Below, piece by piece: positions 1-64,000 of a stretch of DNA of 64,000 nucleotides (the first letter of the stretch is position 1; each line of letters begins with the position of its first letter). Made by a program: the position numbers and the translations under genes. Below the pieces are notes generated by a model. That model saw only the letters and a list, made by a program, of their open reading frames with translations. It was not told the DNA's origin and made no database searches. The stretch is from assembly GCF_000092905.1 (NCBI RefSeq), contig NC_014098.1, forward strand, positions 3,286,001 through 3,350,000, in the 5' to 3' direction. Source of the stretch: Kyrpidia tusciae DSM 2912. Lineage in GTDB: Bacteria > Bacillota > Bacilli > Kyrpidiales > Kyrpidiaceae.

Positions 1-255
1 GGTGTCGCGAAGTTGCAAGGTGGCATTGAGTCTCGCCGCCATTCGTTTCAATTGATCGGTGGACATCAGTTCATGGTTGAGGATGGACCAATGATGAACC
101 CCGTATCCTTCCACCCGGGCGCCGGTGGCCGAAAACGCTTTCTCCAAGAACGCCGTGGGAGCCACCGACTCCGCCAGGGTAAACTGGCCACTATACAAGG
201 AAATCCACGCCACCACCGCACAGACCGTCAAACCGAGAAAACCGATTTTTCGCAT
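1..255 (-). CDS. ywmB: YwmB-like exported protein, N-terminal part (runs off window)
   Basis: The reading frame starts at an ATG (255-253) preceded by a GGGAGGGG ribosome binding site and runs off the left edge. The first 25 or so residues form a signal peptide or anchor (MRKIGFLGL..., then hydrophobic), followed by a mature part containing [16 protein letters not shown]. This start, the size of the leader and the position just beyond ywzB and the atp operon match Bacillus ywmB (TATA-box-binding-like fold, cell-envelope protein of unknown role). Assignment rests on context plus weak similarity, because only about 85 residues are visible. Confidence 0.55.
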
Positions 256-338
256 AATGGCTTCCCCTCCCTTATCCACAGTGTGGACGGGAGGCGGGGA
301 TTTTATAGCCATCCGGCCGGGGAAACGCAGACCCTCCC

Positions 339-590
339 TCAGCCCGTGAACAGAGTTTTCAGCATGCGCCAGGCGAACATGTAGGCGCTGATGAATTGGA
401 CGAGTGTCCACGCCAGGGCGATGGCGAGGAGCAACCGCAGCACCTTGGCCTGGGGACTGCCGCCGTCTTTCAGGAAAATCCCCCATTTCACCTGGCCCAG
501 GGCGTACCAGGCGATGACCAGGGCAAAAAGAAGGAGCAAGACGGCCAGGGCGCCCGAGGGCCCGGGCGAAGGCAAGAGATCCAGGGGCAT
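339..590 (-). CDS. ywzB: DUF1146 small membrane protein (YwzB family)
   Basis: An 83-residue protein with two membrane segments (about residues 13-33 and 48-70) separated by a short basic loop ([11 protein letters not shown]). The DUF1146 pattern, with a KW..FL motif before the second helix, is visible. I chose the ATG at 590-588 because AGAGGGGGAA lies just upstream; the frame is open further upstream but that stretch lacks a family match. In Bacillus the gene lies between atpC and ywmB. Here the nuo operon and an MFS gene have been placed between it and atpC. Its function is unknown. Confidence 0.75.
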
Positions 591-681
591 ACCGGCATTC
601 CCCCTCTTTTGGGCGGTGGAATCGGCCCATTTTCTGTCTTCCGGCCAAGTGTCCCTTACGTCTGCCAGCAAAGGAGCATTG

Positions 682-687
682 ATTATA
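682..687 (-). promoter_or_regulatory. Candidate -10 element for ywzB
   Basis: A perfect TATAAT on the minus strand lies about 92 bases upstream of the ywzB start in an AT-richer gap. No convincing -35 element sits 17-18 bases upstream, so this is a partial promoter call only. Confidence 0.35.
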
Positions 688-730
688 TACGGGTACTCCC
701 CAAAAACTAAAGGAACGAGGAGGAAGCGCA

Positions 731-865
731 ATGTACGGTGTCTTTGGTCCTGCCACCCGCTGGGCCGTCGTGTTCCTGATCATCTTTGTCCTGTTCTTCC
801 TGATCGTGCCCCACGGCTACGGCGGCGCGGGGGGCGGTGCTGCGGCGCAGGCTGTCGCCTACTGA
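731..865 (+). CDS. Tiny YjcZ-like spore-type membrane protein
   Basis: A 44-residue plus-strand protein with an ATG and a strong GAGGAGGAAG ribosome binding site. It begins [11 protein letters not shown], continues with one very hydrophobic helix (about residues 12-26, [14 protein letters not shown]) and ends in a Gly/Ala-rich tail ([16 protein letters not shown]). Short proteins with a Gly/Tyr-rich part and a single ALIVVLFILLII-type helix are the YjcZ family of sporulation proteins in Bacilli. The order of the parts is reversed here, so I call it YjcZ-like, not a firm member. It stands alone between ywzB and the MFS gene and is followed by a GC-rich hairpin. Confidence 0.6.
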
Positions 866-884
866 GAACTGACGCCGAGTGCGG

Positions 885-910
885 GAGCCCCGGATCTCCG
901 TCCGGGGCTC
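885..910. terminator. GC-rich hairpin between convergent genes
   Basis: A perfect 10-bp stem (GAGCCCCGGA / TCCGGGGCTC) with a 6-base loop lies between the end of the tiny plus-strand gene and the end of the minus-strand MFS gene. There is no T-run on either side, so it may stall transcription or protect 3' ends and need not be a classic intrinsic terminator. Confidence 0.45.
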
Positions 911-923
911 TCGCCATGGTTCT

Positions 924-2144
924 CTAGTGGTGGGGTTTTGGCGCCGGTCGGCCCCGGGGCGACAGGGGCCGGTCTTCAGGCAGCCACCAGGCGAGCACCG
1001 CAGCCAGCAAGGGCAACGCGGCAAGAATCTCGATGGCCGTGGTGATGCCGAACCTGTCGGCCACGTATCCCGCCAAAGAGGCGCCGACGCCCCCCATTCC
1101 CACCGCCAAGCCGATCATCAGCCCCGACACAAGACCGATGCGCCCGGGCATGAGCTCCTGGCCAAAGACGACGGTAACGGCAAAGGTGGACAGGACGATA
1201 AAGCCCAGGAGCACGACGTCCACCGCCGCCCATATGCCGTGGGCATAGGGCAGAACCAAGGAAAAGGGAATGGCCCCGGCCATGGAGATGAGGATCAGCC
1301 GGCGCTTCCCGATCCGGTCCGAAAGAGGGCCGCCGATAAAAGTCCCCACCGCCCCGGCCAGAAGGAACAGGGCGGTATAGACCTCCGCCACGGAGGTGGA
1401 CAGACCCCGGACGTTCACGTAGTACAAGGGCAGAAAACCCGACAGCCCGGCCTGCATCCAGGATCGAAAGGTCACGACCGCGAGCAGAAGAACGACCGCC
1501 CCGGCCGCACCCGTCCCGCTCGCGGTGCGCACCACCCGGGGGACTTTGACCTTGGCCTTGGCCCCGTACCAGGGCACGATAGTCGCCAGCGCCCCGGCGG
1601 CGAGCATCGCCGGCACCAGCAGCCAAATGCTGCCATGAAGGCCGGTGTGAACAAACAAGAGGCTCACGACCAGAGGGGCGATGGCCTGTCCGGCGTTGCC
1701 CCCCACCTGGAAAATCGATTGGGCAGTGCCCTTTTGAGCCCCGGCCGCCAGGTGGGCCGCCCGGCTGGCCTCGGGGTGAAACGCAGCCGAGCCCGCGCCG
1801 AGCAGCGCCACCAGAACCAATAACCATCCGTAACTCGGCGCGAACCCCATGGCCGCCGCGCCGGCACCCACGACGAACTCCCCGGCGGGGAGCAGCCATG
1901 CCTTGGGGTGCCGATCCGTCCAAGCGCCAATGATCGGTTGCACCATCGAGGACGTCACGTTGGCGACAAGGACGAGCACGCCCAGCTCGATATAACTCAG
2001 CCCGAGGTGGCTTTGAAATAACGGCAGCAATGAAGGGACCAGGGTGGTCATGGTGTCGTTCAGGAAGTGGCCCAGGGATACGATCCACAAGGCCTTCCAC
2101 ACCGGCTGCCTAGCCAACGACTGTTCTGCGGTGCTCGGTTCCAC
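924..2144 (-). CDS. MFS transporter, fosmidomycin-resistance (Fsr) type
   Basis: A 406-residue, 12-helix major facilitator. The N-terminal part SLGHFLNDTMTTLVPSLLP and the following LLPLFQ are typical of the Fsr/YfnC branch. A second-half motif GPLSDRIGKRR is the MFS loop 2/3 signature. It should export a small drug-like compound by proton antiport, but the substrate cannot be read from sequence. The GTG start follows GGGGGATAGAGG, only 12 bases after the nuoN stop, so it is probably transcribed as the last gene of the nuo operon. That link to complex I may be accidental. Confidence 0.8.
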   Translation of the reverse strand: MEPSTAEQSLARQPVWKALWIVSLGHFLNDTMTTLVPSLLPLFQSHLGLSYIELGVLVLVANVTSSMVQPIIGAWTDRHPKAWLLPAGEFVVGAGAAAMGFAPSYGWLLVLVALLGAGSAAFHPEASRAAHLAAGAQKGTAQSIFQVGGNAGQAIAPLVVSLLFVHTGLHGSIWLLVPAMLAAGALATIVPWYGAKAKVKVPRVVRTASGTGAAGAVVLLLAVVTFRSWMQAGLSGFLPLYYVNVRGLSTSVAEVYTALFLLAGAVGTFIGGPLSDRIGKRRLILISMAGAIPFSLVLPYAHGIWAAVDVVLLGFIVLSTFAVTVVFGQELMPGRIGLVSGLMIGLAVGMGGVGASLAGYVADRFGITTAIEILAALPLLAAVLAWWLPEDRPLSPRGRPAPKPHH

Positions 2145-2156
2145 CCTCTATCCCCC

Positions 2157-3647
2157 CTATTGCCCAAACCAATTCAAACTCGGCAGGCTGTGCATCATCA
2201 CCCCCGGCGCCACCCCGAGACCGATGGTCCCGACCAAGGCGATGGCCACCACCAGGGCGACGGTGGCCGGCGTCCCCCACAGCTCGGGCGGCCCGTAGGG
2301 TTCTTGAAGATACATGCGCCTGATTAAGCCAAAATAGTACGCGAAAGCCATCACGCTGGTGAGAAACATCAGCCCCGCCAGCCAGTAGTACCCGGTGTTG
2401 ATCGCCCCGAGAGCGATGAAAAATTTGCCCGTGAATCCCGACGTCAAGGGCATCCCGGCCATGGCCGTGAGAAAGACGGTCATCGCCCCGGCCAAAAGTG
2501 GGGACCGGCGAAAGAGCCCGGTAAAGGCGTCCACATCCTCCGACCGGGCGTGGTGCGCCACGACGGTGAGGACCGCAAAGGCGCCCGCCGTCATCAGGGC
2601 GTAGGCGGCGAGATAAAAGTAGAGCGCCGATAAGCCTTGGAGCAGATTCCCGCCGTGATAAGCCCCCGTCAATGCGGCGAAGGGAACCAGCAGGTACCCG
2701 GCTTGCCCAATGCTTGAATAGGCGAGCATCCGCTTGACGTTGCGCTGGACGATGGCGAGAAGATTCCCCACCACCATGGTAACCGCCGCGATGCCGATCC
2801 ACAGCCCGCCCCATTCTGGAAAATGACTGGCAAATCCGTAGAGAAACACCCGGATCAGCATGGCAAAGCCCGCCGCCTTCGACGCCGCGGCCAGGAAGGC
2901 GGTGATCGGCATCGGGGCCCCTTCGTACACATCCGGCGCCCACATGTGGAAAGGCACCACTGAGATTTTGACCGAGAATCCCGCCAGCATCAAAAGCATC
3001 CCGATCACCACAATGGCCCGGTAGCTGTCCCAGGCCAGGTACAGGGCGTACCCCGCTTCGGCGAGGTTCGTGGTGCCGGTGACGCCGTAGATATAAGACA
3101 TCCCGAAGAGCACACAGGCAGTGGCAATGGCCCCGAGGACCAGGTATTTCATCGCTCCTTCGGCCGATTTCGAGGTCTTCCGGACGCCCACCAGAATATA
3201 GGAAGAAACCGAAAGAATCTCTAACCCCACGAAGAGGGTGACCAAATCCACCGACGAAGCCATGACCATGGCTCCCACCGTCGCGAAGAGCAACAGGTAC
3301 GTATATTCTCCCCGGGCCACGTCGATCTGTCCGTGCTCATCCACGGATAGGAGCAGAATCAAAAACGTGATGCCGATAAACAACAGCTTGAAGACCAGCG
3401 CATAATCGTCGAGCACATAGCTGCCGGGCCCCAGGGCCGCCGTGTGCCCAAACCGGCGAAAGACGAGCACACCCGCCCAGGCCAAAGCGATCACCCCGAG
3501 GCCGTTGGCGAGAGTCGCCCTCTTCACACCCGGCGGCAAAAGCGCATCGAGGAGCATAAGAACAAACCCTCCGCCGATCAGTACGATCTCCGGCCCCATG
3601 ACCCACCAGACTTGACTCCAAGTGAACCCTTGCAGTATCGTCGACAT
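2157..3647 (-). CDS. nuoN: NADH-quinone oxidoreductase subunit N
   Basis: A 496-residue polytopic antiporter-like subunit of the complex I membrane arm. It contains the conserved Proton_antipo_M core (VKISVVPFHMWAPDVYEGAP and the KRMLAYSSIGQAGY loop), including the lysine and histidine residues of the proton channel. Its length is normal for NuoN. It is the last nuo gene, 6 bases after nuoM, and it ends 12 bases before the MFS start. Confidence 0.96.
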   Translation of the reverse strand: MSTILQGFTWSQVWWVMGPEIVLIGGGFVLMLLDALLPPGVKRATLANGLGVIALAWAGVLVFRRFGHTAALGPGSYVLDDYALVFKLLFIGITFLILLLSVDEHGQIDVARGEYTYLLLFATVGAMVMASSVDLVTLFVGLEILSVSSYILVGVRKTSKSAEGAMKYLVLGAIATACVLFGMSYIYGVTGTTNLAEAGYALYLAWDSYRAIVVIGMLLMLAGFSVKISVVPFHMWAPDVYEGAPMPITAFLAAASKAAGFAMLIRVFLYGFASHFPEWGGLWIGIAAVTMVVGNLLAIVQRNVKRMLAYSSIGQAGYLLVPFAALTGAYHGGNLLQGLSALYFYLAAYALMTAGAFAVLTVVAHHARSEDVDAFTGLFRRSPLLAGAMTVFLTAMAGMPLTSGFTGKFFIALGAINTGYYWLAGLMFLTSVMAFAYYFGLIRRMYLQEPYGPPELWGTPATVALVVAIALVGTIGLGVAPGVMMHSLPSLNWFGQ

Positions 3648-3653
3648 CCCCCA

Positions 3654-5171
3654 TCACCCCCCGATTCCCGCAGCCAGGGCAGCCAAGGTGCCGCCTGCGG
3701 TCTGGCCGATCACCGCGGGGAATACGCCGACGCCGATGACGGCGATGAGCAGCAGTACCATTGGCAGCACTTCACTCGGCGTCCCGTCCCGAAGGCCTTC
3801 CTTGGTCGCGGGGGTCGGGCCGAAGGTGGTGCGTTGAATGGCCCACAACAGGTACACCGCCGCCAGGAGGATCCCGATGATGCCAAAAGCGGAAAGTCGA
3901 GGGAACACCGAAAAGGATCCGCTAAAAGAGAGAATCTCTCCCACAAACTGGCCCATTCCCGGCAGCCCCAGGGAGCCGAGCGCCCCCGTCAACAACAGCC
4001 CGGAGACGTGGGGCATGGGCTTGGACAGCCCGCCCAGGGCCGCCATCTCCACGGTGCCCGCCCGCTCTCCGATAATGCCGACCCCGGCGAAAAGCAGTGC
4101 CGTGAGCAGCCCGGAGGAGACCGCCACAAACAAAGCCCCCTGGAGGCCCGCTGGCGTCATGGAAGCTGCGGCTAAAAGAAAGACGCCCATGTGGCTGATG
4201 GTCGTATAAGCGAGGAGCCGCCGCCAGTCCTCTTGGACAAAGGCGATGAGTCCGGCCCACAGAATGTTAATGACGCCGATCACCGCCACCAGCAGGGCGT
4301 ACCGGGCCACCATGGCGGGCATCATCCCCCCGGCCACCCGGAGAAATAAGTACGCGCCGGTCTTTACCACCACGCCGCCGAGCAGCATATTGACCGCGGC
4401 CGGAGCTTGACTGTGTACAAAAGGGAGCCACGTGTGAAAAGGCACCAAGGCCTCTTCCACCAGGATAGCGGCAAACAGCAACAAGAACAACGCTCCGGCC
4501 ACCGGCGCCAGCCCGGCCGCCGCTCCGCCGCTGTGAAGCTGCTGGGTGAGGGAGGCGATATCAAAGGTCATGCCTCCGCCGACTTTCCCCGACAGATAAG
4601 CAATCCCAAAGAACGCCACCACCAGGCCGACGCTGGACATCCCCCGGTATATCAGAAATTTCGTTGCCGCCTTTTTCCGCTCCTCCCCGCCCCAGATCCC
4701 GATCAAAAAGTACATCGGCACCAGGGTGAGTTCCAGGAAGAAAAAGAGCAGGAACAGATCCGTGGCGGCGAATACCCCGTACAAAGCGGCCAGGAGGATC
4801 ATGAGCCAACCGTAATACTCATTGGCCCGGGTGCGGACACCGTGGGAGGCCCACACCGCGGCAAATCCCACCACTCCGGTGAGGGCGAGAAGGGGTAGAG
4901 AGAGCCCGTCCGCTCCAAAACCCAAAGTCACCTGTACCGGCATGTCCGCCAGGGCATCGCCGATGGTGAACCACGATTTGGTGAAGGCAAACTGCACGCC
5001 GCCCGCCGCCGGATCATACCCCAGATACACCACCCCAACCAGCAGGGCTGAGAGGAGACTTCCCAGGAGCGCCGCAGCCCGGGGTATGGACGAATTGTTT
5101 TTCGGAGCGAGCCAACTGGTGAGACCGGCTGCCAGCGGGATAAGAACGATCCACAACACGGCCGCATGCAT
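3654..5171 (-). CDS. nuoM: NADH-quinone oxidoreductase subunit M
   Basis: A 505-residue antiporter-like membrane subunit. Conserved features are the glutamate-containing helix (FLLFFFLELTLVPMY), VEEALVPFHTWLPFVHSQAP and the WRRLLAYTTISHMG loop. The ATG at 5171-5169 overlaps the nuoL stop in a TGATG arrangement, which implies translational coupling. The frame is open 57 codons further upstream inside nuoL, but that stretch has no family similarity. Confidence 0.96.
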   Translation of the reverse strand: MHAAVLWIVLIPLAAGLTSWLAPKNNSSIPRAAALLGSLLSALLVGVVYLGYDPAAGGVQFAFTKSWFTIGDALADMPVQVTLGFGADGLSLPLLALTGVVGFAAVWASHGVRTRANEYYGWLMILLAALYGVFAATDLFLLFFFLELTLVPMYFLIGIWGGEERKKAATKFLIYRGMSSVGLVVAFFGIAYLSGKVGGGMTFDIASLTQQLHSGGAAAGLAPVAGALFLLLFAAILVEEALVPFHTWLPFVHSQAPAAVNMLLGGVVVKTGAYLFLRVAGGMMPAMVARYALLVAVIGVINILWAGLIAFVQEDWRRLLAYTTISHMGVFLLAAASMTPAGLQGALFVAVSSGLLTALLFAGVGIIGERAGTVEMAALGGLSKPMPHVSGLLLTGALGSLGLPGMGQFVGEILSFSGSFSVFPRLSAFGIIGILLAAVYLLWAIQRTTFGPTPATKEGLRDGTPSEVLPMVLLLIAVIGVGVFPAVIGQTAGGTLAALAAGIGG

Positions 5172-7063
5172 CAGGAATGCACCCCCCACAACAACGACCA
5201 GGACACGGCGATGAGCGCGACGATCCCGAGCAGAGTGATCAGCCCGTAGGTCTGAACTTGACCGGTCTGGATTCGACGCAGAGCTGATGAGGCCGCCTTG
5301 GTGCCGCCCCCGATCAGGGTGACGATCCCGTCGATGATCCACCGGTCCACCCAGTCGAACACCCGGCCAAGGCCAAAGGCCGGACGGACAATCACCGCCT
5401 GATACAACTCGTCAAAATAGAATTTGTGAAAAGACAGGTTGTAAAGGGGGGACAGCGCCCGGCTCCAGGCTTCGGCGGAAATCGACTTCTTTCCGTACAT
5501 CAGCCAGGCCAAACCGATTCCCAGCAGGCCCACCACCGTGGACACCGCCATCACCCCCGGGCCGGCCGAAACCGCCATGGCCCCGGTCGGTTCCCCGAGA
5601 AACCGCTCCAAAGGAAGACCCGCGAAAGGCGCGCCAACCACCCCGGCCCCCAGGGCCATCAGGGCGAGAATGATCAAGGGCAGCGTCATGACCCACCCGC
5701 TCTCCCTGGGAATCCGCTCGCCCCGGTAGCGGCCGGTGAAGGTCAGGAAGAACACCCGGAAGATGTAGAAAGCAGTAAAAAACGCCGCCACGGTGCCGAG
5801 GACGTAGAGCGCCGGCCGTCCCGCCGCCAGGGTCGCGGCCAGGATGTCATCCTTGGACCAGAACCCCGCGAAGGGTGGAATGCCGGACAATGCCAAGGCC
5901 CCGAACAAGAACGTCCACGCCGTCATCGGCATCCGCCGCCAGAGCCCGCCCATCTTCGCGAGATCCTGGGTGTCCACGGCGTGGATGACACTTCCCGCCG
6001 CCAGAAACAAAAGCGCCTTGAAAAAGGCATGGGTGAATAGGTGGAATACACCGGCCGTATACGCCGCCACCCCAAGGCCCATCATCATGTACCCCAGTTG
6101 GCTGATGGTGGAATAAGCGATCACCCGCTTGATGTCCCGTTGGGTCAAGCCGATGGCCGCCCCGAGAATCGCGGTGATTCCGCCAATATAAGCCACCACG
6201 TCCAAGGCCGCCGGCGACGCGGCAAACAAGGGAAACGCCCGGGCCACCAAATACACCCCGGCCGCCACCATGGTCGCCGCGTGAATGAGGGCCGACACCG
6301 GAGTGGGGCCTTCCATGGCGTCCGGGAGCCAGACGTGTAGGGGAAACTGGGCGGATTTTCCCACCGCGCCGAAAAAAATCAATAAAGCTCCCAACGTCGC
6401 CATGCCCTGGGCACTGATCCAGCCGACCTGGAGATTCCCGGACTGGACGGCTCGGGCAATGTCTTCGTAATCAAAGGATCCCGTCGCCAGATACAGCAGG
6501 ATGATCCCCGACAGGAGCCCGACATCGCCGAGACGGGTGACGACAAAAGATTTTTTCGCCGCCGCCGCAGCCTCCGGCTTGTAGTACCAGAAGCCCACCA
6601 GCAGATACGAGCACAGCCCGACCAGCTCCCAAAACACGTACAGCTGAAGGAAATTCGGTGAGATCACCAGGCCGAGCATCGAGAAGACAAAGAGCAACAG
6701 GTACTGATAAAAGACCCCGAACCGGGGATCGCCGTGCATATATCCCCTGGAGAACAGCAGGACCAGGGTGCTGACAAAGCTGACGACCACGAGCATCAAA
6801 GCGTTCAGCGGGTTGACCTCGAACCCCACGTGCCAGGTGTGGGCCGGCCCCGGTCCGAAGGTCAGCCAGTTCCAGAGGTACGGCGGTTGTCCACCTCCCC
6901 GGGCCACGTCGCCAAAAATCATCAGCGAAAGGACCAGGGAGATCAGGGTGGCCACCACGCCGATACTCGCAGCGACCCCCTCGTGCACCCGGCGCCCCAT
7001 GGCGAGAAGCAGAAGGTACCCGATCAAGGGGACAGCGGGCACGAGCCAGGCATGCGCGATCAT
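5171..7063 (-). CDS. nuoL: NADH-quinone oxidoreductase subunit L
   Basis: A 630-residue subunit, the distal proton-pumping module of complex I. It has the NuoL N-terminal block and the core KSAQFPLHVWLPDAMEGPTPVSALIHAATMV (here split: KSAQFPLHVWLPD, then AMEGPTPVSALIHA). The KRVIAYSTISQLGYMM motif and a C-terminal lateral helix region are also present. Its length fits the family. It overlaps nuoM by one base and follows nuoK after about 54 bases. Confidence 0.97.
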   Translation of the reverse strand: MIAHAWLVPAVPLIGYLLLLAMGRRVHEGVAASIGVVATLISLVLSLMIFGDVARGGGQPPYLWNWLTFGPGPAHTWHVGFEVNPLNALMLVVVSFVSTLVLLFSRGYMHGDPRFGVFYQYLLLFVFSMLGLVISPNFLQLYVFWELVGLCSYLLVGFWYYKPEAAAAAKKSFVVTRLGDVGLLSGIILLYLATGSFDYEDIARAVQSGNLQVGWISAQGMATLGALLIFFGAVGKSAQFPLHVWLPDAMEGPTPVSALIHAATMVAAGVYLVARAFPLFAASPAALDVVAYIGGITAILGAAIGLTQRDIKRVIAYSTISQLGYMMMGLGVAAYTAGVFHLFTHAFFKALLFLAAGSVIHAVDTQDLAKMGGLWRRMPMTAWTFLFGALALSGIPPFAGFWSKDDILAATLAAGRPALYVLGTVAAFFTAFYIFRVFFLTFTGRYRGERIPRESGWVMTLPLIILALMALGAGVVGAPFAGLPLERFLGEPTGAMAVSAGPGVMAVSTVVGLLGIGLAWLMYGKKSISAEAWSRALSPLYNLSFHKFYFDELYQAVIVRPAFGLGRVFDWVDRWIIDGIVTLIGGGTKAASSALRRIQTGQVQTYGLITLLGIVALIAVSWSLLWGVHS

Positions 7064-7117
7064 ACCATCACCCTTTTCCCGTCGGTGTTATCGGCAGCTC
7101 CCTATTAATGGATGGAG

Positions 7118-7426
7118 TCACCATTTCATCAGATTCATGTCCCGCACGTCGCTGCTGTTGCGGTTCCGGTACAGGGCGATCAAGATGGCCAAGCCTACGG
7201 CCACTTCCGCCGCTGCCACAGTCATGCTGAACAGACCGAACACCTGCCCGGCCACATTGGCGCTGGCCCCGAGGCGGGAAAAGGCGATCAGGTTCAGGTT
7301 GGCGGCGTTGAGCATCAGCTCGATGGACAACAGGACGATGATGATGTTGCGCTTGGTCAGCGCCCCGTACAGCCCGATACAAAACAGAATCGCCGCCAAA
7401 GCCAGAAAGGATCCGATCGGCGCCAT
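7118..7426 (-). CDS. nuoK: NADH-quinone oxidoreductase subunit K
   Basis: A 102-residue, three-helix subunit (MrpC/NuoK fold). The two conserved membrane glutamates are visible in [14 protein letters not shown] and [12 protein letters not shown], both part of the central proton path of complex I. It lies 3 bases after the nuoJ stop. Confidence 0.96.
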
Positions 7427-7429
7427 CCG

Positions 7430-7960
7430 CTAGTCCCCCTTTCTCGCCAGGATCACCGCGCCCACAAGGGCCACGGTGAGCAGCACCGACACCAGTTCAA
7501 AAGGCACCACATAATTGGTGAAGAGCATCTCCGCCAAGGCGGTGACGCTGTTTTGGGCCGGCCACGGGGGCTGGGCCGGGGCTGCCGGCCAGGTCGTGGT
7601 GCGGATTGCCCAAAGCATCGCGGCCCCCAGGGCCACCGCCCCCAAACCCGCCAACCATTGCCGCAGGCCAGCCCGTTCCTCTTCCTCCACTTCATCGTGC
7701 CGGGTCAACATGATGGCAAAGAGCATCAGGATCGTGATGGCCCCGGCGTAAATCAGGATTTGGGCAAAGGCGAGAAAATCCGCCCCGAGCAGGACGTACA
7801 TGCCCGCCATGCCCAGGAATACGAGGCCAATGGACAAGGCCATGTACATGACCTTGCGGAATTGCAGCAGCATCACCGCCGCCAACACGACGACGACGGC
7901 AAGCACGAAAAAGGCCACGGTCTGCCCGGTCCAGGCGAGCCCGCCAAACCAGTTAGTCAC
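7430..7960 (-). CDS. nuoJ: NADH-quinone oxidoreductase subunit J
   Basis: A 176-residue, five-helix membrane subunit with the NuoJ signature LGMAGMYVLLGADFLAFAQILIYAG (contiguous in the protein; key parts GADFLAFAQ and LIYAG). The GTG start at 7960-7958 overlaps the nuoI stop by 8 bases. A frame open further upstream inside nuoI was ignored because NuoJ proteins start directly with the first helix. It contributes the flexible pi-bulge helix that gates proton flow. Confidence 0.94.
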   Translation of the reverse strand: MTNWFGGLAWTGQTVAFFVLAVVVVLAAVMLLQFRKVMYMALSIGLVFLGMAGMYVLLGADFLAFAQILIYAGAITILMLFAIMLTRHDEVEEEERAGLRQWLAGLGAVALGAAMLWAIRTTTWPAAPAQPPWPAQNSVTALAEMLFTNYVVPFELVSVLLTVALVGAVILARKGD

Positions 7961-8417
7961 GGCCCTCACCCGCTTTCCCGACCAGGGCGGCAGGGCGCTC
8001 GGCTTCCGCAAGCTCTTTCGCCCCGTCGTGGCGGACATAGTTCTCATGGAGCCATTCGATGTTCTTGTACAACTGATCCCGGCTGTAGGCGGCCAGCTCG
8101 AACTCGTCGGTCATCTTGATCGCCTCGGTGGGACACACCTCGGTGCACAGGTCGCAGAGAATACAAATTTCAAAGCTGATATCGAAGGTGTCCAGGTGCA
8201 GTTTCCGATCTTCGCCCCGGGTCCCGGACAACGAGATGCAGCTCGTCGGGCAGATGCGGGCGCACTGCCCACAGACGATACACCGCTCGACGCTGAGCTG
8301 GTGAATCCCCCGGAAGCGTTCGGGCCACTGGGGCCGGACGTCGGGATACTGCAGGGTCACCTTCTTTTTTGGCAGTTGGCTGATGGTAACCGCCAAGCCC
8401 TTGAGAAAGCCGAACAT
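7953..8417 (-). CDS. nuoI: NADH-quinone oxidoreductase subunit I (2x 4Fe-4S)
   Basis: A 154-residue iron-sulfur subunit with two ferredoxin motifs, CIVCGQCARICP and CILCDLCTEVCP, that bind clusters N6a and N6b. These carry electrons towards NuoB. Its N-terminal amphipathic part docks to NuoH, whose gene lies just upstream (gap 4 bases). The length is normal for bacterial 11- and 14-subunit enzymes. Confidence 0.96.
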   Translation of the reverse strand: MFGFLKGLAVTISQLPKKKVTLQYPDVRPQWPERFRGIHQLSVERCIVCGQCARICPTSCISLSGTRGEDRKLHLDTFDISFEICILCDLCTEVCPTEAIKMTDEFELAAYSRDQLYKNIEWLHENYVRHDGAKELAEAERPAALVGKAGEGRD

Positions 8418-8421
8418 GATC

Positions 8422-9426
8422 TCACCCCGCGTTCACCCAATATTTAATGACGCTGGTCAAAACGATGTTGACGAGCGCCAGGGGCAAGAGAAACTTCCAA
8501 CTGAAGCTCATCAACTGGTCGGCCCGGATCCGGGGCATGGTCGCCCGAAGCCAGACAAAGAAAAAGATGAACGCCGTGACCTTGATGGTAAACCACAGCC
8601 ACCCAGGCAGGAGGGGGCCCGACCAGCCGCCGAAAAAGAGGGTGGCCCCAAGGCAGGAGATGGCGAACACGTACAGGTATTCGGCGAGCATGTACAAGGC
8701 GAAGCGGAACCCCGAATACTCGGTGTGGTACCCCGCGACCAGCTCCGACTCCGCTTCCGGAAGGTCGAACGGGGTCCGGTTCACTTCCGCCGTGGCCGCC
8801 ACAATAAACACGCAGAACCCCAGGAACTGCGGGATGATAAACCACATAAACCGCTCCTGGGCTGCAACGATATCGGCGATGTTGAGAGATCCCGCCAAAA
8901 GGATGACCCCCAGCAGAGACATCCCCAGAGGGATCTCATAACTGATCATCTGGGCGGCGGAACGCATGCCGCCGAGAAGAGAGTACTTGTTGTTGGACGC
9001 CCAACCGCCGAGCATGATCCCGACGATGGTGATGGACGACAGGGCCAGGTAGTACAGCAATGCCACGGAGATGTCTGCCGTAAACACGTGACTGGCCGAC
9101 CAGGGAATGACCGCGAGCACCACGAAGCTCGGGATAAACGCGATGATGGGCGCGATGAGAAACAAAGGTTTGTCCGCCTCGGCCGGCACGATGTCCTCTT
9201 TGGTCAGCAGCTTCAGAACATCGGCAAAGGATTGGAACAAGCCCAAGGGGCCCACGCGGTTGGGCCCGATCCGCAGCTGCATCCACCCGATGACCTTTCG
9301 CTCGAAGTAGAGCATGTACGTCACCACGCCGAGAACAAAAAGCAGCACAATCACGGCACCGGCGACCATTTTGAGCACCGTTCCCCAGGTGAGGGCCTGA
9401 TGGACCCAGTCGAAGAATTGGACCAT
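8422..9426 (-). CDS. nuoH: NADH-quinone oxidoreductase subunit H
   Basis: A 334-residue membrane subunit linking the quinone pocket to the membrane arm. Family signatures include RKVIGWMQLRIGPNRVGP near the N-terminus, then EVNRTPFDLPEAESELV and GYHTEYSGFRFA in the charged quinone-site loop. One base separates it from the nuoD stop. Confidence 0.97.
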   Translation of the reverse strand: MVQFFDWVHQALTWGTVLKMVAGAVIVLLFVLGVVTYMLYFERKVIGWMQLRIGPNRVGPLGLFQSFADVLKLLTKEDIVPAEADKPLFLIAPIIAFIPSFVVLAVIPWSASHVFTADISVALLYYLALSSITIVGIMLGGWASNNKYSLLGGMRSAAQMISYEIPLGMSLLGVILLAGSLNIADIVAAQERFMWFIIPQFLGFCVFIVAATAEVNRTPFDLPEAESELVAGYHTEYSGFRFALYMLAEYLYVFAISCLGATLFFGGWSGPLLPGWLWFTIKVTAFIFFFVWLRATMPRIRADQLMSFSWKFLLPLALVNIVLTSVIKYWVNAG

Positions 9427-9427
9427 G

Positions 9428-10531
9428 TCAGCAATCCACCTCCCCCAGAACGATGTCCACGGCGCCGAGAATCGCGATCAGATTGGCCATGCTCTGCCCT
9501 TGGAGCAGAGAGGGCAACAGCTGCAGATTGACAAAAGACGGCCGGCGAAACTTCACCCGGTAGGGCTTATCCTTTCCATCGCTGACAAAATACACCCCGA
9601 GTTCCCCCCGGGCCCCTTCGATGGCGCTGTAATACTCGCCGGCGGGAGGCCGGACGAACTTCGGAGCCTTGCCCATCACCGGACCATCGGGAATCTGCTC
9701 GCAGGCCTGCTCCACAATGCGAAGAGATTGTTCCATCTCGCGGAGATGCAGGATGTACCGGTCATAACAGTCGCCGTGCTCGCCCACGGGAATCTCGAAG
9801 TCAAAGCGGTCGTAGACAGAATAGGGCCGATTTTTTCGAAGATCCCATTTCAGTCCGGTACAGCGCAAATTCACTCCGGACAGGGAGTAGGCGATGGCCG
9901 TGTCCGCATCATAGGCGCCGATGCCCCGGACGCGGTTGAGAAAGATCTCGTTGCCGGTGATCAGGTCGTCGAGCATCTTCAAGCTTTCCCGCATGTGGGG
10001 CACAAACTCCCGCACCTTGTCGATCCAGCCCGGGGGCGCATCCCACTTCACGCCGCCGATCCGCATATAGTTGTACGTTAACCTCGCTCCGCTGATCTCG
10101 TTGAACAGTTGCACGATCCGCTCCCGGTCTTGAAATGCATACAAAAAGGGACTCATGGCCCCGAGGTCGAGGAGATACGTGCCGATAAAGAGCAGGTGCG
10201 AGGCGATGCGGTTGAGTTCCATGACGATGACCCGGAGGTACTCCGCCCGCTCGGGAACCTCCAGGTCCATGGCCTCCTCGACGGCGTGCACCAGGGCGTA
10301 ATTGTTGAGCATTGCCGCCAAGTAATCCATACGGTCGGTGTAAGGGATGATCTGGGTGTACTGCAGATCCTCCGCCAATTTTTCCGTCCCCCGATGCAGG
10401 TAGCCGATCACCGGATCCGCCTCGACGATCGTTTCGCCGTCCAATTTTACGACCACCTGCAGCACCCCGTGGGTGGATGGGTGTTGGGGGCCGACATTCA
10501 TCAGCATTTCTTCCGTTCGCGTATCCGCCAT
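9428..10531 (-). CDS. nuoD: NADH-quinone oxidoreductase subunit D (49 kDa)
   Basis: A 367-residue soluble subunit of the hydrogenase large-subunit family that lines the quinone site. It starts with NVGPQHPSTHGVLQ, holding the HPSTHG loop and the quinone-site histidine. The middle carries GYLHRGTEKLAE and YTDRMDYLAAM, and the end IAILGAVDIVLGEVDC is the usual C-terminus (the D of D-I-V-x-G-E-x-D-R is followed by C here). NuoC and NuoD are separate, not fused. Confidence 0.97.
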   Translation of the reverse strand: MADTRTEEMLMNVGPQHPSTHGVLQVVVKLDGETIVEADPVIGYLHRGTEKLAEDLQYTQIIPYTDRMDYLAAMLNNYALVHAVEEAMDLEVPERAEYLRVIVMELNRIASHLLFIGTYLLDLGAMSPFLYAFQDRERIVQLFNEISGARLTYNYMRIGGVKWDAPPGWIDKVREFVPHMRESLKMLDDLITGNEIFLNRVRGIGAYDADTAIAYSLSGVNLRCTGLKWDLRKNRPYSVYDRFDFEIPVGEHGDCYDRYILHLREMEQSLRIVEQACEQIPDGPVMGKAPKFVRPPAGEYYSAIEGARGELGVYFVSDGKDKPYRVKFRRPSFVNLQLLPSLLQGQSMANLIAILGAVDIVLGEVDC

Positions 10532-10544
10532 TGTTCACCCCACC

Positions 10545-11357
10545 TCAATCAAACGGGGAATAGTCCTTGCGCAGCGGATGACCCTGCCAATCGTCGGGCA
10601 TCATGATCCGCCGCAAATCCGGATGGTCGGCAAAGGTCACGCCGAGCAGGTCATAAATTTCCCGCTCATCCCAGTTCGCTCCCGGGAACACCGGGACCAA
10701 GGAGGGAACCACCGGCGCTTCCCGGGGGGCACGGACTTTGATTCCCACCATGGTGGCTTCGGGAATCCGAGTCAGAAAGGCCGTCACCTCTATGTAGCCT
10801 TCCTTTGGGTAATCCGTGCCGGCGATGGCCTCCAAATAACGAAAGCCAAGCCCATCCCCCTCTTTGAGATAAGCCGCCACCTCTCGCCAGGATTCCCTTT
10901 TGATGAGGAGCATAGGAGTGAATTTTTTCACTTCCCCTGCCTCAACCGCATCGGGATAGCGTTCCTGAATCCGCCTGAGCACATCGTCCAACAGGGCTTT
11001 CGCCGGAGCTTCTCGGGGGTCGGGGGGCTTAGGGGCCGCCGATGGTTTCCCGGCCGCCTTCGTTGCGGGTCTCGCCGCCTCCGGCTTGGCCGAGCCGCCG
11101 TCTGCACCCGCGGGTTTGGCCCCGGGGTGTCCTCCCTTCGGCGGCACCGCCCGGGGCGCATCGACGGTCTCCGACGACGCCTCGCTGGAAGCTGCATCCT
11201 TCTCGCCTCCGCGGCTCGGAGGCACTCGGCCCTCCCCTTGGATATCCGAAGGTCCGGCCTCTGTCCCTTCAGCCTGACCCCGCTCCCCGGGGCTCGCATC
11301 CTTCGGCTGCGAGTGTCTCCGACCCGAATCTCGCTCCTCCCGTCTGTCCTCGGTCAT
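10545..11357 (-). CDS. nuoC: NADH-quinone oxidoreductase subunit C with long low-complexity N-terminus
   Basis: A 270-residue protein in two parts. Residues 1-120 are rich in Ala, Pro, Gly, Lys and Glu and look disordered. Residues from about 121 are the 30-kDa subunit core ([53 protein letters not shown]). The core acts in the peripheral arm beside NuoD and NuoB. Its ATG overlaps the nuoB stop by four bases (ATGA). Similar but shorter extensions occur in other Firmicutes; its role here is unknown. Confidence 0.95.
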
Positions 11358-11905
11358 GCCCGCCCCACCTTTCTCCTCGCCTCCATGCGAATCTTCTCCT
11401 GCAATTTGTTCAGCCCGTAGATCAGAGCGGGCGGAGAGGGGGGACAGCCCGGGATATAAACGTCAACGGGAACCACTTGGTCGACGCCCTTCATCACGGC
11501 GTAGGAACGTACGTAGGGACCGCCCGCCGTGGCACAACTGCCCATGGCCACCACCCATTTTGGATCCGGCATCTGGTCGTAGAGCCGCCGAAGGAGCGGC
11601 CCCATCTTTTTGGTGACCGTTCCGGCGACGATCATGACGTCGGACTGCCGGGGTGAGGCGCGAAAGATAATGCCGAATCGGTCAAGATCATAATGGGACG
11701 CCCCGGTTCCCATCATCTCGATGGCGCAGCAGGCCAACCCAAAGGTAAGGGGCCACAGGGAGTTCGACCGGGCCCAGGCTTTCAACTGTTCGATGGTGCT
11801 GACCAACACCCCCGCCCGGGTGAGATCGGCGGATTCCTCGTCACTGAAACCTTCGAATTCCACCCGGCCCGCGGGCCGCGAGCCCGGCACCGGATTCATT
11901 TCCAT
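11354..11905 (-). CDS. nuoB: NADH-quinone oxidoreductase subunit B (N2 cluster)
   Basis: A 183-residue subunit that ligates the terminal 4Fe-4S cluster N2. The cysteines are visible in [11 protein letters not shown], in [10 protein letters not shown] and in [12 protein letters not shown]. Two in-frame ATGs are possible: 11905 (GAAAGGTGC six bases upstream, overlapping nuoA by 10 bases) and 11899 (ATGA overlap). I prefer 11905 for the better ribosome binding site. A frame open 37 codons further upstream is within nuoA. Confidence 0.95.
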
Positions 11906-12267
11906 TCCAGCACCTTCTTTCGCCAGGCGTACACCAGGCCGATGACCAACATGGCCATAAAAATCAGCGCCTCCACCAACCCGAATAGACCGAGCTCGTG
12001 AAACGCCACCGCCCAAGGGTACAAGAAAAGGATTTCGACATCGAATACCACGAATAGAAGCGCAAAGAGGTAATAGCGGGCGTTATATTGGACCCGCGCG
12101 TCCCCCACAGGCTCCACGCCGCTCTCGTAGGGTTCCAGCTTCTCCCGGGACGGATGAGCGGGCCGAAGCCACTTCCCCAATGTCAAGGCCACCACCGCAA
12201 GGGCGATGGCAAGAACGACGAAGATCACGACAAACAGATACGAGTTCCAGTACGCCGTCACGGGCAA
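11896..12267 (-). CDS. nuoA: NADH-quinone oxidoreductase subunit A
   Basis: A 123-residue, three-helix membrane subunit. The conserved loop [24 protein letters not shown] (parts: [19 protein letters not shown]) and [13 protein letters not shown] identify it. It is the first gene of the 11-gene nuo operon. A consensus promoter lies about 80 bases upstream. Confidence 0.96.
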
Positions 12268-12346
12268 CCCTCCCGCCTTCGGCTCGGCGGCTGCCTTCGG
12301 GCCCCGTCCTCACCTCCGGTCAACGGGCCGCCGCCGTCCGTTATTC

Positions 12347-12375
12347 ATTATAGCAGACCCCTGATAGGGGGGCAA
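12347..12375 (-). promoter_or_regulatory. Sigma-A promoter of the nuo operon
   Basis: On the minus strand TTGCCC (12375-12370), a 17-base spacer and a perfect TATAAT (12352-12347) precede nuoA by about 80 bases. The -35 box shares bases with the T-run of the atp operon terminator, so the two operons are tightly packed but separately expressed. Confidence 0.75.
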
Positions 12376-12408
12376 AAAGAGCGGGAAGACCCCCTCCGGG
12401 CCTTCCCG
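12372..12408 (-). terminator. Intrinsic terminator of the atp operon
   Basis: Downstream of atpC the minus strand has a CGGGAAG / CTTCCCG stem with a GC-rich loop, followed by CTCTTTTTG. The stem plus T-tract is a standard Rho-independent terminator separating atp from nuo. Confidence 0.8.
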
Positions 12409-12447
12409 TATGCGGTATTCTTTTACAGCCGGCGCGGCCTGCCTGGC

Positions 12448-12867
12448 TCAGCGCAGGGAAACTTTCGCTTCCTCCGCCGCCCGCAGCCGATTCAACGCCC
12501 GTTTGAGAGCCAATTCCGCCCGGACATAGTCGATGTCGGAGCGCCCTTTCTCTGCCAAACGCCGCTCGGCCCGCTCCCGGGCGCGCTCGGCCCGGGCCAC
12601 GTCGATCTCCTCGGGCAGCTCCGCAGCCTCGGCCAGCACCGTGACCCTGTCCGGCCGAACTTCCAGAAACCCGCCGCTGAGCGCCACCAGAGACCACCGC
12701 CCCTCTTCCTTGATCCGGACGAGGCCGATGGGCAGGGTGGTGACAAGCGGCATGTGTCCGGGGAGAATGCCCAGGTCACCCTCGGCTCCCCGGAGGATCA
12801 CCATCTCCACGGGCCGACTGTACACGGTCCGCTCCGGCGTCACGATGTCCAGAATCGTGGTGCTCAT
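12448..12867 (-). CDS. atpC: ATP synthase F1 epsilon subunit
   Basis: A 139-residue central-stalk subunit. The N-terminal beta-sandwich starts with TTILDIVTPERTVYSRPVEMV and includes GDLGILPGHMPLVT. The C-terminal helical hairpin (ERARERAERRLAEKG...) can inhibit ATP hydrolysis. It starts with ATG 3 bases after the atpD stop and ends the atp operon. Confidence 0.97.
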   Translation of the reverse strand: MSTTILDIVTPERTVYSRPVEMVILRGAEGDLGILPGHMPLVTTLPIGLVRIKEEGRWSLVALSGGFLEVRPDRVTVLAEAAELPEEIDVARAERARERAERRLAEKGRSDIDYVRAELALKRALNRLRAAEEAKVSLR

Positions 12868-12870
12868 CGA

Positions 12871-14325
<1,455 letters not shown>

Positions 14326-15183
14326 CTACTTCAGAGCTTCGGCGCCGCCGACGATCTCGGAGATCTGCAGGGTGATCGCCGCTTGCCGCGCCCGGTTCAG
14401 GGCCAGGGTCAGCGCGTCGATCATTTCGGCGGCGTTGTCCGACGCGTTGCCCATGGCGGTCATCCGCGCCCCGTGTTCGCTGGCTTTCGCATCGAGCAGC
14501 GCGCTGAAGATCAGTGTTTCTGCGTACTTGGGCAGTAAGGTTTCCAGCACCGCCTCCGCGGAAGGCTCGTACTCATAATGGAGCCGGTGCCCTTCGGCCT
14601 CCCCGCCGACGTCCTCGAGAGGAAGGATTTTTTTGACCACGGGGGTCTGCTGCACCGGATTGATAAACTGGTTGTACACCAGGAACAGTTCGTCGTAGAC
14701 CTCTTCCTCGTACATCTTGACCGCCGCCCCGGCCACCCTCTTGATGTCCGCATAAGTGGGGTAATCGGAGAGGCCGATGATCTCTTCGGCCACGGGAAAA
14801 TCGCGTTTCTTGAAAAAGTCCCGGCCCCGGCGGCCAACGGCGATGATCGTGTACTCGTTCTTGGCTTTCCCCCGGATGGCTTCCAGGGTGACGCGGATGA
14901 TGTTGGCGTTGTACGCGCCGGCCAACCCCCGGTCTGCGGTGATGACCACGTACCCGGATTTGCGCACCGGGCGCTTAACCATCATGGGGTGGCGCACATC
15001 CCCCGCTTTGGCGATGCTGCCGATGACCTCCTCCATCTTGCGGGCGTAGGGGCGGGCGAGGTGCACCCGTTCCTGGGCCCGGCGGAGTTTGGCCGCCGCC
15101 ACCATCTCCATCGCCTTGGTGATTTGTTCCGTGCTTTTCACGCTGCGAATCCGCCTGCGGATATCCCGCGCATTCTCCGCCAT
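14326..15183 (-). CDS. atpG: ATP synthase F1 gamma subunit
   Basis: A 285-residue rotor shaft. The N-terminal helix (ENARDIRRRIRSVKSTEQITKAMEMVAAAKLRR, key part STEQITKAMEMVAAAKLRRA) and the C-terminal helix (MTAMGNASDNAAEMIDAL) are the two coiled-coil strands. The Rossmann-like middle has ADRGLAGAYN. The length is normal, and it lies between atpA and atpD as usual. Confidence 0.97.
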   Translation of the reverse strand: MAENARDIRRRIRSVKSTEQITKAMEMVAAAKLRRAQERVHLARPYARKMEEVIGSIAKAGDVRHPMMVKRPVRKSGYVVITADRGLAGAYNANIIRVTLEAIRGKAKNEYTIIAVGRRGRDFFKKRDFPVAEEIIGLSDYPTYADIKRVAGAAVKMYEEEVYDELFLVYNQFINPVQQTPVVKKILPLEDVGGEAEGHRLHYEYEPSAEAVLETLLPKYAETLIFSALLDAKASEHGARMTAMGNASDNAAEMIDALTLALNRARQAAITLQISEIVGGAEALK

Positions 15184-15198
15184 TCTTCCGTCACCCGC

Positions 15199-16725
<1,527 letters not shown>

Positions 16726-17274
16726 TCATCGGGCTTGGATCTGCTTGAGCTGTCCACGGAACCGCTCAAGACGTCCCAGAATACTCGCGTCCCACACCCG
16801 ATCGCCGACCCTGAGCCGCGCTCCGCCAATGAGGGCCGGGTTCACCTCCAGCCGCATCGAGACGTCTTTACCGGTCTTTTGTGCCAATCGGCTCCGGAGT
16901 TTCTGCGCCTCCTCGTCGGAAACCGGGAGGGCAGTCTCGACCTCCGCATGGATTCGCCCCAGGGCCTCGTCCACCCGCCCGCGGTACTCTCCCACGATCT
17001 GCGGCAAGTCATCCTGTCGCCGATGATCGAGCAAGACGTAGAGAAAATTCAAGGTAAGCCCGGAAACCCGATCCCCGAACACCCGGGCTATGGTGCGTTT
17101 TTTCGCATCTCTGGACACGCTGGGATGATGGAGGAACTCCACCAGTTTCGGCTCCCTCTTCCACACCTCGAGCACCGAGCCCAATTCCTTCTCGATGGTC
17201 TGCACGTCCGATTTGTCCCGGGCGGCCTCAAAGAGGGCAATGGCATAGCGCTTTACGACGGTGCCGTCCCTCAT
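16726..17274 (-). CDS. atpH: ATP synthase F1 delta subunit
   Basis: A 182-residue peripheral-stalk subunit (OSCP family). An N-terminal helical domain (VVKRYAIALFEAARDK) is followed by the C-terminal signature VNPALIGGARLRVGDRVWDASI. Its start overlaps the atpF stop by four bases. Confidence 0.95.
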   Translation of the reverse strand: MRDGTVVKRYAIALFEAARDKSDVQTIEKELGSVLEVWKREPKLVEFLHHPSVSRDAKKRTIARVFGDRVSGLTLNFLYVLLDHRRQDDLPQIVGEYRGRVDEALGRIHAEVETALPVSDEEAQKLRSRLAQKTGKDVSMRLEVNPALIGGARLRVGDRVWDASILGRLERFRGQLKQIQAR

Positions 17275-17756
17275 ACCCGATCCCCCATCTCCGCCAGGGC
17301 CCGGTCCACCAGTTCCCGGTGGCTCTTCGCATCCAGTTCCTTGGCCAGGATGCGCCCGGCCAGCATCACCGACAGCTCGCCGACCTGATCCCGGAGTTCC
17401 GCCAGGGCCTTTTCCTTCTCGCTCTGGATCTCGGCCAAGGCTTCTTCCTTGATGCGCCTGGCCTCGGTCTCGGCCGCGGCGAGGATCTCCGCCGCCTGGC
17501 GCTCACTGGTGCGCCGGGCGTTCTCCATCCACTCGTGCGCGTCCTGCCGGGCCTTTTCCACCAGCGCCCGGTGCTCCTCCAGAACCCGCTCCGCCTCTTC
17601 CCGCTCGCGTTCGGCGGAGGACAGTTGATTCTCGATATATTCCCGACGATCGTTCAACATCTTGACCAGTGGTTTCCACGCAAACTTGGAAAGGAACCAC
17701 AACAAGATCAAAAAGGCGATGAGTTGAACGAGGGCCGTACCGAGCTCAAACTCCAT
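17271..17756 (-). CDS. atpF: ATP synthase Fo b subunit
   Basis: A 161-residue stator subunit with one N-terminal membrane helix (about residues 6-24, ending FLSKFAWKPL). It continues in a long, charged right-handed coiled coil (SSAEREREEAERVLEEHRAL onward). A single b gene means a homodimeric stalk. It lies 71 bases after atpE. Confidence 0.96.
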   Translation of the reverse strand: MEFELGTALVQLIAFLILLWFLSKFAWKPLVKMLNDRREYIENQLSSAEREREEAERVLEEHRALVEKARQDAHEWMENARRTSERQAAEILAAAETEARRIKEEALAEIQSEKEKALAELRDQVGELSVMLAGRILAKELDAKSHRELVDRALAEMGDRV

Positions 17757-17827
17757 CTGCTTGGTTCACTCCCTTCGACCGGACAAAAGGAAGGCAGGGC
17801 CCGTTGCCCCGCCCGACGACCCGCTCC

Positions 17828-18049
<222 letters not shown>

Positions 18050-18100
18050 TCAGTGGACACTCCCTTCGAAATCTCCCCCACGAACCGACCGTCTCGCCGG

Positions 18101-18853
18101 TCAATGGGCTTCATGAGGCAATTTTTGTGAAATGTACACCAGAGTCAACACCGTGAAAACGAAGGATTGGATCGTACCGACGAAGATACTGTACGCGATC
18201 CAGATGATCAGCGTCGGGACGTTTCCGATGGGCAGCCAACCGAAGGCCATGGGGATTCCGAGCAAAACGGAGATCAACACTTCCCCCGCGAAAATATTGC
18301 CGTATAACCGCAAGCCAAGCGTCAGAAATTTCGCGACTTCCTCCAAGATATTGATGGGGAGGAAGATGAAGAACGGTTCAAAATAATGTTTGAAATAGGC
18401 ACCCGGACGCCGTAGTCCCAGATAGTGGCTAAGCAAAATGACCATCAGGGACATGGCCATGGTCACGCTCATGTTCGCCGTCGGGGCCACCCACCAATTG
18501 ACAGACTGCCCGGGTTCAACCCCGAGTTCGGGGATGCCGTTCGGATGTGCAGTTGTGATGTTGAATGGCATATCGCTCATGTTGGAGATAAAAATGTAGA
18601 TAATGAGCGTCAGCGCCAGAGGAACGAACTTGTCGGCCTGCTTTTCGCTCATCATGTCCGTGGCCAGGCCCCGGACAAATCCGTACAACCACTCCAGGAC
18701 ATTCTGCATGCCCCTCGGGCTGCGCATGCTCATCCGGCTTGTCCCCATCCTGGCGAGGACCGCCACGATGATCATCATCAAGAGCGACATCCCTATGGTG
18801 GCGAGATTGAACTTCATTCCCCACAGCACAAGAATCGGATGCGCACCTTCCAC
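18101..18853 (-). CDS. atpB: ATP synthase Fo a subunit
   Basis: A 250-residue polytopic stator subunit with the proton half-channels. The essential arginine is in FLTLGLRLYGNIFAGEVLI, and the last helix has FVFTVLTLVYISQ. It starts with GTG after GGGGGGAAACGAAGC, 39 bases after the atpI stop. Confidence 0.96.
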   Translation of the reverse strand: MEGAHPILVLWGMKFNLATIGMSLLMMIIVAVLARMGTSRMSMRSPRGMQNVLEWLYGFVRGLATDMMSEKQADKFVPLALTLIIYIFISNMSDMPFNITTAHPNGIPELGVEPGQSVNWWVAPTANMSVTMAMSLMVILLSHYLGLRRPGAYFKHYFEPFFIFLPINILEEVAKFLTLGLRLYGNIFAGEVLISVLLGIPMAFGWLPIGNVPTLIIWIAYSIFVGTIQSFVFTVLTLVYISQKLPHEAH

Positions 18854-18892
18854 CGCTTCGTTTCCCCCCTTTCGGGCCGAACCAGCCTGAGA

Positions 18893-19288
18893 TTAGGATT
18901 TGTCGCGCCTCAGAGCCCGCACGTGGTCCCCGAGGGCGAGGGCCGGACCGATCCAGACCGCCGCCAAAGCGGCCAAAGGATTGGCCCACTCCGGGTGCCG
19001 GCTGAGCAGAAGGACCATCAAGAGGACGGCGGCGATCCGGGAGACCGCCGCGAATCCCGGGCGCACCTTGGCATGTTCCGCCGCCACCGCACCGGCTTGC
19101 CGGGCTTGTCGGGCGGCGCTGATCAGGTAATACACGCCGACGAAAGATCCCACGGCAAGTCCTGCGACCAGCGGACGCCAAGCCGCGGGTGCCGCGCCCC
19201 AGAGCAGTACAAAAGCCGCCGTGGCGTACAGGGTGTTCCGTACGGCGCGCCGCACCCGAGTTTCGAATTCCCCCATCTCACCGGCCAT
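18893..19288 (-). CDS. atpI: ATP synthase subunit I (AtpI)
   Basis: A 131-residue protein with four predicted membrane helices. It lies immediately before atpB as in most Firmicutes and has the AtpI-like sequence of basic loops between short helices. AtpI helps insert subunit c and assemble the c-ring. It overlaps atpZ by 11 bases, implying coupled translation. Confidence 0.85.
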   Translation of the reverse strand: MAGEMGEFETRVRRAVRNTLYATAAFVLLWGAAPAAWRPLVAGLAVGSFVGVYYLISAARQARQAGAVAAEHAKVRPGFAAVSRIAAVLLMVLLLSRHPEWANPLAALAAVWIGPALALGDHVRALRRDKS

Positions 19289-19574
19289 CCCGCGAGGTGC
19301 CCCCCATCACCGTCTGCACCAAATGCACGACACCGAGGATCCCCGCGGCCAGCCCCAGGAGCACCCCGACGAGCAACATCCACGGCGACGTTCCCCAGAG
19401 ACGGTCCAACCAGCGCCCGAGATACACTCCGGCCAGAACGGCGGCCGCGAGCTCCACGCCAATCCCCGAAACGAGGGCGAAAGCCCGCCAGGGCCGGCGT
19501 TCCTCTGACCCCCGTCCTCCTTCGGGCCTCGGGTCGTCACCCCCGGATTCCCCTTGGCCCCGCGCCATCTCCAT
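19278..19574 (-). CDS. atpZ: AtpZ/AtpI-type small membrane protein
   Basis: A 98-residue protein: a hydrophilic N-terminal 30 residues (GQGESGGDDPRPEGG) followed by two membrane helices separated by GRWLDRLWGTSPWMLL. This loop is the signature of the AtpZ family (putative Fo-associated Ca/Mg transporter). It is the first gene of the atp operon. The start is the ATG with GGAGGGATGG upstream, after a 190-base leader carrying an intrinsic terminator. Confidence 0.85.
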   Translation of the reverse strand: MEMARGQGESGGDDPRPEGGRGSEERRPWRAFALVSGIGVELAAAVLAGVYLGRWLDRLWGTSPWMLLVGVLLGLAAGILGVVHLVQTVMGGTSRDGR

Positions 19575-19640
19575 CCCTCCGAGGAGGGCCCCGGGCCGCG
19601 GGTGAGTCCGCAGGCGTTCGCCGCCCGTGGCATACAGCCC

Positions 19641-19666
19641 GAAAAAAACCGCCCATTCGGGCGGTT
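19641..19666 (-). terminator. Intrinsic terminator inside the atp operon leader
   Basis: On the minus strand an 8-bp stem AACCGCCC / GGGCGGTT closed by a GAAT loop is followed by seven T residues. It lies 67 bases before atpZ and downstream of the only good promoter, so transcripts of the atp operon must read through it. It could also stop read-through from the thiolase gene. See findings. Confidence 0.85.
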
Positions 19667-19676
19667 CCGGCTCCCA

Positions 19677-19751
19677 GGCCCTGCCGAATTCACGCGATCT
19701 AGGGCCGCTGGTGGTTTCACGCTGCGCAACAGGTGTATCCCACCGTGAAAC
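19677..19751 (-). promoter_or_regulatory. Structured leader of the atp operon (two hairpins before the terminator)
   Basis: The leader RNA can form a hairpin GTTTCACG / CGTGAAAC (19751-19714, 22-base loop with an internal GGTG/CACC pair). A second hairpin GGCCCT / AGGGCC (19706-19677) follows, and then the terminator hairpin. Three consecutive stems between promoter and first gene are the layout of an attenuation or riboswitch-like leader. No known riboswitch class was recognised. Confidence 0.45.
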
Positions 19752-19768
19752 GCCCTATTCCCAGCCCC

Positions 19769-19798
19769 ATAGTACACAAAACGCTGTACGGTTGTCAA
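19769..19798 (-). promoter_or_regulatory. Sigma-A promoter of the atp operon
   Basis: A perfect TTGACA (19798-19793), an 18-base spacer and TACTAT (19774-19769) on the minus strand place the start site near 19761. This is about 190 bases upstream of atpZ. No other promoter-like sequence is seen between the leader terminator and atpZ. Confidence 0.75.
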
Positions 19799-19905
19799 CG
19801 AAACCTGTACGGAAACGGGACGTGCCGCGGCTTTGGCCGAAAATCCTCACGATTTGTTCAGATTTCCGGAAATGCCTGGAGATCGGCCTGGTCGGAGTAC
19901 TCCGG

Positions 19906-21090
19906 TCACCGGACGTTTTCCACGATCATCGCCGCCCCTTGGCCTCCTCCGATGCACAGCGTGGCCAAACCATAACGTACGCCCCGGCGCTTCATTTCGT
20001 GGATGAGGGTGACCAGGATTCGGGCTCCACTGGCGCCGATGGGGTGGCCCAAGGCGATGGCTCCGCCGTTGACATTGAGAATCTCATCCGGAATGTTGAG
20101 CTCCCGGGCCACGGCCAGGGACTGAGCTGCAAAGGCTTCATTGGCCTCCACCAGTCCGATGTCCGCCATGGTAAGCCCTGCCCGGTCCAGGGCTTTGCGC
20201 GTCGCATAAATCGGCCCCAGCCCCATCACCGCGGGATCGAGGCCCGCCGAGGCATAGGAGACGACCCGGACCAGGGGTTTCGCGCCCGATTCCGTTGCCC
20301 GGGCCGCGCTCATCACCGCCAGGGCTGCCGCGCCGTCGTTGAGCCCCGAGGCGTTGCCCGCCGTGACGGTGCCGTCCTTTTTGAAGGCCGGGCGGAGCTT
20401 CGCCAGGGCCTCCGCGGTGGTCGACGGCCGGGGGTGTTCGTCCGTGTCAAAAACGGAGACCTCCCCTTTCCGCCCCCGGATCTCCACTGGGACGATCTCG
20501 TCCTTGAAACGGCCTTCGGCGATGGCCGCCGCCGACCGCCGCTGGCTGCGCAGAGCGAAGGCGTCTTGCTCCTCCCGGGTGAGTCCGTAGCGCTCCGCCA
20601 CATTCTCCGCCGTGATCCCCATGTGCACGTCGGTGAAGGCGCACCAGAGCCCGTCTTTGATCATCGAATCCACCAGTTCGGCGTGGCCCATGCGCAGACC
20701 GCTTCGCGCCCCCTCGGTGAGATAGGGCGCCCGGCTCATATTCTCCATGCCGCCGGCCAAAAGCATCTCGGCATCCCCGGCCCTGATCGCCTGGGCGGCG
20801 AGCATCACCGCTTTGAGTCCGGAGCCGCAGACCTTGTTGATCGTCATGGATGGGACTTCTTGGGGAATGCCCGCCTTCATCGCCGCCTGGCGGGCGGGGT
20901 TTTGCCCCAGACCGGCCTGAAGGACGTTGCCCATAATAACTTCGTCGAGCCTTTCCGGATCCACCCCGCCCCGGGCCGCCGCCTCTTTGAGCACCGCCGC
21001 ACCGAGTTCCGGCGCCGGCACCCGGGACAGTGCCCCTTGAAAAGTTCCGACGGCGGTGCGCACTGCTGAAGTAATCACTACGTCCACCAT
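19906..21090 (-). CDS. Acetyl-CoA C-acetyltransferase (thiolase)
   Basis: A 394-residue thiolase II-type enzyme. It joins or cleaves acetoacetyl-CoA and two acetyl-CoA. The acylated cysteine is residue 88 in [12 protein letters not shown]; later catalytic motifs are [20 protein letters not shown] and CIGGGQGAA. The start at 21090 ([12 protein letters not shown]) follows a GGGAGAGGGAGA site; twelve further upstream codons were not used. It lies about 100 bases after upp, so may be its own unit. A second thiolase occurs at 52953. Confidence 0.93.
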
Positions 21091-21187
21091 GATCTCTCCC
21101 TCTCCCTTCCCGAGCCGAAGCCCCACCCGTCCACTTGGCCGCCGGCGTCCGCCTGGCCCCCCGGTTCACGCCCTTCAAGACTCCGGG

Positions 21188-23082
<1,895 letters not shown>

Positions 23083-23104
23083 AAACGCGTCTCTCCTTCC
23101 TGGC

Positions 23105-23692
23105 TCACCCGTCGTCCAGGCTGTACCTGGCTCGGGGACCTCCCACATACTTTGGACGGGTTTTGGCCGCCACCACCCGGGCCGCTCCCACCCGGTCCGT
23201 TTTGAGGCGGACCGGGACCGCCACCGGGCGCAGGTGCATGCCGATCAGCGTGTCGCCGATGTCAATGCCGGCGTGGGCCCGCACCGCCTCGACGCACACC
23301 GGATCTTTCCAGAGGCGAAAGGCTGCCGAAGCCACGGCTCCCCCCGCCTCGGGGACCGGGACCACCCGCACCTCCTCCAGCCCGAAGCGCCCCGCCGTTT
23401 CCCGCTCCACCACCAAGGCGCGGTTGATGTGCTCGCACCCCTGGACGGCGATGGGCACCCCGAAACGCTGACGAATCTCCCGCAGAGCCCGGGCCACCGC
23501 CCGGCCGATCTCCAAAGATCCCGCCGTCCCGATGCGCCGCCCGGCGATCTCACTGCTGCTCGCCCCGATCACCAGGAGCGTCCCGCCGTTGAGCCCCGCC
23601 ACCTGGACCAACTCTTCTACCGCGGCCAGGGTCTGGTCGTAAACGCTGCGGATGAGATCTTCGGGGACGGGATCTTTCAGCAGTTCGGACAC
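23105..23692 (-). CDS. ywlG: YwlG family protein (DUF436)
   Basis: A 195-residue protein of the conserved TIGR01440/DUF436 family. It carries [21 protein letters not shown] and [16 protein letters not shown], motifs recurring across Firmicutes. Function is not established. It overlaps the end of rpiB by 16 bases and keeps the Bacillus order rpiB-ywlG-glyA. Confidence 0.88.
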
Positions 23693-24165
23693 GCCGGATC
23701 CCCCGCCTCCGACCTGATCTCTGGCCGTTTCTCTTCGACAGCGGCGATCTTGTCCAGCCGCCGCTGATGGCGGCCGCCCTCAAAGGGCGTCTCCAGCCAC
23801 ACCCGCAGGACCTCCCCTGCCAACCCGGGCCCGATCACCCGGCCGCCCATAGTCAGCACATTGCTGTCATTGTGAAGGCGAGTGAACTTGGCCGAAAAGG
23901 TATCGTGCACCGTCACCGCCCGGATTCCGGGGATTTTGTTGGCGGTGATGGCCATGCCAAGACCCGTGCCGCAGATCAACACCCCCCGGGTGTACTCCCC
24001 CCTCGCCACGGCCTCAGCGACGGGCACGGCAAAGTCCGGGTAGTCCACCGACGCCTCGCTGTGGCAGCCGAAGTCCGTGTAGGGGATCCCCAACTCTTCC
24101 AGTACGGTTTTCAAATGCTCTTTCAGCGCGAAACCGCCGTGGTCGGCGGCGATGGCCACGTTCAC
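23677..24165 (-). CDS. rpiB: Ribose-5-phosphate isomerase B
   Basis: A 162-residue isomerase of the RpiB/LacAB family, interconverting ribulose-5-P and ribose-5-P. The N-terminus MNVAIAADHGGFALKEHL and the active-site loop GVLICGTGLGMAITANKIPG hold the phosphate-binding residues and the catalytic cysteine. It starts with GTG after GGAGGGAGAGCC and leads the rpiB-ywlG-glyA-upp unit. The C-terminal tail (residues about 145-162) is poorly conserved. Confidence 0.95.
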   Translation of the reverse strand: MNVAIAADHGGFALKEHLKTVLEELGIPYTDFGCHSEASVDYPDFAVPVAEAVARGEYTRGVLICGTGLGMAITANKIPGIRAVTVHDTFSAKFTRLHNDSNVLTMGGRVIGPGLAGEVLRVWLETPFEGGRHQRRLDKIAAVEEKRPEIRSEAGDPACPNC

Positions 24166-24189
24166 GGCTCTCCCTCCATTTCCCCCTTT

Positions 24190-24219
24190 ATTCTATCCTT
24201 TGGCAGGAAAAAAGGGCAA
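24190..24219 (-). promoter_or_regulatory. Promoter of the rpiB unit
   Basis: TTGCCC (24219-24214), an 18-base spacer and TAGAAT (24195-24190) on the minus strand sit 25 bases before the rpiB start. Confidence 0.55.
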
Positions 24220-24286
24220 CCGGAACGTCGTGGGGTAAGGCCACTCCCCCGAGCCCACGCACCCAAAGGGCGGATCGCCGCGCGGC

Positions 24287-24330
24287 AAAAAAATTACCCT
24301 CCCGGGGGCAACGAGGCCGGGCCGGGAGGG
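24287..24330 (-). terminator. Intrinsic terminator after the tusA-like gene
   Basis: On the minus strand a 9-bp stem CCCTCCCGG / CCGGGAGGG is followed by TAATTTTTTT. It ends the yeeE-tusA transcript before rpiB. Confidence 0.85.
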
Positions 24331-24354
24331 CGGGAAGGAGTATCAACACAACCC

Positions 24355-24582
24355 TCAGCTCGCCTTTTGGATTCGGATGCGCCACTGGGCGTCTCCGGTT
24401 TGCTCGAAGGCCGTCACCCGATGGCCGTGCTGCATCGCCCAGCGGGGAAGGCTCTCGGTGGCCTGGGTGCAGTCGAAGTCGATCACCAGTTCATCCCCGG
24501 GAGCCAGGTTCGCCATGGCCTTTTCGGCCTCCACCACCGGAAAGGGACAGACATAGCCGAGAACTTGCAAATGATGGGTCAT
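24355..24582 (-). CDS. TusA-family sulfur carrier protein (YeeD-like)
   Basis: A 75-residue protein with the TusA signature VLGYVCPFPVVEAEKAM: the active cysteine is followed by Pro-x-Pro. TusA/YeeD proteins carry persulfide or help thiosulfate uptake with a YeeE permease. The start at 24582 (MTHHLQVLG) follows GGGGAGGTGAGG. It lies 36 bases downstream of a yeeE-like gene, in the same transcript. Confidence 0.9.
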   Translation of the reverse strand: MTHHLQVLGYVCPFPVVEAEKAMANLAPGDELVIDFDCTQATESLPRWAMQHGHRVTAFEQTGDAQWRIRIQKAS

Positions 24583-24618
24583 TTTCCTCACCTCCCCATG
24601 CCGTTCCAAGACACGCGA

Positions 24619-25692
24619 TCACGCGCCCTGACGCAGAGCCGCCCCCCGGCCTGGGGCCCCCGCCGCCCGCATGGGACGCACGACCGCGAAATACGCGGCG
24701 AACCACGTGCCGAGGATCATGGCCGGCGTGGCCGCCCATCCTTCCCAAGACCAGAGGGAGGTGTTCACCAGGCCATTTCCGATGCTGCATCCCCCGGCCA
24801 GCCCGGCTCCAAACCCCATGAACAGACCGCCGATTAGGCTAATGACAGCAGTTTTGGCCGGGGGCACCCGCCAGCGAAACTCTCCGCTGCCTTTTGCCGC
24901 GAGAAACGAGCCCAAGGCGATCCCGAGGACCAAGAATACGCCCCAATCTATGGACTTTAGATCCCCAGTGACCAAATAGCGCAGGAGATTCGCCGACGGC
25001 GTGGTGATGCCGAGGCCGTAGATCCGCCCGGTGGCCTCACTGAGCGGCCAGGCCAGAACGGCGATCAGCCCCACCAAGATGCCGGTGAAGAAGGGGTGCC
25101 AGCGCCGCTCGAACAATAGATGATTGAGGCCGCGCTTTTTCGCCGGCAGCCCCGGCATGGGCCCGCCTTCCCGGCGCAAATGCCATCGCACCGCCCAGGC
25201 CGTCACCAGGGCGAAGGCGGCGATGGGCACCCAGGGGGAGACGCCGAGGCTTTGATACACGAAGGAATCCGGCCCTTTGGCCGCGGTGAGGCGGTCGTAC
25301 AGCGGCTTCAGGGCGCCGTATTTCATCACCGCCGCACCGAGCATGTAGCCAAACAGGGCGATCCAGCTGCCGATCAATCCCTCCCCCACCCGGTACCACG
25401 TACCCGTGGCGCAGCCCCCGGCCATCACGATGCCGATGCCGAAGACAAAACCGCCCGCGATGGCCCCCACCCACGTAAAGGGCACCGGGGCAATCCGGAT
25501 GGCGCCGAGAGCGGCCAAGGCGTATACGCCGATACTTTGCACGGCAATGGCCACCATGGTGGCGACAAACAGCCGGGTGTCCCCGAGGACGTACACATCC
25601 CGGTAAGCGCTGACCCAGCAAAATCGGCCCCGCTGGAGCACGAATCCCAGCAGTGCTCCGCAAAGCAGGCCGAGGACGATGACCGAGACCAT
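24619..25692 (-). CDS. YeeE/YedE family thiosulfate transporter (TsuA-like)
   Basis: A 357-residue polytopic protein with duplicated halves. The conserved cysteine motifs are GRFCWVSAYRD (first helix), GGCATGTWYR and GGCSIGNGLV. In characterised YeeE/TsuA these cysteines pass thiosulfate through the membrane. Start 25692 follows GGAGGG and 7 bases; the open 37 codons upstream would cross the promoter. Pairing with a TusA gene strongly supports inorganic sulfur uptake (known for E. coli YeeE-YeeD); the substrate is inferred. Confidence 0.88.
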   Translation of the reverse strand: MVSVIVLGLLCGALLGFVLQRGRFCWVSAYRDVYVLGDTRLFVATMVAIAVQSIGVYALAALGAIRIAPVPFTWVGAIAGGFVFGIGIVMAGGCATGTWYRVGEGLIGSWIALFGYMLGAAVMKYGALKPLYDRLTAAKGPDSFVYQSLGVSPWVPIAAFALVTAWAVRWHLRREGGPMPGLPAKKRGLNHLLFERRWHPFFTGILVGLIAVLAWPLSEATGRIYGLGITTPSANLLRYLVTGDLKSIDWGVFLVLGIALGSFLAAKGSGEFRWRVPPAKTAVISLIGGLFMGFGAGLAGGCSIGNGLVNTSLWSWEGWAATPAMILGTWFAAYFAVVRPMRAAGAPGRGAALRQGA

Positions 25693-25735
25693 TTCAAAGC
25701 CCTCCAATCGGAAAAATGTAAAATCCTCGGGCCCT

Positions 25736-25764
25736 ATTATATGTCTTATATTCCAATGTGACAA
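25736..25764 (-). promoter_or_regulatory. Sigma-A promoter of the yeeE-tusA unit
   Basis: TTGTCA (25764-25759), 17 bases and a perfect TATAAT (25741-25736) lie 44 bases before the yeeE-like start on the minus strand. Confidence 0.8.
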
Positions 25765-25782
25765 GTATATTTTGAGAGCAAT

Positions 25783-25807
25783 AAAAAACGGGGTGTATGG
25801 CACCCCG
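25783..25807 (-). terminator. Intrinsic terminator of the ywlE-like gene
   Basis: Minus-strand stem CGGGGTG / CACCCCG (short loop) followed by TTTTTTAT. It separates the phosphatase gene from the yeeE promoter just downstream. Confidence 0.85.
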
Positions 25808-25851
25808 GCCAGGAAGGCCAGCTTCTCACGCGGGTCGTGATCCCTGATTGA

Positions 25852-26484
25852 TCAATCGTTGTCAGCCGCCCGCGGTGTCGGTGGCGACTGCCCACCCGGT
25901 GCATCCGAAGGACCGCCCTGGGTGTCCTCTGCATCCTCCCGGGCATGTCTAGGCGGCCCGCCATTCCCGGCGCCTTCTGTATTGCCGCCCGCCTCTCCGG
26001 CTTGATGCTCTGCCTGGGTGCCTTCCGTCTCCCGGGTCAATCGATCCATGAGCGCCGTGAGCGCCTTCTCGATTTCTTCCAGACAGCGCGCGTATTCCTC
26101 CACATCCCCTCCAAAGGGGTCGGCGATGTCCTTGGCGTTCTCCCCGGGCCAGGCGTATTCGTTGAGAGTAAAAACTTTGCTGACTGCTGAGGGAAACCGG
26201 GCGTGCATCATCCGTTTATGCCCCTCGGTCATGGTCAGCACCACGTCCGCCCACTCCACATCCTCTTGCGCCACACTTCGGCTGCGGTGATTCTCCACAT
26301 CTTCCACCCCGCGACGTCGGAGGACCTCCCGGGCGTGCTCCGATGCCGGCAAGCCGGGGACCGCCGCCAGGCCCGCCGACCGGACTTCCAAGGAGTACCT
26401 TCGCTCCTTGGCCAGACGGCGCAGCAGGGCGGCCGCCATGGGGCTGCGGCAGGTGTTGCCCGTGCACACAAACAAGATCCGCAT
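25852..26484 (-). CDS. ywlE: Low-molecular-weight protein arginine/tyrosine phosphatase with long tail (YwlE-like)
   Basis: A 210-residue protein. Residues 1-150 are an LMW phosphatase: P-loop VCTGNTCRSPMAA (C-x5-R-S) and the general-acid loop DPFGGD. A Thr after CTGN, the position that favours phospho-arginine in YwlE, is present. Residues from about 152 form a Gly/Glu/Asp/Pro-rich, probably disordered extension not found in Bacillus YwlE (about 150 residues). Start 26484 ATG has GGAGAG six bases upstream. Gene order (near mntP, sua5 and rpiB) supports ywlE. Dephosphorylating McsB-tagged arginines is the expected role. Confidence 0.88.
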   Translation of the reverse strand: MRILFVCTGNTCRSPMAAALLRRLAKERRYSLEVRSAGLAAVPGLPASEHAREVLRRRGVEDVENHRSRSVAQEDVEWADVVLTMTEGHKRMMHARFPSAVSKVFTLNEYAWPGENAKDIADPFGGDVEEYARCLEEIEKALTALMDRLTRETEGTQAEHQAGEAGGNTEGAGNGGPPRHAREDAEDTQGGPSDAPGGQSPPTPRAADND

Positions 26485-26591
26485 CTTCAACTCTCCGTCC
26501 TCTTATTGTCCCAGGCTGCACCCCGCGGACTTCCATCTCGCCGGGGTCATCCGAGGTCGATCCCAGCCGCTCCCGGGACAGATTTGCCTTT

Positions 26592-26621
26592 AGTATATCG
26601 ACTCGGAGAGCCGCGGCACAA
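26592..26621 (-). promoter_or_regulatory. Candidate promoter of the ywlE-like gene
   Basis: TTGTGC (26621-26616), 18 bases and TATACT (26597-26592) on the minus strand, about 105 bases before the start. The rest of the 26485-26734 gap shows no gene: only a 28-codon open stretch without a start or family match. Confidence 0.45.
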
Positions 26622-26734
26622 CGGGGAGGTCAACGCAGGTTCTCAAAGTTAAAAAGGCAATTCTTCCCCCACGTAGCGACCTTTATAGGCGAGATTCGCG
26701 TCAAGCCGCAGTTCAACTTGATATGTTTCCAAAA

Positions 26735-27841
26735 TTAGTTAACCATGAGAGATCCAACTTCAAAACCTTGGATGGGTACCACAACTTCGGCCTGCCGATA
26801 GTTCGCAATATTCGGCCTACTCTTATCATAGGGACCTTCGTGGTAAATGTAGTCGAATTTAAGGCGCTTGAAATCTTCTACATGGGTAAAAGTCGTGGCG
26901 TTTGGAGAAGCAAGCGTTATGTCTGAAAAGGCGCATTCTGGCAGAGATAGCAACGAGACTGCATCAAATAAGAAAAAAATGGGTACAGGGCAATGGGCGC
27001 GCAGGTATCTTTCGTCCGGAGGCAAAAATCCTTCATTTCGGTATTGAGTGGGTGTCTTTGGACGAAAGTAGAAACGGACATAGTCCTTCCACCGTTCGTC
27101 TGTTTGCGCCAGTACTTCCGGGCTCGCGTTATCATTAAGCATCATACCCTGAGCCATTGCCTCATTTCGCGACAGCAACGAACCGGAGGACAGTATTTGC
27201 GCTGCATTCTTAACATCCGTGAAGTGAAATAGGTATTTCGTCCACCATCGGTTGGGGCCCAGTTTTGTCCCTACATCATCTAAATGTCTTGGCAAATAGA
27301 TGCCAGTTAAGCTCAAGATGGACGGATTGGAACGAAGCCAACGCTTCATTTCCGCCGGTTTCAAATGCTCGGCCTCACTTTTGTTGAACTTCTGTGTTAA
27401 ATGAACAAACACATCAATCGGGAGGGGCTGTAGGTATTTCTCCATAACCGGTTGAACCTGCGAGTCGAAATCTAGACCTCCATTCCCACACCCCAGCAGA
27501 GGAAAAGAGATCGAAGTGATCCCCTTCTGAGCGTACGTGTCGACAAATTTCTTCAGGCCAGCTTCAATATATTCGACTTTTGAAAGTGAACGCCAGTGCC
27601 GTTTAGTTGGAAAATTCAAAATCCACTTATGACTGGTTTTGTATAACCATAGCTGGCCGATATCAAATAAATGCCTCTCACACAATGCTCGGTACTTCGT
27701 ATACATGTCAGGATATATAGAGGCAAATTCCTTCGCGACACCTTTGCCCATCACACCCACGGTATTCACAGTATTGACGAGAACCTGCGCGGGACTTTGA
27801 AATAGGTCTGTCGCGACATATCGCAACACTGTGAACCACAC
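26735..27841 (-). CDS. Fused DarG-like macrodomain and DarT-like DNA ADP-ribosyltransferase
   Basis: A 368-residue protein with two domains. Residues about 6-150 are a DarG-type macrodomain: VNTVNTVGVMGKGVAKEF, then ILNFPTKRHWRSLSKVEYI (Lys80 in FPTK) and PLLGCGNGGLDF. Residues about 195-368 resemble DarT (DUF4433): LFHFTDVKNAAQIL (His206), DYVRFYFRPKTPTQY and the likely catalytic glutamate in YRQAEVVVP (Glu352). DarT attaches ADP-ribose to single-stranded DNA bases and DarG removes it; these are normally two adjacent genes (darT then darG). Here both are in one chain, antitoxin-type domain first. The start is uncertain: GTG at 27841 or GTG at 27829, the latter better spaced from GAAGGG. AT-richer than neighbours, which suggests transfer. 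Enzyme activities are inferred. Confidence 0.85.
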   Translation of the reverse strand: MWFTVLRYVATDLFQSPAQVLVNTVNTVGVMGKGVAKEFASIYPDMYTKYRALCERHLFDIGQLWLYKTSHKWILNFPTKRHWRSLSKVEYIEAGLKKFVDTYAQKGITSISFPLLGCGNGGLDFDSQVQPVMEKYLQPLPIDVFVHLTQKFNKSEAEHLKPAEMKRWLRSNPSILSLTGIYLPRHLDDVGTKLGPNRWWTKYLFHFTDVKNAAQILSSGSLLSRNEAMAQGMMLNDNASPEVLAQTDERWKDYVRFYFRPKTPTQYRNEGFLPPDERYLRAHCPVPIFFLFDAVSLLSLPECAFSDITLASPNATTFTHVEDFKRLKFDYIYHEGPYDKSRPNIANYRQAEVVVPIQGFEVGSLMVN

Positions 27842-27887
27842 CCTTCGATTAAGACGGCTGAGAACCTCACTGGTACCCTTTCATTTG

Positions 27888-27893
27888 ATTATA
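27888..27893 (-). promoter_or_regulatory. -10 element of the macrodomain-DarT gene
   Basis: A perfect TATAAT on the minus strand preceded by GGG, about 50 bases before the start codon. The -35 region is weak. A small inverted repeat ACCGAA / TTCGGT (27917-27933) lies just upstream and could be an operator. Confidence 0.5.
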
Positions 27894-28365
27894 CCCGATA
27901 TCAACAGGCGATTTCCACCGAACCCTCTTCGGTTCTGTTTTCGCTCCCACAGGGTTCGACAAACCGGGGGGCGAGTCAGTACGCGAACTCTATCACGTCC
28001 CTGACAATGTCGATGGATCCGGATCGGGCATTGCTCTAGTGACCATCGGGTACCCGGATGAAGGGGACATCAACCGCTTGGCCGAGGAAGAAGGAATCGG
28101 ATACACCCCTCTCTCATTTTTTGATCGGCCCGGGGCGGGCAATCGAGTATCTGACCCCGCTACGGCTGTCTACGAAAGTGCACGAATGATCGCACCACAG
28201 GCGAAGATTTTTGTTTATTCAGCGGCGGATGATACGTGGGCCGGTTTTACGGATGCTTTGCTTCGCGCCATTGAGGAATCATCCGTTCCCCAACCTGTAG
28301 TAGCGTTGTGGCACGACATTTTCGGAGTCGAACCATTCACATCAAGCGGCGCGCTATGCCGCTGA
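27889..28365 (+). pseudogene. Remnant of an S53 (sedolisin/kumamolisin-like) peptidase gene
   Basis: A plus-strand frame open from 27889 to the stop at 28363-28365 without a proper start; a GTG at 28039 is the first usable codon. The translation has YHVPDNVDGSGSGIALVTIG, like the sedolisin entry to the catalytic domain (Y-x-x-P-x-x-x-G-x-G). It also has ARMIAPQAKIFVYSAADD, aligning with the A-P-G-A-K-I-x-V-Y block. The catalytic Glu/Asp positions before that block are replaced, the S-I-S-W-G segment reads VALWHDIFG, and the serine-bearing C-terminal half is missing. It is therefore a decayed fragment of about 160 residues. Acid-stable S53 peptidases are known from Alicyclobacillaceae. Confidence 0.65.
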
Positions 28366-28382
28366 CCCTCCCATCGGCCCCT

Positions 28383-29114
28383 TCACATATGTAACCGGGC
28401 GGCAAAATGAATCACCAGCGCCCCCACCACAATTCCGGCAAAAGTTTCCCGCCAATCCTCCTCCAGGGCTTCGGGTAGAATATCCCGGGCCACCACATAG
28501 GCCATGGCTCCCCCCGCAAAGGCCAGGGCATAGGAGACCCCGGCGGGACCGGCTTGAAAAAGGTTCATCCCCATCCACGTCCCCAAGGGTGTGACAAGCC
28601 CGGCTGCCACGGTCACCACCGTCACCATGAGGGGCGATAGGCCGGCCATGCGGAGGGGCAGGGCGATGCTCATCCCCTCGGGAACGTTGTGGAGGGCGAT
28701 GGCCAGAGCTAAGACCGCTCCCAAAGAGGGCGCCACCTGCTCACCGGCCACGATGGCCAGGCCCTCGGGCAGATCGTGAAGGGCGATGGCAAAGGCGAGA
28801 AACCAACCCAACCTCATGAGGTGTTTCTGCTCGAAATCGCCGTTCCAGCCGTCCATCCCGCGCTCCACCGCCCGGCGCAGCACACTCATAAACGCGACCC
28901 CCGCCAGGCCCCCACCCCAAAAGGCAGCCGGCCCCCCGTGGCGAAGCGCTGAGGGCAACAGGTCGATTCCCACCACCGAGGCCATTATTCCTCCGGCAAT
29001 TCCGAGGCACAGCGCCAACCACCGCCGGGCCCGCTCCCCGAGAGACAAAACCAACAATCCCCCGAGTGGCGTGGCCATCCCAGACCATAAACTGATCCAC
29101 AACACCGGATCCAC
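28383..29114 (-). CDS. ZIP-family divalent metal transporter
   Basis: A 243-residue protein with eight predicted helices. The binuclear metal site motifs are both present: HDLPEGLAIVAG (helix 4) and HNVPEGMSIALPL (helix 5). ZIP proteins import zinc or related divalent metals; GufA/ZupT-like proteins of this length are usual in bacteria. The start lies 14 bases after the mntP stop, so the two metal transporter genes form a unit. Confidence 0.88.
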   Translation of the reverse strand: MDPVLWISLWSGMATPLGGLLVLSLGERARRWLALCLGIAGGIMASVVGIDLLPSALRHGGPAAFWGGGLAGVAFMSVLRRAVERGMDGWNGDFEQKHLMRLGWFLAFAIALHDLPEGLAIVAGEQVAPSLGAVLALAIALHNVPEGMSIALPLRMAGLSPLMVTVVTVAAGLVTPLGTWMGMNLFQAGPAGVSYALAFAGGAMAYVVARDILPEALEEDWRETFAGIVVGALVIHFAARLHM

Positions 29115-29128
29115 CGCCGGGGCCCCCT

Positions 29129-29701
29129 CTACAACAGAAAATGGCAGCCCACGGCGATGAGCAGGGCCCCGCCCACGGCTTCACTGTATCCTCCGAGCCA
29201 CCTGCCCACCCGCTGCCCCGCGGCGAGTCCCGCCGCGGACAACAGAGCTCCGGAAACGCCAAAAAGGGCCGCGGCGCCCCAAGGATTCACATTGAATAAC
29301 CCCAGTCCGAAGCCCGCCGTCAGGCTGTCGAGACTGACCCCGAAGGCGTACAAAAGCCAGCCGTACCTGACCCCGGACCGCATCCAATCCTCCGCTTTTT
29401 CCCGCATGGAGTGCCAAATCATGTTGCCGCCGATCACGATGAGAACCACAGATCCGAGCCATTTGGCCACATCGCCGATGGCATAGTGGAGATTCATGCC
29501 AAAGCTGAGACCCGCCATAGGAAAAGCCACGTGGAGGACGCCCACCGCGGCGCTGGCTCGCAGAATCTCCGCCGGACGAGGCTTGGTCAACCCCACGCCC
29601 AGCCCGACCGAGAAGGCGTCCAACCCCAAGGCCACCGCCAGCAACAACAAGGTGGCCCACTCCTCCGGCACCATGCCGATCCCGTACCCAACCCCCGCCA
29701 T
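29129..29701 (-). CDS. mntP: Manganese efflux pump MntP (YwlD)
   Basis: A 190-residue, six-helix exporter with duplicated halves. Conserved acidic residues are visible in VALGLDAFSVGLGVGL and AFGVSLDSLTAGFGLGLF. The ATG at 29701 is used because GAAGGG sits nine bases upstream; seven upstream codons are open. Its position after sua5 equals Bacillus ywlC-ywlD. A 9-bp inverted repeat lies in the gap upstream (29753-29788). No clear yybP-ykoY manganese riboswitch was recognised. Confidence 0.85.
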   Translation of the reverse strand: MAGVGYGIGMVPEEWATLLLLAVALGLDAFSVGLGVGLTKPRPAEILRASAAVGVLHVAFPMAGLSFGMNLHYAIGDVAKWLGSVVLIVIGGNMIWHSMREKAEDWMRSGVRYGWLLYAFGVSLDSLTAGFGLGLFNVNPWGAAALFGVSGALLSAAGLAAGQRVGRWLGGYSEAVGGALLIAVGCHFLL

Positions 29702-29752
29702 AGCCGTCATCCCTTCGTCCACATCGGTCGGGGTCGTCCCGCCCGTCTGGGA

Positions 29753-29788
29753 CCATGTCTATGCGGACACGCCGAAGGTTAGACATGG
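29753..29788. repeat. Inverted repeat upstream of mntP
   Basis: Perfect 9-bp arms CCATGTCTA and TAGACATGG separated by 18 bases, in the 189-base gap between the sua5 stop and the mntP start. It could be an RNA hairpin in the leader or an operator. It has no T-run, so is not a standard terminator. Confidence 0.55.
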
Positions 29789-29890
29789 CGGGGGCGCATG
29801 GGGCACGTCTGCAGGCTGGGCGGACGGCGATTACGGAGTGAGGATCGCTTGTGATACAATCATCCCTTTTGCCATCGGTATGGCCGCCGT

Positions 29891-30970
29891 TCATGTTGCC
29901 CCATGGACTTGGATCACGCGGTGCCCCGCGGCCTTGATCAGGCGATTGAGAACGGCCCAACCGATGCCTTCGGGAGGAAACGGTTCGGCGTACATCACCT
30001 CACACCCCAGGTGATCGAAAGACCGGAGGGCCGAGTAGAGGCCGGCCGCCACCGTGGCCAGGTCCCGGCGGGTGCCGCAGGCCACCACCGCGCAGAAGGC
30101 GGGATACACCCCCTGCCCTTCGGCGGTGGTCAACACCCCCACCCGGCGGCCGGCGGCGTGGTCGGCCGTCGCCCGGCGCACGATCTCCGCCCGGGCGGCA
30201 TCCAGGTCGCCCCGCAGGAGATACAACTGCCCCTTGGGGGCATAGTGCCGGTATTTCATCCCCGGAGCCAAAGGGCGGTCCACCGAAGCTTTCCAGGAGT
30301 CGTCCAGTTCCACCGGCTCCCCCAGCACGTCCTGCAGCTCTTCGGGACTGATGCCCCCCGGGCGGAGGATCACCGGCCGCCCCTGGGGCCAGCCGATTAT
30401 CGTGGATTCCACGCCGATCCCCGCCGGTCCGCCGTCCACCAGGAGGGGAATGCGGCCGGCCAAATCCTCCCAGACGTCCTTCGCCGTGGTGGGACTGGGG
30501 CGGCCCGAGCGGTTGGCGCTGGGGGCCGCCACCGGAATCCCGGCGACTCGCAAGATGGCGGCGGCCACCGGGTGGGCGGGCATGCGGATGGCCACGGTAT
30601 CCAGCCCCCCGGTGGTGCGCCGGGGCACCCGGTCCGCCGCGGGGAGAATGACGGTCAGCGGTCCCGGCCAAAACGCTTCCATCAACCGCGCGGCCGCCGG
30701 GAAAATCTCTTCGGCCAGGTCATCCACTTGCCGCCGTTCGGCGATGTGTACGATGAGCGGATTATCCCCCGGACGGCCCTTGGCGAAGTAGATTTTGTCC
30801 ACGGCAGCGGGATCCAGGGCGTTTGCCCCCAGCCCGTAGACCGTCTCGGTGGGAAAGGCCACCGCCTCTCCCCGGCGCAAAAAATCAGCGGCCTCGAGGA
30901 TGGCCGGATCGTTTCTCAACTCTTCCGGATCGTCCAGGGCCGCGGCCACACGCATCCACTTGGTTTCCAT
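29891..30970 (-). CDS. sua5: L-threonylcarbamoyladenylate synthase (Sua5 long form, YwlC)
   Basis: A 359-residue enzyme making threonylcarbamoyl-AMP for tRNA t6A modification. The YrdC domain (residues about 20-210) has AVAFPTETVYGLGANAL, KGRPGDNPLIVHI and PVAAPSANRSGRPSPT. A linker (GMKYRHYAPKGQLYLL) leads to the C-terminal Sua5 domain ending in NRLIKAAGHR. ATG 30970 follows GGGGGCTTGAAA; a TTG two codons earlier is less likely. It lies 13 bases after the spoIIR stop. Confidence 0.95.
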   Translation of the reverse strand: METKWMRVAAALDDPEELRNDPAILEAADFLRRGEAVAFPTETVYGLGANALDPAAVDKIYFAKGRPGDNPLIVHIAERRQVDDLAEEIFPAAARLMEAFWPGPLTVILPAADRVPRRTTGGLDTVAIRMPAHPVAAAILRVAGIPVAAPSANRSGRPSPTTAKDVWEDLAGRIPLLVDGGPAGIGVESTIIGWPQGRPVILRPGGISPEELQDVLGEPVELDDSWKASVDRPLAPGMKYRHYAPKGQLYLLRGDLDAARAEIVRRATADHAAGRRVGVLTTAEGQGVYPAFCAVVACGTRRDLATVAAGLYSALRSFDHLGCEVMYAEPFPPEGIGWAVLNRLIKAAGHRVIQVHGAT

Positions 30971-30983
30971 TTTCAAGCCCCCA

Positions 30984-31817
30984 TCAGCGAAGATGCCGGA
31001 ACCACTCCACGATTTTCATGATGAGCTCAACAATAAACCACCTTAGGACCACCGGCTGTTTATGACCATCGACACCGGGCAACTCCACGGTGGTGACGTT
31101 CCCCTTTTCGTGAAACGTGGGAACCGCATCGCCGTTCGTTAAATCGACGAAGCACAGGGGCGGAAAGAGGACACACCACCAATTGCTCCCCAGGCCATTT
31201 CCCAACGTGATCCGCAAAGCTTCGTAACGACCGGCGGGGTACACCTGATCCCCGTAGATTTTCGTCGGAAAGGGCACCATTCCAAAATCGGTCCGCACCG
31301 GGTAGTGGAACCCCGCGGCCCGGACCTCTTCCTGGGCGATCGCCTCCGCCTGGGGCACCAGGGCGCCCAGCCTGGCCCGGGCCTCGTCAGCGGTCGTCAC
31401 GCCCTTCAGATGATCGGAAACCAGTTGAATAACCCTGTCCCGGACTTTGAGCTTGACCGCCTGGTCTTCGGGCCGGTCGCTGTTGGCGATGATCCGCAGG
31501 CGGATCGCCTGATTCGGGATCGGTATAACGGTGTCATCGGCGCCCCCCGCACCTCCGGGCGCATCTGGAGAGAGGAGTTGTCCACCCGTCGAGAAGGCGG
31601 TCCCGGCGGGATGTGCCCCTGGGGTAAAGGCGCCCGGGGCAACGGTCACCGGAACCCCGCTGGGCCCTTCTTGGGGCCTCCAGGACCGATCGGGAAGCAA
31701 AGCCCCGATCCACCCCACCCCCAGTGTAAGCGCCAAGGCCAAAGGGCCGACCATGCCCCGCCACAACCACACCGCCCACGGCCGGGGACGTTTCGGTTGC
31801 CGCCCTTGCTCTTCCAC
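30984..31817 (-). CDS. spoIIR: Stage II sporulation protein R
   Basis: A 277-residue exported signalling protein made in the forespore; it activates SpoIIGA to process pro-sigma-E in the mother cell. An N-terminal membrane anchor (about residues 15-43) and a low-complexity Pro/Gly linker precede the SpoIIR domain, which contains LRIIANSDRPEDQAVKLKVRD and GNGLGSNWWCVLFPPLCFVD. GTG start after GGGGGGAT. A sigma-F-type promoter lies directly upstream, as expected for spoIIR. Confidence 0.95.
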   Translation of the reverse strand: MEEQGRQPKRPRPWAVWLWRGMVGPLALALTLGVGWIGALLPDRSWRPQEGPSGVPVTVAPGAFTPGAHPAGTAFSTGGQLLSPDAPGGAGGADDTVIPIPNQAIRLRIIANSDRPEDQAVKLKVRDRVIQLVSDHLKGVTTADEARARLGALVPQAEAIAQEEVRAAGFHYPVRTDFGMVPFPTKIYGDQVYPAGRYEALRITLGNGLGSNWWCVLFPPLCFVDLTNGDAVPTFHEKGNVTTVELPGVDGHKQPVVLRWFIVELIMKIVEWFRHLR

Positions 31818-31855
31818 GATTCATCCCCCCGCCTCACCGCTGCTGTCGTACCAGC

Positions 31856-31884
31856 AGTATGGCCGGCGGGGAGAAATCTTAAAC
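31856..31884 (-). promoter_or_regulatory. Sigma-F-type promoter of spoIIR
   Basis: Minus-strand GTTTA (31884-31880), 15 bases and GGCCATACT (31864-31856). The -10 matches the forespore sigma-F pattern GG-N-N-A-N-A-N-T completely and the -35 matches four of five bases of GTATA. It sits 39 bases before the spoIIR start. Confidence 0.7.
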
Positions 31885-31927
31885 CTTACGAATTTATGAT
31901 TGGATTTCGATAGACAGGGGCAGCGGG

Positions 31928-32833
31928 TTATGAGAGGCGGGCCCAGACCACCCGTTCGATGCCCGCCAGATCCCGGTCTGTCCCCGTTTCCATCTGGACA
32001 GCGGCTGCGCCGCCAGCGCCGCCCGCCACAACGCCACAGCTCTGCTCCAGAAGGCGGCGCACCGCGCCGGCTTGGCCCGCCCCCACTTCAACGGCTACGG
32101 CCCCCGGACGGGAGAGAACTTCGGGCAACTGGAAGAAGAGCCGGCGGTACACGTCCAGGCCGTCCCCGCCCCCGTCCAAGGCCGCCCGGGGTTCAAACCG
32201 AGCAACCTCGGGCTGCAGGCCGTCGATATCCCCGGAGGGAATGTACGGAGGATTGGAAACGACGATATCCGCTCGCTGCCCATGGTCGAGCAACGGGAAG
32301 AGGAGATCCCCTTGTACCAAGCTGACGCGATCCGCCAGCCCGTGCCGCCGTATATTCCGGGAAGCCACCTGAAACGCCCCGGGTGATACGTCGATGCCCA
32401 CGATCCGGGCCCCGGGCCAGTGGTGAGCCAGGGCCACAGCCAGGGCGCCGCTGCCTGTACCCACATCGGCGATCAGCGGGCGTTCCCACATGGAGCGCCA
32501 CCCCAGAACCCGCTCCACCAGCCCTTCGGTCTCCGGCCGGGGAATGAGGACATCGGGACCGACTTCGAGTTCCAACCCGTAAAACTCCACCACCCCGGTG
32601 ATGTACTGCAGGGGCTCCCGACGGGCCCGGCGGCTGACCCCTTCGGCAATCCGCCGTTCCTCTTCCTGGGTGAGCACCCGGTCCGGATGAGCGTAGAGAT
32701 GCGCTTTGCCCACGCCCAGCACCCGCTGGATGAGCACCTCGGCGCTCAACCGAGCATCCTCCACCCCGGCTTTTCGCAACTGCGCCACGGCCCCCTTCAA
32801 TGCTTCATGAACGGTCACGGGGAGGTTCCTCAC
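31928..32833 (-). CDS. prmC: Release factor glutamine methyltransferase
   Basis: A 301-residue SAM-dependent enzyme methylating the GGQ glutamine of release factors. N-terminal helical domain ([20 protein letters not shown]), SAM motif [13 protein letters not shown] and catalytic NPPYIPSGD. The GTG start overlaps the prfA stop by four bases (GTGA), so it is translated coupled to its substrate RF1. Confidence 0.95.
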
Positions 32834-33897
32834 TGGGCAATGGATAATTTCTCCACTCGATCCGCGGCGATCAGGGCGTGGATGATTTCGTCCAAATCGC
32901 CGTCGAGCACGGCGTCGAGGCGGTGGAGGGTCAGGCCGATGCGGTGGTCGGTGACGCGATTCTGGGGAAAATTGTACGTGCGAATCCGCTCGCTGCGGTC
33001 CCCGGTGCCCACCAGGCTTTTACGGGTTTGGGCCAGCTCCTCCTGCTGCTCCCGGCGATATTTTTCGTACAACCGCGCCCGGAGGACCCTCATGGCTTTC
33101 TCCCGGTTCTTAAGCTGGGATTTTTCATCTTGGCAGGATACCACGATGCCCGTGGGAAGGTGGGTGATCCGCACCGCGGACTGGGTGGTGTTCACGCTCT
33201 GTCCCCCCGGGCCCGTGGAACAAAATGTATCGATGCGGAGATCCTTCTCGTGGATCTCCACCTCGACCTCTTCCACCTCGGGCATGACGGCCACGGTGGC
33301 CGTGGACGTGTGGATGCGGCCTCCGGATTCGGTGGTGGGCACCCGCTGGACCCGGTGGGCCCCGCTTTCAAATTTTAACCGGCTGTAAGCCCCCCGGCCC
33401 TGAACGCTGAAGACCACTTCTTTGAAGCCGCCAAGATCGGTGGGGTGAGAATCGATCATCTCCACCCGCCATCCTTGGCGCTCCGCATATCGGGTGTACA
33501 TGCGAAACAGGTCGGCGGCGAACAAAGAGGCCTCCTCGCCGCCGGCGGCGCCGCGGATCTCCACGATGACATTTTTATCGTCGTTGGGGTCCCTGGGCAA
33601 AAGAAGAATCTGGAGTTTAGCCTCCAGCTCTTCCCTCCGATGCCCTAGGGCGGCAATCTCCGATTTCACCCATTCCCGCATCTCCTCGTCCAGGCGCTCC
33701 TCAAACATCTCTTTGGCCTCGCGGAGAGCGGAAACCACCTGTTTATACTCCCGGTACGTTTGAACGGTCTCTTCGAGATCGGCCTGTTCCTTGGAATAGG
33801 TCCGCAGTTTCTCCGGATCGGCCAGGACGTCGGGGTCGCACAGGCGGCGGCCTAGATCCTCATAGCGTTCCTCGATCGCCTGAAGTTTGTCCCACAT
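32830..33897 (-). CDS. prfA: Peptide chain release factor 1
   Basis: A 355-residue class I release factor reading UAA/UAG. It shows [20 protein letters not shown], with the catalytic GGQ, and the RF1-type domain 2 sequence [16 protein letters not shown]. The ATG at 33897 ([12 protein letters not shown]) has AAGGAGG seven bases upstream; an ATG two codons earlier is too close to the site. Confidence 0.97.
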
Positions 33898-33952
33898 GGT
33901 CATTCCTCCTTGACCGTATCGCCCAGCCGCACATAAACGATACCATTTTAAT

Positions 33953-33981
33953 ATTATAAAGGAATTCCCTGGCCGGGAAAA
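33953..33981 (-). promoter_or_regulatory. Promoter of prfA-prmC with an inverted repeat between the boxes
   Basis: Perfect TATAAT (33958-33953) with TTTTCC (33981-33976) 17 bases upstream on the minus strand. The spacer contains a TTCCC / GGGAA inverted repeat (33965-33979), which might be an operator. Confidence 0.55.
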
Positions 33982-34074
33982 CCGAAGGAGGCGAAAATAC
34001 GGGATTTTCCTCTTTCATCCCCGGTCAATTGGTTGTACAATGGGGATCGGTGTTTCGATTCGGGGGTGAGTAGG

Positions 34075-34308
34075 GTGAAACAGGCAGAACTTGATGAGTG
34101 GGCCAAAGAGTTGGCACCGGAACTGGGGGAATCTCCGGCCCGCACCCGAGAGTTGGTGCAGGCGGTGTACGACGGGCTTGCCCGCTACAACGCTCTTGAA
34201 TCTTTCCCCGCAGAGACGATCCGGACGACGATCCGCTGTCACCTCAAGGCCTTTTGGCCGCGGTTTCGCACGGCTTCGGGGCCTGGCGGACGGTCCATCA
34301 GCCGATAA
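34075..34308 (+). CDS. Small hypothetical protein, family not recognised
   Basis: A 77-residue soluble, mostly helical protein (VKQAELDEWAKELAPELGES...) with no membrane segment or known motif. The GTG start at 34075 sits after GGGGGTGAGTAGG; the frame is open 14 codons upstream. A TACAAT box at 34036-34041 could be its -10. It is divergent from prfA and followed by a stem terminator. Codon use looks like the neighbours, so it is probably a real gene. Confidence 0.55.
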   Translation: MKQAELDEWAKELAPELGESPARTRELVQAVYDGLARYNALESFPAETIRTTIRCHLKAFWPRFRTASGPGGRSISR

Positions 34309-34315
34309 ACGTTAC

Positions 34316-34339
34316 AAAGCCACCGACGCCGGTGGCTTT
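34316..34339 (+). terminator. Stem terminator after the small hypothetical gene
   Basis: A 9-bp perfect stem AAAGCCACC / GGTGGCTTT with a 6-base loop lies 8 bases past the stop of the plus-strand gene. The downstream sequence is only moderately T-rich (GATTGTG). The A and T ends could serve either direction. Confidence 0.6.
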
Positions 34340-34370
34340 GATTGTGCATGTTCACGTTTTGAGTCCGGGG

Positions 34371-35045
34371 TCACGGGCCTCGAAAGGGAGGTGCCGGAGT
34401 GGGCGGTGTGTTGACCGAATTCCTGGCCGGGGAGGGCGCGGGGGGTTCGAGTTTGGGCTTGACCGCAGGAATCTGCCGCTGCCACCGGTCGATCCTCGAC
34501 TGAAAATCGCTCACCGGTCTTCCCGCCCGCACGGCGTCGGCCACGTCTTCAATCTGCCGCAGCAAGGTCCGGTCTTCGGTGATATGCGCCTCGTTGATAA
34601 CTGGCGCCGTGATCAGAAGCCGCTGGCGAATCTCGGTTTTCACTTGCTCCGTGCGCTCGGCGTCCCGAATGGGCATGGATACGCGAATTCCAATGAAAGC
34701 CCGGTGATTCCGGACCACTGCCGCCGCCGACTGCACCCCGGGTACCGAAGAGGCCACATCCGCCAATCGGTCGGCCAAAGCCGCCTCTCCGCCGGCCACA
34801 CCGGCGCCGGAGCGGGGAGATGGCAGGGTCCCCAGACTAACCGGCGGGTTCAGGACGTCTTGTCCGTGTGCCCAACGGTTGCGGTCCCCGTCGCCGTCCA
34901 CATCGATCCGCGACCGATCCATCTTCGGCGCGGCGGGGGGTTGGGCCCCGGCACCGGGCTGCCCGATCCCGCATCCCGTGATCACCAGGGCCGCCCCCAC
35001 CGCCGCAGCGGCACCGCTCCGCCAATTTCTCCGCCTCTGCCTCAT
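34371..35045 (-). CDS. YhcN/YlaJ family sporulation lipoprotein
   Basis: A 224-residue lipoprotein: a basic N-terminus and hydrophobic stretch end in the lipobox VITGCG (Cys about 25). A Pro/Asp-rich linker follows, then the YhcN/YlaJ domain (LADRLADVASSVPGVQSAAAVV, then AFIGIRV). A disordered Pro-rich C-terminus ends it. Family members are forespore inner-membrane proteins affecting germination. ATG with AGGAGGTGA upstream. A possible forespore-type -10 (GGGCACATT, 35079-35071) precedes it. Confidence 0.82.
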   Translation of the reverse strand: MRQRRRNWRSGAAAAVGAALVITGCGIGQPGAGAQPPAAPKMDRSRIDVDGDGDRNRWAHGQDVLNPPVSLGTLPSPRSGAGVAGGEAALADRLADVASSVPGVQSAAAVVRNHRAFIGIRVSMPIRDAERTEQVKTEIRQRLLITAPVINEAHITEDRTLLRQIEDVADAVRAGRPVSDFQSRIDRWQRQIPAVKPKLEPPAPSPARNSVNTPPTPAPPFRGP

Positions 35046-35070
35046 CGCGTCACCTCCTCACCTCGGCTTT

Positions 35071-35079
35071 AATGTGCCC
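35071..35079 (-). promoter_or_regulatory. Possible sigma-F/G -10 element of the YhcN-like gene
   Basis: GGGCACATT on the minus strand fits the forespore -10 pattern GG-N-N-A-N-A-N-T. The -35 about 15 bases upstream (GTTTC) is weak. Confidence 0.35.
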
Positions 35080-35094
35080 AGGTGAGAAAGGATT

Positions 35095-35146
35095 GAAACA
35101 ACAAAGCCGACTCCCATCGTTCCGGAGGAGATCCGGGGAGCCGGCT
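35095..35146 (-). terminator. Intrinsic terminator of rpmE
   Basis: On the minus strand AGCCGGCTCCC pairs with GGGAGTCGGCT (one mismatch) and is followed by TTGTTGTTT. It lies 26 bases after the rpmE stop. Confidence 0.75.
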
Positions 35147-35171
35147 CATCGGCGGAATGCCGCGTGGCACT

Positions 35172-35369
35172 TCACATGTTGTATTTCTTCTTAAACCGCT
35201 CGACGCGCCCGCCGGTGTCGACAAACTTCTGCTTGCCGGTGAAAAACGGATGGCACTTCGAGCAGATCTCCACCCGCAGGTTCTCTTTCACAGAACCGGT
35301 TTCAAAGGTTTCCCCACAGGCGCACGTCACTTTTGTGATCTTAAACTCCGGATGAATTCCAGCCTTCAC
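35172..35369 (-). CDS. rpmE: 50S ribosomal protein L31, zinc-binding form
   Basis: A 65-residue protein. [21 protein letters not shown] and [13 protein letters not shown] provide the zinc-binding cysteines (CxC, CxxC), so this is the C+ form. I use the GTG at 35369 because it gives the canonical KAGIHPEF start with AGGTGA six bases upstream. It lies downstream of rho on the chromosome, as in Bacillus, but with the SHOCT and glycerate kinase genes between. Confidence 0.95.
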
Positions 35370-35426
35370 GAACACTCACCTGCCTTCCTCGGACACCTGC
35401 CGCACAGATCAAAAGCGCCAACATAC

Positions 35427-35456
35427 ATTATATCGCCATCGCACCGTAGATCGCAA
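35427..35456 (-). promoter_or_regulatory. Sigma-A promoter of rpmE
   Basis: TTGCGA (35456-35451), 18 bases and a perfect TATAAT (35432-35427), about 58 bases before rpmE on the minus strand. Confidence 0.65.
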
Positions 35457-35478
35457 TGGCAAGTTCTCCCATCGCCCC

Positions 35479-35775
35479 TCACCATTTTGGCCGATGCTCT
35501 TGGAGGTCTTTCATCATATTGGTAAAGGTTTCTCGGTCGATCTCTCCCCGGGCGTAGCGCTCGCGCAGCACCTGTTCCGCCCGATCGCCGGACCACCCGC
35601 CCCCGGGAGCGGCGTGTCCACCGTACCGCCTGACCAAGAAAACGATAAACCAGATCACCAAGCCCACAATGATAATCCACAGGAGAAAGCCAAGTCCCAT
35701 CATGCCAAACATGCCCATCGGCCACCACCCCCAATCTGTGCCCGGTCCGACACCAGGTCCATATCCGTACATCAT
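35479..35775 (-). CDS. Small membrane protein with SHOCT domain
   Basis: A 98-residue protein: Gly/Tyr/Trp/Met-rich N-terminus (MMYGYGPGVGPG, then WGWWPMGMFGMMG), one membrane helix (about residues 28-50) and a C-terminal SHOCT helix (AEQVLRERYARGEIDRETF). SHOCT segments are short C-terminal oligomerisation modules of unknown function. AAGGGGGATGA precedes the ATG. Confidence 0.75.
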   Translation of the reverse strand: MMYGYGPGVGPGTDWGWWPMGMFGMMGLGFLLWIIIVGLVIWFIVFLVRRYGGHAAPGGGWSGDRAEQVLRERYARGEIDRETFTNMMKDLQEHRPKW

Positions 35776-35929
35776 TCACTCATCCCCCTTGCTTGGGCTG
35801 AGGGCACCAAAGGCATTGGGTCCGCGGCACCCTGCAATTTTATTGTATCATGAACAAGGGACGGCAACATGTTACGAATCCGCGGAGGCCGGGCGCCACG
35901 GCCTGACGCCGCAGGAAGGGTGATCAGTT

Positions 35930-37072
35930 GTGAAAATTGTGATTGCACCAGATTCGTATAAAGGCAGTCTAAGCGCCGTGAAGGTGGCGGCGGCCATGGC
36001 AAGGGCGGCCCGGGAGGTATTCCCCGATGCCCAGGTGGAGGAGATCCCCATGGCCGACGGCGGCGAAGGCACGGTAGACGCGATGGCGGCCGCGACGGGG
36101 GGCCGGCGCGTGCAAGCCCGGGTAACGGGCCCGCTCGGCGCCCCGGTTGAAGCCACCTTCGCCATCCTCGGGGACGGCCGCACGGCGGTGATCGAAATGG
36201 CCCAAGCGTCGGGGCTGCCCTTGATTCCGGCAGATCGGCGGGATCCCGGCCGGGCGTCCACCTACGGTACCGGCGAGTTAATCCGGGCAGCTCTGGACGA
36301 AGGATGTGATACACTCTTGATCGGCCTGGGGGGGTCGGCGACCAACGATGCCGGCGCGGGTATGTTGCAGGCTTTGGGAGCCCGGATCGTCGATGCGGAA
36401 GGCCAGGATCTCCCTCCGGGCGGTATCGCCCTGGCCCGGGCAGCCCGGGTCGATCTTCAACATCTGGATCCCCGGCTGGCCAGCGTACGAGTCCGGGCCG
36501 CCTGCGACGTGGACAATCCCTTGATCGGCCCCCAGGGCGCCAGCGCAATATTCGGCCCGCAGAAAGGCGCCACTCCCGAACTGGTACGGACGTTGGATAA
36601 GGCTCTGGAACATTTTGGCCGGCTGCTTGAGGCCGCCACCGGGCGGAGCGTCCTGGAACTGCCGGGGGCGGGAGCGGCGGGAGGACTCGGGGCCGGTCTG
36701 GTGGCCGGGCTCGGCGCGTCCCTGGAGCGCGGTGTGGGCTTGGTGGCCGAAGCGGTCAAGCTTCCCGACCGAGTGCGGGACGCAGATTTGGTCCTGACAG
36801 GAGAAGGCAACACCGACCACCAGACCGCCCGAGGAAAAACGCCAATGGGCGTACTGGAGATCGCCGCTTCCCTGGGTGTACCGGTCGTGATTTTGTCCGG
36901 TGGTCTGGGGCCTGGGTATGATGAGCTTCGCCGGATCGGGCCCGCGGTCTGTTTTAGCGCGGTACTCGGACCGTGCACATTGGATGAAGCCATTGCCGCC
37001 GGAGAAGCTGGGGTTTACCGCGCAGCCAAAGAGATCCTGCTCACCTGGCGAATGGCCAGGGGAATTCGCTGA
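35930..37072 (+). CDS. Glycerate kinase (GarK/GlxK family)
   Basis: A 380-residue kinase phosphorylating glycerate, in this family usually to 2-phosphoglycerate. The N-terminus IAPDSYKGSLSAVKVAAAM, then PMADGGEGTVDAM, and the C-terminal DLVLTGEGNTDHQTARGKTP are characteristic. GTG start with GGAAGGGTGA upstream. It is convergent with rho and stands alone. Confidence 0.93.
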   Translation: MKIVIAPDSYKGSLSAVKVAAAMARAAREVFPDAQVEEIPMADGGEGTVDAMAAATGGRRVQARVTGPLGAPVEATFAILGDGRTAVIEMAQASGLPLIPADRRDPGRASTYGTGELIRAALDEGCDTLLIGLGGSATNDAGAGMLQALGARIVDAEGQDLPPGGIALARAARVDLQHLDPRLASVRVRAACDVDNPLIGPQGASAIFGPQKGATPELVRTLDKALEHFGRLLEAATGRSVLELPGAGAAGGLGAGLVAGLGASLERGVGLVAEAVKLPDRVRDADLVLTGEGNTDHQTARGKTPMGVLEIAASLGVPVVILSGGLGPGYDELRRIGPAVCFSAVLGPCTLDEAIAAGEAGVYRAAKEILLTWRMARGIR

Positions 37073-37137
37073 GGCGATGAAACCCGTTCGTAATCTTCGG
37101 GGCGGTCGCGGGAGGTCTGGAAAAGTCCAAGGCCCCT

Positions 37138-38394
37138 TTAAGCCCGGGCGCTGCGCTCTCGCACATCCAGCGTAGCCAGAAATTCGGCGTTTGTCTTGGT
37201 CTCTTTCAGTTTCTTCAGGAATAGTTCTGTAAAGTCCGGGGTATCACTCATGGCCCGCCGCATGGCCCAAAGGCGGTCCAGTTGGTCCGGGGTGAGGAGC
37301 AACTCTTCCCGCCGGGTGCCCGAGCGCCGGATGTCGATGGCCGGGAAAATCCGCTTTTCGGCCAGGCGCCGATCGAGGTGAAGTTCCATATTGCCCGTTC
37401 CCTTGAATTCTTCATAGATCACATCGTCCATTCGAGATCCGGTGTCGATGAGGGCTGTGGCGAGGATGGTCAGGCTGCCGCCTTCCTCGATGTTCCGGGC
37501 GGCTCCGAAAAAGCGCTTGGGCCGGTGGAACGCGGCGGGGTCAATTCCGCCCGACAGAGTGCGGCCACTCGGGGGAATGACCAAATTATACGCCCGGGCG
37601 AGGCGGGTAATGCTGTCCAGGAGAATGACCACATCCCTCTTGTGCTCCACCAGGCGCTGGGCCCTTTCCAGCACCAGCTCGGCCACCTTAATATGATTGT
37701 CGGGCACTTCATCAAAGGTCGAGGCCACCACTTCACCCTTGACGGAACGCTGCATATCGGTCACTTCTTCCGGCCGCTCGTCTATCAGCAGAATAAACAA
37801 CTCGATCTCCGGATAGTTGGTGCCGATGCTGTTGGCGATCTCTTTGAGAAGAAGGGTCTTCCCGGCTTTGGGCGGCGCGACGATCAGCCCCCGCTGGCCG
37901 AGCCCCACCGGAGCGATCAGATCGATGATTCGCGCCGACAGCCGGTCCGGAGTCGTTTCCAAGACGAGCTTTTTATTCGGAAAAAGCGGGGTCAGTGCGG
38001 CAAAATGCAGTCGTTCCGCGGCAGCTTCCGGGCTCGTGCCATTCACCGCCTCGACGTGCAGCAAACCGAAATACCGCTCGTTGTCCTTGGGCGGCCGAAC
38101 CTTTCCCGACACTCGGTCCCCGGTCCGCAAGTCGAACCGGCGAATCTGGGACGCGGCCACATAGATGTCCTCATTGCTGGGCAGATAACCGATGGGCCGC
38201 AGAAATCCGTAGCCGTCGGGCATGATCTCCAATACGCCCTCGGCAAACATGAACCCGTCCCGTTCGGCCAGCGCTTTCAAGATGGCAAAAATCAATTCTT
38301 TTTTCTTCATCTGGCCATAATGCTGAATTTGGTATTCTTTCGCCAGCTTATACAACTCGGTGAGTTTTTTCGATTCCAATTCCCCAATGTGCAA
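37138..38394 (-). CDS. rho: Transcription termination factor Rho
   Basis: A 418-residue hexameric RNA helicase. N-terminal domain ([13 protein letters not shown]), RNA-binding cold-shock fold (GYGFLRP, then [19 protein letters not shown]), Walker [17 protein letters not shown], Walker [17 protein letters not shown] and secondary RNA site ([20 protein letters not shown]). TTG start at 38394 follows AGGTGACAGCA. It has no large insertion. Order glpX-rho is as in Bacillus. Confidence 0.97.
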
Positions 38395-38542
38395 ATGCTG
38401 TCACCTGCATTTCGGATAATTTCATGCATAGCCCGGCCCGGCCAACGTTGAACAAACTGCGAGCTTCGAATCGGTGAAACCTCGTCAGGAAGGTGAAATG
38501 AAAGGAGGCAATTGGGACCGGCGCCAAACCGGCAGCCGGCCA

Positions 38543-39511
38543 TCAGCGAAGAACGAGATGAGGTTTGCGGTCCAATCGGTGTCTCGCTTCAATGAACCGG
38601 ACGGTGCCCGTTCTCGCACGCATGACCAGCGAGTGTGTCTTGGCGGTGTTTTTCGACAAAAACCGCACGCCGTGAAGCAACTCCCCTTCGGTGACCCCGG
38701 TGGCGGCAAAGATCGCATCGTCCCCGCGCACCAAATCTTCCAGGGTCAGCACCTTGCGGGGATCACTGATCCCCATCGTCCGACAGCGTTCCCGCTCGGC
38801 ATCGTCTTGGGGAACCAGGCGTCCTTGGAACTCACCGCCCAGACATTTTAACGCGGCGGCAGCCAGGACCCCCTCCGGGGCTCCGCCGGTCCCGAACATG
38901 ATGTCCACTCCGACCTCCTCGAAAGCCGTATTGATGGCTGCCGCGACATCTCCGTCGGTGATGAGTTTAATCCGCGCGCCGGCACTGCGGATCTCTTCAA
39001 TCAAGGATTCGTGGCGCGGGCGATCGAGCAGGATGGCCACCACTTCACTGATATGTTTATCATTGGCTTTGGCGACTTCCATCAGATTCTCTTTCACCGT
39101 GGCATCCAGGTGGATCCTTCCTTTGGCCCGGGGGCCCGCGGCGATCTTCTCCATGTACATGTCCGGGGCGTGCAGCAAGGTTCCCCGGGGCGCCGCTGCC
39201 ACCACCGTAATGGCGTTCCACAATCCCTTGGCGACGATGTTCGTACCCTCCAAGGGATCCACCGCCACATCGACCTCCGGGGCGCTCCCGGTTCCGAGGT
39301 GTTCCCCGATATACAACATTGGGGCCTCGTCCATCTCCCCTTCACCGATCACCACAATACCGTTCATGTTCACCGTGTCAAACATGCGCCGCATCGCCGC
39401 GGTGGCGGCGTCATCGGCCTCCATCTTCTTGCCGGTGCCCATCCACCGCGCCGAGGCCAGGGCGGCCACCTCGGTCACCCGAACCAATTCCATGGCTAAT
39501 TCCCGTTCCAC
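38543..39511 (-). CDS. glpX: Fructose-1,6-bisphosphatase class II
   Basis: A 322-residue metal-dependent phosphatase of gluconeogenesis. Metal and substrate motifs: [23 protein letters not shown] and [16 protein letters not shown]. The GTG at 39511 ([14 protein letters not shown]) has GGGGAGG upstream and matches the family start; the frame is open ten codons earlier. It lies about 150 bases before rho. Confidence 0.95.
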
Positions 39512-39660
39512 CCGGTCCGCCTCCCCACGATCGCTCTCCACCTTTAACTATAGCACGACAAAGCCGTCTCCAAAAGCACGCCCAGGCAGGAAGCGACCCA
39601 TACGATATGAATCTATCAAGTGAGGGTTCGATATTCGAGATGGGTACGGAGGTGGTCAGG

Positions 39661-41250
39661 GTGCAGAGGTGGATCGGCGTCGTTTTGGCCCTCTTGATCG
39701 CCATGGGATCCACTTCCCTGGTGGTCAAGACCGCCGCTTATCCCGAACGCTCCTGGGTGCAATTGTCGGCAGCCGCCGCGCATTACGCGCACAGGACCTT
39801 TGCGAGCGAATGGGCCAAAGCTTTTGCCTCCCGGGAGGAGCCCGCCGCCCGGAATGTCGCTCCCGGAAAGCCGCAGACCGCAGCGCCCATCACCTATGAG
39901 ATCGAGGCCGAGTTAGACCCTGAACACCATCAGATCCGCGGCCGGGAAACCGTGCAGTGGCGGGATCCCCTGCCAAGCCCGGTCCACTTCTATCTCTATC
40001 CCTTAAATCCCGGCGGCATTCGGGTTCACGGGGTATACCGAGGTGAAAAGAGCGTCCCCTATCAGGTGCTGGGAGAACAACTGCTGGTCCAAGTCGGGCC
40101 CGGGACTCCCACCCGGCTGACCCTGGAGTTTACCACAGACATCCCCGGCGGCGGGACCCGTTACGGGGAGCGGGACGGGGTATGGATTCTCGCCTATTGG
40201 TATCCCATCCTCGCATCCCGGGATCAAACAGGTTGGATCACGCCGCCTCCGTCCAAGGGATTCGGTGAACCCTATATCGTCGACACCGCGGACTACCGGA
40301 TCACCTGGACGGCACCGAAGGGGATGACTTGGTACGCCTCTGCCCCGGCGCAAAGCGCCGCGCCCTCGGCTGACGGGACGGTCACTGTCAAGATGGACGG
40401 GCGCGCCCTGCGCCATTTTGCCCTGGTGGGGTCGGCGAGGTACCAGGACACAACCCTGACTTTGGCTGACGGCTTGACGGTCCACCTCGGCCTTCTCGCC
40501 CCGGAACACCGCGCTGCGCTTGAAGCCACGGCAACGGCGGCCTTGAACCTTTACCGCGCCCGATTTGGCCCCTTGCCGACCCAGGCGGTGGCCTTGGTGG
40601 AGACTCCGCCCGGCACCACCTTCGCCCAGGAGCTGCCAAATTTAGCACTGATCGACGTTGACCTGTGGAACGGGCAGATGCCCGAGCAGGACGCCGACCG
40701 GTGGACGGCCCACGAACTCGCCCACCTGTGGTGGTATAGCGCCGTGGGCGATTACGAAGGGCTGACGCCGTGGATGGATGAAGGGCTGGCGGATTACAGC
40801 TCCTATCTCTATGAAGAAAGCCGATACGGCCCGGAAGCGTACGAAGCGGCCATGAATCGCCTGACGAGTTGGTTCCGGGAAGGTCGGTCTTATTCGCCGG
40901 GCCACCCGGGCGTTGCCCTTCCCACCCGGGACCTCGGGGCAACGGAGCGGCCCTATGAAGATTTTGACACCGAATGGCAGTATTACTTCCTCGAATATCT
41001 CCGCCCCGTCCTCATGTACCGGGATCTGCGCCAGGCCATGGGGGACGACCGGTTTTTCTCCTGGCTGCAAACCCTCTACCGGCAACACGCGGGCGCGGTC
41101 CTCACCGCGGATCGGTGGCGGGACAGCCTACAGCAGGCCGACCCCGCAGCCCTGGAGCGGGCAAACTTGTGGCTCGACGCCCCTTATCGCACTGTCCTTC
41201 GCCATCTGGATCCGGGCGGCCATCTGCATCTTGCGGACGAGACACCGTGA
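39661..41250 (+). CDS. Exported M1-type (gluzincin) metallopeptidase
   Basis: A 529-residue protein with an N-terminal signal or anchor helix (RWIGVVLALLIAMGSTS). An N-terminal beta-rich domain (YEIEAELDPEHHQIRGRETV) resembles the M1 aminopeptidase saddle. The zinc site is HELAHLWW followed by the third ligand Glu in WMDEGLADYSS, i.e. HExxH-(18)-E. Start chosen at GTG 39661 with GGAGGT seven bases upstream; about 114 codons upstream are open but lie opposite glpX. No GAMEN motif is seen, so aminopeptidase specificity is uncertain. Confidence 0.82.
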   Translation: MQRWIGVVLALLIAMGSTSLVVKTAAYPERSWVQLSAAAAHYAHRTFASEWAKAFASREEPAARNVAPGKPQTAAPITYEIEAELDPEHHQIRGRETVQWRDPLPSPVHFYLYPLNPGGIRVHGVYRGEKSVPYQVLGEQLLVQVGPGTPTRLTLEFTTDIPGGGTRYGERDGVWILAYWYPILASRDQTGWITPPPSKGFGEPYIVDTADYRITWTAPKGMTWYASAPAQSAAPSADGTVTVKMDGRALRHFALVGSARYQDTTLTLADGLTVHLGLLAPEHRAALEATATAALNLYRARFGPLPTQAVALVETPPGTTFAQELPNLALIDVDLWNGQMPEQDADRWTAHELAHLWWYSAVGDYEGLTPWMDEGLADYSSYLYEESRYGPEAYEAAMNRLTSWFREGRSYSPGHPGVALPTRDLGATERPYEDFDTEWQYYFLEYLRPVLMYRDLRQAMGDDRFFSWLQTLYRQHAGAVLTADRWRDSLQQADPAALERANLWLDAPYRTVLRHLDPGGHLHLADETP

Positions 41251-41288
41251 AACACCGTCGGCCGGCGGTCGAGTCTCCGGGCGATCGC

Positions 41289-42434
41289 TTACACCGCGAT
41301 ATCCTGTTCGATTTTCCATGTAAAATATCGGGTTAACAAGGAGACGGCAATGTCGATGGCCCGTTCATCGGGGTTCATGCCGGCGCTGTGCAGCCCCTCG
41401 GGGCTGTCGACGCCGAGCCAAAACATAAACCCGGGAATCGTTTCGAGAAAATACCCGAAATCTTCGCCCGTCATGGCGGGCTCGCAGGTTATGACCTTCA
41501 CCCCGCCTTCCCGGGCGGCCCAATCCATGAACTCCCGGGTCAAATCCGGCGTGTTGTACACCTGCCGGTAGTTCGCCCCGTAATCGATGGTCGCCCGACA
41601 GGAGAACCCCTCTTCAATCCCCCGGACCAGCGCCTCAATCCGCCCTTTCATCCGGGAGAGGGACTCGGTGGAAAGCGCCCGGATCGTCCCCTCCAGGCGC
41701 GCCCGCTCGGCGATGATGTTCTGCTTCGTCCCGGCCTCCATCCTCCCGATGGTCACAACCCCCGCATCCAGGGGGTTGAGGTTCCGGGCCACCACGGTCT
41801 GCAGTTGAACGAGCAGATGGGCGGCCGCCACCGCCATATCTTTTGCCCGGTGGGGAAAGGCCGCGTGGCCGCCCTGGCCGATGAGGTCGATAAACAGCTC
41901 AGAGGTGCCCGCGAACAGCGTCCCTTCCCGCAGCGCGATAGTCCCCACGGGATACTCCGGCGCCACGTGAAGGGCGATGATCCAGTCGGGCGTCCACCGC
42001 GAAAACTCCGGACTTTCCCGCATGGGCCGGGCACCTCCCGGCCCCTCCTCGGCAGGTTGGAACACCACCACCAGATCGTCCCGCACAGGGTGGTGTACGA
42101 AGTGTTCCACCACTCCCAAGGCCACGGTCATGTGGACATCGTGGCCGCAGGCGTGCATATAACCGGGACGCTCAGAACGAAAAGCCAGGCCCGTAGCCTC
42201 CTCCACCGGAAGCCCGTCCATGTCCGCCCGGTAGCCAACCACCCGCCTGGGGGCCGTGCCCTTGATCCGCACCAACACGCCGGTGCGCCACGTCTTTACG
42301 TCGATACGGGATGCGGGCAGCCGGGCGAGGACATCGAGGATATAACGCTGGGTTTCAAACTCCTGAAATCCGGGCTCGGGAATGCGGTGCAGATCCCGGC
42401 GGATCGCCTGCAGGTCGAGAGCCCCCGGGGTCAC
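41289..42434 (-). CDS. dapL: N-acetyldiaminopimelate deacetylase
   Basis: A 381-residue M20 family amidohydrolase of the acetylase branch of lysine/diaminopimelate synthesis. Metal residues occur in [27 protein letters not shown] and the C-terminal [14 protein letters not shown]. The start overlaps the dapH stop by four bases, which separates it from other M20 peptidases. (Bacillus name ykuR.). Confidence 0.92.
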
Positions 42435-43132
42435 AGTTGCCGCAGCTCCTGCTTAATCTCCGTTTTCGCCCGGGTTTGTTCGTCGATCTGCTTGATGACC
42501 CGGGCCGGAGTCCCCGCCACCACCGTGTGGGGCGGAACGTCTTCGATCACCACCGCGCCGGCCGCCACCACCGCGCCCCGGCCCACCCGGATCCCTTCCA
42601 GAATCACGGCGTTCGCCCCGACCACGACATCATCCTCCACCACCACGGGCTTGGCGGATGGAGGTTCCACCACCCCGGCGATGACGGCACCGGCGCCGAT
42701 GTGGCAGTTCTTTCCGATGATCCCTCGACCGCCCACCACGGCGTTCATGTCGATCATCGTACCCTCCCCGATGACCGCCCCAATGTTGATCACCGCCCCC
42801 ATCATGATCACGGCTCGCTCCCCGATCTCCACCCGGTCCCGAATGATGGCTCCGGGCTCGATCCGCGCCTGGAGCCCCTTGGTGTCAAGGAGGGGAATCG
42901 CAGAATTCCGCCGATCACTTTCCACCACCCAATCGGTGATGCGATCCTGGTGAGCCGCAAGAACCTCTCGAAGCTCGTCCCATTCCCCGAACACCACACC
43001 GACGTCTCCGGAGATGAACGCTTTCGCCTCCGGCCCGAAATCGATTCCATCCAGCCGGCCTTTGAGGTAGACTTTGACCGGCGTGCGTTTTTTACTGTTC
43101 TGGATAAACGCGATGATTTCCTTCGCGTCCAT
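42431..43132 (-). CDS. dapH: Tetrahydrodipicolinate N-acetyltransferase
   Basis: A 233-residue enzyme acetylating tetrahydrodipicolinate. N-terminal ACT-like domain ([23 protein letters not shown] split by helices) then a left-handed beta-helix of hexapeptide repeats ([29 protein letters not shown] in part, [22 protein letters not shown]). The ATG follows GAGTGAGCGGAA, 6 bases after the upstream membrane-protein gene. Confidence 0.94.
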
Positions 43133-43138
43133 TTCCGC

Positions 43139-43828
43139 TCACTCTCCTTTACCCTCGGGTCGATCCTTCCGGGGTGCAGACCCCGCTCCCATGACCCCGA
43201 GCCAAATGAGGAGGATTCCGGCCAGTTCGCTGATCGGCAGGAGCGCCGGGTGCCCGGTCTTGGCCGCCGATCCCGCGGCACTGAGGATGACCGCCCCGAG
43301 GGCGATCAAAAGCCCCGAAGGCTGCCGGGTTTTCCACCAGGACCACAGGGGGCCGACAATCAGGATCACTCCTCCCACCATGGACAAAAGCAAGGGATAC
43401 CAATTCCGGATCGCTCCGGGCATGGCCTGCCCGCCGATGGCAGTTCCCGCCCCGCGGAATCTGGTCATATCCAGGGGGCCTAAGCTGATAAGATGCACCA
43501 GAAAAACCAGAGACACCCCCAACACATATCCGGTGAAGGCCCGCCGAGCCCACCCCCGGCGGCCCTTTCCGAGCAGATCCACCTCGCCCGCCGCCATAGC
43601 CGCCACCAGCACCAAAGCGGCATAATAGTAAACTTTATAAATCGGAGAAGTCCATCCCCACACCAAGGCGTACCCTTCAGTAAAGGCCGCCGCGGTGTAG
43701 AGAAGGAACGAAGCGGCCCACCAAAAATGGTGGGCGCCGCCCCGTTCCGCCCACCGTTTGATCATCGAACCGGCGAGGCCCAGCGACACCACCGCTGCGG
43801 CCCACGCCACCCCTGCGGTGATCGGCAC
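43139..43828 (-). CDS. Seven-helix membrane protein of unknown function
   Basis: A 229-residue protein with about seven membrane helices (ITAGVAWAAAVVSLGLAGSM, then FWWAASFLLYTAAAF, YKVYYYAALVLVAAM and so on) and a charged C-terminus (RKDRPEGKGE). I place the start at GTG 43828 because AAAGGAGG lies eight bases upstream; an ATG at 43864 has no good site. It precedes dapH by 6 bases, so is co-transcribed with lysine genes. No family was recognised. Confidence 0.65.
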   Translation of the reverse strand: MPITAGVAWAAAVVSLGLAGSMIKRWAERGGAHHFWWAASFLLYTAAAFTEGYALVWGWTSPIYKVYYYAALVLVAAMAAGEVDLLGKGRRGWARRAFTGYVLGVSLVFLVHLISLGPLDMTRFRGAGTAIGGQAMPGAIRNWYPLLLSMVGGVILIVGPLWSWWKTRQPSGLLIALGAVILSAAGSAAKTGHPALLPISELAGILLIWLGVMGAGSAPRKDRPEGKGE

Positions 43829-43944
43829 CACCGCCGCCTCCTTTGTGCTGATGTTCTCGATCATCGGCGAAGACTCAGACCTGTACCTGAGGCGGAGGAA
43901 GCCCCGCCGCACGTTGTGGCAGGGCCCGGGGAGTCGGCCGGGGC

Positions 43945-44592
43945 TCAAGGAGTGGGCCGGTTCCCCCAGTCAGCCAGGAATCGCTCAATTCCCAGATCGG
44001 TCAGCGGATGTTTGACCATCTGCTCAAGCACGGCAAAGGGGGCCGTCGCAATGTGAGCCCCGGCCAGGGCGGCCCGGGTCACATGCATGGGATGCCGAAT
44101 GCTGGCGGCGATGATCTGCGTATCCAGGCCGTGAATCCGGAAAATCTCCGCCACCTCCCGGATCAGGGCGATTCCGTCGTACCCGATATCGTCCAGCCGG
44201 CCCACGAAAGGGCTCACGTAGGACGCCCCGGCCCGGGCGGCCAGAAGGGCCTGGTTGGTGGAGAAAACCAGGGTCACATTCGTCCGAATCCCTTCTTTGG
44301 CAAAGGCGTGGGCAGCTTTCAAACCTTCCGCGGTCATCGGCACCTTGATGACGATGTTCGGGGCCACAGCCGCTAGTTTCCGCCCTTCCTCCAGCATGCC
44401 CTCGGCATCCAGGGAGAGAACCTCCGCACTGATCGGGCCGGCCACCAGCCCGGCGATTTCAACCAGAGTTTCGACAAAATCCCGGCCTTCTTTGGCGATG
44501 AGGCTGGGATTGGTGGTCACCCCGGACACCGCCCCCCAGGCGCTGACCCTGCGGATCTCGTCGACATTGGCACTGTCGATAAACAGCTGCAC
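43945..44592 (-). CDS. tal: Transaldolase (short form, YwjH/TalC type)
   Basis: A 215-residue class I aldolase-fold enzyme. N-terminus [16 protein letters not shown] and [13 protein letters not shown], Schiff-base lysine in NIVIKVPMT, and [12 protein letters not shown]. Short proteins of this family act as transaldolase in Bacillus, or as fructose-6-phosphate aldolase in E. coli; the context next to fbaA and glpX fits the pentose phosphate/gluconeogenic role. Confidence 0.94.
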
Positions 44593-44637
44593 CCGAATCC
44601 CCCCTGTACAATGGGCGGCATCGCATCGCCTCGGCGA

Positions 44638-45492
44638 CTACGCTTTGCCGTTGCTTCCGAACAGGCGAATCTTCGCCTTGACCGTCTCCTTAATGGCTTG
44701 ACGGGCGGGCCCCAGGTACTTGCGCGGATCGTAGACTTCCCGGTCCGCGGCAAAAATCTCCCGAACCTTGGCCGTAAAGGCTTCCTGGTTCTCGGTGTTC
44801 ACGTTGATCTTGGCGACCCCGAGGCTGATCGCTTTCCGAATATCCTCGTCGGGAATCCCGGAACCTCCATGGAGGACAAGGGGCAGTTTGCACAGGTCCC
44901 GAACAGTGGCCAAACGGTCAAAATCCAGCTGGGGCTTGCCTTTGTACCGGCCATGAGCCGATCCGATGGCCGGCGCCAAGGCGTCGATTCCCGTCTCCTC
45001 CACCAGCCGCTTCGCTTCTTCGGGGCGCACCAAACTCGCCTCCCGCTCGTCGACGGTGAGCTCGTCTTCCGTACCGCCGATCCGCCCTAACTCCCCTTCC
45101 ACCGACACTCCTAACACTTTACAGGCATCCACAACCTGCTTGGTCAGGCGAATATTCTCCTCCAAGGGATGATGAGAGCCATCGATCATGATGGAGGACC
45201 ATCCCCGGCGCAAACACTTCAGTACCCACTCGTAGGAACTGCCGTGATCGAGGTGAAGCACCACCGGAACCGTGGCATTGCGGGCAGCCGTCAGGGCGAT
45301 GGCCGCCGTGTAGTCGATGCCCATGTACTTGATGGCCCCTTCACTGGTTCCCAAGATCACCGGAGACCGCTCCTCTTCGGCGGCCTCCATAATCGCCTGG
45401 GTGAACTCCAGGTTGTTGATGTTGAACTGGCCCACCGCGTACCCGTTGCGAAACGCGTCGTCCAGCACTTCTTTCAATGTGGCCAGCGGCAC
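44638..45492 (-). CDS. fbaA: Fructose-bisphosphate aldolase class II
   Basis: A 284-residue zinc aldolase. The zinc histidines lie in VVLHLDHGSSYEWV, GSAHGRYKG and LHGGSGIPDEDI; GQFNINNLE is the N-terminal signature. The GTG at 45492 (VPLATLKEVLDDAF) with GGGAGGGATG upstream gives the Bacillus length; 16 upstream codons are ignored. Confidence 0.96.
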   Translation of the reverse strand: MPLATLKEVLDDAFRNGYAVGQFNINNLEFTQAIMEAAEEERSPVILGTSEGAIKYMGIDYTAAIALTAARNATVPVVLHLDHGSSYEWVLKCLRRGWSSIMIDGSHHPLEENIRLTKQVVDACKVLGVSVEGELGRIGGTEDELTVDEREASLVRPEEAKRLVEETGIDALAPAIGSAHGRYKGKPQLDFDRLATVRDLCKLPLVLHGGSGIPDEDIRKAISLGVAKINVNTENQEAFTAKVREIFAADREVYDPRKYLGPARQAIKETVKAKIRLFGSNGKA

Positions 45493-45554
45493 CCAACATC
45501 CCTCCCACTGTAAAATATCGTCCAATCCATCGGCTGCCATGCCCGTTCCTTGCC

Positions 45555-45584
45555 ATTATATCACGGGTTTTTTTCACCTGTCGC
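45555..45584 (-). promoter_or_regulatory. Sigma-A promoter of fbaA-tal
   Basis: GCGACA (45584-45579), 18 bases and a perfect TATAAT (45560-45555) on the minus strand, about 63 bases before fbaA. Confidence 0.65.
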
Positions 45585-45624
45585 GTCTGGGCGACCCCGG
45601 CGCCGACGTATGTAGGGACGACCT

Positions 45625-45987
45625 TCAGTTCAACTGATCCCTGATCACCTGCCGGATTACTTCGATGTCGAAGGGTTTGGTGAAATGCGCCACCACCCCC
45701 AACTCATCCGCCTCTCTCACCAAGTCGAGTTCGCCGTACGCTGTCATCATGATGACCTTCACCGCCGGGTCGATGTCGCGGATGTGGCGCAGGATCTCCA
45801 GTCCATCCATCCCCGGAATCTTCATATCGAGGAGGATCAGATCCGGCCGCTCATCTTGAACAATTTGCAAAGCTCCTGGTCCATTCGCCGCTTGATAAAT
45901 GCTGTAGCCGTCTTGTTCCAACAATTCTTTCAACAGTACTCGGATCCCGAATTGGTCGTCCACAACCAAGATTTTCTTTGAAGACAC
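45625..45987 (-). CDS. spo0F: Sporulation phosphorelay response regulator Spo0F
   Basis: A 120-residue stand-alone receiver domain: VVDDQFGIRVLLKELL, phosphoacceptor Asp in LILLDMKIPGMDGLE, then MTAYGELDL and TKPFDIEVI. It has no output domain. It passes phosphate from sporulation kinases to Spo0B. GTG 45987 follows GGGGGAAAGGCC. Location between fbaA and pyrG is the Bacillus spo0F locus. A sigma-H-type promoter precedes it. Confidence 0.94.
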   Translation of the reverse strand: MSSKKILVVDDQFGIRVLLKELLEQDGYSIYQAANGPGALQIVQDERPDLILLDMKIPGMDGLEILRHIRDIDPAVKVIMMTAYGELDLVREADELGVVAHFTKPFDIEVIRQVIRDQLN

Positions 45988-46025
45988 GGCCTTTCCCCCT
46001 TTCGACATCTCCCTGCTGGTCAATA

Positions 46026-46052
46026 TTTCGCTTCTCAAGTGTAAAATCCTTC
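46026..46052 (-). promoter_or_regulatory. Sigma-H-type promoter of spo0F
   Basis: GAAGGATTT (46052-46044), 11 bases and AGCGAAA (46032-46026) on the minus strand. The first fits R-N-A-G-G-A-W-W-W fully, the second R-N-N-G-A-A-T in six of seven positions. Bacillus spo0F is known to use sigma-H. Confidence 0.65.
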
Positions 46053-46126
46053 ATGACACGATTCGACATCACATCTCTTTTTTCGACAATCCCGTTAAGT
46101 GAAGAAAATTCCAAATCAATCGTCCG

Positions 46127-46161
46127 AATAAAATATCCCCCTCCCGTTTTGGGAAGGGGAT
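46127..46161 (-). terminator. Intrinsic terminator of pyrG
   Basis: Minus-strand ATCCCCTTCCC pairs with GGGAGGGGGAT (one mismatch) and is followed by ATTTTATT. It lies 16 bases after the pyrG stop. Confidence 0.8.
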
Positions 46162-46176
46162 AGGAGTTCGGCGGGC

Positions 46177-47814
<1,638 letters not shown>

Positions 47815-47842
47815 TCATCCTCCCAGGCCGCACGGCACAGAG

Positions 47843-47865
47843 AAAAAGCCTGATTTGCATCAGGC
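47843..47865 (-). terminator. Intrinsic terminator in the pyrG leader
   Basis: Minus-strand stem GCCTGAT / ATCAGGC with a GCAA loop followed by TTTTTCTC. It lies 32 bases before the pyrG start, leaving no room for another promoter, so pyrG transcription must cross it. It may also end rpoE transcripts. Confidence 0.85.
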
Positions 47866-47882
47866 GTCGTCTCAACCGTTTC

Positions 47883-47924
47883 CCATACTTTACGTATGGT
47901 ATCCTCTCGCCCCCGCAGCGTCAA
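47883..47924 (-). promoter_or_regulatory. Promoter of pyrG with palindrome over the start region
   Basis: TTGACG (47924-47919), 17 bases and TACCAT (47901-47896) on the minus strand. A CCATAC / GTATGG inverted repeat (47899-47883) spans the -10 and the likely start site. It may be an operator or an RNA hairpin. Confidence 0.6.
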
Positions 47925-47941
47925 GTGAAATCGGGCGAAAT

Positions 47942-48445
47942 TCAATAATCGTCCTCGCTGTCTTCAAAGTCCAAGTCATCACTGTCGTCGATCTCGCCGT
48001 CATCGGGTTCCAAATCATCCAGTTCCTCGAACTCGTCCACATCTTCCTCGTCCGGGACCTCATCTTCGGATTCCTCATCCTCGACTTCGTCGATCTCCAC
48101 CAGTTCGAGTTCTTCGTCCTCTTCTTCCTCGTCGTCCACGACCGCGGCGGCCTTCTTGCCAAGGCTGCGGTCTGCGGTCTTATCGGTGGGGTACCAGCGT
48201 TTTAATCCCCAAACGTTTTCGCCCAAGTGGATAAACCGCCCGTCCACGTTGATGTCCGTGAACAAGCGGGCAATGACCTCATCCAGTTCCTCGTCGGAGA
48301 GGCCCTTCAATTGCGCCACGTCGGCCAACAAGTCGCGGTAGTGAGCCGGCGTGCCCCCTTCCCGCAAAACTTCGTACGCCAAGTCAACGAACGACGCTTC
48401 TTCCAGACGTTCGGGATCCCATCCTGCTACGGCTTCCCCCGCCAT
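47942..48445 (-). CDS. rpoE: DNA-directed RNA polymerase delta subunit
   Basis: A 167-residue Gram-positive-specific subunit. An N-terminal winged-helix (HARE-HTH) domain (residues about 15-90: SFVDLAYEVLREGGTPAHYRDLL) is followed by a very acidic tail of Asp/Glu runs (VDDEEEEDEELELVEIDEVE in part). It competes with RNA for polymerase and promotes recycling. Order rpoE-pyrG is as in Bacillus. Confidence 0.95.
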   Translation of the reverse strand: MAGEAVAGWDPERLEEASFVDLAYEVLREGGTPAHYRDLLADVAQLKGLSDEELDEVIARLFTDINVDGRFIHLGENVWGLKRWYPTDKTADRSLGKKAAAVVDDEEEEDEELELVEIDEVEDEESEDEVPDEEDVDEFEELDDLEPDDGEIDDSDDLDFEDSEDDY

Positions 48446-48521
48446 CGGCGATCCCCCTTTCCCATCGGAACTCTTGTAACCGAATGCGGCGATTGGAACG
48501 GTTCACTGCATACAGAAGGAA

Positions 48522-48551
48522 ATTATAACACACCGCCCTCCGCCCTGCCAG
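48522..48551 (-). promoter_or_regulatory. Promoter of rpoE inside the end of meaB
   Basis: CTGGCA (48551-48546), 18 bases and a perfect TATAAT (48527-48522) on the minus strand, overlapping the meaB stop and about 77 bases before rpoE. Confidence 0.6.
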
Positions 48552-49503
48552 CGGAAAAGTCCACGGAATGAACAATCTCGTCCACCACGCCCTCGAGGCC
48601 CCGCTTCCCGTCTGCCACCTCTTCCAAAACCCTTTCCCAATCCGGCCGCGCCGCCTTCCATTGTAGGAAAGCCCTCTGAACCCGGGCTTGCACTTGGTCC
48701 CACACAGCGTCTTCCAGGCGCCGCAACCGCCGTTTTCGGCCTTCCCCGCTCTCTTCCAGATAAGTCCGGTGGCGAAGGATTTGTTCCCACAGGTCCTCCA
48801 GCCCCCGTCCTTCCGATGCCGAAGCGGCGAGCACCGGGGGCCGCCACCCCCCGCGATGGGCTAGGTCCACCATGTAGCGAATGAGGCGGACCGTCCGATC
48901 GGCCCCGGGGAGGTCGGCCTTATTGACTACGAAAATGTCGGCAATCTCCATGATCCCCGCCTTGAGCATCTGAACCTGGTCCCCGCCCGCCGGGCTCAGT
49001 GCGAGAATGACCGTGTCCACCGCATGAACCACGTCCAGTTCAGACTGCCCGACCCCCACGGTCTCGGCGATGACCACATCGTAACCGGCAGCATCAAGAA
49101 GATCCAGTACATCTTTCGTTGATCGGGCCAATCCCCCGAGGCGGCCCCGGGTGCCCATGCTTCGGATAAAAACCCCCGGATCCAAGGCATGATCCACCAT
49201 TCGAACCCGATCTCCCAGCAGGGCCCCTCCGGTAAACGGACTGGTGGGATCCACCGCCACCACCCCGACCCGATGACCCGACCCCCGCAACACCCGGATC
49301 AAGCGGTCGGTGAGTGAACTTTTCCCCACCCCCGGGGGCCCCGTCAAACCGATTCTGTACGCTCCCCCGGCCACCGGGCGGAGGGCGTTCAGAAGCGCCG
49401 CGGCCTCGGGAGCCTCATCCTCCACCCACGTGATCGCCCGGGCGATGGCCCGGGGATCCCCGGACCGAATCCGTTCAACCCATCGCTCCACACTTTGCGG
49501 CAC
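48523..49503 (-). CDS. meaB: MeaB/ArgK-type GTPase (methylmalonyl-CoA mutase chaperone)
   Basis: A 326-residue G3E-family GTPase. Walker A GLTGPPGVGKSSLTDRL, then VVAVDPTSPFTGGALLGDRVRM, the switch region ETVGVGQSELDVVH and NKADLPGADRT. MeaB proteins load and protect B12-dependent acyl-CoA mutases. No mutase gene is visible in the window. The GTG at 49503 is preferred for GAGGGG eight bases upstream. It follows two acyl-CoA dehydrogenase genes and overlaps neither a mutase nor its small subunit. Confidence 0.92.
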   Translation of the reverse strand: MPQSVERWVERIRSGDPRAIARAITWVEDEAPEAAALLNALRPVAGGAYRIGLTGPPGVGKSSLTDRLIRVLRGSGHRVGVVAVDPTSPFTGGALLGDRVRMVDHALDPGVFIRSMGTRGRLGGLARSTKDVLDLLDAAGYDVVIAETVGVGQSELDVVHAVDTVILALSPAGGDQVQMLKAGIMEIADIFVVNKADLPGADRTVRLIRYMVDLAHRGGWRPPVLAASASEGRGLEDLWEQILRHRTYLEESGEGRKRRLRRLEDAVWDQVQARVQRAFLQWKAARPDWERVLEEVADGKRGLEGVVDEIVHSVDFSAGRAEGGVL

Positions 49504-49526
49504 CTTGGACACCCCTCGCCCCGAAC

Positions 49527-50669
49527 TCAATCCCGCAACAGTTCCCTGGCCACCACCATGCGCTGAACCTCGTTGGTCCCCTCGTAGATCTGAGTGATCT
49601 TCGCGTCCCGCATAAACCGTTCCACGGGATATTCGCGGATATACCCGTACCCGCCGAAGATCTGGACCGCCTCGGTGGTCACGTACATGGCCGTATCGGA
49701 GGCGTACATTTTCGCCATCGCCGAGGCCTTGCCGTAGGGCAGCCCCCGATCCTCCAGCCAGGCCGCCTGATAGGTCAGCAGCCGCGCCGCCTCCACCCGG
49801 GTAGCCATATCGGCCAGTTTAAACTGAATCGCCTGAAACTGTCCGATGGACTTGCCGAACTGCTCCCGTTCTTTCGCATGAGCCACCGCGGCCTCCAAGG
49901 CACCTTGAGCAATCCCCACCGCCTGGGCGGCGATTCCGTTTCTCCCACCATCCAGGGTCATCATGGCGATCTTGAATCCGAACCCTTCTTCGCCCAGCCG
50001 GTTCTCCGCCGGGACGATGCAATTATCAAACACCAACTCCATCGTTGGAGAGGACCTTAGGCCCATTTTCTTTTCTTTTTTGCCAAAATGAAACCCGGGC
50101 ATCCCCTTTTCTAGGATAAATGCCGAAATTCCCCGGTGGCGCTTTTCCCGGTCGGTGGTGGCAAATACCACGTAGATATCCGCTTCCCCACCGTTGGTGA
50201 TGAAAATTTTGCTCCCGTTCAGTACGTAGTGATCTCCTTCGCGAACGGCCGTGGTCCGCAAATTGGCCGCATCGGTGCCCGCTCCGGGTTCGGTCAACCC
50301 ATAGGCCCCGATCTTCGTCCCTTCAGCCAGGGGGCGCAGATACTTCCGCTTTTGCTCCTCCGTCCCAAAGCGATAGATGGGCCACGAAGCCAAACTGGTG
50401 TGCGCCGAGATGGTCACCCCGGCCGACGCATCTACCCGAGACAGCTCCTCAACGGTAATCACGTAGGTCAACATGTCGAGACCGGCGCCGCCGTACTCCT
50501 CCGGCCAGGGGATACCCGCCAATCCCAACTCCGCCATCTTGTCAAAAATCCCTCGATCAAAGCTCTCCTGTTCATCCCGTTCCGCCGCCCCGGGTGCCAC
50601 CACTTCCTCGGCAAAGGCCCGGACTGCTTCCCTCATCTGTTCTTGTTCCTTGGTCAGAACAAACTCCAT
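49527..50669 (-). CDS. Acyl-CoA dehydrogenase (AcdA-like)
   Basis: A 380-residue FAD enzyme oxidising acyl-CoA to enoyl-CoA and passing electrons to ETF. FAD/substrate motifs: [34 protein letters not shown] and, near the end, the catalytic Glu in [13 protein letters not shown]. Its place before rpoE matches Bacillus acdA. 24 bases separate it from meaB. Confidence 0.95.
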
Positions 50670-50688
50670 CTCTCCATCCCCCTTGCGA

Positions 50689-51837
50689 TCATTGCGCCGA
50701 CCCGAGTACGTGTTTGGCCACGACCATGCGCTGGATCTGGTTCGTCCCCTCGTAGATCTGGGTCACTTTCGCATCCCGCATGTAGCGCTCCACGCCGTAA
50801 TCTTTGATATAGCCGTACCCTCCGTGAAGTTGCACCGCATCGACAGTCACACGCATCGCCGTATCCGAAGCGTACAATTTCGCCATCGCCGCTTCTTTGG
50901 CGCAGGGGAGTCCCTTGGCCCGCATGGTCGCCGCCCGGTATACCAGTAGCCGCGCCGCTTCGATCTCTGCAGCCCGGTCCGCGAGGATAAATTGCACCCC
51001 CTGAAAATCCCCGATTCTCCGGCCGAATTGTTGTCTCTCCTTGACATAGGCCCGGGCGAGTTCCAAGGCTCCTTCTGCGATCCCCAGAGCTTGCGCTGCA
51101 ATGCCGATTCGCCCGCCGTCCAACAACGACATGGCTACGCGATACCCCTCCCCTTCACCGCCGAGCCGAGCACTTTCGGGAACCCGACAATCTTCAAAGA
51201 TGAGTTCCGTGGTCGCTGACCCATTCAGTCCCATCTTGCGCTCTTTTTTACCGATAATCAATCCCTGATTGTCCGCTTCGACCAAAAATGCGGTGATCCC
51301 GCGCCGCCCGGCTTCGGGATTGAGATTCGCAAAGATGAGGTACAGATCGGCCTCGCCGCCGTTGGTGATAAATACTTTTTGTCCGTCAATCCGATACCCT
51401 CCCGGTTCTCGACGGGCCCGGGTCGTGATGGCCGCGGCGTCTGAACCCGCCTGGGGCTCGGTCAAGGCGAAGGCGCCGAGAAGCCGCCCTGAAGCCAACC
51501 CCCGGAGGTATTTATCTTTCTGGTCCTCTGAGCCGTGGTACAACACGGACAGGGCCCCCAGAGAGGTGTGCACCGCCAGGATCACGGCGACCGTCGCGGA
51601 TACTTTTGCCACCTCCTCAATGGCCAGCACGTAAGAAACAAAATCCGCCCCCACGCCCCCCCACTCTTCCGGGATCGGAATCCCGAGAAAGCCAAGATCC
51701 GCCATATTCTGAATGATATCCCGGGGAAACCGATCTTCTTCGTCGATTTGCGGGGCCCGGGGGCGAATCACCTCTTCGGCAAACCGCCGAACGGCGTCCC
51801 GGATTTCCTGTTGTTCCTCGGTCAGTGAAAAGTTCAT
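50689..51837 (-). CDS. Acyl-CoA dehydrogenase, second copy
   Basis: A 382-residue short-chain type acyl-CoA dehydrogenase, similar throughout to the next gene but clearly diverged. [34 protein letters not shown], catalytic Glu in [13 protein letters not shown]. 19 bases separate it from the first copy. Two paralogues probably differ in chain length or branching; specificity cannot be read from sequence. Confidence 0.95.
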
Positions 51838-51889
51838 GCCCCATCCCTCTCTCTGTACTTCACATTTCCCGATCCAATCGAATCCTGAC

Positions 51890-51903
51890 TGAACGCTCGT
51901 TCA
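51890..51903. promoter_or_regulatory. Palindromic TetR-type operator candidate upstream of the acyl-CoA dehydrogenases
   Basis: TGAACG-CT-CGTTCA, a perfect palindrome with a 2-base centre, 53 bases before the start of the upstream dehydrogenase gene. Regulators of fatty-acid genes (TetR family) often bind such sites. Confidence 0.4.
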
Positions 51904-51980
51904 CTTCGCCGGCGCAATCGGTTTTTGTGCCCTGCCCGCAGCAGGTTCCCTACCCCGGCCGTCGGAAAAAGGCGCGCCCC

Positions 51981-52019
51981 GGTCCCGGTGGCCAGGAGGT
52001 CCGCCGGGTCACCGGGACC
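51981..52019 (-). terminator. Long hairpin between hbd and the acyl-CoA dehydrogenase genes
   Basis: A perfect 10-bp stem GGTCCCGGTG / CACCGGGACC. On the minus strand a TTTTT follows about 10 bases after the stem, so it is a weak terminator candidate for the fadF-thiolase-hbd transcript. Confidence 0.4.
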
Positions 52020-52075
52020 GCCACGCTGAACCCCCAAGGCCCTCACGGTCTGACCGGCCCGCATCCCGTTTCAAT

Positions 52076-52933
52076 TTACTGATCGTATCGATAGAATCCC
52101 CGGCCGCTCTTCTTTCCCAGCCACCCCGCGTTGACATATTTTCTCAACAGGGGACATGGCCGGTACTTCGGATCCCCGAGGCCTTCATGAAGGACTTCCA
52201 GGATGGCCAAACATGTATCCAGGCCGATAAAATCCGCGAGCTGCAGGGGCCCCATCGGGTGGTTGGCCCCGAGTTTCATGACCGTATCCACATCTTCGGG
52301 GGCTGCCACCCCTTCATATACGCAGTAGATCGCCTCATTGATCATGGGAAGGAGGATGCGGTTCGCAACAAAGCCGGGGTAATCGTTCACTTCCACAGGA
52401 ACTTTCCCCATCTGCTCAGCAAGCTCTTTCACCGCTGTAAAGACATCATCCCGGGTGGCGAGTCCCCGGATGACCTCCACCAGCTTCATCACCGGGACGG
52501 GGTTCATAAAATGCATCCCGATCACCTGCTCCGGCCGCTTTGTGACGGCGGCGAGCTCGGTAATCGGCAGGGAAGACGTGTTCGAGGCGAGAATCGCCCC
52601 GGGTGGGCACAGCCGGTCGAGGGTTTCAAAGATACCCTTTTTGATCGTCAGGTTTTCCGTCGCCGCTTCCACGACGATGTCCACCTGAGCTCCGTCTTCC
52701 AGGCGGACGACGGGGTGAATCCGATCCAGGACCCCCTGGCGCTGATCCGCCGTCATGCGCCCCTTTTCCACCTGGTGATCCAAGTTGGCGCGAATCCGCC
52801 CGAGCCCCTTTTCCACCAGGGCTTCAGAAATATCCTGCAGCCATACTTCAAGCCCCGACTGAGCAGCCACTTGGGCGATTCCGCCGCCCATCTGCCCGGC
52901 CCCGACCACCAACATCCGCCCGATATTCGCCAT
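52076..52933 (-). CDS. 3-hydroxybutyryl-CoA dehydrogenase
   Basis: A 285-residue NAD(P)-dependent enzyme. Rossmann motif [19 protein letters not shown] at the N-terminus, catalytic His in [15 protein letters not shown], and the C-terminal domain [20 protein letters not shown]. Oxidises 3-hydroxyacyl-CoA in beta-oxidation. ATG 52933 follows AAAGGAG. Confidence 0.95.
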
Positions 52934-52952
52934 GAATGCCCATACTCCTTTC

Positions 52953-54143
52953 TCAAACCTCGATCAGAATCGCGTCTCCTTGGGCCGCCCCGCTGCAGAT
53001 CGCGGCAACGCCAAGGCCCCCACCCCGGCGCCGAAGTTCATAAATGAGGGTCATGAGAATCCGCGCCCCGCTGGCTCCGATGGGATGCCCGAGGGCCACG
53101 GCGCCCCCATTGACGTTGACCTTCTCCTCCAGAACGTCCGGGGACATCTCCAAAAGCTTGGCGCTTGTCAACACCACCGCCGCAAAGGCCTCATTGATTT
53201 CAAACAGCCGGATGTCCTCCAGGCGCCGCCCGGCTTTTTTCAGCAACTTCTGGATTGCCAGCGCCGGGGTGGTGGCAATGTACGCCGCTTCCGCCCCCAC
53301 CTCGGCGTGGCCGTGGATCACGGCGAGCACTTCTTTGCCTTCCGACCGGGCCGTCTCCTCGTCCATCAAAACCAGAGCTCCGGCCCCGTCGTTCACCCCC
53401 GGGGCATTGCCCGCCGTCACCGTCCCATCCTTGGTGAAGACCGGCGGCAGAACCGCCAGTTGTTCCAGACTGGTGTTTCGCCGGGGCGCTTCATCCTGTT
53501 CCACCCGGCGGACACCCCGCTTCTCCTGAACCTCCACCGGTACGATCTCCTCGCCCAGCCGGCCGGCGTCCATGGCTGCCACCGCCCGGCGGTGACTGCG
53601 CAGCGCCCATAGGTCCTGGTCTTCCCGGGAGATCCCGTACTCACCGGCCACTCGGCTGCCCAAGGCCGCCATGTGCACGTCGTGAAAGGCACACCAGAGT
53701 CCATCGTATATCATGAGATCCACCATCCGCCCGTGACCCATGCGCAACCCTTCCCGGGCTCCAAAAACGGCATAAGGAGCCTGGGACATGCTCTCCATCC
53801 CGCCGGCCACCACGGCGCGGGCGTCCCCGGCCCGGATGATCTGGTCCCCGAGGGTCACCGCCCGAAGTCCCGAAGCGCACACTTTATTGATCGTCTCCGT
53901 CGGGAGCTCCCAAGGAAGTCCCGCCAGCCGGGCCGCCTGTCGGGACGGAATCTGACCCGCCCCGCCCTGAAGCACCATCCCCATAATGAGTTCGTCCACC
54001 TCATCCGGGCCCACCCCCGCCCGGTCCATCGCCCCGCGAATCGCCGCGGCGCCGAGCTCCACCGCTTTTTTCGCCGCCAGTGCCCCGCCGAGCTTGCCAA
54101 AGGGCGTCCGAGCCGCCCCCACCACCGCTGTTCGCCGTGCCAC
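52953..54143 (-). CDS. Acetyl-CoA acetyltransferase (thiolase), second copy
   Basis: A 396-residue thiolase. Active-site cysteine in [14 protein letters not shown], plus [21 protein letters not shown] and [10 protein letters not shown] (the second catalytic cysteine). It shares with the thiolase at 19906 the unusual DGLWCAF-DVHM block, so the two are close paralogues. The GTG at 54143 has GGAGGAGGAAG upstream. It sits 20 bases before hbd and is part of the same fatty-acid unit. Confidence 0.93.
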
Positions 54144-54222
54144 CCGCCATCTTCCTCCTCCGAAACGCAAACGGACCCGGGCTGGCCTTGACGTGCGCCC
54201 GCCCGGGAACCGCCGCGCGTTC

Positions 54223-56244
54223 TTAAGATTTACCGTTGACCGACTGGTCCAACATCTCCACCACATCGAAAGTTTTCATTTCGTCGGCGACGCCCTTGGC
54301 TTTTGTCCCGTCTTCCATCATAATCAGGCAGTACGGGCAAGCGGACGCAATGGCCCGGGCGCCGGTTTCCATCGCCTGTTCGGTGCGCATGACATTGATG
54401 CGGGTTCCATGTTTCTCTTCTTTCCACATGCCGCCGCCCCCGCCACCGCAGCACATGCCCCGCTCCCGGCTGCGCTCCATCTCTACGAGATGGACGCCGG
54501 GGATCGATTCGAGAATAAACCTCGGGGCATCGTACTCGCCGTTGTACCGCCCCAGGTAGCAGGAGTCGTGGTAGGTCACGTCCATGTCCAGCTCTTTTTC
54601 CGGCTTGAGCTTTCCTTCCAGAACCAGGTCCGCCAGGAGTTGGGTGTGGTGGATCACCGGTACCTCCAGGCCCAATTCCGGGTACTCGTTCTTCAAGGTG
54701 TTGAAGCAATGAGGATCCGCCGTGATGATCTTTTTGAACTTATAGTTCTTCAGAGATTCCACGTTCTGCTCGGCCATCTGTTGGAAGAGAAACTCGTTGC
54801 CGAGCCGCCGGGCCGATTCGCCGCAGCATTCTTCGGCGCTGCCGAGGATGGCAAAATCCACCCCGGCTTTTTGCAGGAGACCCACCAAGGTCCGGGCCAC
54901 CTTGTTGTTTCGGTCGTCGTAAGAAGCGGCACACCCTGCGTAGTACAGGTATTCCACCTCTTCCCCTTCTTCAAGGACTCGCACGTCGAGACCTTCCGCC
55001 CAATCCCCCCGGCTGGAGCGGCTGCGCCCCCAAGGGTTTCCCTGGCGCTCGAGGTTGTTCAGGGCCCGGCTGATCTCCGGTTCCATTTTACCTTCTGTGA
55101 GCACCAGATACCGGCGCAGGTCGATGATTTTATCGACGTGCTCGTTAAAGACCGGGCAGGCTTCCTCACAAGCCCGGCAGGTGGTACAAGCCCAGATCTC
55201 ATCCTCGGTATACACATCCCCGATTAGAGACGGAATCTCCGTGGCCACCGCCGCGCCCGCGTCCCCCGCCCCGGCCCCGGCCGCAGCCATCCGCTGCTGG
55301 GCCAAAAGGGTGTCCCCGACCTGCACGAGATGATCTCTCATCTTGAGAATCAGATATTTTGGCGACAGGGGTTTGCCGCTGAGCGTAGCCGGGCAATTGA
55401 CGTGACACCGGCCGCACTCGGTACACGCGTACCCGTCGAGGAGCTGCTTCCACGTGAACTGGTCCACCCGGCCGACGCCGAACTCCTCCACCGACTCGTC
55501 CTCCAGGTCGAGGGTCTTCAACTTGCCGGGCGAGCCGAGTTTACGAAAATAGACATTAAACGGCGCCGCGATCATATGGAGGTGTTTAGACCGGGGAATA
55601 TACACGAGAAACCCGAGCAGGGTGAGAATGTGCACCCAGACGAAAGCCTCGTGAAATCCCCGCAACACACCCGGCGACCCGCCGGCAAATACGGTCCCGA
55701 GCCACGTGGCGATGGGAATCGCCGCACTCGGAGCCTCTTCGCGGAGGGCGATCTGGAGGCCGCTCACCAGCAAATCCGAGATCACCAATATCGTGATGAG
55801 TCCGAGAATCACCCCGGCCTCAATGGAAATATCGAGGCGCATGGGCTGCAACACGTAGCGGCGATAGAAAGCCACGCCGATGGCCGCCAGCACCAATAAG
55901 GAGAACAGTTCGTGCAAAAACGCAAACCAAGACCATTCCCCATAGGGCAAGTGCACGCCGAAGTACTGATAGGCGATAAAATCCAGGGTGCCAAAGGAAA
56001 GGATGATAAATCCCCAGAAAATCACAAAATGCCCCAGCCCCGACGGTTCGGCGATCACCTTCCCCTGGGCGAGGACGTACTTCAGAAAACTCTTGATGCG
56101 TTCTCCCGTGTTATCCGTCCGGTTCTCCTCGACGCCCAAACGAAGATACCGATAGCGCTTCGAGAAAGCCGACCAAAAAAGATACACGGAGGTCACGAGG
56201 AGCGCCAGAAAAATCACGATGCGCAGGACCGCGATCGCTACCAC
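54223..56244 (-). CDS. fadF: FadF-like membrane iron-sulfur oxidoreductase
   Basis: A 673-residue protein in three parts. Residues about 1-230 hold some six membrane helices (NarI-like). Residues about 270-400 carry two 4Fe-4S motifs ([12 protein letters not shown] and [12 protein letters not shown]). A C-terminal half has two CCG domains ([11 protein letters not shown]...ECCGE, and [11 protein letters not shown]...[11 protein letters not shown]). In Bacillus the fadF gene precedes acdA and probably moves electrons from ETF to menaquinone. GTG start with AGGGGGGTTGAGAT upstream. It heads the beta-oxidation cluster. Confidence 0.92.
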
Positions 56245-56274
56245 ATCTCAACCCCCCTATACTCAACGGCCCGT

Positions 56275-56288
56275 AACGACCGTTCGTT
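56275..56288. promoter_or_regulatory. Second palindrome upstream of fadF
   Basis: AACGA-CCGT-TCGTT, 31 bases before the fadF start, overlapped by further CGTTCG repeats. It resembles TetR-type operators for fatty-acid genes (AACGA-CCG-TTCGTT pattern) and the TGAACG/CGTTCA site at 51890. Confidence 0.4.
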
Positions 56289-56318
56289 CGTTTCCTTCCC
56301 TTCAACGTCCGACCTGAT

Positions 56319-56344
56319 AAAATGAATGATTCACCATTCATTTT
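56319..56344. promoter_or_regulatory. FadR-like operator upstream of fadF
   Basis: Perfect 10-bp arms AAAATGAATG and CATTCATTTT separated by 6 bases. The core TGAATG-N6-CATTCA equals the Bacillus FadR half-sites and spacing (TGAATGA-N4-TCATTCA). It lies about 75 bases before fadF. Confidence 0.65.
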
Positions 56345-56467
56345 AACCGTCCCCTCACTTTTGGGCAATGGGTTGTCTTGGAACAAGCCAGAAAAACCGA
56401 GGTGGCGGACCCGGCCCGGGGGGACGGAAACGATTCGGCCATTCACGCGCATGGCCCTGCCTCCCGC

Positions 56468-56800
56468 TCAGCGAGAAGATCCCCGATGGCGGGAGTTCGG
56501 CGCCCCCTGAGCGGAACCTCCCGCGCCCCGGGATGACCCTCCCGCCTCCTGACGCGGGCTCGATCCGGGATCCGGTGACGACCCTGGGGAAGCCGGATTT
56601 TTCCCCGACGGTCCTTCGCCGGTCAATACCCGGAGGCGCTGCCGAAGGCGCCCGCCGATCTGCCCGCACACCTTGGACGGAAATCCTCCCCAGTAGCCGT
56701 CCACCGGAGGTTTCACCCCGAGTTCCCGGGCCAACTCCCATTTCATCCGCTCCATCATTTGCCGCCGTCGAAGCTCGTCCGGCTCGCGTGATGGATCCAC
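56468..56800 (-). CDS. Alpha/beta-type small acid-soluble spore protein with long tail
   Basis: A 110-residue protein. Residues about 18-62 match the SASP core: MKWELARELGVKPPVDGYWG and SKVCGQIGGRLRQRLRVL, i.e. the MKxE(I/L)AxE(L/F)GV helix, DGYxG turn and xxxGxIGG...L helix that bind spore DNA. Residues 63-110 are a Ser/Pro/Gly-rich, basic tail not typical of the family. GTG 56800 follows AAGGAGG eight bases upstream. It lies 14 bases after argS. A cysteine in the core is unusual. Confidence 0.75.
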   Translation of the reverse strand: MDPSREPDELRRRQMMERMKWELARELGVKPPVDGYWGGFPSKVCGQIGGRLRQRLRVLTGEGPSGKNPASPGSSPDPGSSPRQEAGGSSRGAGGSAQGAPNSRHRGSSR

Positions 56801-56814
56801 CCCCGATCCCTCCT

Positions 56815-58488
56815 TCACATCTGTTCCGGCGCCGCCACGCCTAGAAGATCGAGCCCCACCCGGAGAGTCCATTGGACGCCACGCACCAGCGCCAGCCGGG
56901 CCACCTCGATCTCCGGCGCCTCGCCGAGCACCCGGCAGCTCGTATAAAAACTGTGGAATCTTTTTGCCAGTTCCTCCAGGTAATGCACAATATGGTGGGG
57001 CGCATAAGCCGCAGCGGCGCTTTCCACCTCGGTGGGAAAGTTGCCCAGCCATTTGAGGAGATCCACCTCCGGCTCCCTGCGCAACACCCGAAGGTTGGCC
57101 GATTCCGCCGCCTGGTCCACATCCGGGTACCCCCGTTCGGAGGCTTGGCGCAAGATCGAACAGATTCGGGCGTGGGCGTACTGGACGTAGTACACCGGAT
57201 TGTCGTTCGATTGGGACACGGCTAAATCGAGGTCAAAGTCGATGTGGCTGTCGTTGCTGCGGCGCAGGAGAAAATACCGGGCGGCATCCACCCCCACTTC
57301 ATCCATGAGCTCCGCCATCGTCACCGCGTTTCCCGTCCGCTTGGACATGCGCACCGGTTCCCCGTTGCGGTAGAGGGCCACCAATTGGCACAGCCGCACC
57401 ACGAGCCGTTCCGGATCCCCGCCCAGGGCGGCCACCGCGGCCTTCATCCGGCCCACGTAGCCGTGGTGATCCTGTCCCCAGACGTCGATCAACCGGTCAA
57501 ATCCCCGTTCCAATTTGTCCCGGTGGTACGCGATATCCGGTGTCAAATACGTATAGGACCCGTCCGATTTGATCAAGACCCGGTCTTTGTCGTCCCCGAA
57601 GGCTGTGGACCGGAACCACAGAGCCCCATCCGCCTCGTACACCCACCCACGGCGCCGCAGCTCCTCGACAGTTTCCTCCACCGCTCCCGATTCGTAAAGT
57701 GCGCGTTCGCTGAACCAGCGGTCAAAGCGCACCCGGAATCGGGTCAGGTCATCCCGAATCTGCTGCAACATCGCTTCGAGGCCCTTTTGTTTGAGCGCCT
57801 CATAGCGCTTCTCCTCCGACATCTGGGCGTACCGATCACCCTCCTCCCGAACCAGCCGTTCGGCCAGCTCCACCACGTCCCGGCCGTAATATCCATCGTC
57901 TGGCATGGGCACGTCCCGCCCCAATGCTTGAAAATACCGGGCCTCCAGGGATATGGCGAGATTGTGCACCTGATTTCCCGCATCGTTAATGTAATATTCC
58001 CGCTGAACCTCGTATCCGTCCCATTCGAGAATTCGGCAGAGGGCGTCGCCGTAGGCCGCTCCCCGGGCGTGGCCGATGTGCAGGCGGCCGGTGGGGTTGG
58101 CGCTGACAAACTCCACCTGGACCCGGCTCCCCCGGGGTACGGCCCTGCGGCCGTAGGCGCCCTTCTCCTTTAGCACCTCCCGCAAGATGTCGTCCAAATA
58201 CCCGGTGTCCAGATAAAAATTCAAAAATCCCGGCCCGGCCACCTCGACCCGCTCTACCCCGGCGGCCCGACAGTCCAGGGTTTCGGCCAATTGCTGGGCC
58301 AACGCCCTCGGCGGCCGCCGCACCTCTTTGGCGAGCTGCATGGCCGCATTCGACGAATAATCGCCGTGGCGCTTGTCCCGGGGCACCTCGAGATGCACCC
58401 GGTCCGCCTCTACGGAGAGACCGCAGCGACCGGCGGCCGCGGCCAACTCCCGGCGGAGTCTCTCTTGCACGTTGAGTAGGGTCGACAT
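56815..58488 (-). CDS. argS: Arginyl-tRNA synthetase
   Basis: A 557-residue class I synthetase. HIGH motif in SANPTGRLHIGHARGAAYGD, N-terminal Add1 domain (residues about 1-110), KMSKS-equivalent MSKRTGNAVTM and C-terminal DALR anticodon-binding domain (ARICSILRQASERGYP, ending LLGVAAPEQM). ATG 58488, 40 bases after speB. Confidence 0.96.
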   Translation of the reverse strand: MSTLLNVQERLRRELAAAAGRCGLSVEADRVHLEVPRDKRHGDYSSNAAMQLAKEVRRPPRALAQQLAETLDCRAAGVERVEVAGPGFLNFYLDTGYLDDILREVLKEKGAYGRRAVPRGSRVQVEFVSANPTGRLHIGHARGAAYGDALCRILEWDGYEVQREYYINDAGNQVHNLAISLEARYFQALGRDVPMPDDGYYGRDVVELAERLVREEGDRYAQMSEEKRYEALKQKGLEAMLQQIRDDLTRFRVRFDRWFSERALYESGAVEETVEELRRRGWVYEADGALWFRSTAFGDDKDRVLIKSDGSYTYLTPDIAYHRDKLERGFDRLIDVWGQDHHGYVGRMKAAVAALGGDPERLVVRLCQLVALYRNGEPVRMSKRTGNAVTMAELMDEVGVDAARYFLLRRSNDSHIDFDLDLAVSQSNDNPVYYVQYAHARICSILRQASERGYPDVDQAAESANLRVLRREPEVDLLKWLGNFPTEVESAAAAYAPHHIVHYLEELAKRFHSFYTSCRVLGEAPEIEVARLALVRGVQWTLRVGLDLLGVAAPEQM

Positions 58489-58528
58489 GTCGCAAACTCC
58501 TTTCCTTCCTCTCGGCCGCAGGCAGGTT

Positions 58529-59410
58529 TCAACAGGTCGCCGGAACCACCGTGAGAAGCACCTCTCGAATCACTTTGGCCGCCAGAATCTGGGTCTGCTC
58601 CGTCGGATCCAGGGGCGGGGAGACCTCGACCAAGTCGAAGCCCACCACCTTCAGCCCGGCCAGACAGTGGATCGCTCTCAGCAATTCCGACGAAGAAATC
58701 CCTCCGGGCTCCGCGGTGCCCGTCCCCGGAGCAAAAGCCGGGTCGACGACATCAATGTCCACGGTGACATAGATTGGCCGGTCTTTCCACTCTCCCCGGG
58801 CTTCGGTCAACGCCGGGAGCACTTCGAAGGGATAAAAGTGGGTATGGTTTCTGGCAAACTCGAATTCTTCTCTCGGGCCCGAGCGAATCCCGAACTGCCA
58901 CACCCGCTCCCCGCCCAGCCGTTCCACCGCCCTGCGCATCACCGAAGCGTGAGAAAGGCGTTGTCCCTCGTACTCCTCCCGGAGATCCCCATGGGCGTCG
59001 AGTTGAACGAGCACGAGATCGGGATATCGATCGGCCGCCGCTTGAATGGCGCCCCAGCTGACCAGGTGTTCCCCGCCGAGCCCCACAGCGATCTTCTCAT
59101 CCGCCAGGATCTGCCCCACCGTTTCGCGAATTCTCTCAAGGCTCTGGGCGGCATTGCCAAATGGGAGGGGAATGTCTCCGGCATCGTAGTACCGGATCTC
59201 TCCTAAATCGCGGTTCAAATAAGGAGAGTACTCTTCCAGTCCGACGGACACCTCCCGAATCCGCCGGGGTCCCAGTCTGGCCCCGGGTCGGAAGGACACG
59301 GTCCAATCCATGGGCATACCGTAGATGACCGCCACGGCCTCGGGGTAATCCGGGCTCGCCCCCAGAAACGCCTCTCCGCTGAATGCCGGGTCAAAGCGGA
59401 TCGTTTTCAT
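58529..59410 (-). CDS. speB: Agmatinase
   Basis: A 293-residue ureohydrolase making putrescine and urea from agmatine. Manganese ligands are in GGEHLVSWGA, VQLDAHGDLREEYEG and VDIDVVDPAFAPGTGTAEPG. Overlaps the speE stop by four bases, giving the Bacillus speE-speB pair. No agmatine-producing gene is in the window. Confidence 0.94.
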   Translation of the reverse strand: MKTIRFDPAFSGEAFLGASPDYPEAVAVIYGMPMDWTVSFRPGARLGPRRIREVSVGLEEYSPYLNRDLGEIRYYDAGDIPLPFGNAAQSLERIRETVGQILADEKIAVGLGGEHLVSWGAIQAAADRYPDLVLVQLDAHGDLREEYEGQRLSHASVMRRAVERLGGERVWQFGIRSGPREEFEFARNHTHFYPFEVLPALTEARGEWKDRPIYVTVDIDVVDPAFAPGTGTAEPGGISSSELLRAIHCLAGLKVVGFDLVEVSPPLDPTEQTQILAAKVIREVLLTVVPATC

Positions 59411-60237
59411 CGGGCGAGCAGCTCCTCGACAAAACGAGGCAGGGCAAAGGAAGCCCGGTGAACCTCCGGGGTGTAGTACCGGGTGTCTATGGGCGTTTCG
59501 TCCTCACCTTCCGCCTGCAGGGGATCAGGCCCCTTTGATCCCAGTGTAAAACTCCACATCCCCGTGGGATAGGTGGGCACCGGCGCCAAATACAGCCGCG
59601 TCACCGGATAGATCGAAGCAATATCCCGCCAGATCCGGGAAATCAGAGCCGCGTTGAACAGCGGGGACTCCGTCTGGGCCACAAACACCCCTCCGGGCCG
59701 AAGCGCCTCATAGATTCCCTCGTAAAATTCCCGGGCAAATAACCCTTCCGCCGGCCCAATGGGTTCTGTGGAATCCACGAGAATCACGTCGTAGGTGTCC
59801 TTGTTGGCTTTGACGTGGGCGATCCCATCCCCCACCTCGATCTTTACCCGGGGATCGGCGAACCCCTGAGAGAGTGCCGGAAAATATTCTTGGGATACGG
59901 CAATGACCCGCTCGTCAATTTCCGCCAGCACAGCCCTCTCCACCCGGGGATGTTTCACCACCTCGCGAATCGTACCCCCATCTCCCCCGCCGATCACCAA
60001 CACTTGCTTCGGATCGGGGTGGGTAAACAGCGGTACATGGGCGATCATTTCATGGTAGATAAATTCATCCCGATCCGTGCACATCACCATGCCATCCAGC
60101 ACCAGCATTCTTCCGTATTCCACCGTCTCCAGCACATCGATTTGCTGATACGGAGTCCGCTCGGTGTGCAAAGTCCTGGACACCTTGGCGGTAATCCCGA
60201 AGTTTTCCGTTTGTTTTTCGGTAAACCAGAGCTCCAT
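59407..60237 (-). CDS. speE: Spermidine synthase
   Basis: A 276-residue aminopropyltransferase. N-terminal beta-domain with EKQTENFGITAKV, then YQQIDVLETVEYGRMLVLDG, decarboxy-SAM site VLVIGGGDGGTIREV and the catalytic VILVDSTEPIGPAEGLF (Asp). The start is the ATG at 60237. Confidence 0.95.
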   Translation of the reverse strand: MELWFTEKQTENFGITAKVSRTLHTERTPYQQIDVLETVEYGRMLVLDGMVMCTDRDEFIYHEMIAHVPLFTHPDPKQVLVIGGGDGGTIREVVKHPRVERAVLAEIDERVIAVSQEYFPALSQGFADPRVKIEVGDGIAHVKANKDTYDVILVDSTEPIGPAEGLFAREFYEGIYEALRPGGVFVAQTESPLFNAALISRIWRDIASIYPVTRLYLAPVPTYPTGMWSFTLGSKGPDPLQAEGEDETPIDTRYYTPEVHRASFALPRFVEELLAR

Positions 60238-60288
60238 GGGACACGTCCTTTCCGGGGCACCCCCCGCTGACCCTTCTTAGACGTAGGT

Positions 60289-60294
60289 ATTATA
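60289..60294 (-). promoter_or_regulatory. Extended -10 promoter of speE-speB
   Basis: TGGTATAAT on the minus strand, an extended -10 (TGn-TATAAT), 51 bases before speE. The -35 is weak (CGTTGT at 17 bases), as is common for extended -10 promoters. Confidence 0.6.
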
Positions 60295-60365
60295 CCAGAA
60301 CACAGGCGCGGACAACGCATTCTCCCCGCCGAGGCCAGGTTCTGAATGATGGGACGGTAGGGACA

Positions 60366-60394
60366 GTTTGCACCGGCGATACGGCGCCCATACT
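60366..60394 (+). promoter_or_regulatory. Sigma-F-like promoter of the pbpG-like gene
   Basis: GTTTG, 15 bases and GCCCATACT precede the gene by 27 bases. Seven of nine -10 bases equal the spoIIR -10 element (GGCCATACT) and spacing is identical. Bacillus pbpG is a sigma-F gene. Confidence 0.5.
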
Positions 60395-60421
60395 GGGGAT
60401 AAGGAAAGGCGGGGAGGCATT

Positions 60422-62512
60422 GTGAATCGTTTATCTGATGTTCCTGTTCCCTCGAATTCTTCCGCGCCGTCCCCGGGGTCCCTGCCTCCCCTGGGGCGGC
60501 CTGGCCGCAATCCGATCAGACGAACGTGGAGAATATGGTTGGCGGCGGGCGCCATGGGAATCGGCCTGGCCGGCTTGGCGGTGCTTTACCTGCGCTTCGC
60601 CCCCCTGCCCCCGGGTGGCGATACGCGCCCGACGGTGGTGTACGGGGCGGACGGATCGGTTATCGCACAGTTGTACGGGGGGACGGACCAACGCGACTAT
60701 GTGCCCTTAACCCGGATTCCCACGGCGATGAAAGAAGCGGTCATCGCCTCGGAAGACGCCCAGTTCTATCAGCACGGAGGCCTCAACTGGCGGGGTATCC
60801 TCCGGGCGCTTTGGGTCGACATCCGGGAAGGGGCGGCCGTCCAAGGCGGTTCCACCATCACCCAACAGTTGGTCAAAAACCTGTATCTCACCCAGGACCG
60901 CACGTGGACCCGAAAGATCCACGAAGCCATCCTGGCCCTGCAGTTTGAAATGCACGCCTCCAAGGATGAGATCTTGGAACGCTACCTCAATTCCATCTAT
61001 TTTGGCCACGGCGCCACGGGGGTGGGGGAGGCGTCTTTGACGTATTTTAGCAAGCCCGTGGAGTCCCTGGATCTGGCCCAGTGTGCCCTGTTGGCGGGGC
61101 TGCCCCGGGGACCGAGTGTGTATGATCCAATCCATCATTTTCAAGCGGCGAAAGAACGGCAAAAGCAGGTACTGGAGGCGATGGTGCGGGCGGGAATGAT
61201 CAGTCAGGCGGAGGCGGACCGGGCTTGGCGAGAACCCGTGCCTTTGGCCCGGCAGCCCGCCCCGGACCGGCCTGCGCCGTATTTCCTGGATGATGTCACC
61301 CGGGAGCTCAGCTCTGGGTACGATGTGCCGGAATCGGCCTTGGCCAAAGGGGGGCTCTCCATCTACACCACACTGGACCCGAAGCTTCAGCGCCTGGCGG
61401 AAGAAGCTGTCGCCCGGGCGATTCCAAAGGGAAGTGGCCTTCAGGCCGCCTTCGTGGCACTGGATCCCCACACCGGGGACATCAAGGCCTGGGTGGGAGG
61501 AACAGATTATAGAACCAGCTCCTATGACCGAGTACTCGCCCAGAGACAGCCGGGTTCGTCCTTTAAGCCCATTTTGTATCTCACGGCCCTGCATCGGGGA
61601 ATGACCCCCACCGCATCCTTTGTCAGCGAACCGACGACGGTCACCTACGGACATGGGCAAACCTACGAGGTGCACAACTATGCCAATCATTATTTATACC
61701 GTCCGGTGGCGATGAGAGAGGCCATAGCCCGGTCGGACAACGTGTACGCCGTGGACACCATCATGAAAGTGGGCCCCCAAGCGGTGGTGGAGATGGCCCG
61801 GCAACTCGGCATCACCGAGCCGTTGCAACCCTATCCATCCTTGGCGCTCGGCGCATTCCCGGTGTCTCCCCTGGACTTGGCCCGGGCGTACGCGGCGATT
61901 GCAAACGGGGGAGTGCAGGTGACGCCCCGGACGGTTCGGGAAGTGCTGGATCCCCAAGGCCGGGCTCTGGAAGTGATCGATGCGAAGACCACCCCGGTCA
62001 CCGATCCCCAGCGGACATTCATTCTGACAGACCTCATGAAAAGCGTATTCGAGCCGGAGGGAACCGGGGCCCGGGTGGCGCGGGAACTGGAGGGCCGGCC
62101 CCTGGCGGCAAAAACGGGATCCACGGATACCGACGCCTGGATGGCGGGATTCTCTCCGAATCTGGTGGCGGTGGCCTGGGTGGGATACGACAAGGACCGG
62201 TTCCTTTCTCCCGCGGAGTCAACCCTGGCCTCCCAGATCTGGGCGGATTTTATGAGCGGGGCCGTGGCGCCGGGATCCCCGGATTTTCCGGTTCCCCCCG
62301 GGTTGGTCCGGGTGGCGGTGGATCCCCTGTCCGGTAAGTTGGCCACCGAAAACTGCCCCAGGGTGGAGTGGGATTATTTTGTACAGGGGACAGAGCCCAT
62401 GGAGGTGTGCTCTTTGCACGGAAGTCCACCTCACCCACCAGGGCCCCGAGGGGAAACGAGGACGCCCTTTGACCACCTGTGGGATTGGTTTCAGGGCCGC
62501 TCCCGCCGGTGA
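60422..62512 (+). CDS. pbpG: Class A penicillin-binding protein (PbpG/PBP2d-like)
   Basis: A 696-residue bifunctional peptidoglycan synthase. A short cytoplasmic Pro-rich part and membrane anchor (IWLAAGAMGIGLAGLAVLYL) come first. The glycosyltransferase domain follows (ASEDAQFYQHGGLNWRGI, GGSTITQQLVKNLYLT). The transpeptidase domain has SxxK in PGSSFKPI, SDN in ARSDNVYAVD and KTG in AAKTGSTDTD. Divergent from speE-speB as Bacillus pbpG is, supporting a spore-cortex role. GTG 60422 after GGGGAGG. Confidence 0.9.
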   Translation: MNRLSDVPVPSNSSAPSPGSLPPLGRPGRNPIRRTWRIWLAAGAMGIGLAGLAVLYLRFAPLPPGGDTRPTVVYGADGSVIAQLYGGTDQRDYVPLTRIPTAMKEAVIASEDAQFYQHGGLNWRGILRALWVDIREGAAVQGGSTITQQLVKNLYLTQDRTWTRKIHEAILALQFEMHASKDEILERYLNSIYFGHGATGVGEASLTYFSKPVESLDLAQCALLAGLPRGPSVYDPIHHFQAAKERQKQVLEAMVRAGMISQAEADRAWREPVPLARQPAPDRPAPYFLDDVTRELSSGYDVPESALAKGGLSIYTTLDPKLQRLAEEAVARAIPKGSGLQAAFVALDPHTGDIKAWVGGTDYRTSSYDRVLAQRQPGSSFKPILYLTALHRGMTPTASFVSEPTTVTYGHGQTYEVHNYANHYLYRPVAMREAIARSDNVYAVDTIMKVGPQAVVEMARQLGITEPLQPYPSLALGAFPVSPLDLARAYAAIANGGVQVTPRTVREVLDPQGRALEVIDAKTTPVTDPQRTFILTDLMKSVFEPEGTGARVARELEGRPLAAKTGSTDTDAWMAGFSPNLVAVAWVGYDKDRFLSPAESTLASQIWADFMSGAVAPGSPDFPVPPGLVRVAVDPLSGKLATENCPRVEWDYFVQGTEPMEVCSLHGSPPHPPGPRGETRTPFDHLWDWFQGRSRR

Positions 62513-62600
62513 TTGTTGACGCAAGGCGCCGGTTCCAGTATGGTAAGGGCAAAGAAGCACGGGCAATCATTGCCCGCCGAGCTGGGGGGGGCCTAAACAG

Positions 62601-63791
62601 ATGGGTTTGTCGTTGTCGGCGAGGGCCCGGGGAATTGCTCCTTCTCCGACGTTGTCCATTGATGCGAAGACCAAGGCGATGGTCAGCCGCGGTGAACAGG
62701 TGATCAACCTCAGCGTGGGGGAACCGGATTTTGAGACCCCTCCCGAAGCCTCTTTGGCGGCGGTGGGGGCGATCGCGGCCGGGTTCACGAAGTACACGGC
62801 GGTGGCCGGCATTATGGAGCTGCGCCGGCGGATCAGCCAGAAGTTGGAACAGGAAAATGGCTTGCGGTATGAGCCGGACGAGATTCTCGTCTCGGTGGGG
62901 GCGAAACATTCTTTATTCAACATTATGCTTACCCTGGTGGATCCCGGGGACGAGGTGATTATCCCTGCTCCCTATTGGGTGACGTATCCCGAACAAGTCC
63001 GGCTGGCCGGAGGAGTCCCGGTGATCTTGCCGACCGATGAGTCCACCGGTTTTAAGGTGACGCCGGGTCAATTAAAAGAAGCTTTGGGGCCAAAGACGAA
63101 GGCGGTGATCCTCAACAGCCCCAGCAATCCCACCGGAGCCGTGTATCGCCGGGAAGAACTGGAGGCCTTGGCGGAGGTTCTGCGCCCGGCCGATTGTTAC
63201 GTCATCAGCGACGAGATTTATGAGAAGCTGATCTACGGCGTGGAGCACGTGAGTATCGCATCTTTGGACGAAGAGATTTTTCGGAAGACCCTGGTGGTCA
63301 ACGGCTTCTCGAAAGCCTTTTCGATGACCGGGTGGCGGCTCGGTTACACCGCCGGCCCAAAAGATGTGATCAAGGCCATGACCAGCCTGCAGAGCCAGAG
63401 CACGTCAAATCCCACATCCATCGCGCAAAAGGCGGGGGTGGTGGCCCTGGACCATTTTGATCCCGATGTGGTGGAAGAATTCCGAGCTCGGCGGGATTAT
63501 GTGTTGGAGCGGCTCAGGCGGATGCCTTACATCTCCTGCGCGGAGCCGGAGGGGGCATTCTACTTGTTCCCGAACGTGTCGCGGCTGCTGGGGGGGCGGT
63601 ATCGGGGTCAGACGATCGATACGTCGGACCGGTTGTGCGAATTGCTGTTGGAGGAGGCCCGGGTTTCCCTGGTCCCGGGTTCGGGATTCGGGGCGCCGAA
63701 CAATATTCGGCTCTCTTACGCGGTGTCCCGGGTGGATCTGGAGATCGCCATGGAAAGGATGGAGGCGTTCCTCGGGGAAGTGGAGCGCTAG
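62601..63791 (+). CDS. aspB: Class I aminotransferase, aspartate type
   Basis: A 396-residue PLP enzyme of the AspB/AAT I-gamma group. It shows INLSVGEPDFETPP, KYTAVAGIMELR, NSPSNPTGAVY, PLP lysine in NGFSKAFSMTGWRLGYTAG and the substrate arginine in APNNIRLSYAVS. Transfers amino groups between aspartate and 2-oxoglutarate most likely. ATG after a GGGGGGGG stretch about 10 bases upstream. Confidence 0.9.
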   Translation: MGLSLSARARGIAPSPTLSIDAKTKAMVSRGEQVINLSVGEPDFETPPEASLAAVGAIAAGFTKYTAVAGIMELRRRISQKLEQENGLRYEPDEILVSVGAKHSLFNIMLTLVDPGDEVIIPAPYWVTYPEQVRLAGGVPVILPTDESTGFKVTPGQLKEALGPKTKAVILNSPSNPTGAVYRREELEALAEVLRPADCYVISDEIYEKLIYGVEHVSIASLDEEIFRKTLVVNGFSKAFSMTGWRLGYTAGPKDVIKAMTSLQSQSTSNPTSIAQKAGVVALDHFDPDVVEEFRARRDYVLERLRRMPYISCAEPEGAFYLFPNVSRLLGGRYRGQTIDTSDRLCELLLEEARVSLVPGSGFGAPNNIRLSYAVSRVDLEIAMERMEAFLGEVER

Positions 63792-63803
63792 AAAGAGGGG
63801 GTC

Positions 63804-63830
63804 GCCGGGAAAGGACCTTTGGCCCGGCGC
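63804..63830. terminator. Hairpin after the aminotransferase gene
   Basis: CGCCGGG pairs with CCCGGCG and inside them AAAGG with CCTTT, giving a 12-bp interrupted stem 13 bases past the stop. No T-run follows, so termination is uncertain. The remaining bases to 64000 contain no gene. Confidence 0.4.
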
Positions 63831-63952
63831 AGATGAAGGAACATGGGGCGCCCCGGAGCGGCACAGCCGTTTGCGGGGCACCGTTTTAACACTGGTCGGA
63901 GCCCCAGATCCGCCCCTCGCCATTGGGCGGACAGCCCAGCACCCCAGGTCGC

Positions 63953-64000
63953 CTCCACCCATAGGATGGTGAGAGAAGCTGCGGGAAAGGGAGGTGGCGG
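63953..64000 (+). promoter_or_regulatory. Possible start of a T-box leader, cut by the window edge
   Basis: A GAGAGAAG segment followed by CTGCGGG and GGTGGCGG resembles the base of T-box stem I. In Bacillus, aspB is followed by asnS. Only the first bases are visible, so this is weak. Confidence 0.2.

Follow-up and report, generated by a model that had tools for sequence, protein, structure and literature searches.

A putative premature-termination leader ahead of the ATP synthase operon of Kyrpidia tusciae

Leader attenuators and the control of atp operons

Leader attenuators of Gram-positive bacteria, like those of the pyr/PyrR, trp/TRAP and T-box type, consist of a promoter, a leader of 100-200 nt and an intrinsic terminator in front of the operon. 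In processive antitermination of the LoaP/put type, a short 5' RNA element could let the polymerase pass terminators, and the elements known so far are structured. ATP synthase operons are mostly regarded as nearly constitutive or promoter-regulated and, to our knowledge, this type of operon is not known to use leader attenuation. A search of the open-access literature, a scope outside which most subscription papers lie, gave no report of an atp operon under leader-terminator control.

The dcw cluster of Rhodobacteraceae is reported to be preceded by UpsM, a long 5' leader that is restricted to the family, contains a Rho-independent terminator and yields an sRNA on termination (PMC5089854). 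The atp operon of Streptomyces is controlled by Rex, which acts on the DNA at -50 to -22 through TTGTGAANNNNTTCACAA (PMC5355995). Further papers concern the processing of the B. subtilis atpI transcript by RNase Y (PMC11780869), M. tuberculosis sRNAs including the leader attenuators of ilvB and leuA, with no atp one named in the passages concerned (PMC3526491), and the transcriptome of B. methanolicus (PMC4342826).

The locus described here lies in a stretch of 64,000 nucleotides from Kyrpidia tusciae DSM 2912, which as a whole is called the window. By sequence, its atp leader resembles the Gram-positive attenuators in having an intrinsic terminator between promoter and first gene, but it differs from them in having no Rfam match, no supported antiterminator and no known site for a ligand or protein. 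With UpsM, the leader shares an apparent restriction to one family and a terminator ahead of a core operon. However, operon and phylum are different, and the UpsM RNA was measured. The likeness to the Streptomyces system is that an atp operon would be controlled close to its promoter; unlike the Rex site quoted there, the conserved element in the window has its half-sites reversed in order and follows the transcription start. Inspection by eye against the quoted consensus found no TTGTGAANNNNTTCACAA palindrome in 19560-19920. As a separate observation, Rex-like palindromes such as TTGTGAACTTTTTCACGG were seen by eye just upstream of the -35 box in several Bacillaceae atp promoters (L087, L063, L069), which suggests that atp may be under redox control in those Bacillaceae.

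The probable atp promoter and the intrinsic terminator behind it

The features of the region are as follows.

19906-21090, minus strand: thiolase gene, upstream and in the same direction
19769-19798, minus strand: TTGACA-18-TACTAT, very probably the atp operon promoter, orthologous to that of other Bacilli
19714-19763, minus strand: conserved 50-nt element with a TTTCAC core, approximately +1 to +50, here a GTTTCAC..GTGAAAC inverted repeat
19677-19706, minus strand: second possible hairpin GGCCC..GGGCC, as a structure not significant
19642-19666, minus strand: intrinsic terminator AACCGCCC-GAAT-GGGCGGTT-TTTTT within the leader, kept in the sister-genus locus L021 with two pair-preserving changes
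19569-19641, minus strand: spacer from terminator to atpZ, unconserved and without promoter-like site, with the Shine-Dalgarno sequence GGAGGG at 19580-19575
19278-19568, minus strand: atpZ (PF09527), first operon gene, probable start at the second ATG
18101-19288, minus strand: next operon genes, atpI-like (18893-19288) and atpB (18101-18853)

The promoter named in the earlier note is indeed there. Read on the minus strand, its -35 box TTGACA (19798-19793) is separated by an 18-nt spacer from the -10 box TACTAT (19774-19769), and it is the single promoter-like site that a promoter scan found in 18500-21000, where 0.3 would be expected by chance. A sequence-only model of the promoter and the first ~35 nt of the transcript, trained on eight sequences (the window and seven of 80 named loci, picked for looking alike), matched in 41 of 398 genomes of the class; matches occurred in 40 of 41 genomes of family f7 and in 10 of 18 of family f48, with one site per genome. 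We refer to f7 as Alicyclobacillaceae, since a number of its leaders are identical in sequence to named Alicyclobacillus loci (for example A. cellulosilyticus, A. herbarius and A. montanus). Downstream of the matching sites, AtpB is encoded in 50 of the 53 loci tested and AtpB or AtpZ in 52, the exception being L149, a borderline partial match (E 0.01). Among the 80 named Bacilli atp loci, one rule placed a TTG-type promoter ahead of the operon in 79, although it mis-picked three of them (L064, L075, L088), where the true promoter is TTGACA-17-TATGCT. By orthology, the promoter in the window is therefore, with high probability, that of the atp operon, which would place the terminator within the atp leader. 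Two further sequences within 19862-19775 (minus strand) are possible regulator sites: CCGTACAG recurs at a distance of 21 bp around the -35 box, and the upstream TGAACAAATCGTGAGGATT is found unchanged in the sister genus.

The terminator consists of AACCGCCC-GAAT-GGGCGGTT followed by five further T. The earlier description of an 8-bp stem plus seven T was right about its presence but counted two T twice, as the seven-T run (19648-19642) begins with two T inside the stem. A strict search (at least eight Watson-Crick pairs, a loop of 3-8 and at least five T in six) found it as the sole such site on both strands of the 64 kb, and when the leader was shuffled 5000 times with its dinucleotides kept, a terminator of this quality arose once. 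A looser search returned four sites in the window, and a standard scan overlooked the leader terminator, presumably because G-T pairs carried the stem into the T run.

The protein encoded downstream of the leader matches PF09527 (AtpZ, E 3.6e-18), and the genes for an AtpI-like protein, AtpB and AtpE follow. Translation of atpZ probably starts at the second ATG (19568), because GGAGGG stands 6 nt ahead of ATGGCG in the window and 7 nt before the same ATGGCG in L021. With this start, the gap between terminator and atpZ amounts to ~73 nt instead of the 67 GC-rich bases noted before, while the lack of a promoter-like site in it stands. Behind the atp genes, ORFs resembling nuoA-D (by eye) run in the same direction (9428-12267, minus strand), so that complex I, too, could be affected when polymerase reads through the leader. 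In the B. subtilis group, a degenerate remnant seems to occupy the place of atpZ, within a leader of ~250 nt before atpI (L064 leader).

Conservation of the leader and of its first 50 nt

The sister genus was compared through L003, which equals L021. Its promoter is 90% identical to that of the window; the corresponding values are 85% for 19768-19756, 82% for the first hairpin, 77% from there up to the terminator and 88% for the terminator, and identity falls to 52% in the next 66 nt, which are GC-rich and unconserved and contain no promoter-like site in either genus. For comparison, atpZ is 60% and the thiolase gene 75% identical. In the consensus fold of window and L021, two pairs are changed, both in the terminator, and both still pair. 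The layout of promoter, leader and terminator was seen in three genomes, two of them nearly identical (the assembly of a fourth is without atpB), and with this thin sampling it appears specific to the window's family.

The length of the leader behind the promoter varies from less than 100 nt to ~1.1 kb. In the f7 genome L140 (locus 1500-2650), ~1.1 kb separate the conserved atp promoter from the AtpZ match, and the 50-nt element is preserved in full. L021 is the only one of the 80 named loci with a strict terminator downstream of the true promoter, and none of the 40 f7 leaders has one within its first 200 nt. Terminator-like sites occur in 8 of 42 leaders (40 from f7, the window and L021) and in 248 of 1260 shuffles (20%), thus without enrichment, and a leader terminator as a common f7 trait was rejected; the sites of L116 and L106 may be due to chance. 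The earlier note had regarded a lack of conservation in relatives as evidence against attenuation. The leader is conserved in the sister genus, but no other family examined has the strict terminator in its leaders.

Besides the promoter, the start of the transcript is shared beyond the window's family, which is a new observation here. Positions 19763-19714 align nearly without indels with 21 of the 40 f7 leaders, and these, the window and L021 form the alignment used; the 19 remaining leaders comprise 7 that nearly duplicate others and 12 that differ in the second half or are offset by a base. The mean identity of the window to f7 is 61% within this element and 21-25% directly behind it, as compared to a mean of 26% and a maximum of 43% for 2000 shuffled windows. 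Across nine f7 genera, the first 25 nt are 87% identical and the following 25 nt 67%, with a drop to 25% thereafter.

A model built from this alignment matches 29 of the 41 f7 genomes at E below 1e-5, training sequences included, while the other 12 are without a strong full-length copy. The element, found across two families, has one full-strength copy per genome, and further matches are weak, with E values of 1e-4 or worse. Owing to the GTTTCAC..GTGAAAC inverted repeat, the copy in the window is matched on its own reverse strand as well. Ten candidates outside atp loci, of which f7 contributed nine and the sister genus one, were inspected and taken as chance: seven lie inside an ORF of at least 90 codons, two (L162, L163) overlap the end of an ORF, and L166 from the sister genus (E 5.7e-4) lies in no listed ORF. 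Many atp leaders of Bacillaceae and Staphylococcaceae (L050-L100) share a GGTTTTCA motif ~20 nt after the -10 box, which is possibly the counterpart of the TTTCAC element of the Alicyclobacillaceae.

The two hairpins reported behind the promoter, GTTTCAC (19751)..GTGAAAC (19714) and GGCCC (19706)..GGGCC (19677), can both be found in the sequence, and both are weak. The fold of the whole leader has a z of -2.3, for which the terminator is partly responsible, and 6 of 200 shuffles are equally good. When the substitutions between window and L021 were placed at random, structure was preserved as well in 121 to 264 of 2000 placements with the terminator included and in 291 to 863 of 2000, depending on the measure, without it, where preservation is thus not significant; for this reason, the terminator is the only safe structure in the leader. 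An antiterminator pairing of GGGCG-UUUC with the 5' arm of the terminator is possible at the same place in both genera, but shuffles do as well. It was equalled in 227 (window) and 426 (L021) of 2000 trials when the first 45 nt were shuffled, and in 490 and 1154 of 2000, respectively, when the whole upstream leader was shuffled.

No consensus RNA structure was found in the 50-nt element, whose best local hairpin shows no covariation among 23 sequences. Of the covarying stems and the antiterminator that the earlier note proposed to look for, neither was found beyond chance, and the switching RNA structure of an attenuator receives no support. A long hairpin AGGYGTTTC/GAAACRCCT in 15 Alicyclobacillus-type leaders was also discarded (96% paired, covariation within that of shuffles). 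An alternative helix set beat nearly all shuffles in three of five measures; the sequences are closely related, so it was not relied on. A known riboswitch, T-box or other Rfam leader was not encountered either, as neither the window nor 18 related loci gave a match above the gathering scores, the weak matches lying far below. As a candidate leader peptide, both genera have an open GTG frame of eight codons; it is without a good ribosome-binding site and, by eye, its start is not conserved in f7. The element is like those of the LoaP/put type in being short and 5'-located but differs in lacking a consensus structure. As the organism's own genome holds only one NusG-family match in the search for the NusG paralogue LoaP, antitermination of this type is unlikely.

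Possible roles of the terminator

Given the orthology of the promoter and the fact that the sister genus has kept the block from promoter to terminator, atp transcription likely begins at this promoter and has to pass the terminator, as had been proposed. That the leader controls or sets atp transcription by premature termination is, in our judgement, a proposal with an even chance of being right. The atp operon would be transcribed from the promoter at 19798-19769, RNA polymerase would soon meet the intrinsic terminator at 19666-19642, and some transcripts would end as a leader RNA of ~120 nt, with the output of ATP synthase depending on the fraction of read-through. The 50-nt start (19763-19714) would be the likeliest site of action for a factor or condition that influences initiation or read-through. 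An active terminator in vivo, a regulated instead of a fixed read-through and a sensor role of the element are inferred; a constitutively leaky terminator would give the same sequence picture. The conservation of the element's primary sequence would fit a factor that works through it at the DNA or RNA level.

The same compact unit, conserved as a block, might instead produce a ~120-nt sRNA acting in trans, with the operon served by leaky read-through or another promoter. UpsM is a precedent for this, an sRNA arising from the terminator in the Rhodobacter dcw leader (PMC5089854). We consider a trans-acting sRNA unlikely, as in 40 of 41 f7 genomes the atp transcript has this very promoter and start, the f7 leaders have no strict terminator in their first 200 nt, and the genome holds no second strong copy of the element besides its own reverse strand. 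The earlier note also suggested that the terminator mainly halts read-through from the thiolase unit, with an unseen promoter between terminator and atpZ driving the operon. No terminator was found between the thiolase stop and the atp promoter, and a strict terminator upstream of the atp promoter occurs in at least 11 of the 80 named loci, or 14 with the three mis-picked ones, which had been flagged as having it behind the promoter although it really lies upstream of TTGACA-17-TATGCT. In those loci, however, the terminator precedes the promoter, and the 66 nt behind the terminator in the window and L021 offer no promoter-like site, so that this suggestion gains no support and seems improbable to us.

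It is equally improbable, in our opinion, that a repressor or activator uses the conserved start, immediately behind the promoter, as its DNA operator and that the terminator is incidental. Conservation of primary sequence without covariation would suit an operator, as would the TTTCAC repeats, which in f7 are mostly ~21 bp apart (by eye from the alignment) and in the window form an inverted repeat. Yet the conserved terminator would be left unexplained, and without a second convincing site in the genome the regulator would have to be one dedicated to a single operon.

Returning to premature termination, a far-reaching form of it can be put forward tentatively: the first 50 nt of the atp mRNA in Alicyclobacillaceae and the window's family might be a dedicated, undescribed regulatory element, such as an RNA-protein or antitermination site, which in the window's lineage would control read-through of a true terminator and thereby set ATP synthase by attenuation. 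Being compact, the element lends itself to mutation, pull-down and in vitro transcription. If the proposal is true, the terminator passed by every atp transcript would be a new control point on the energy supply of the cell.
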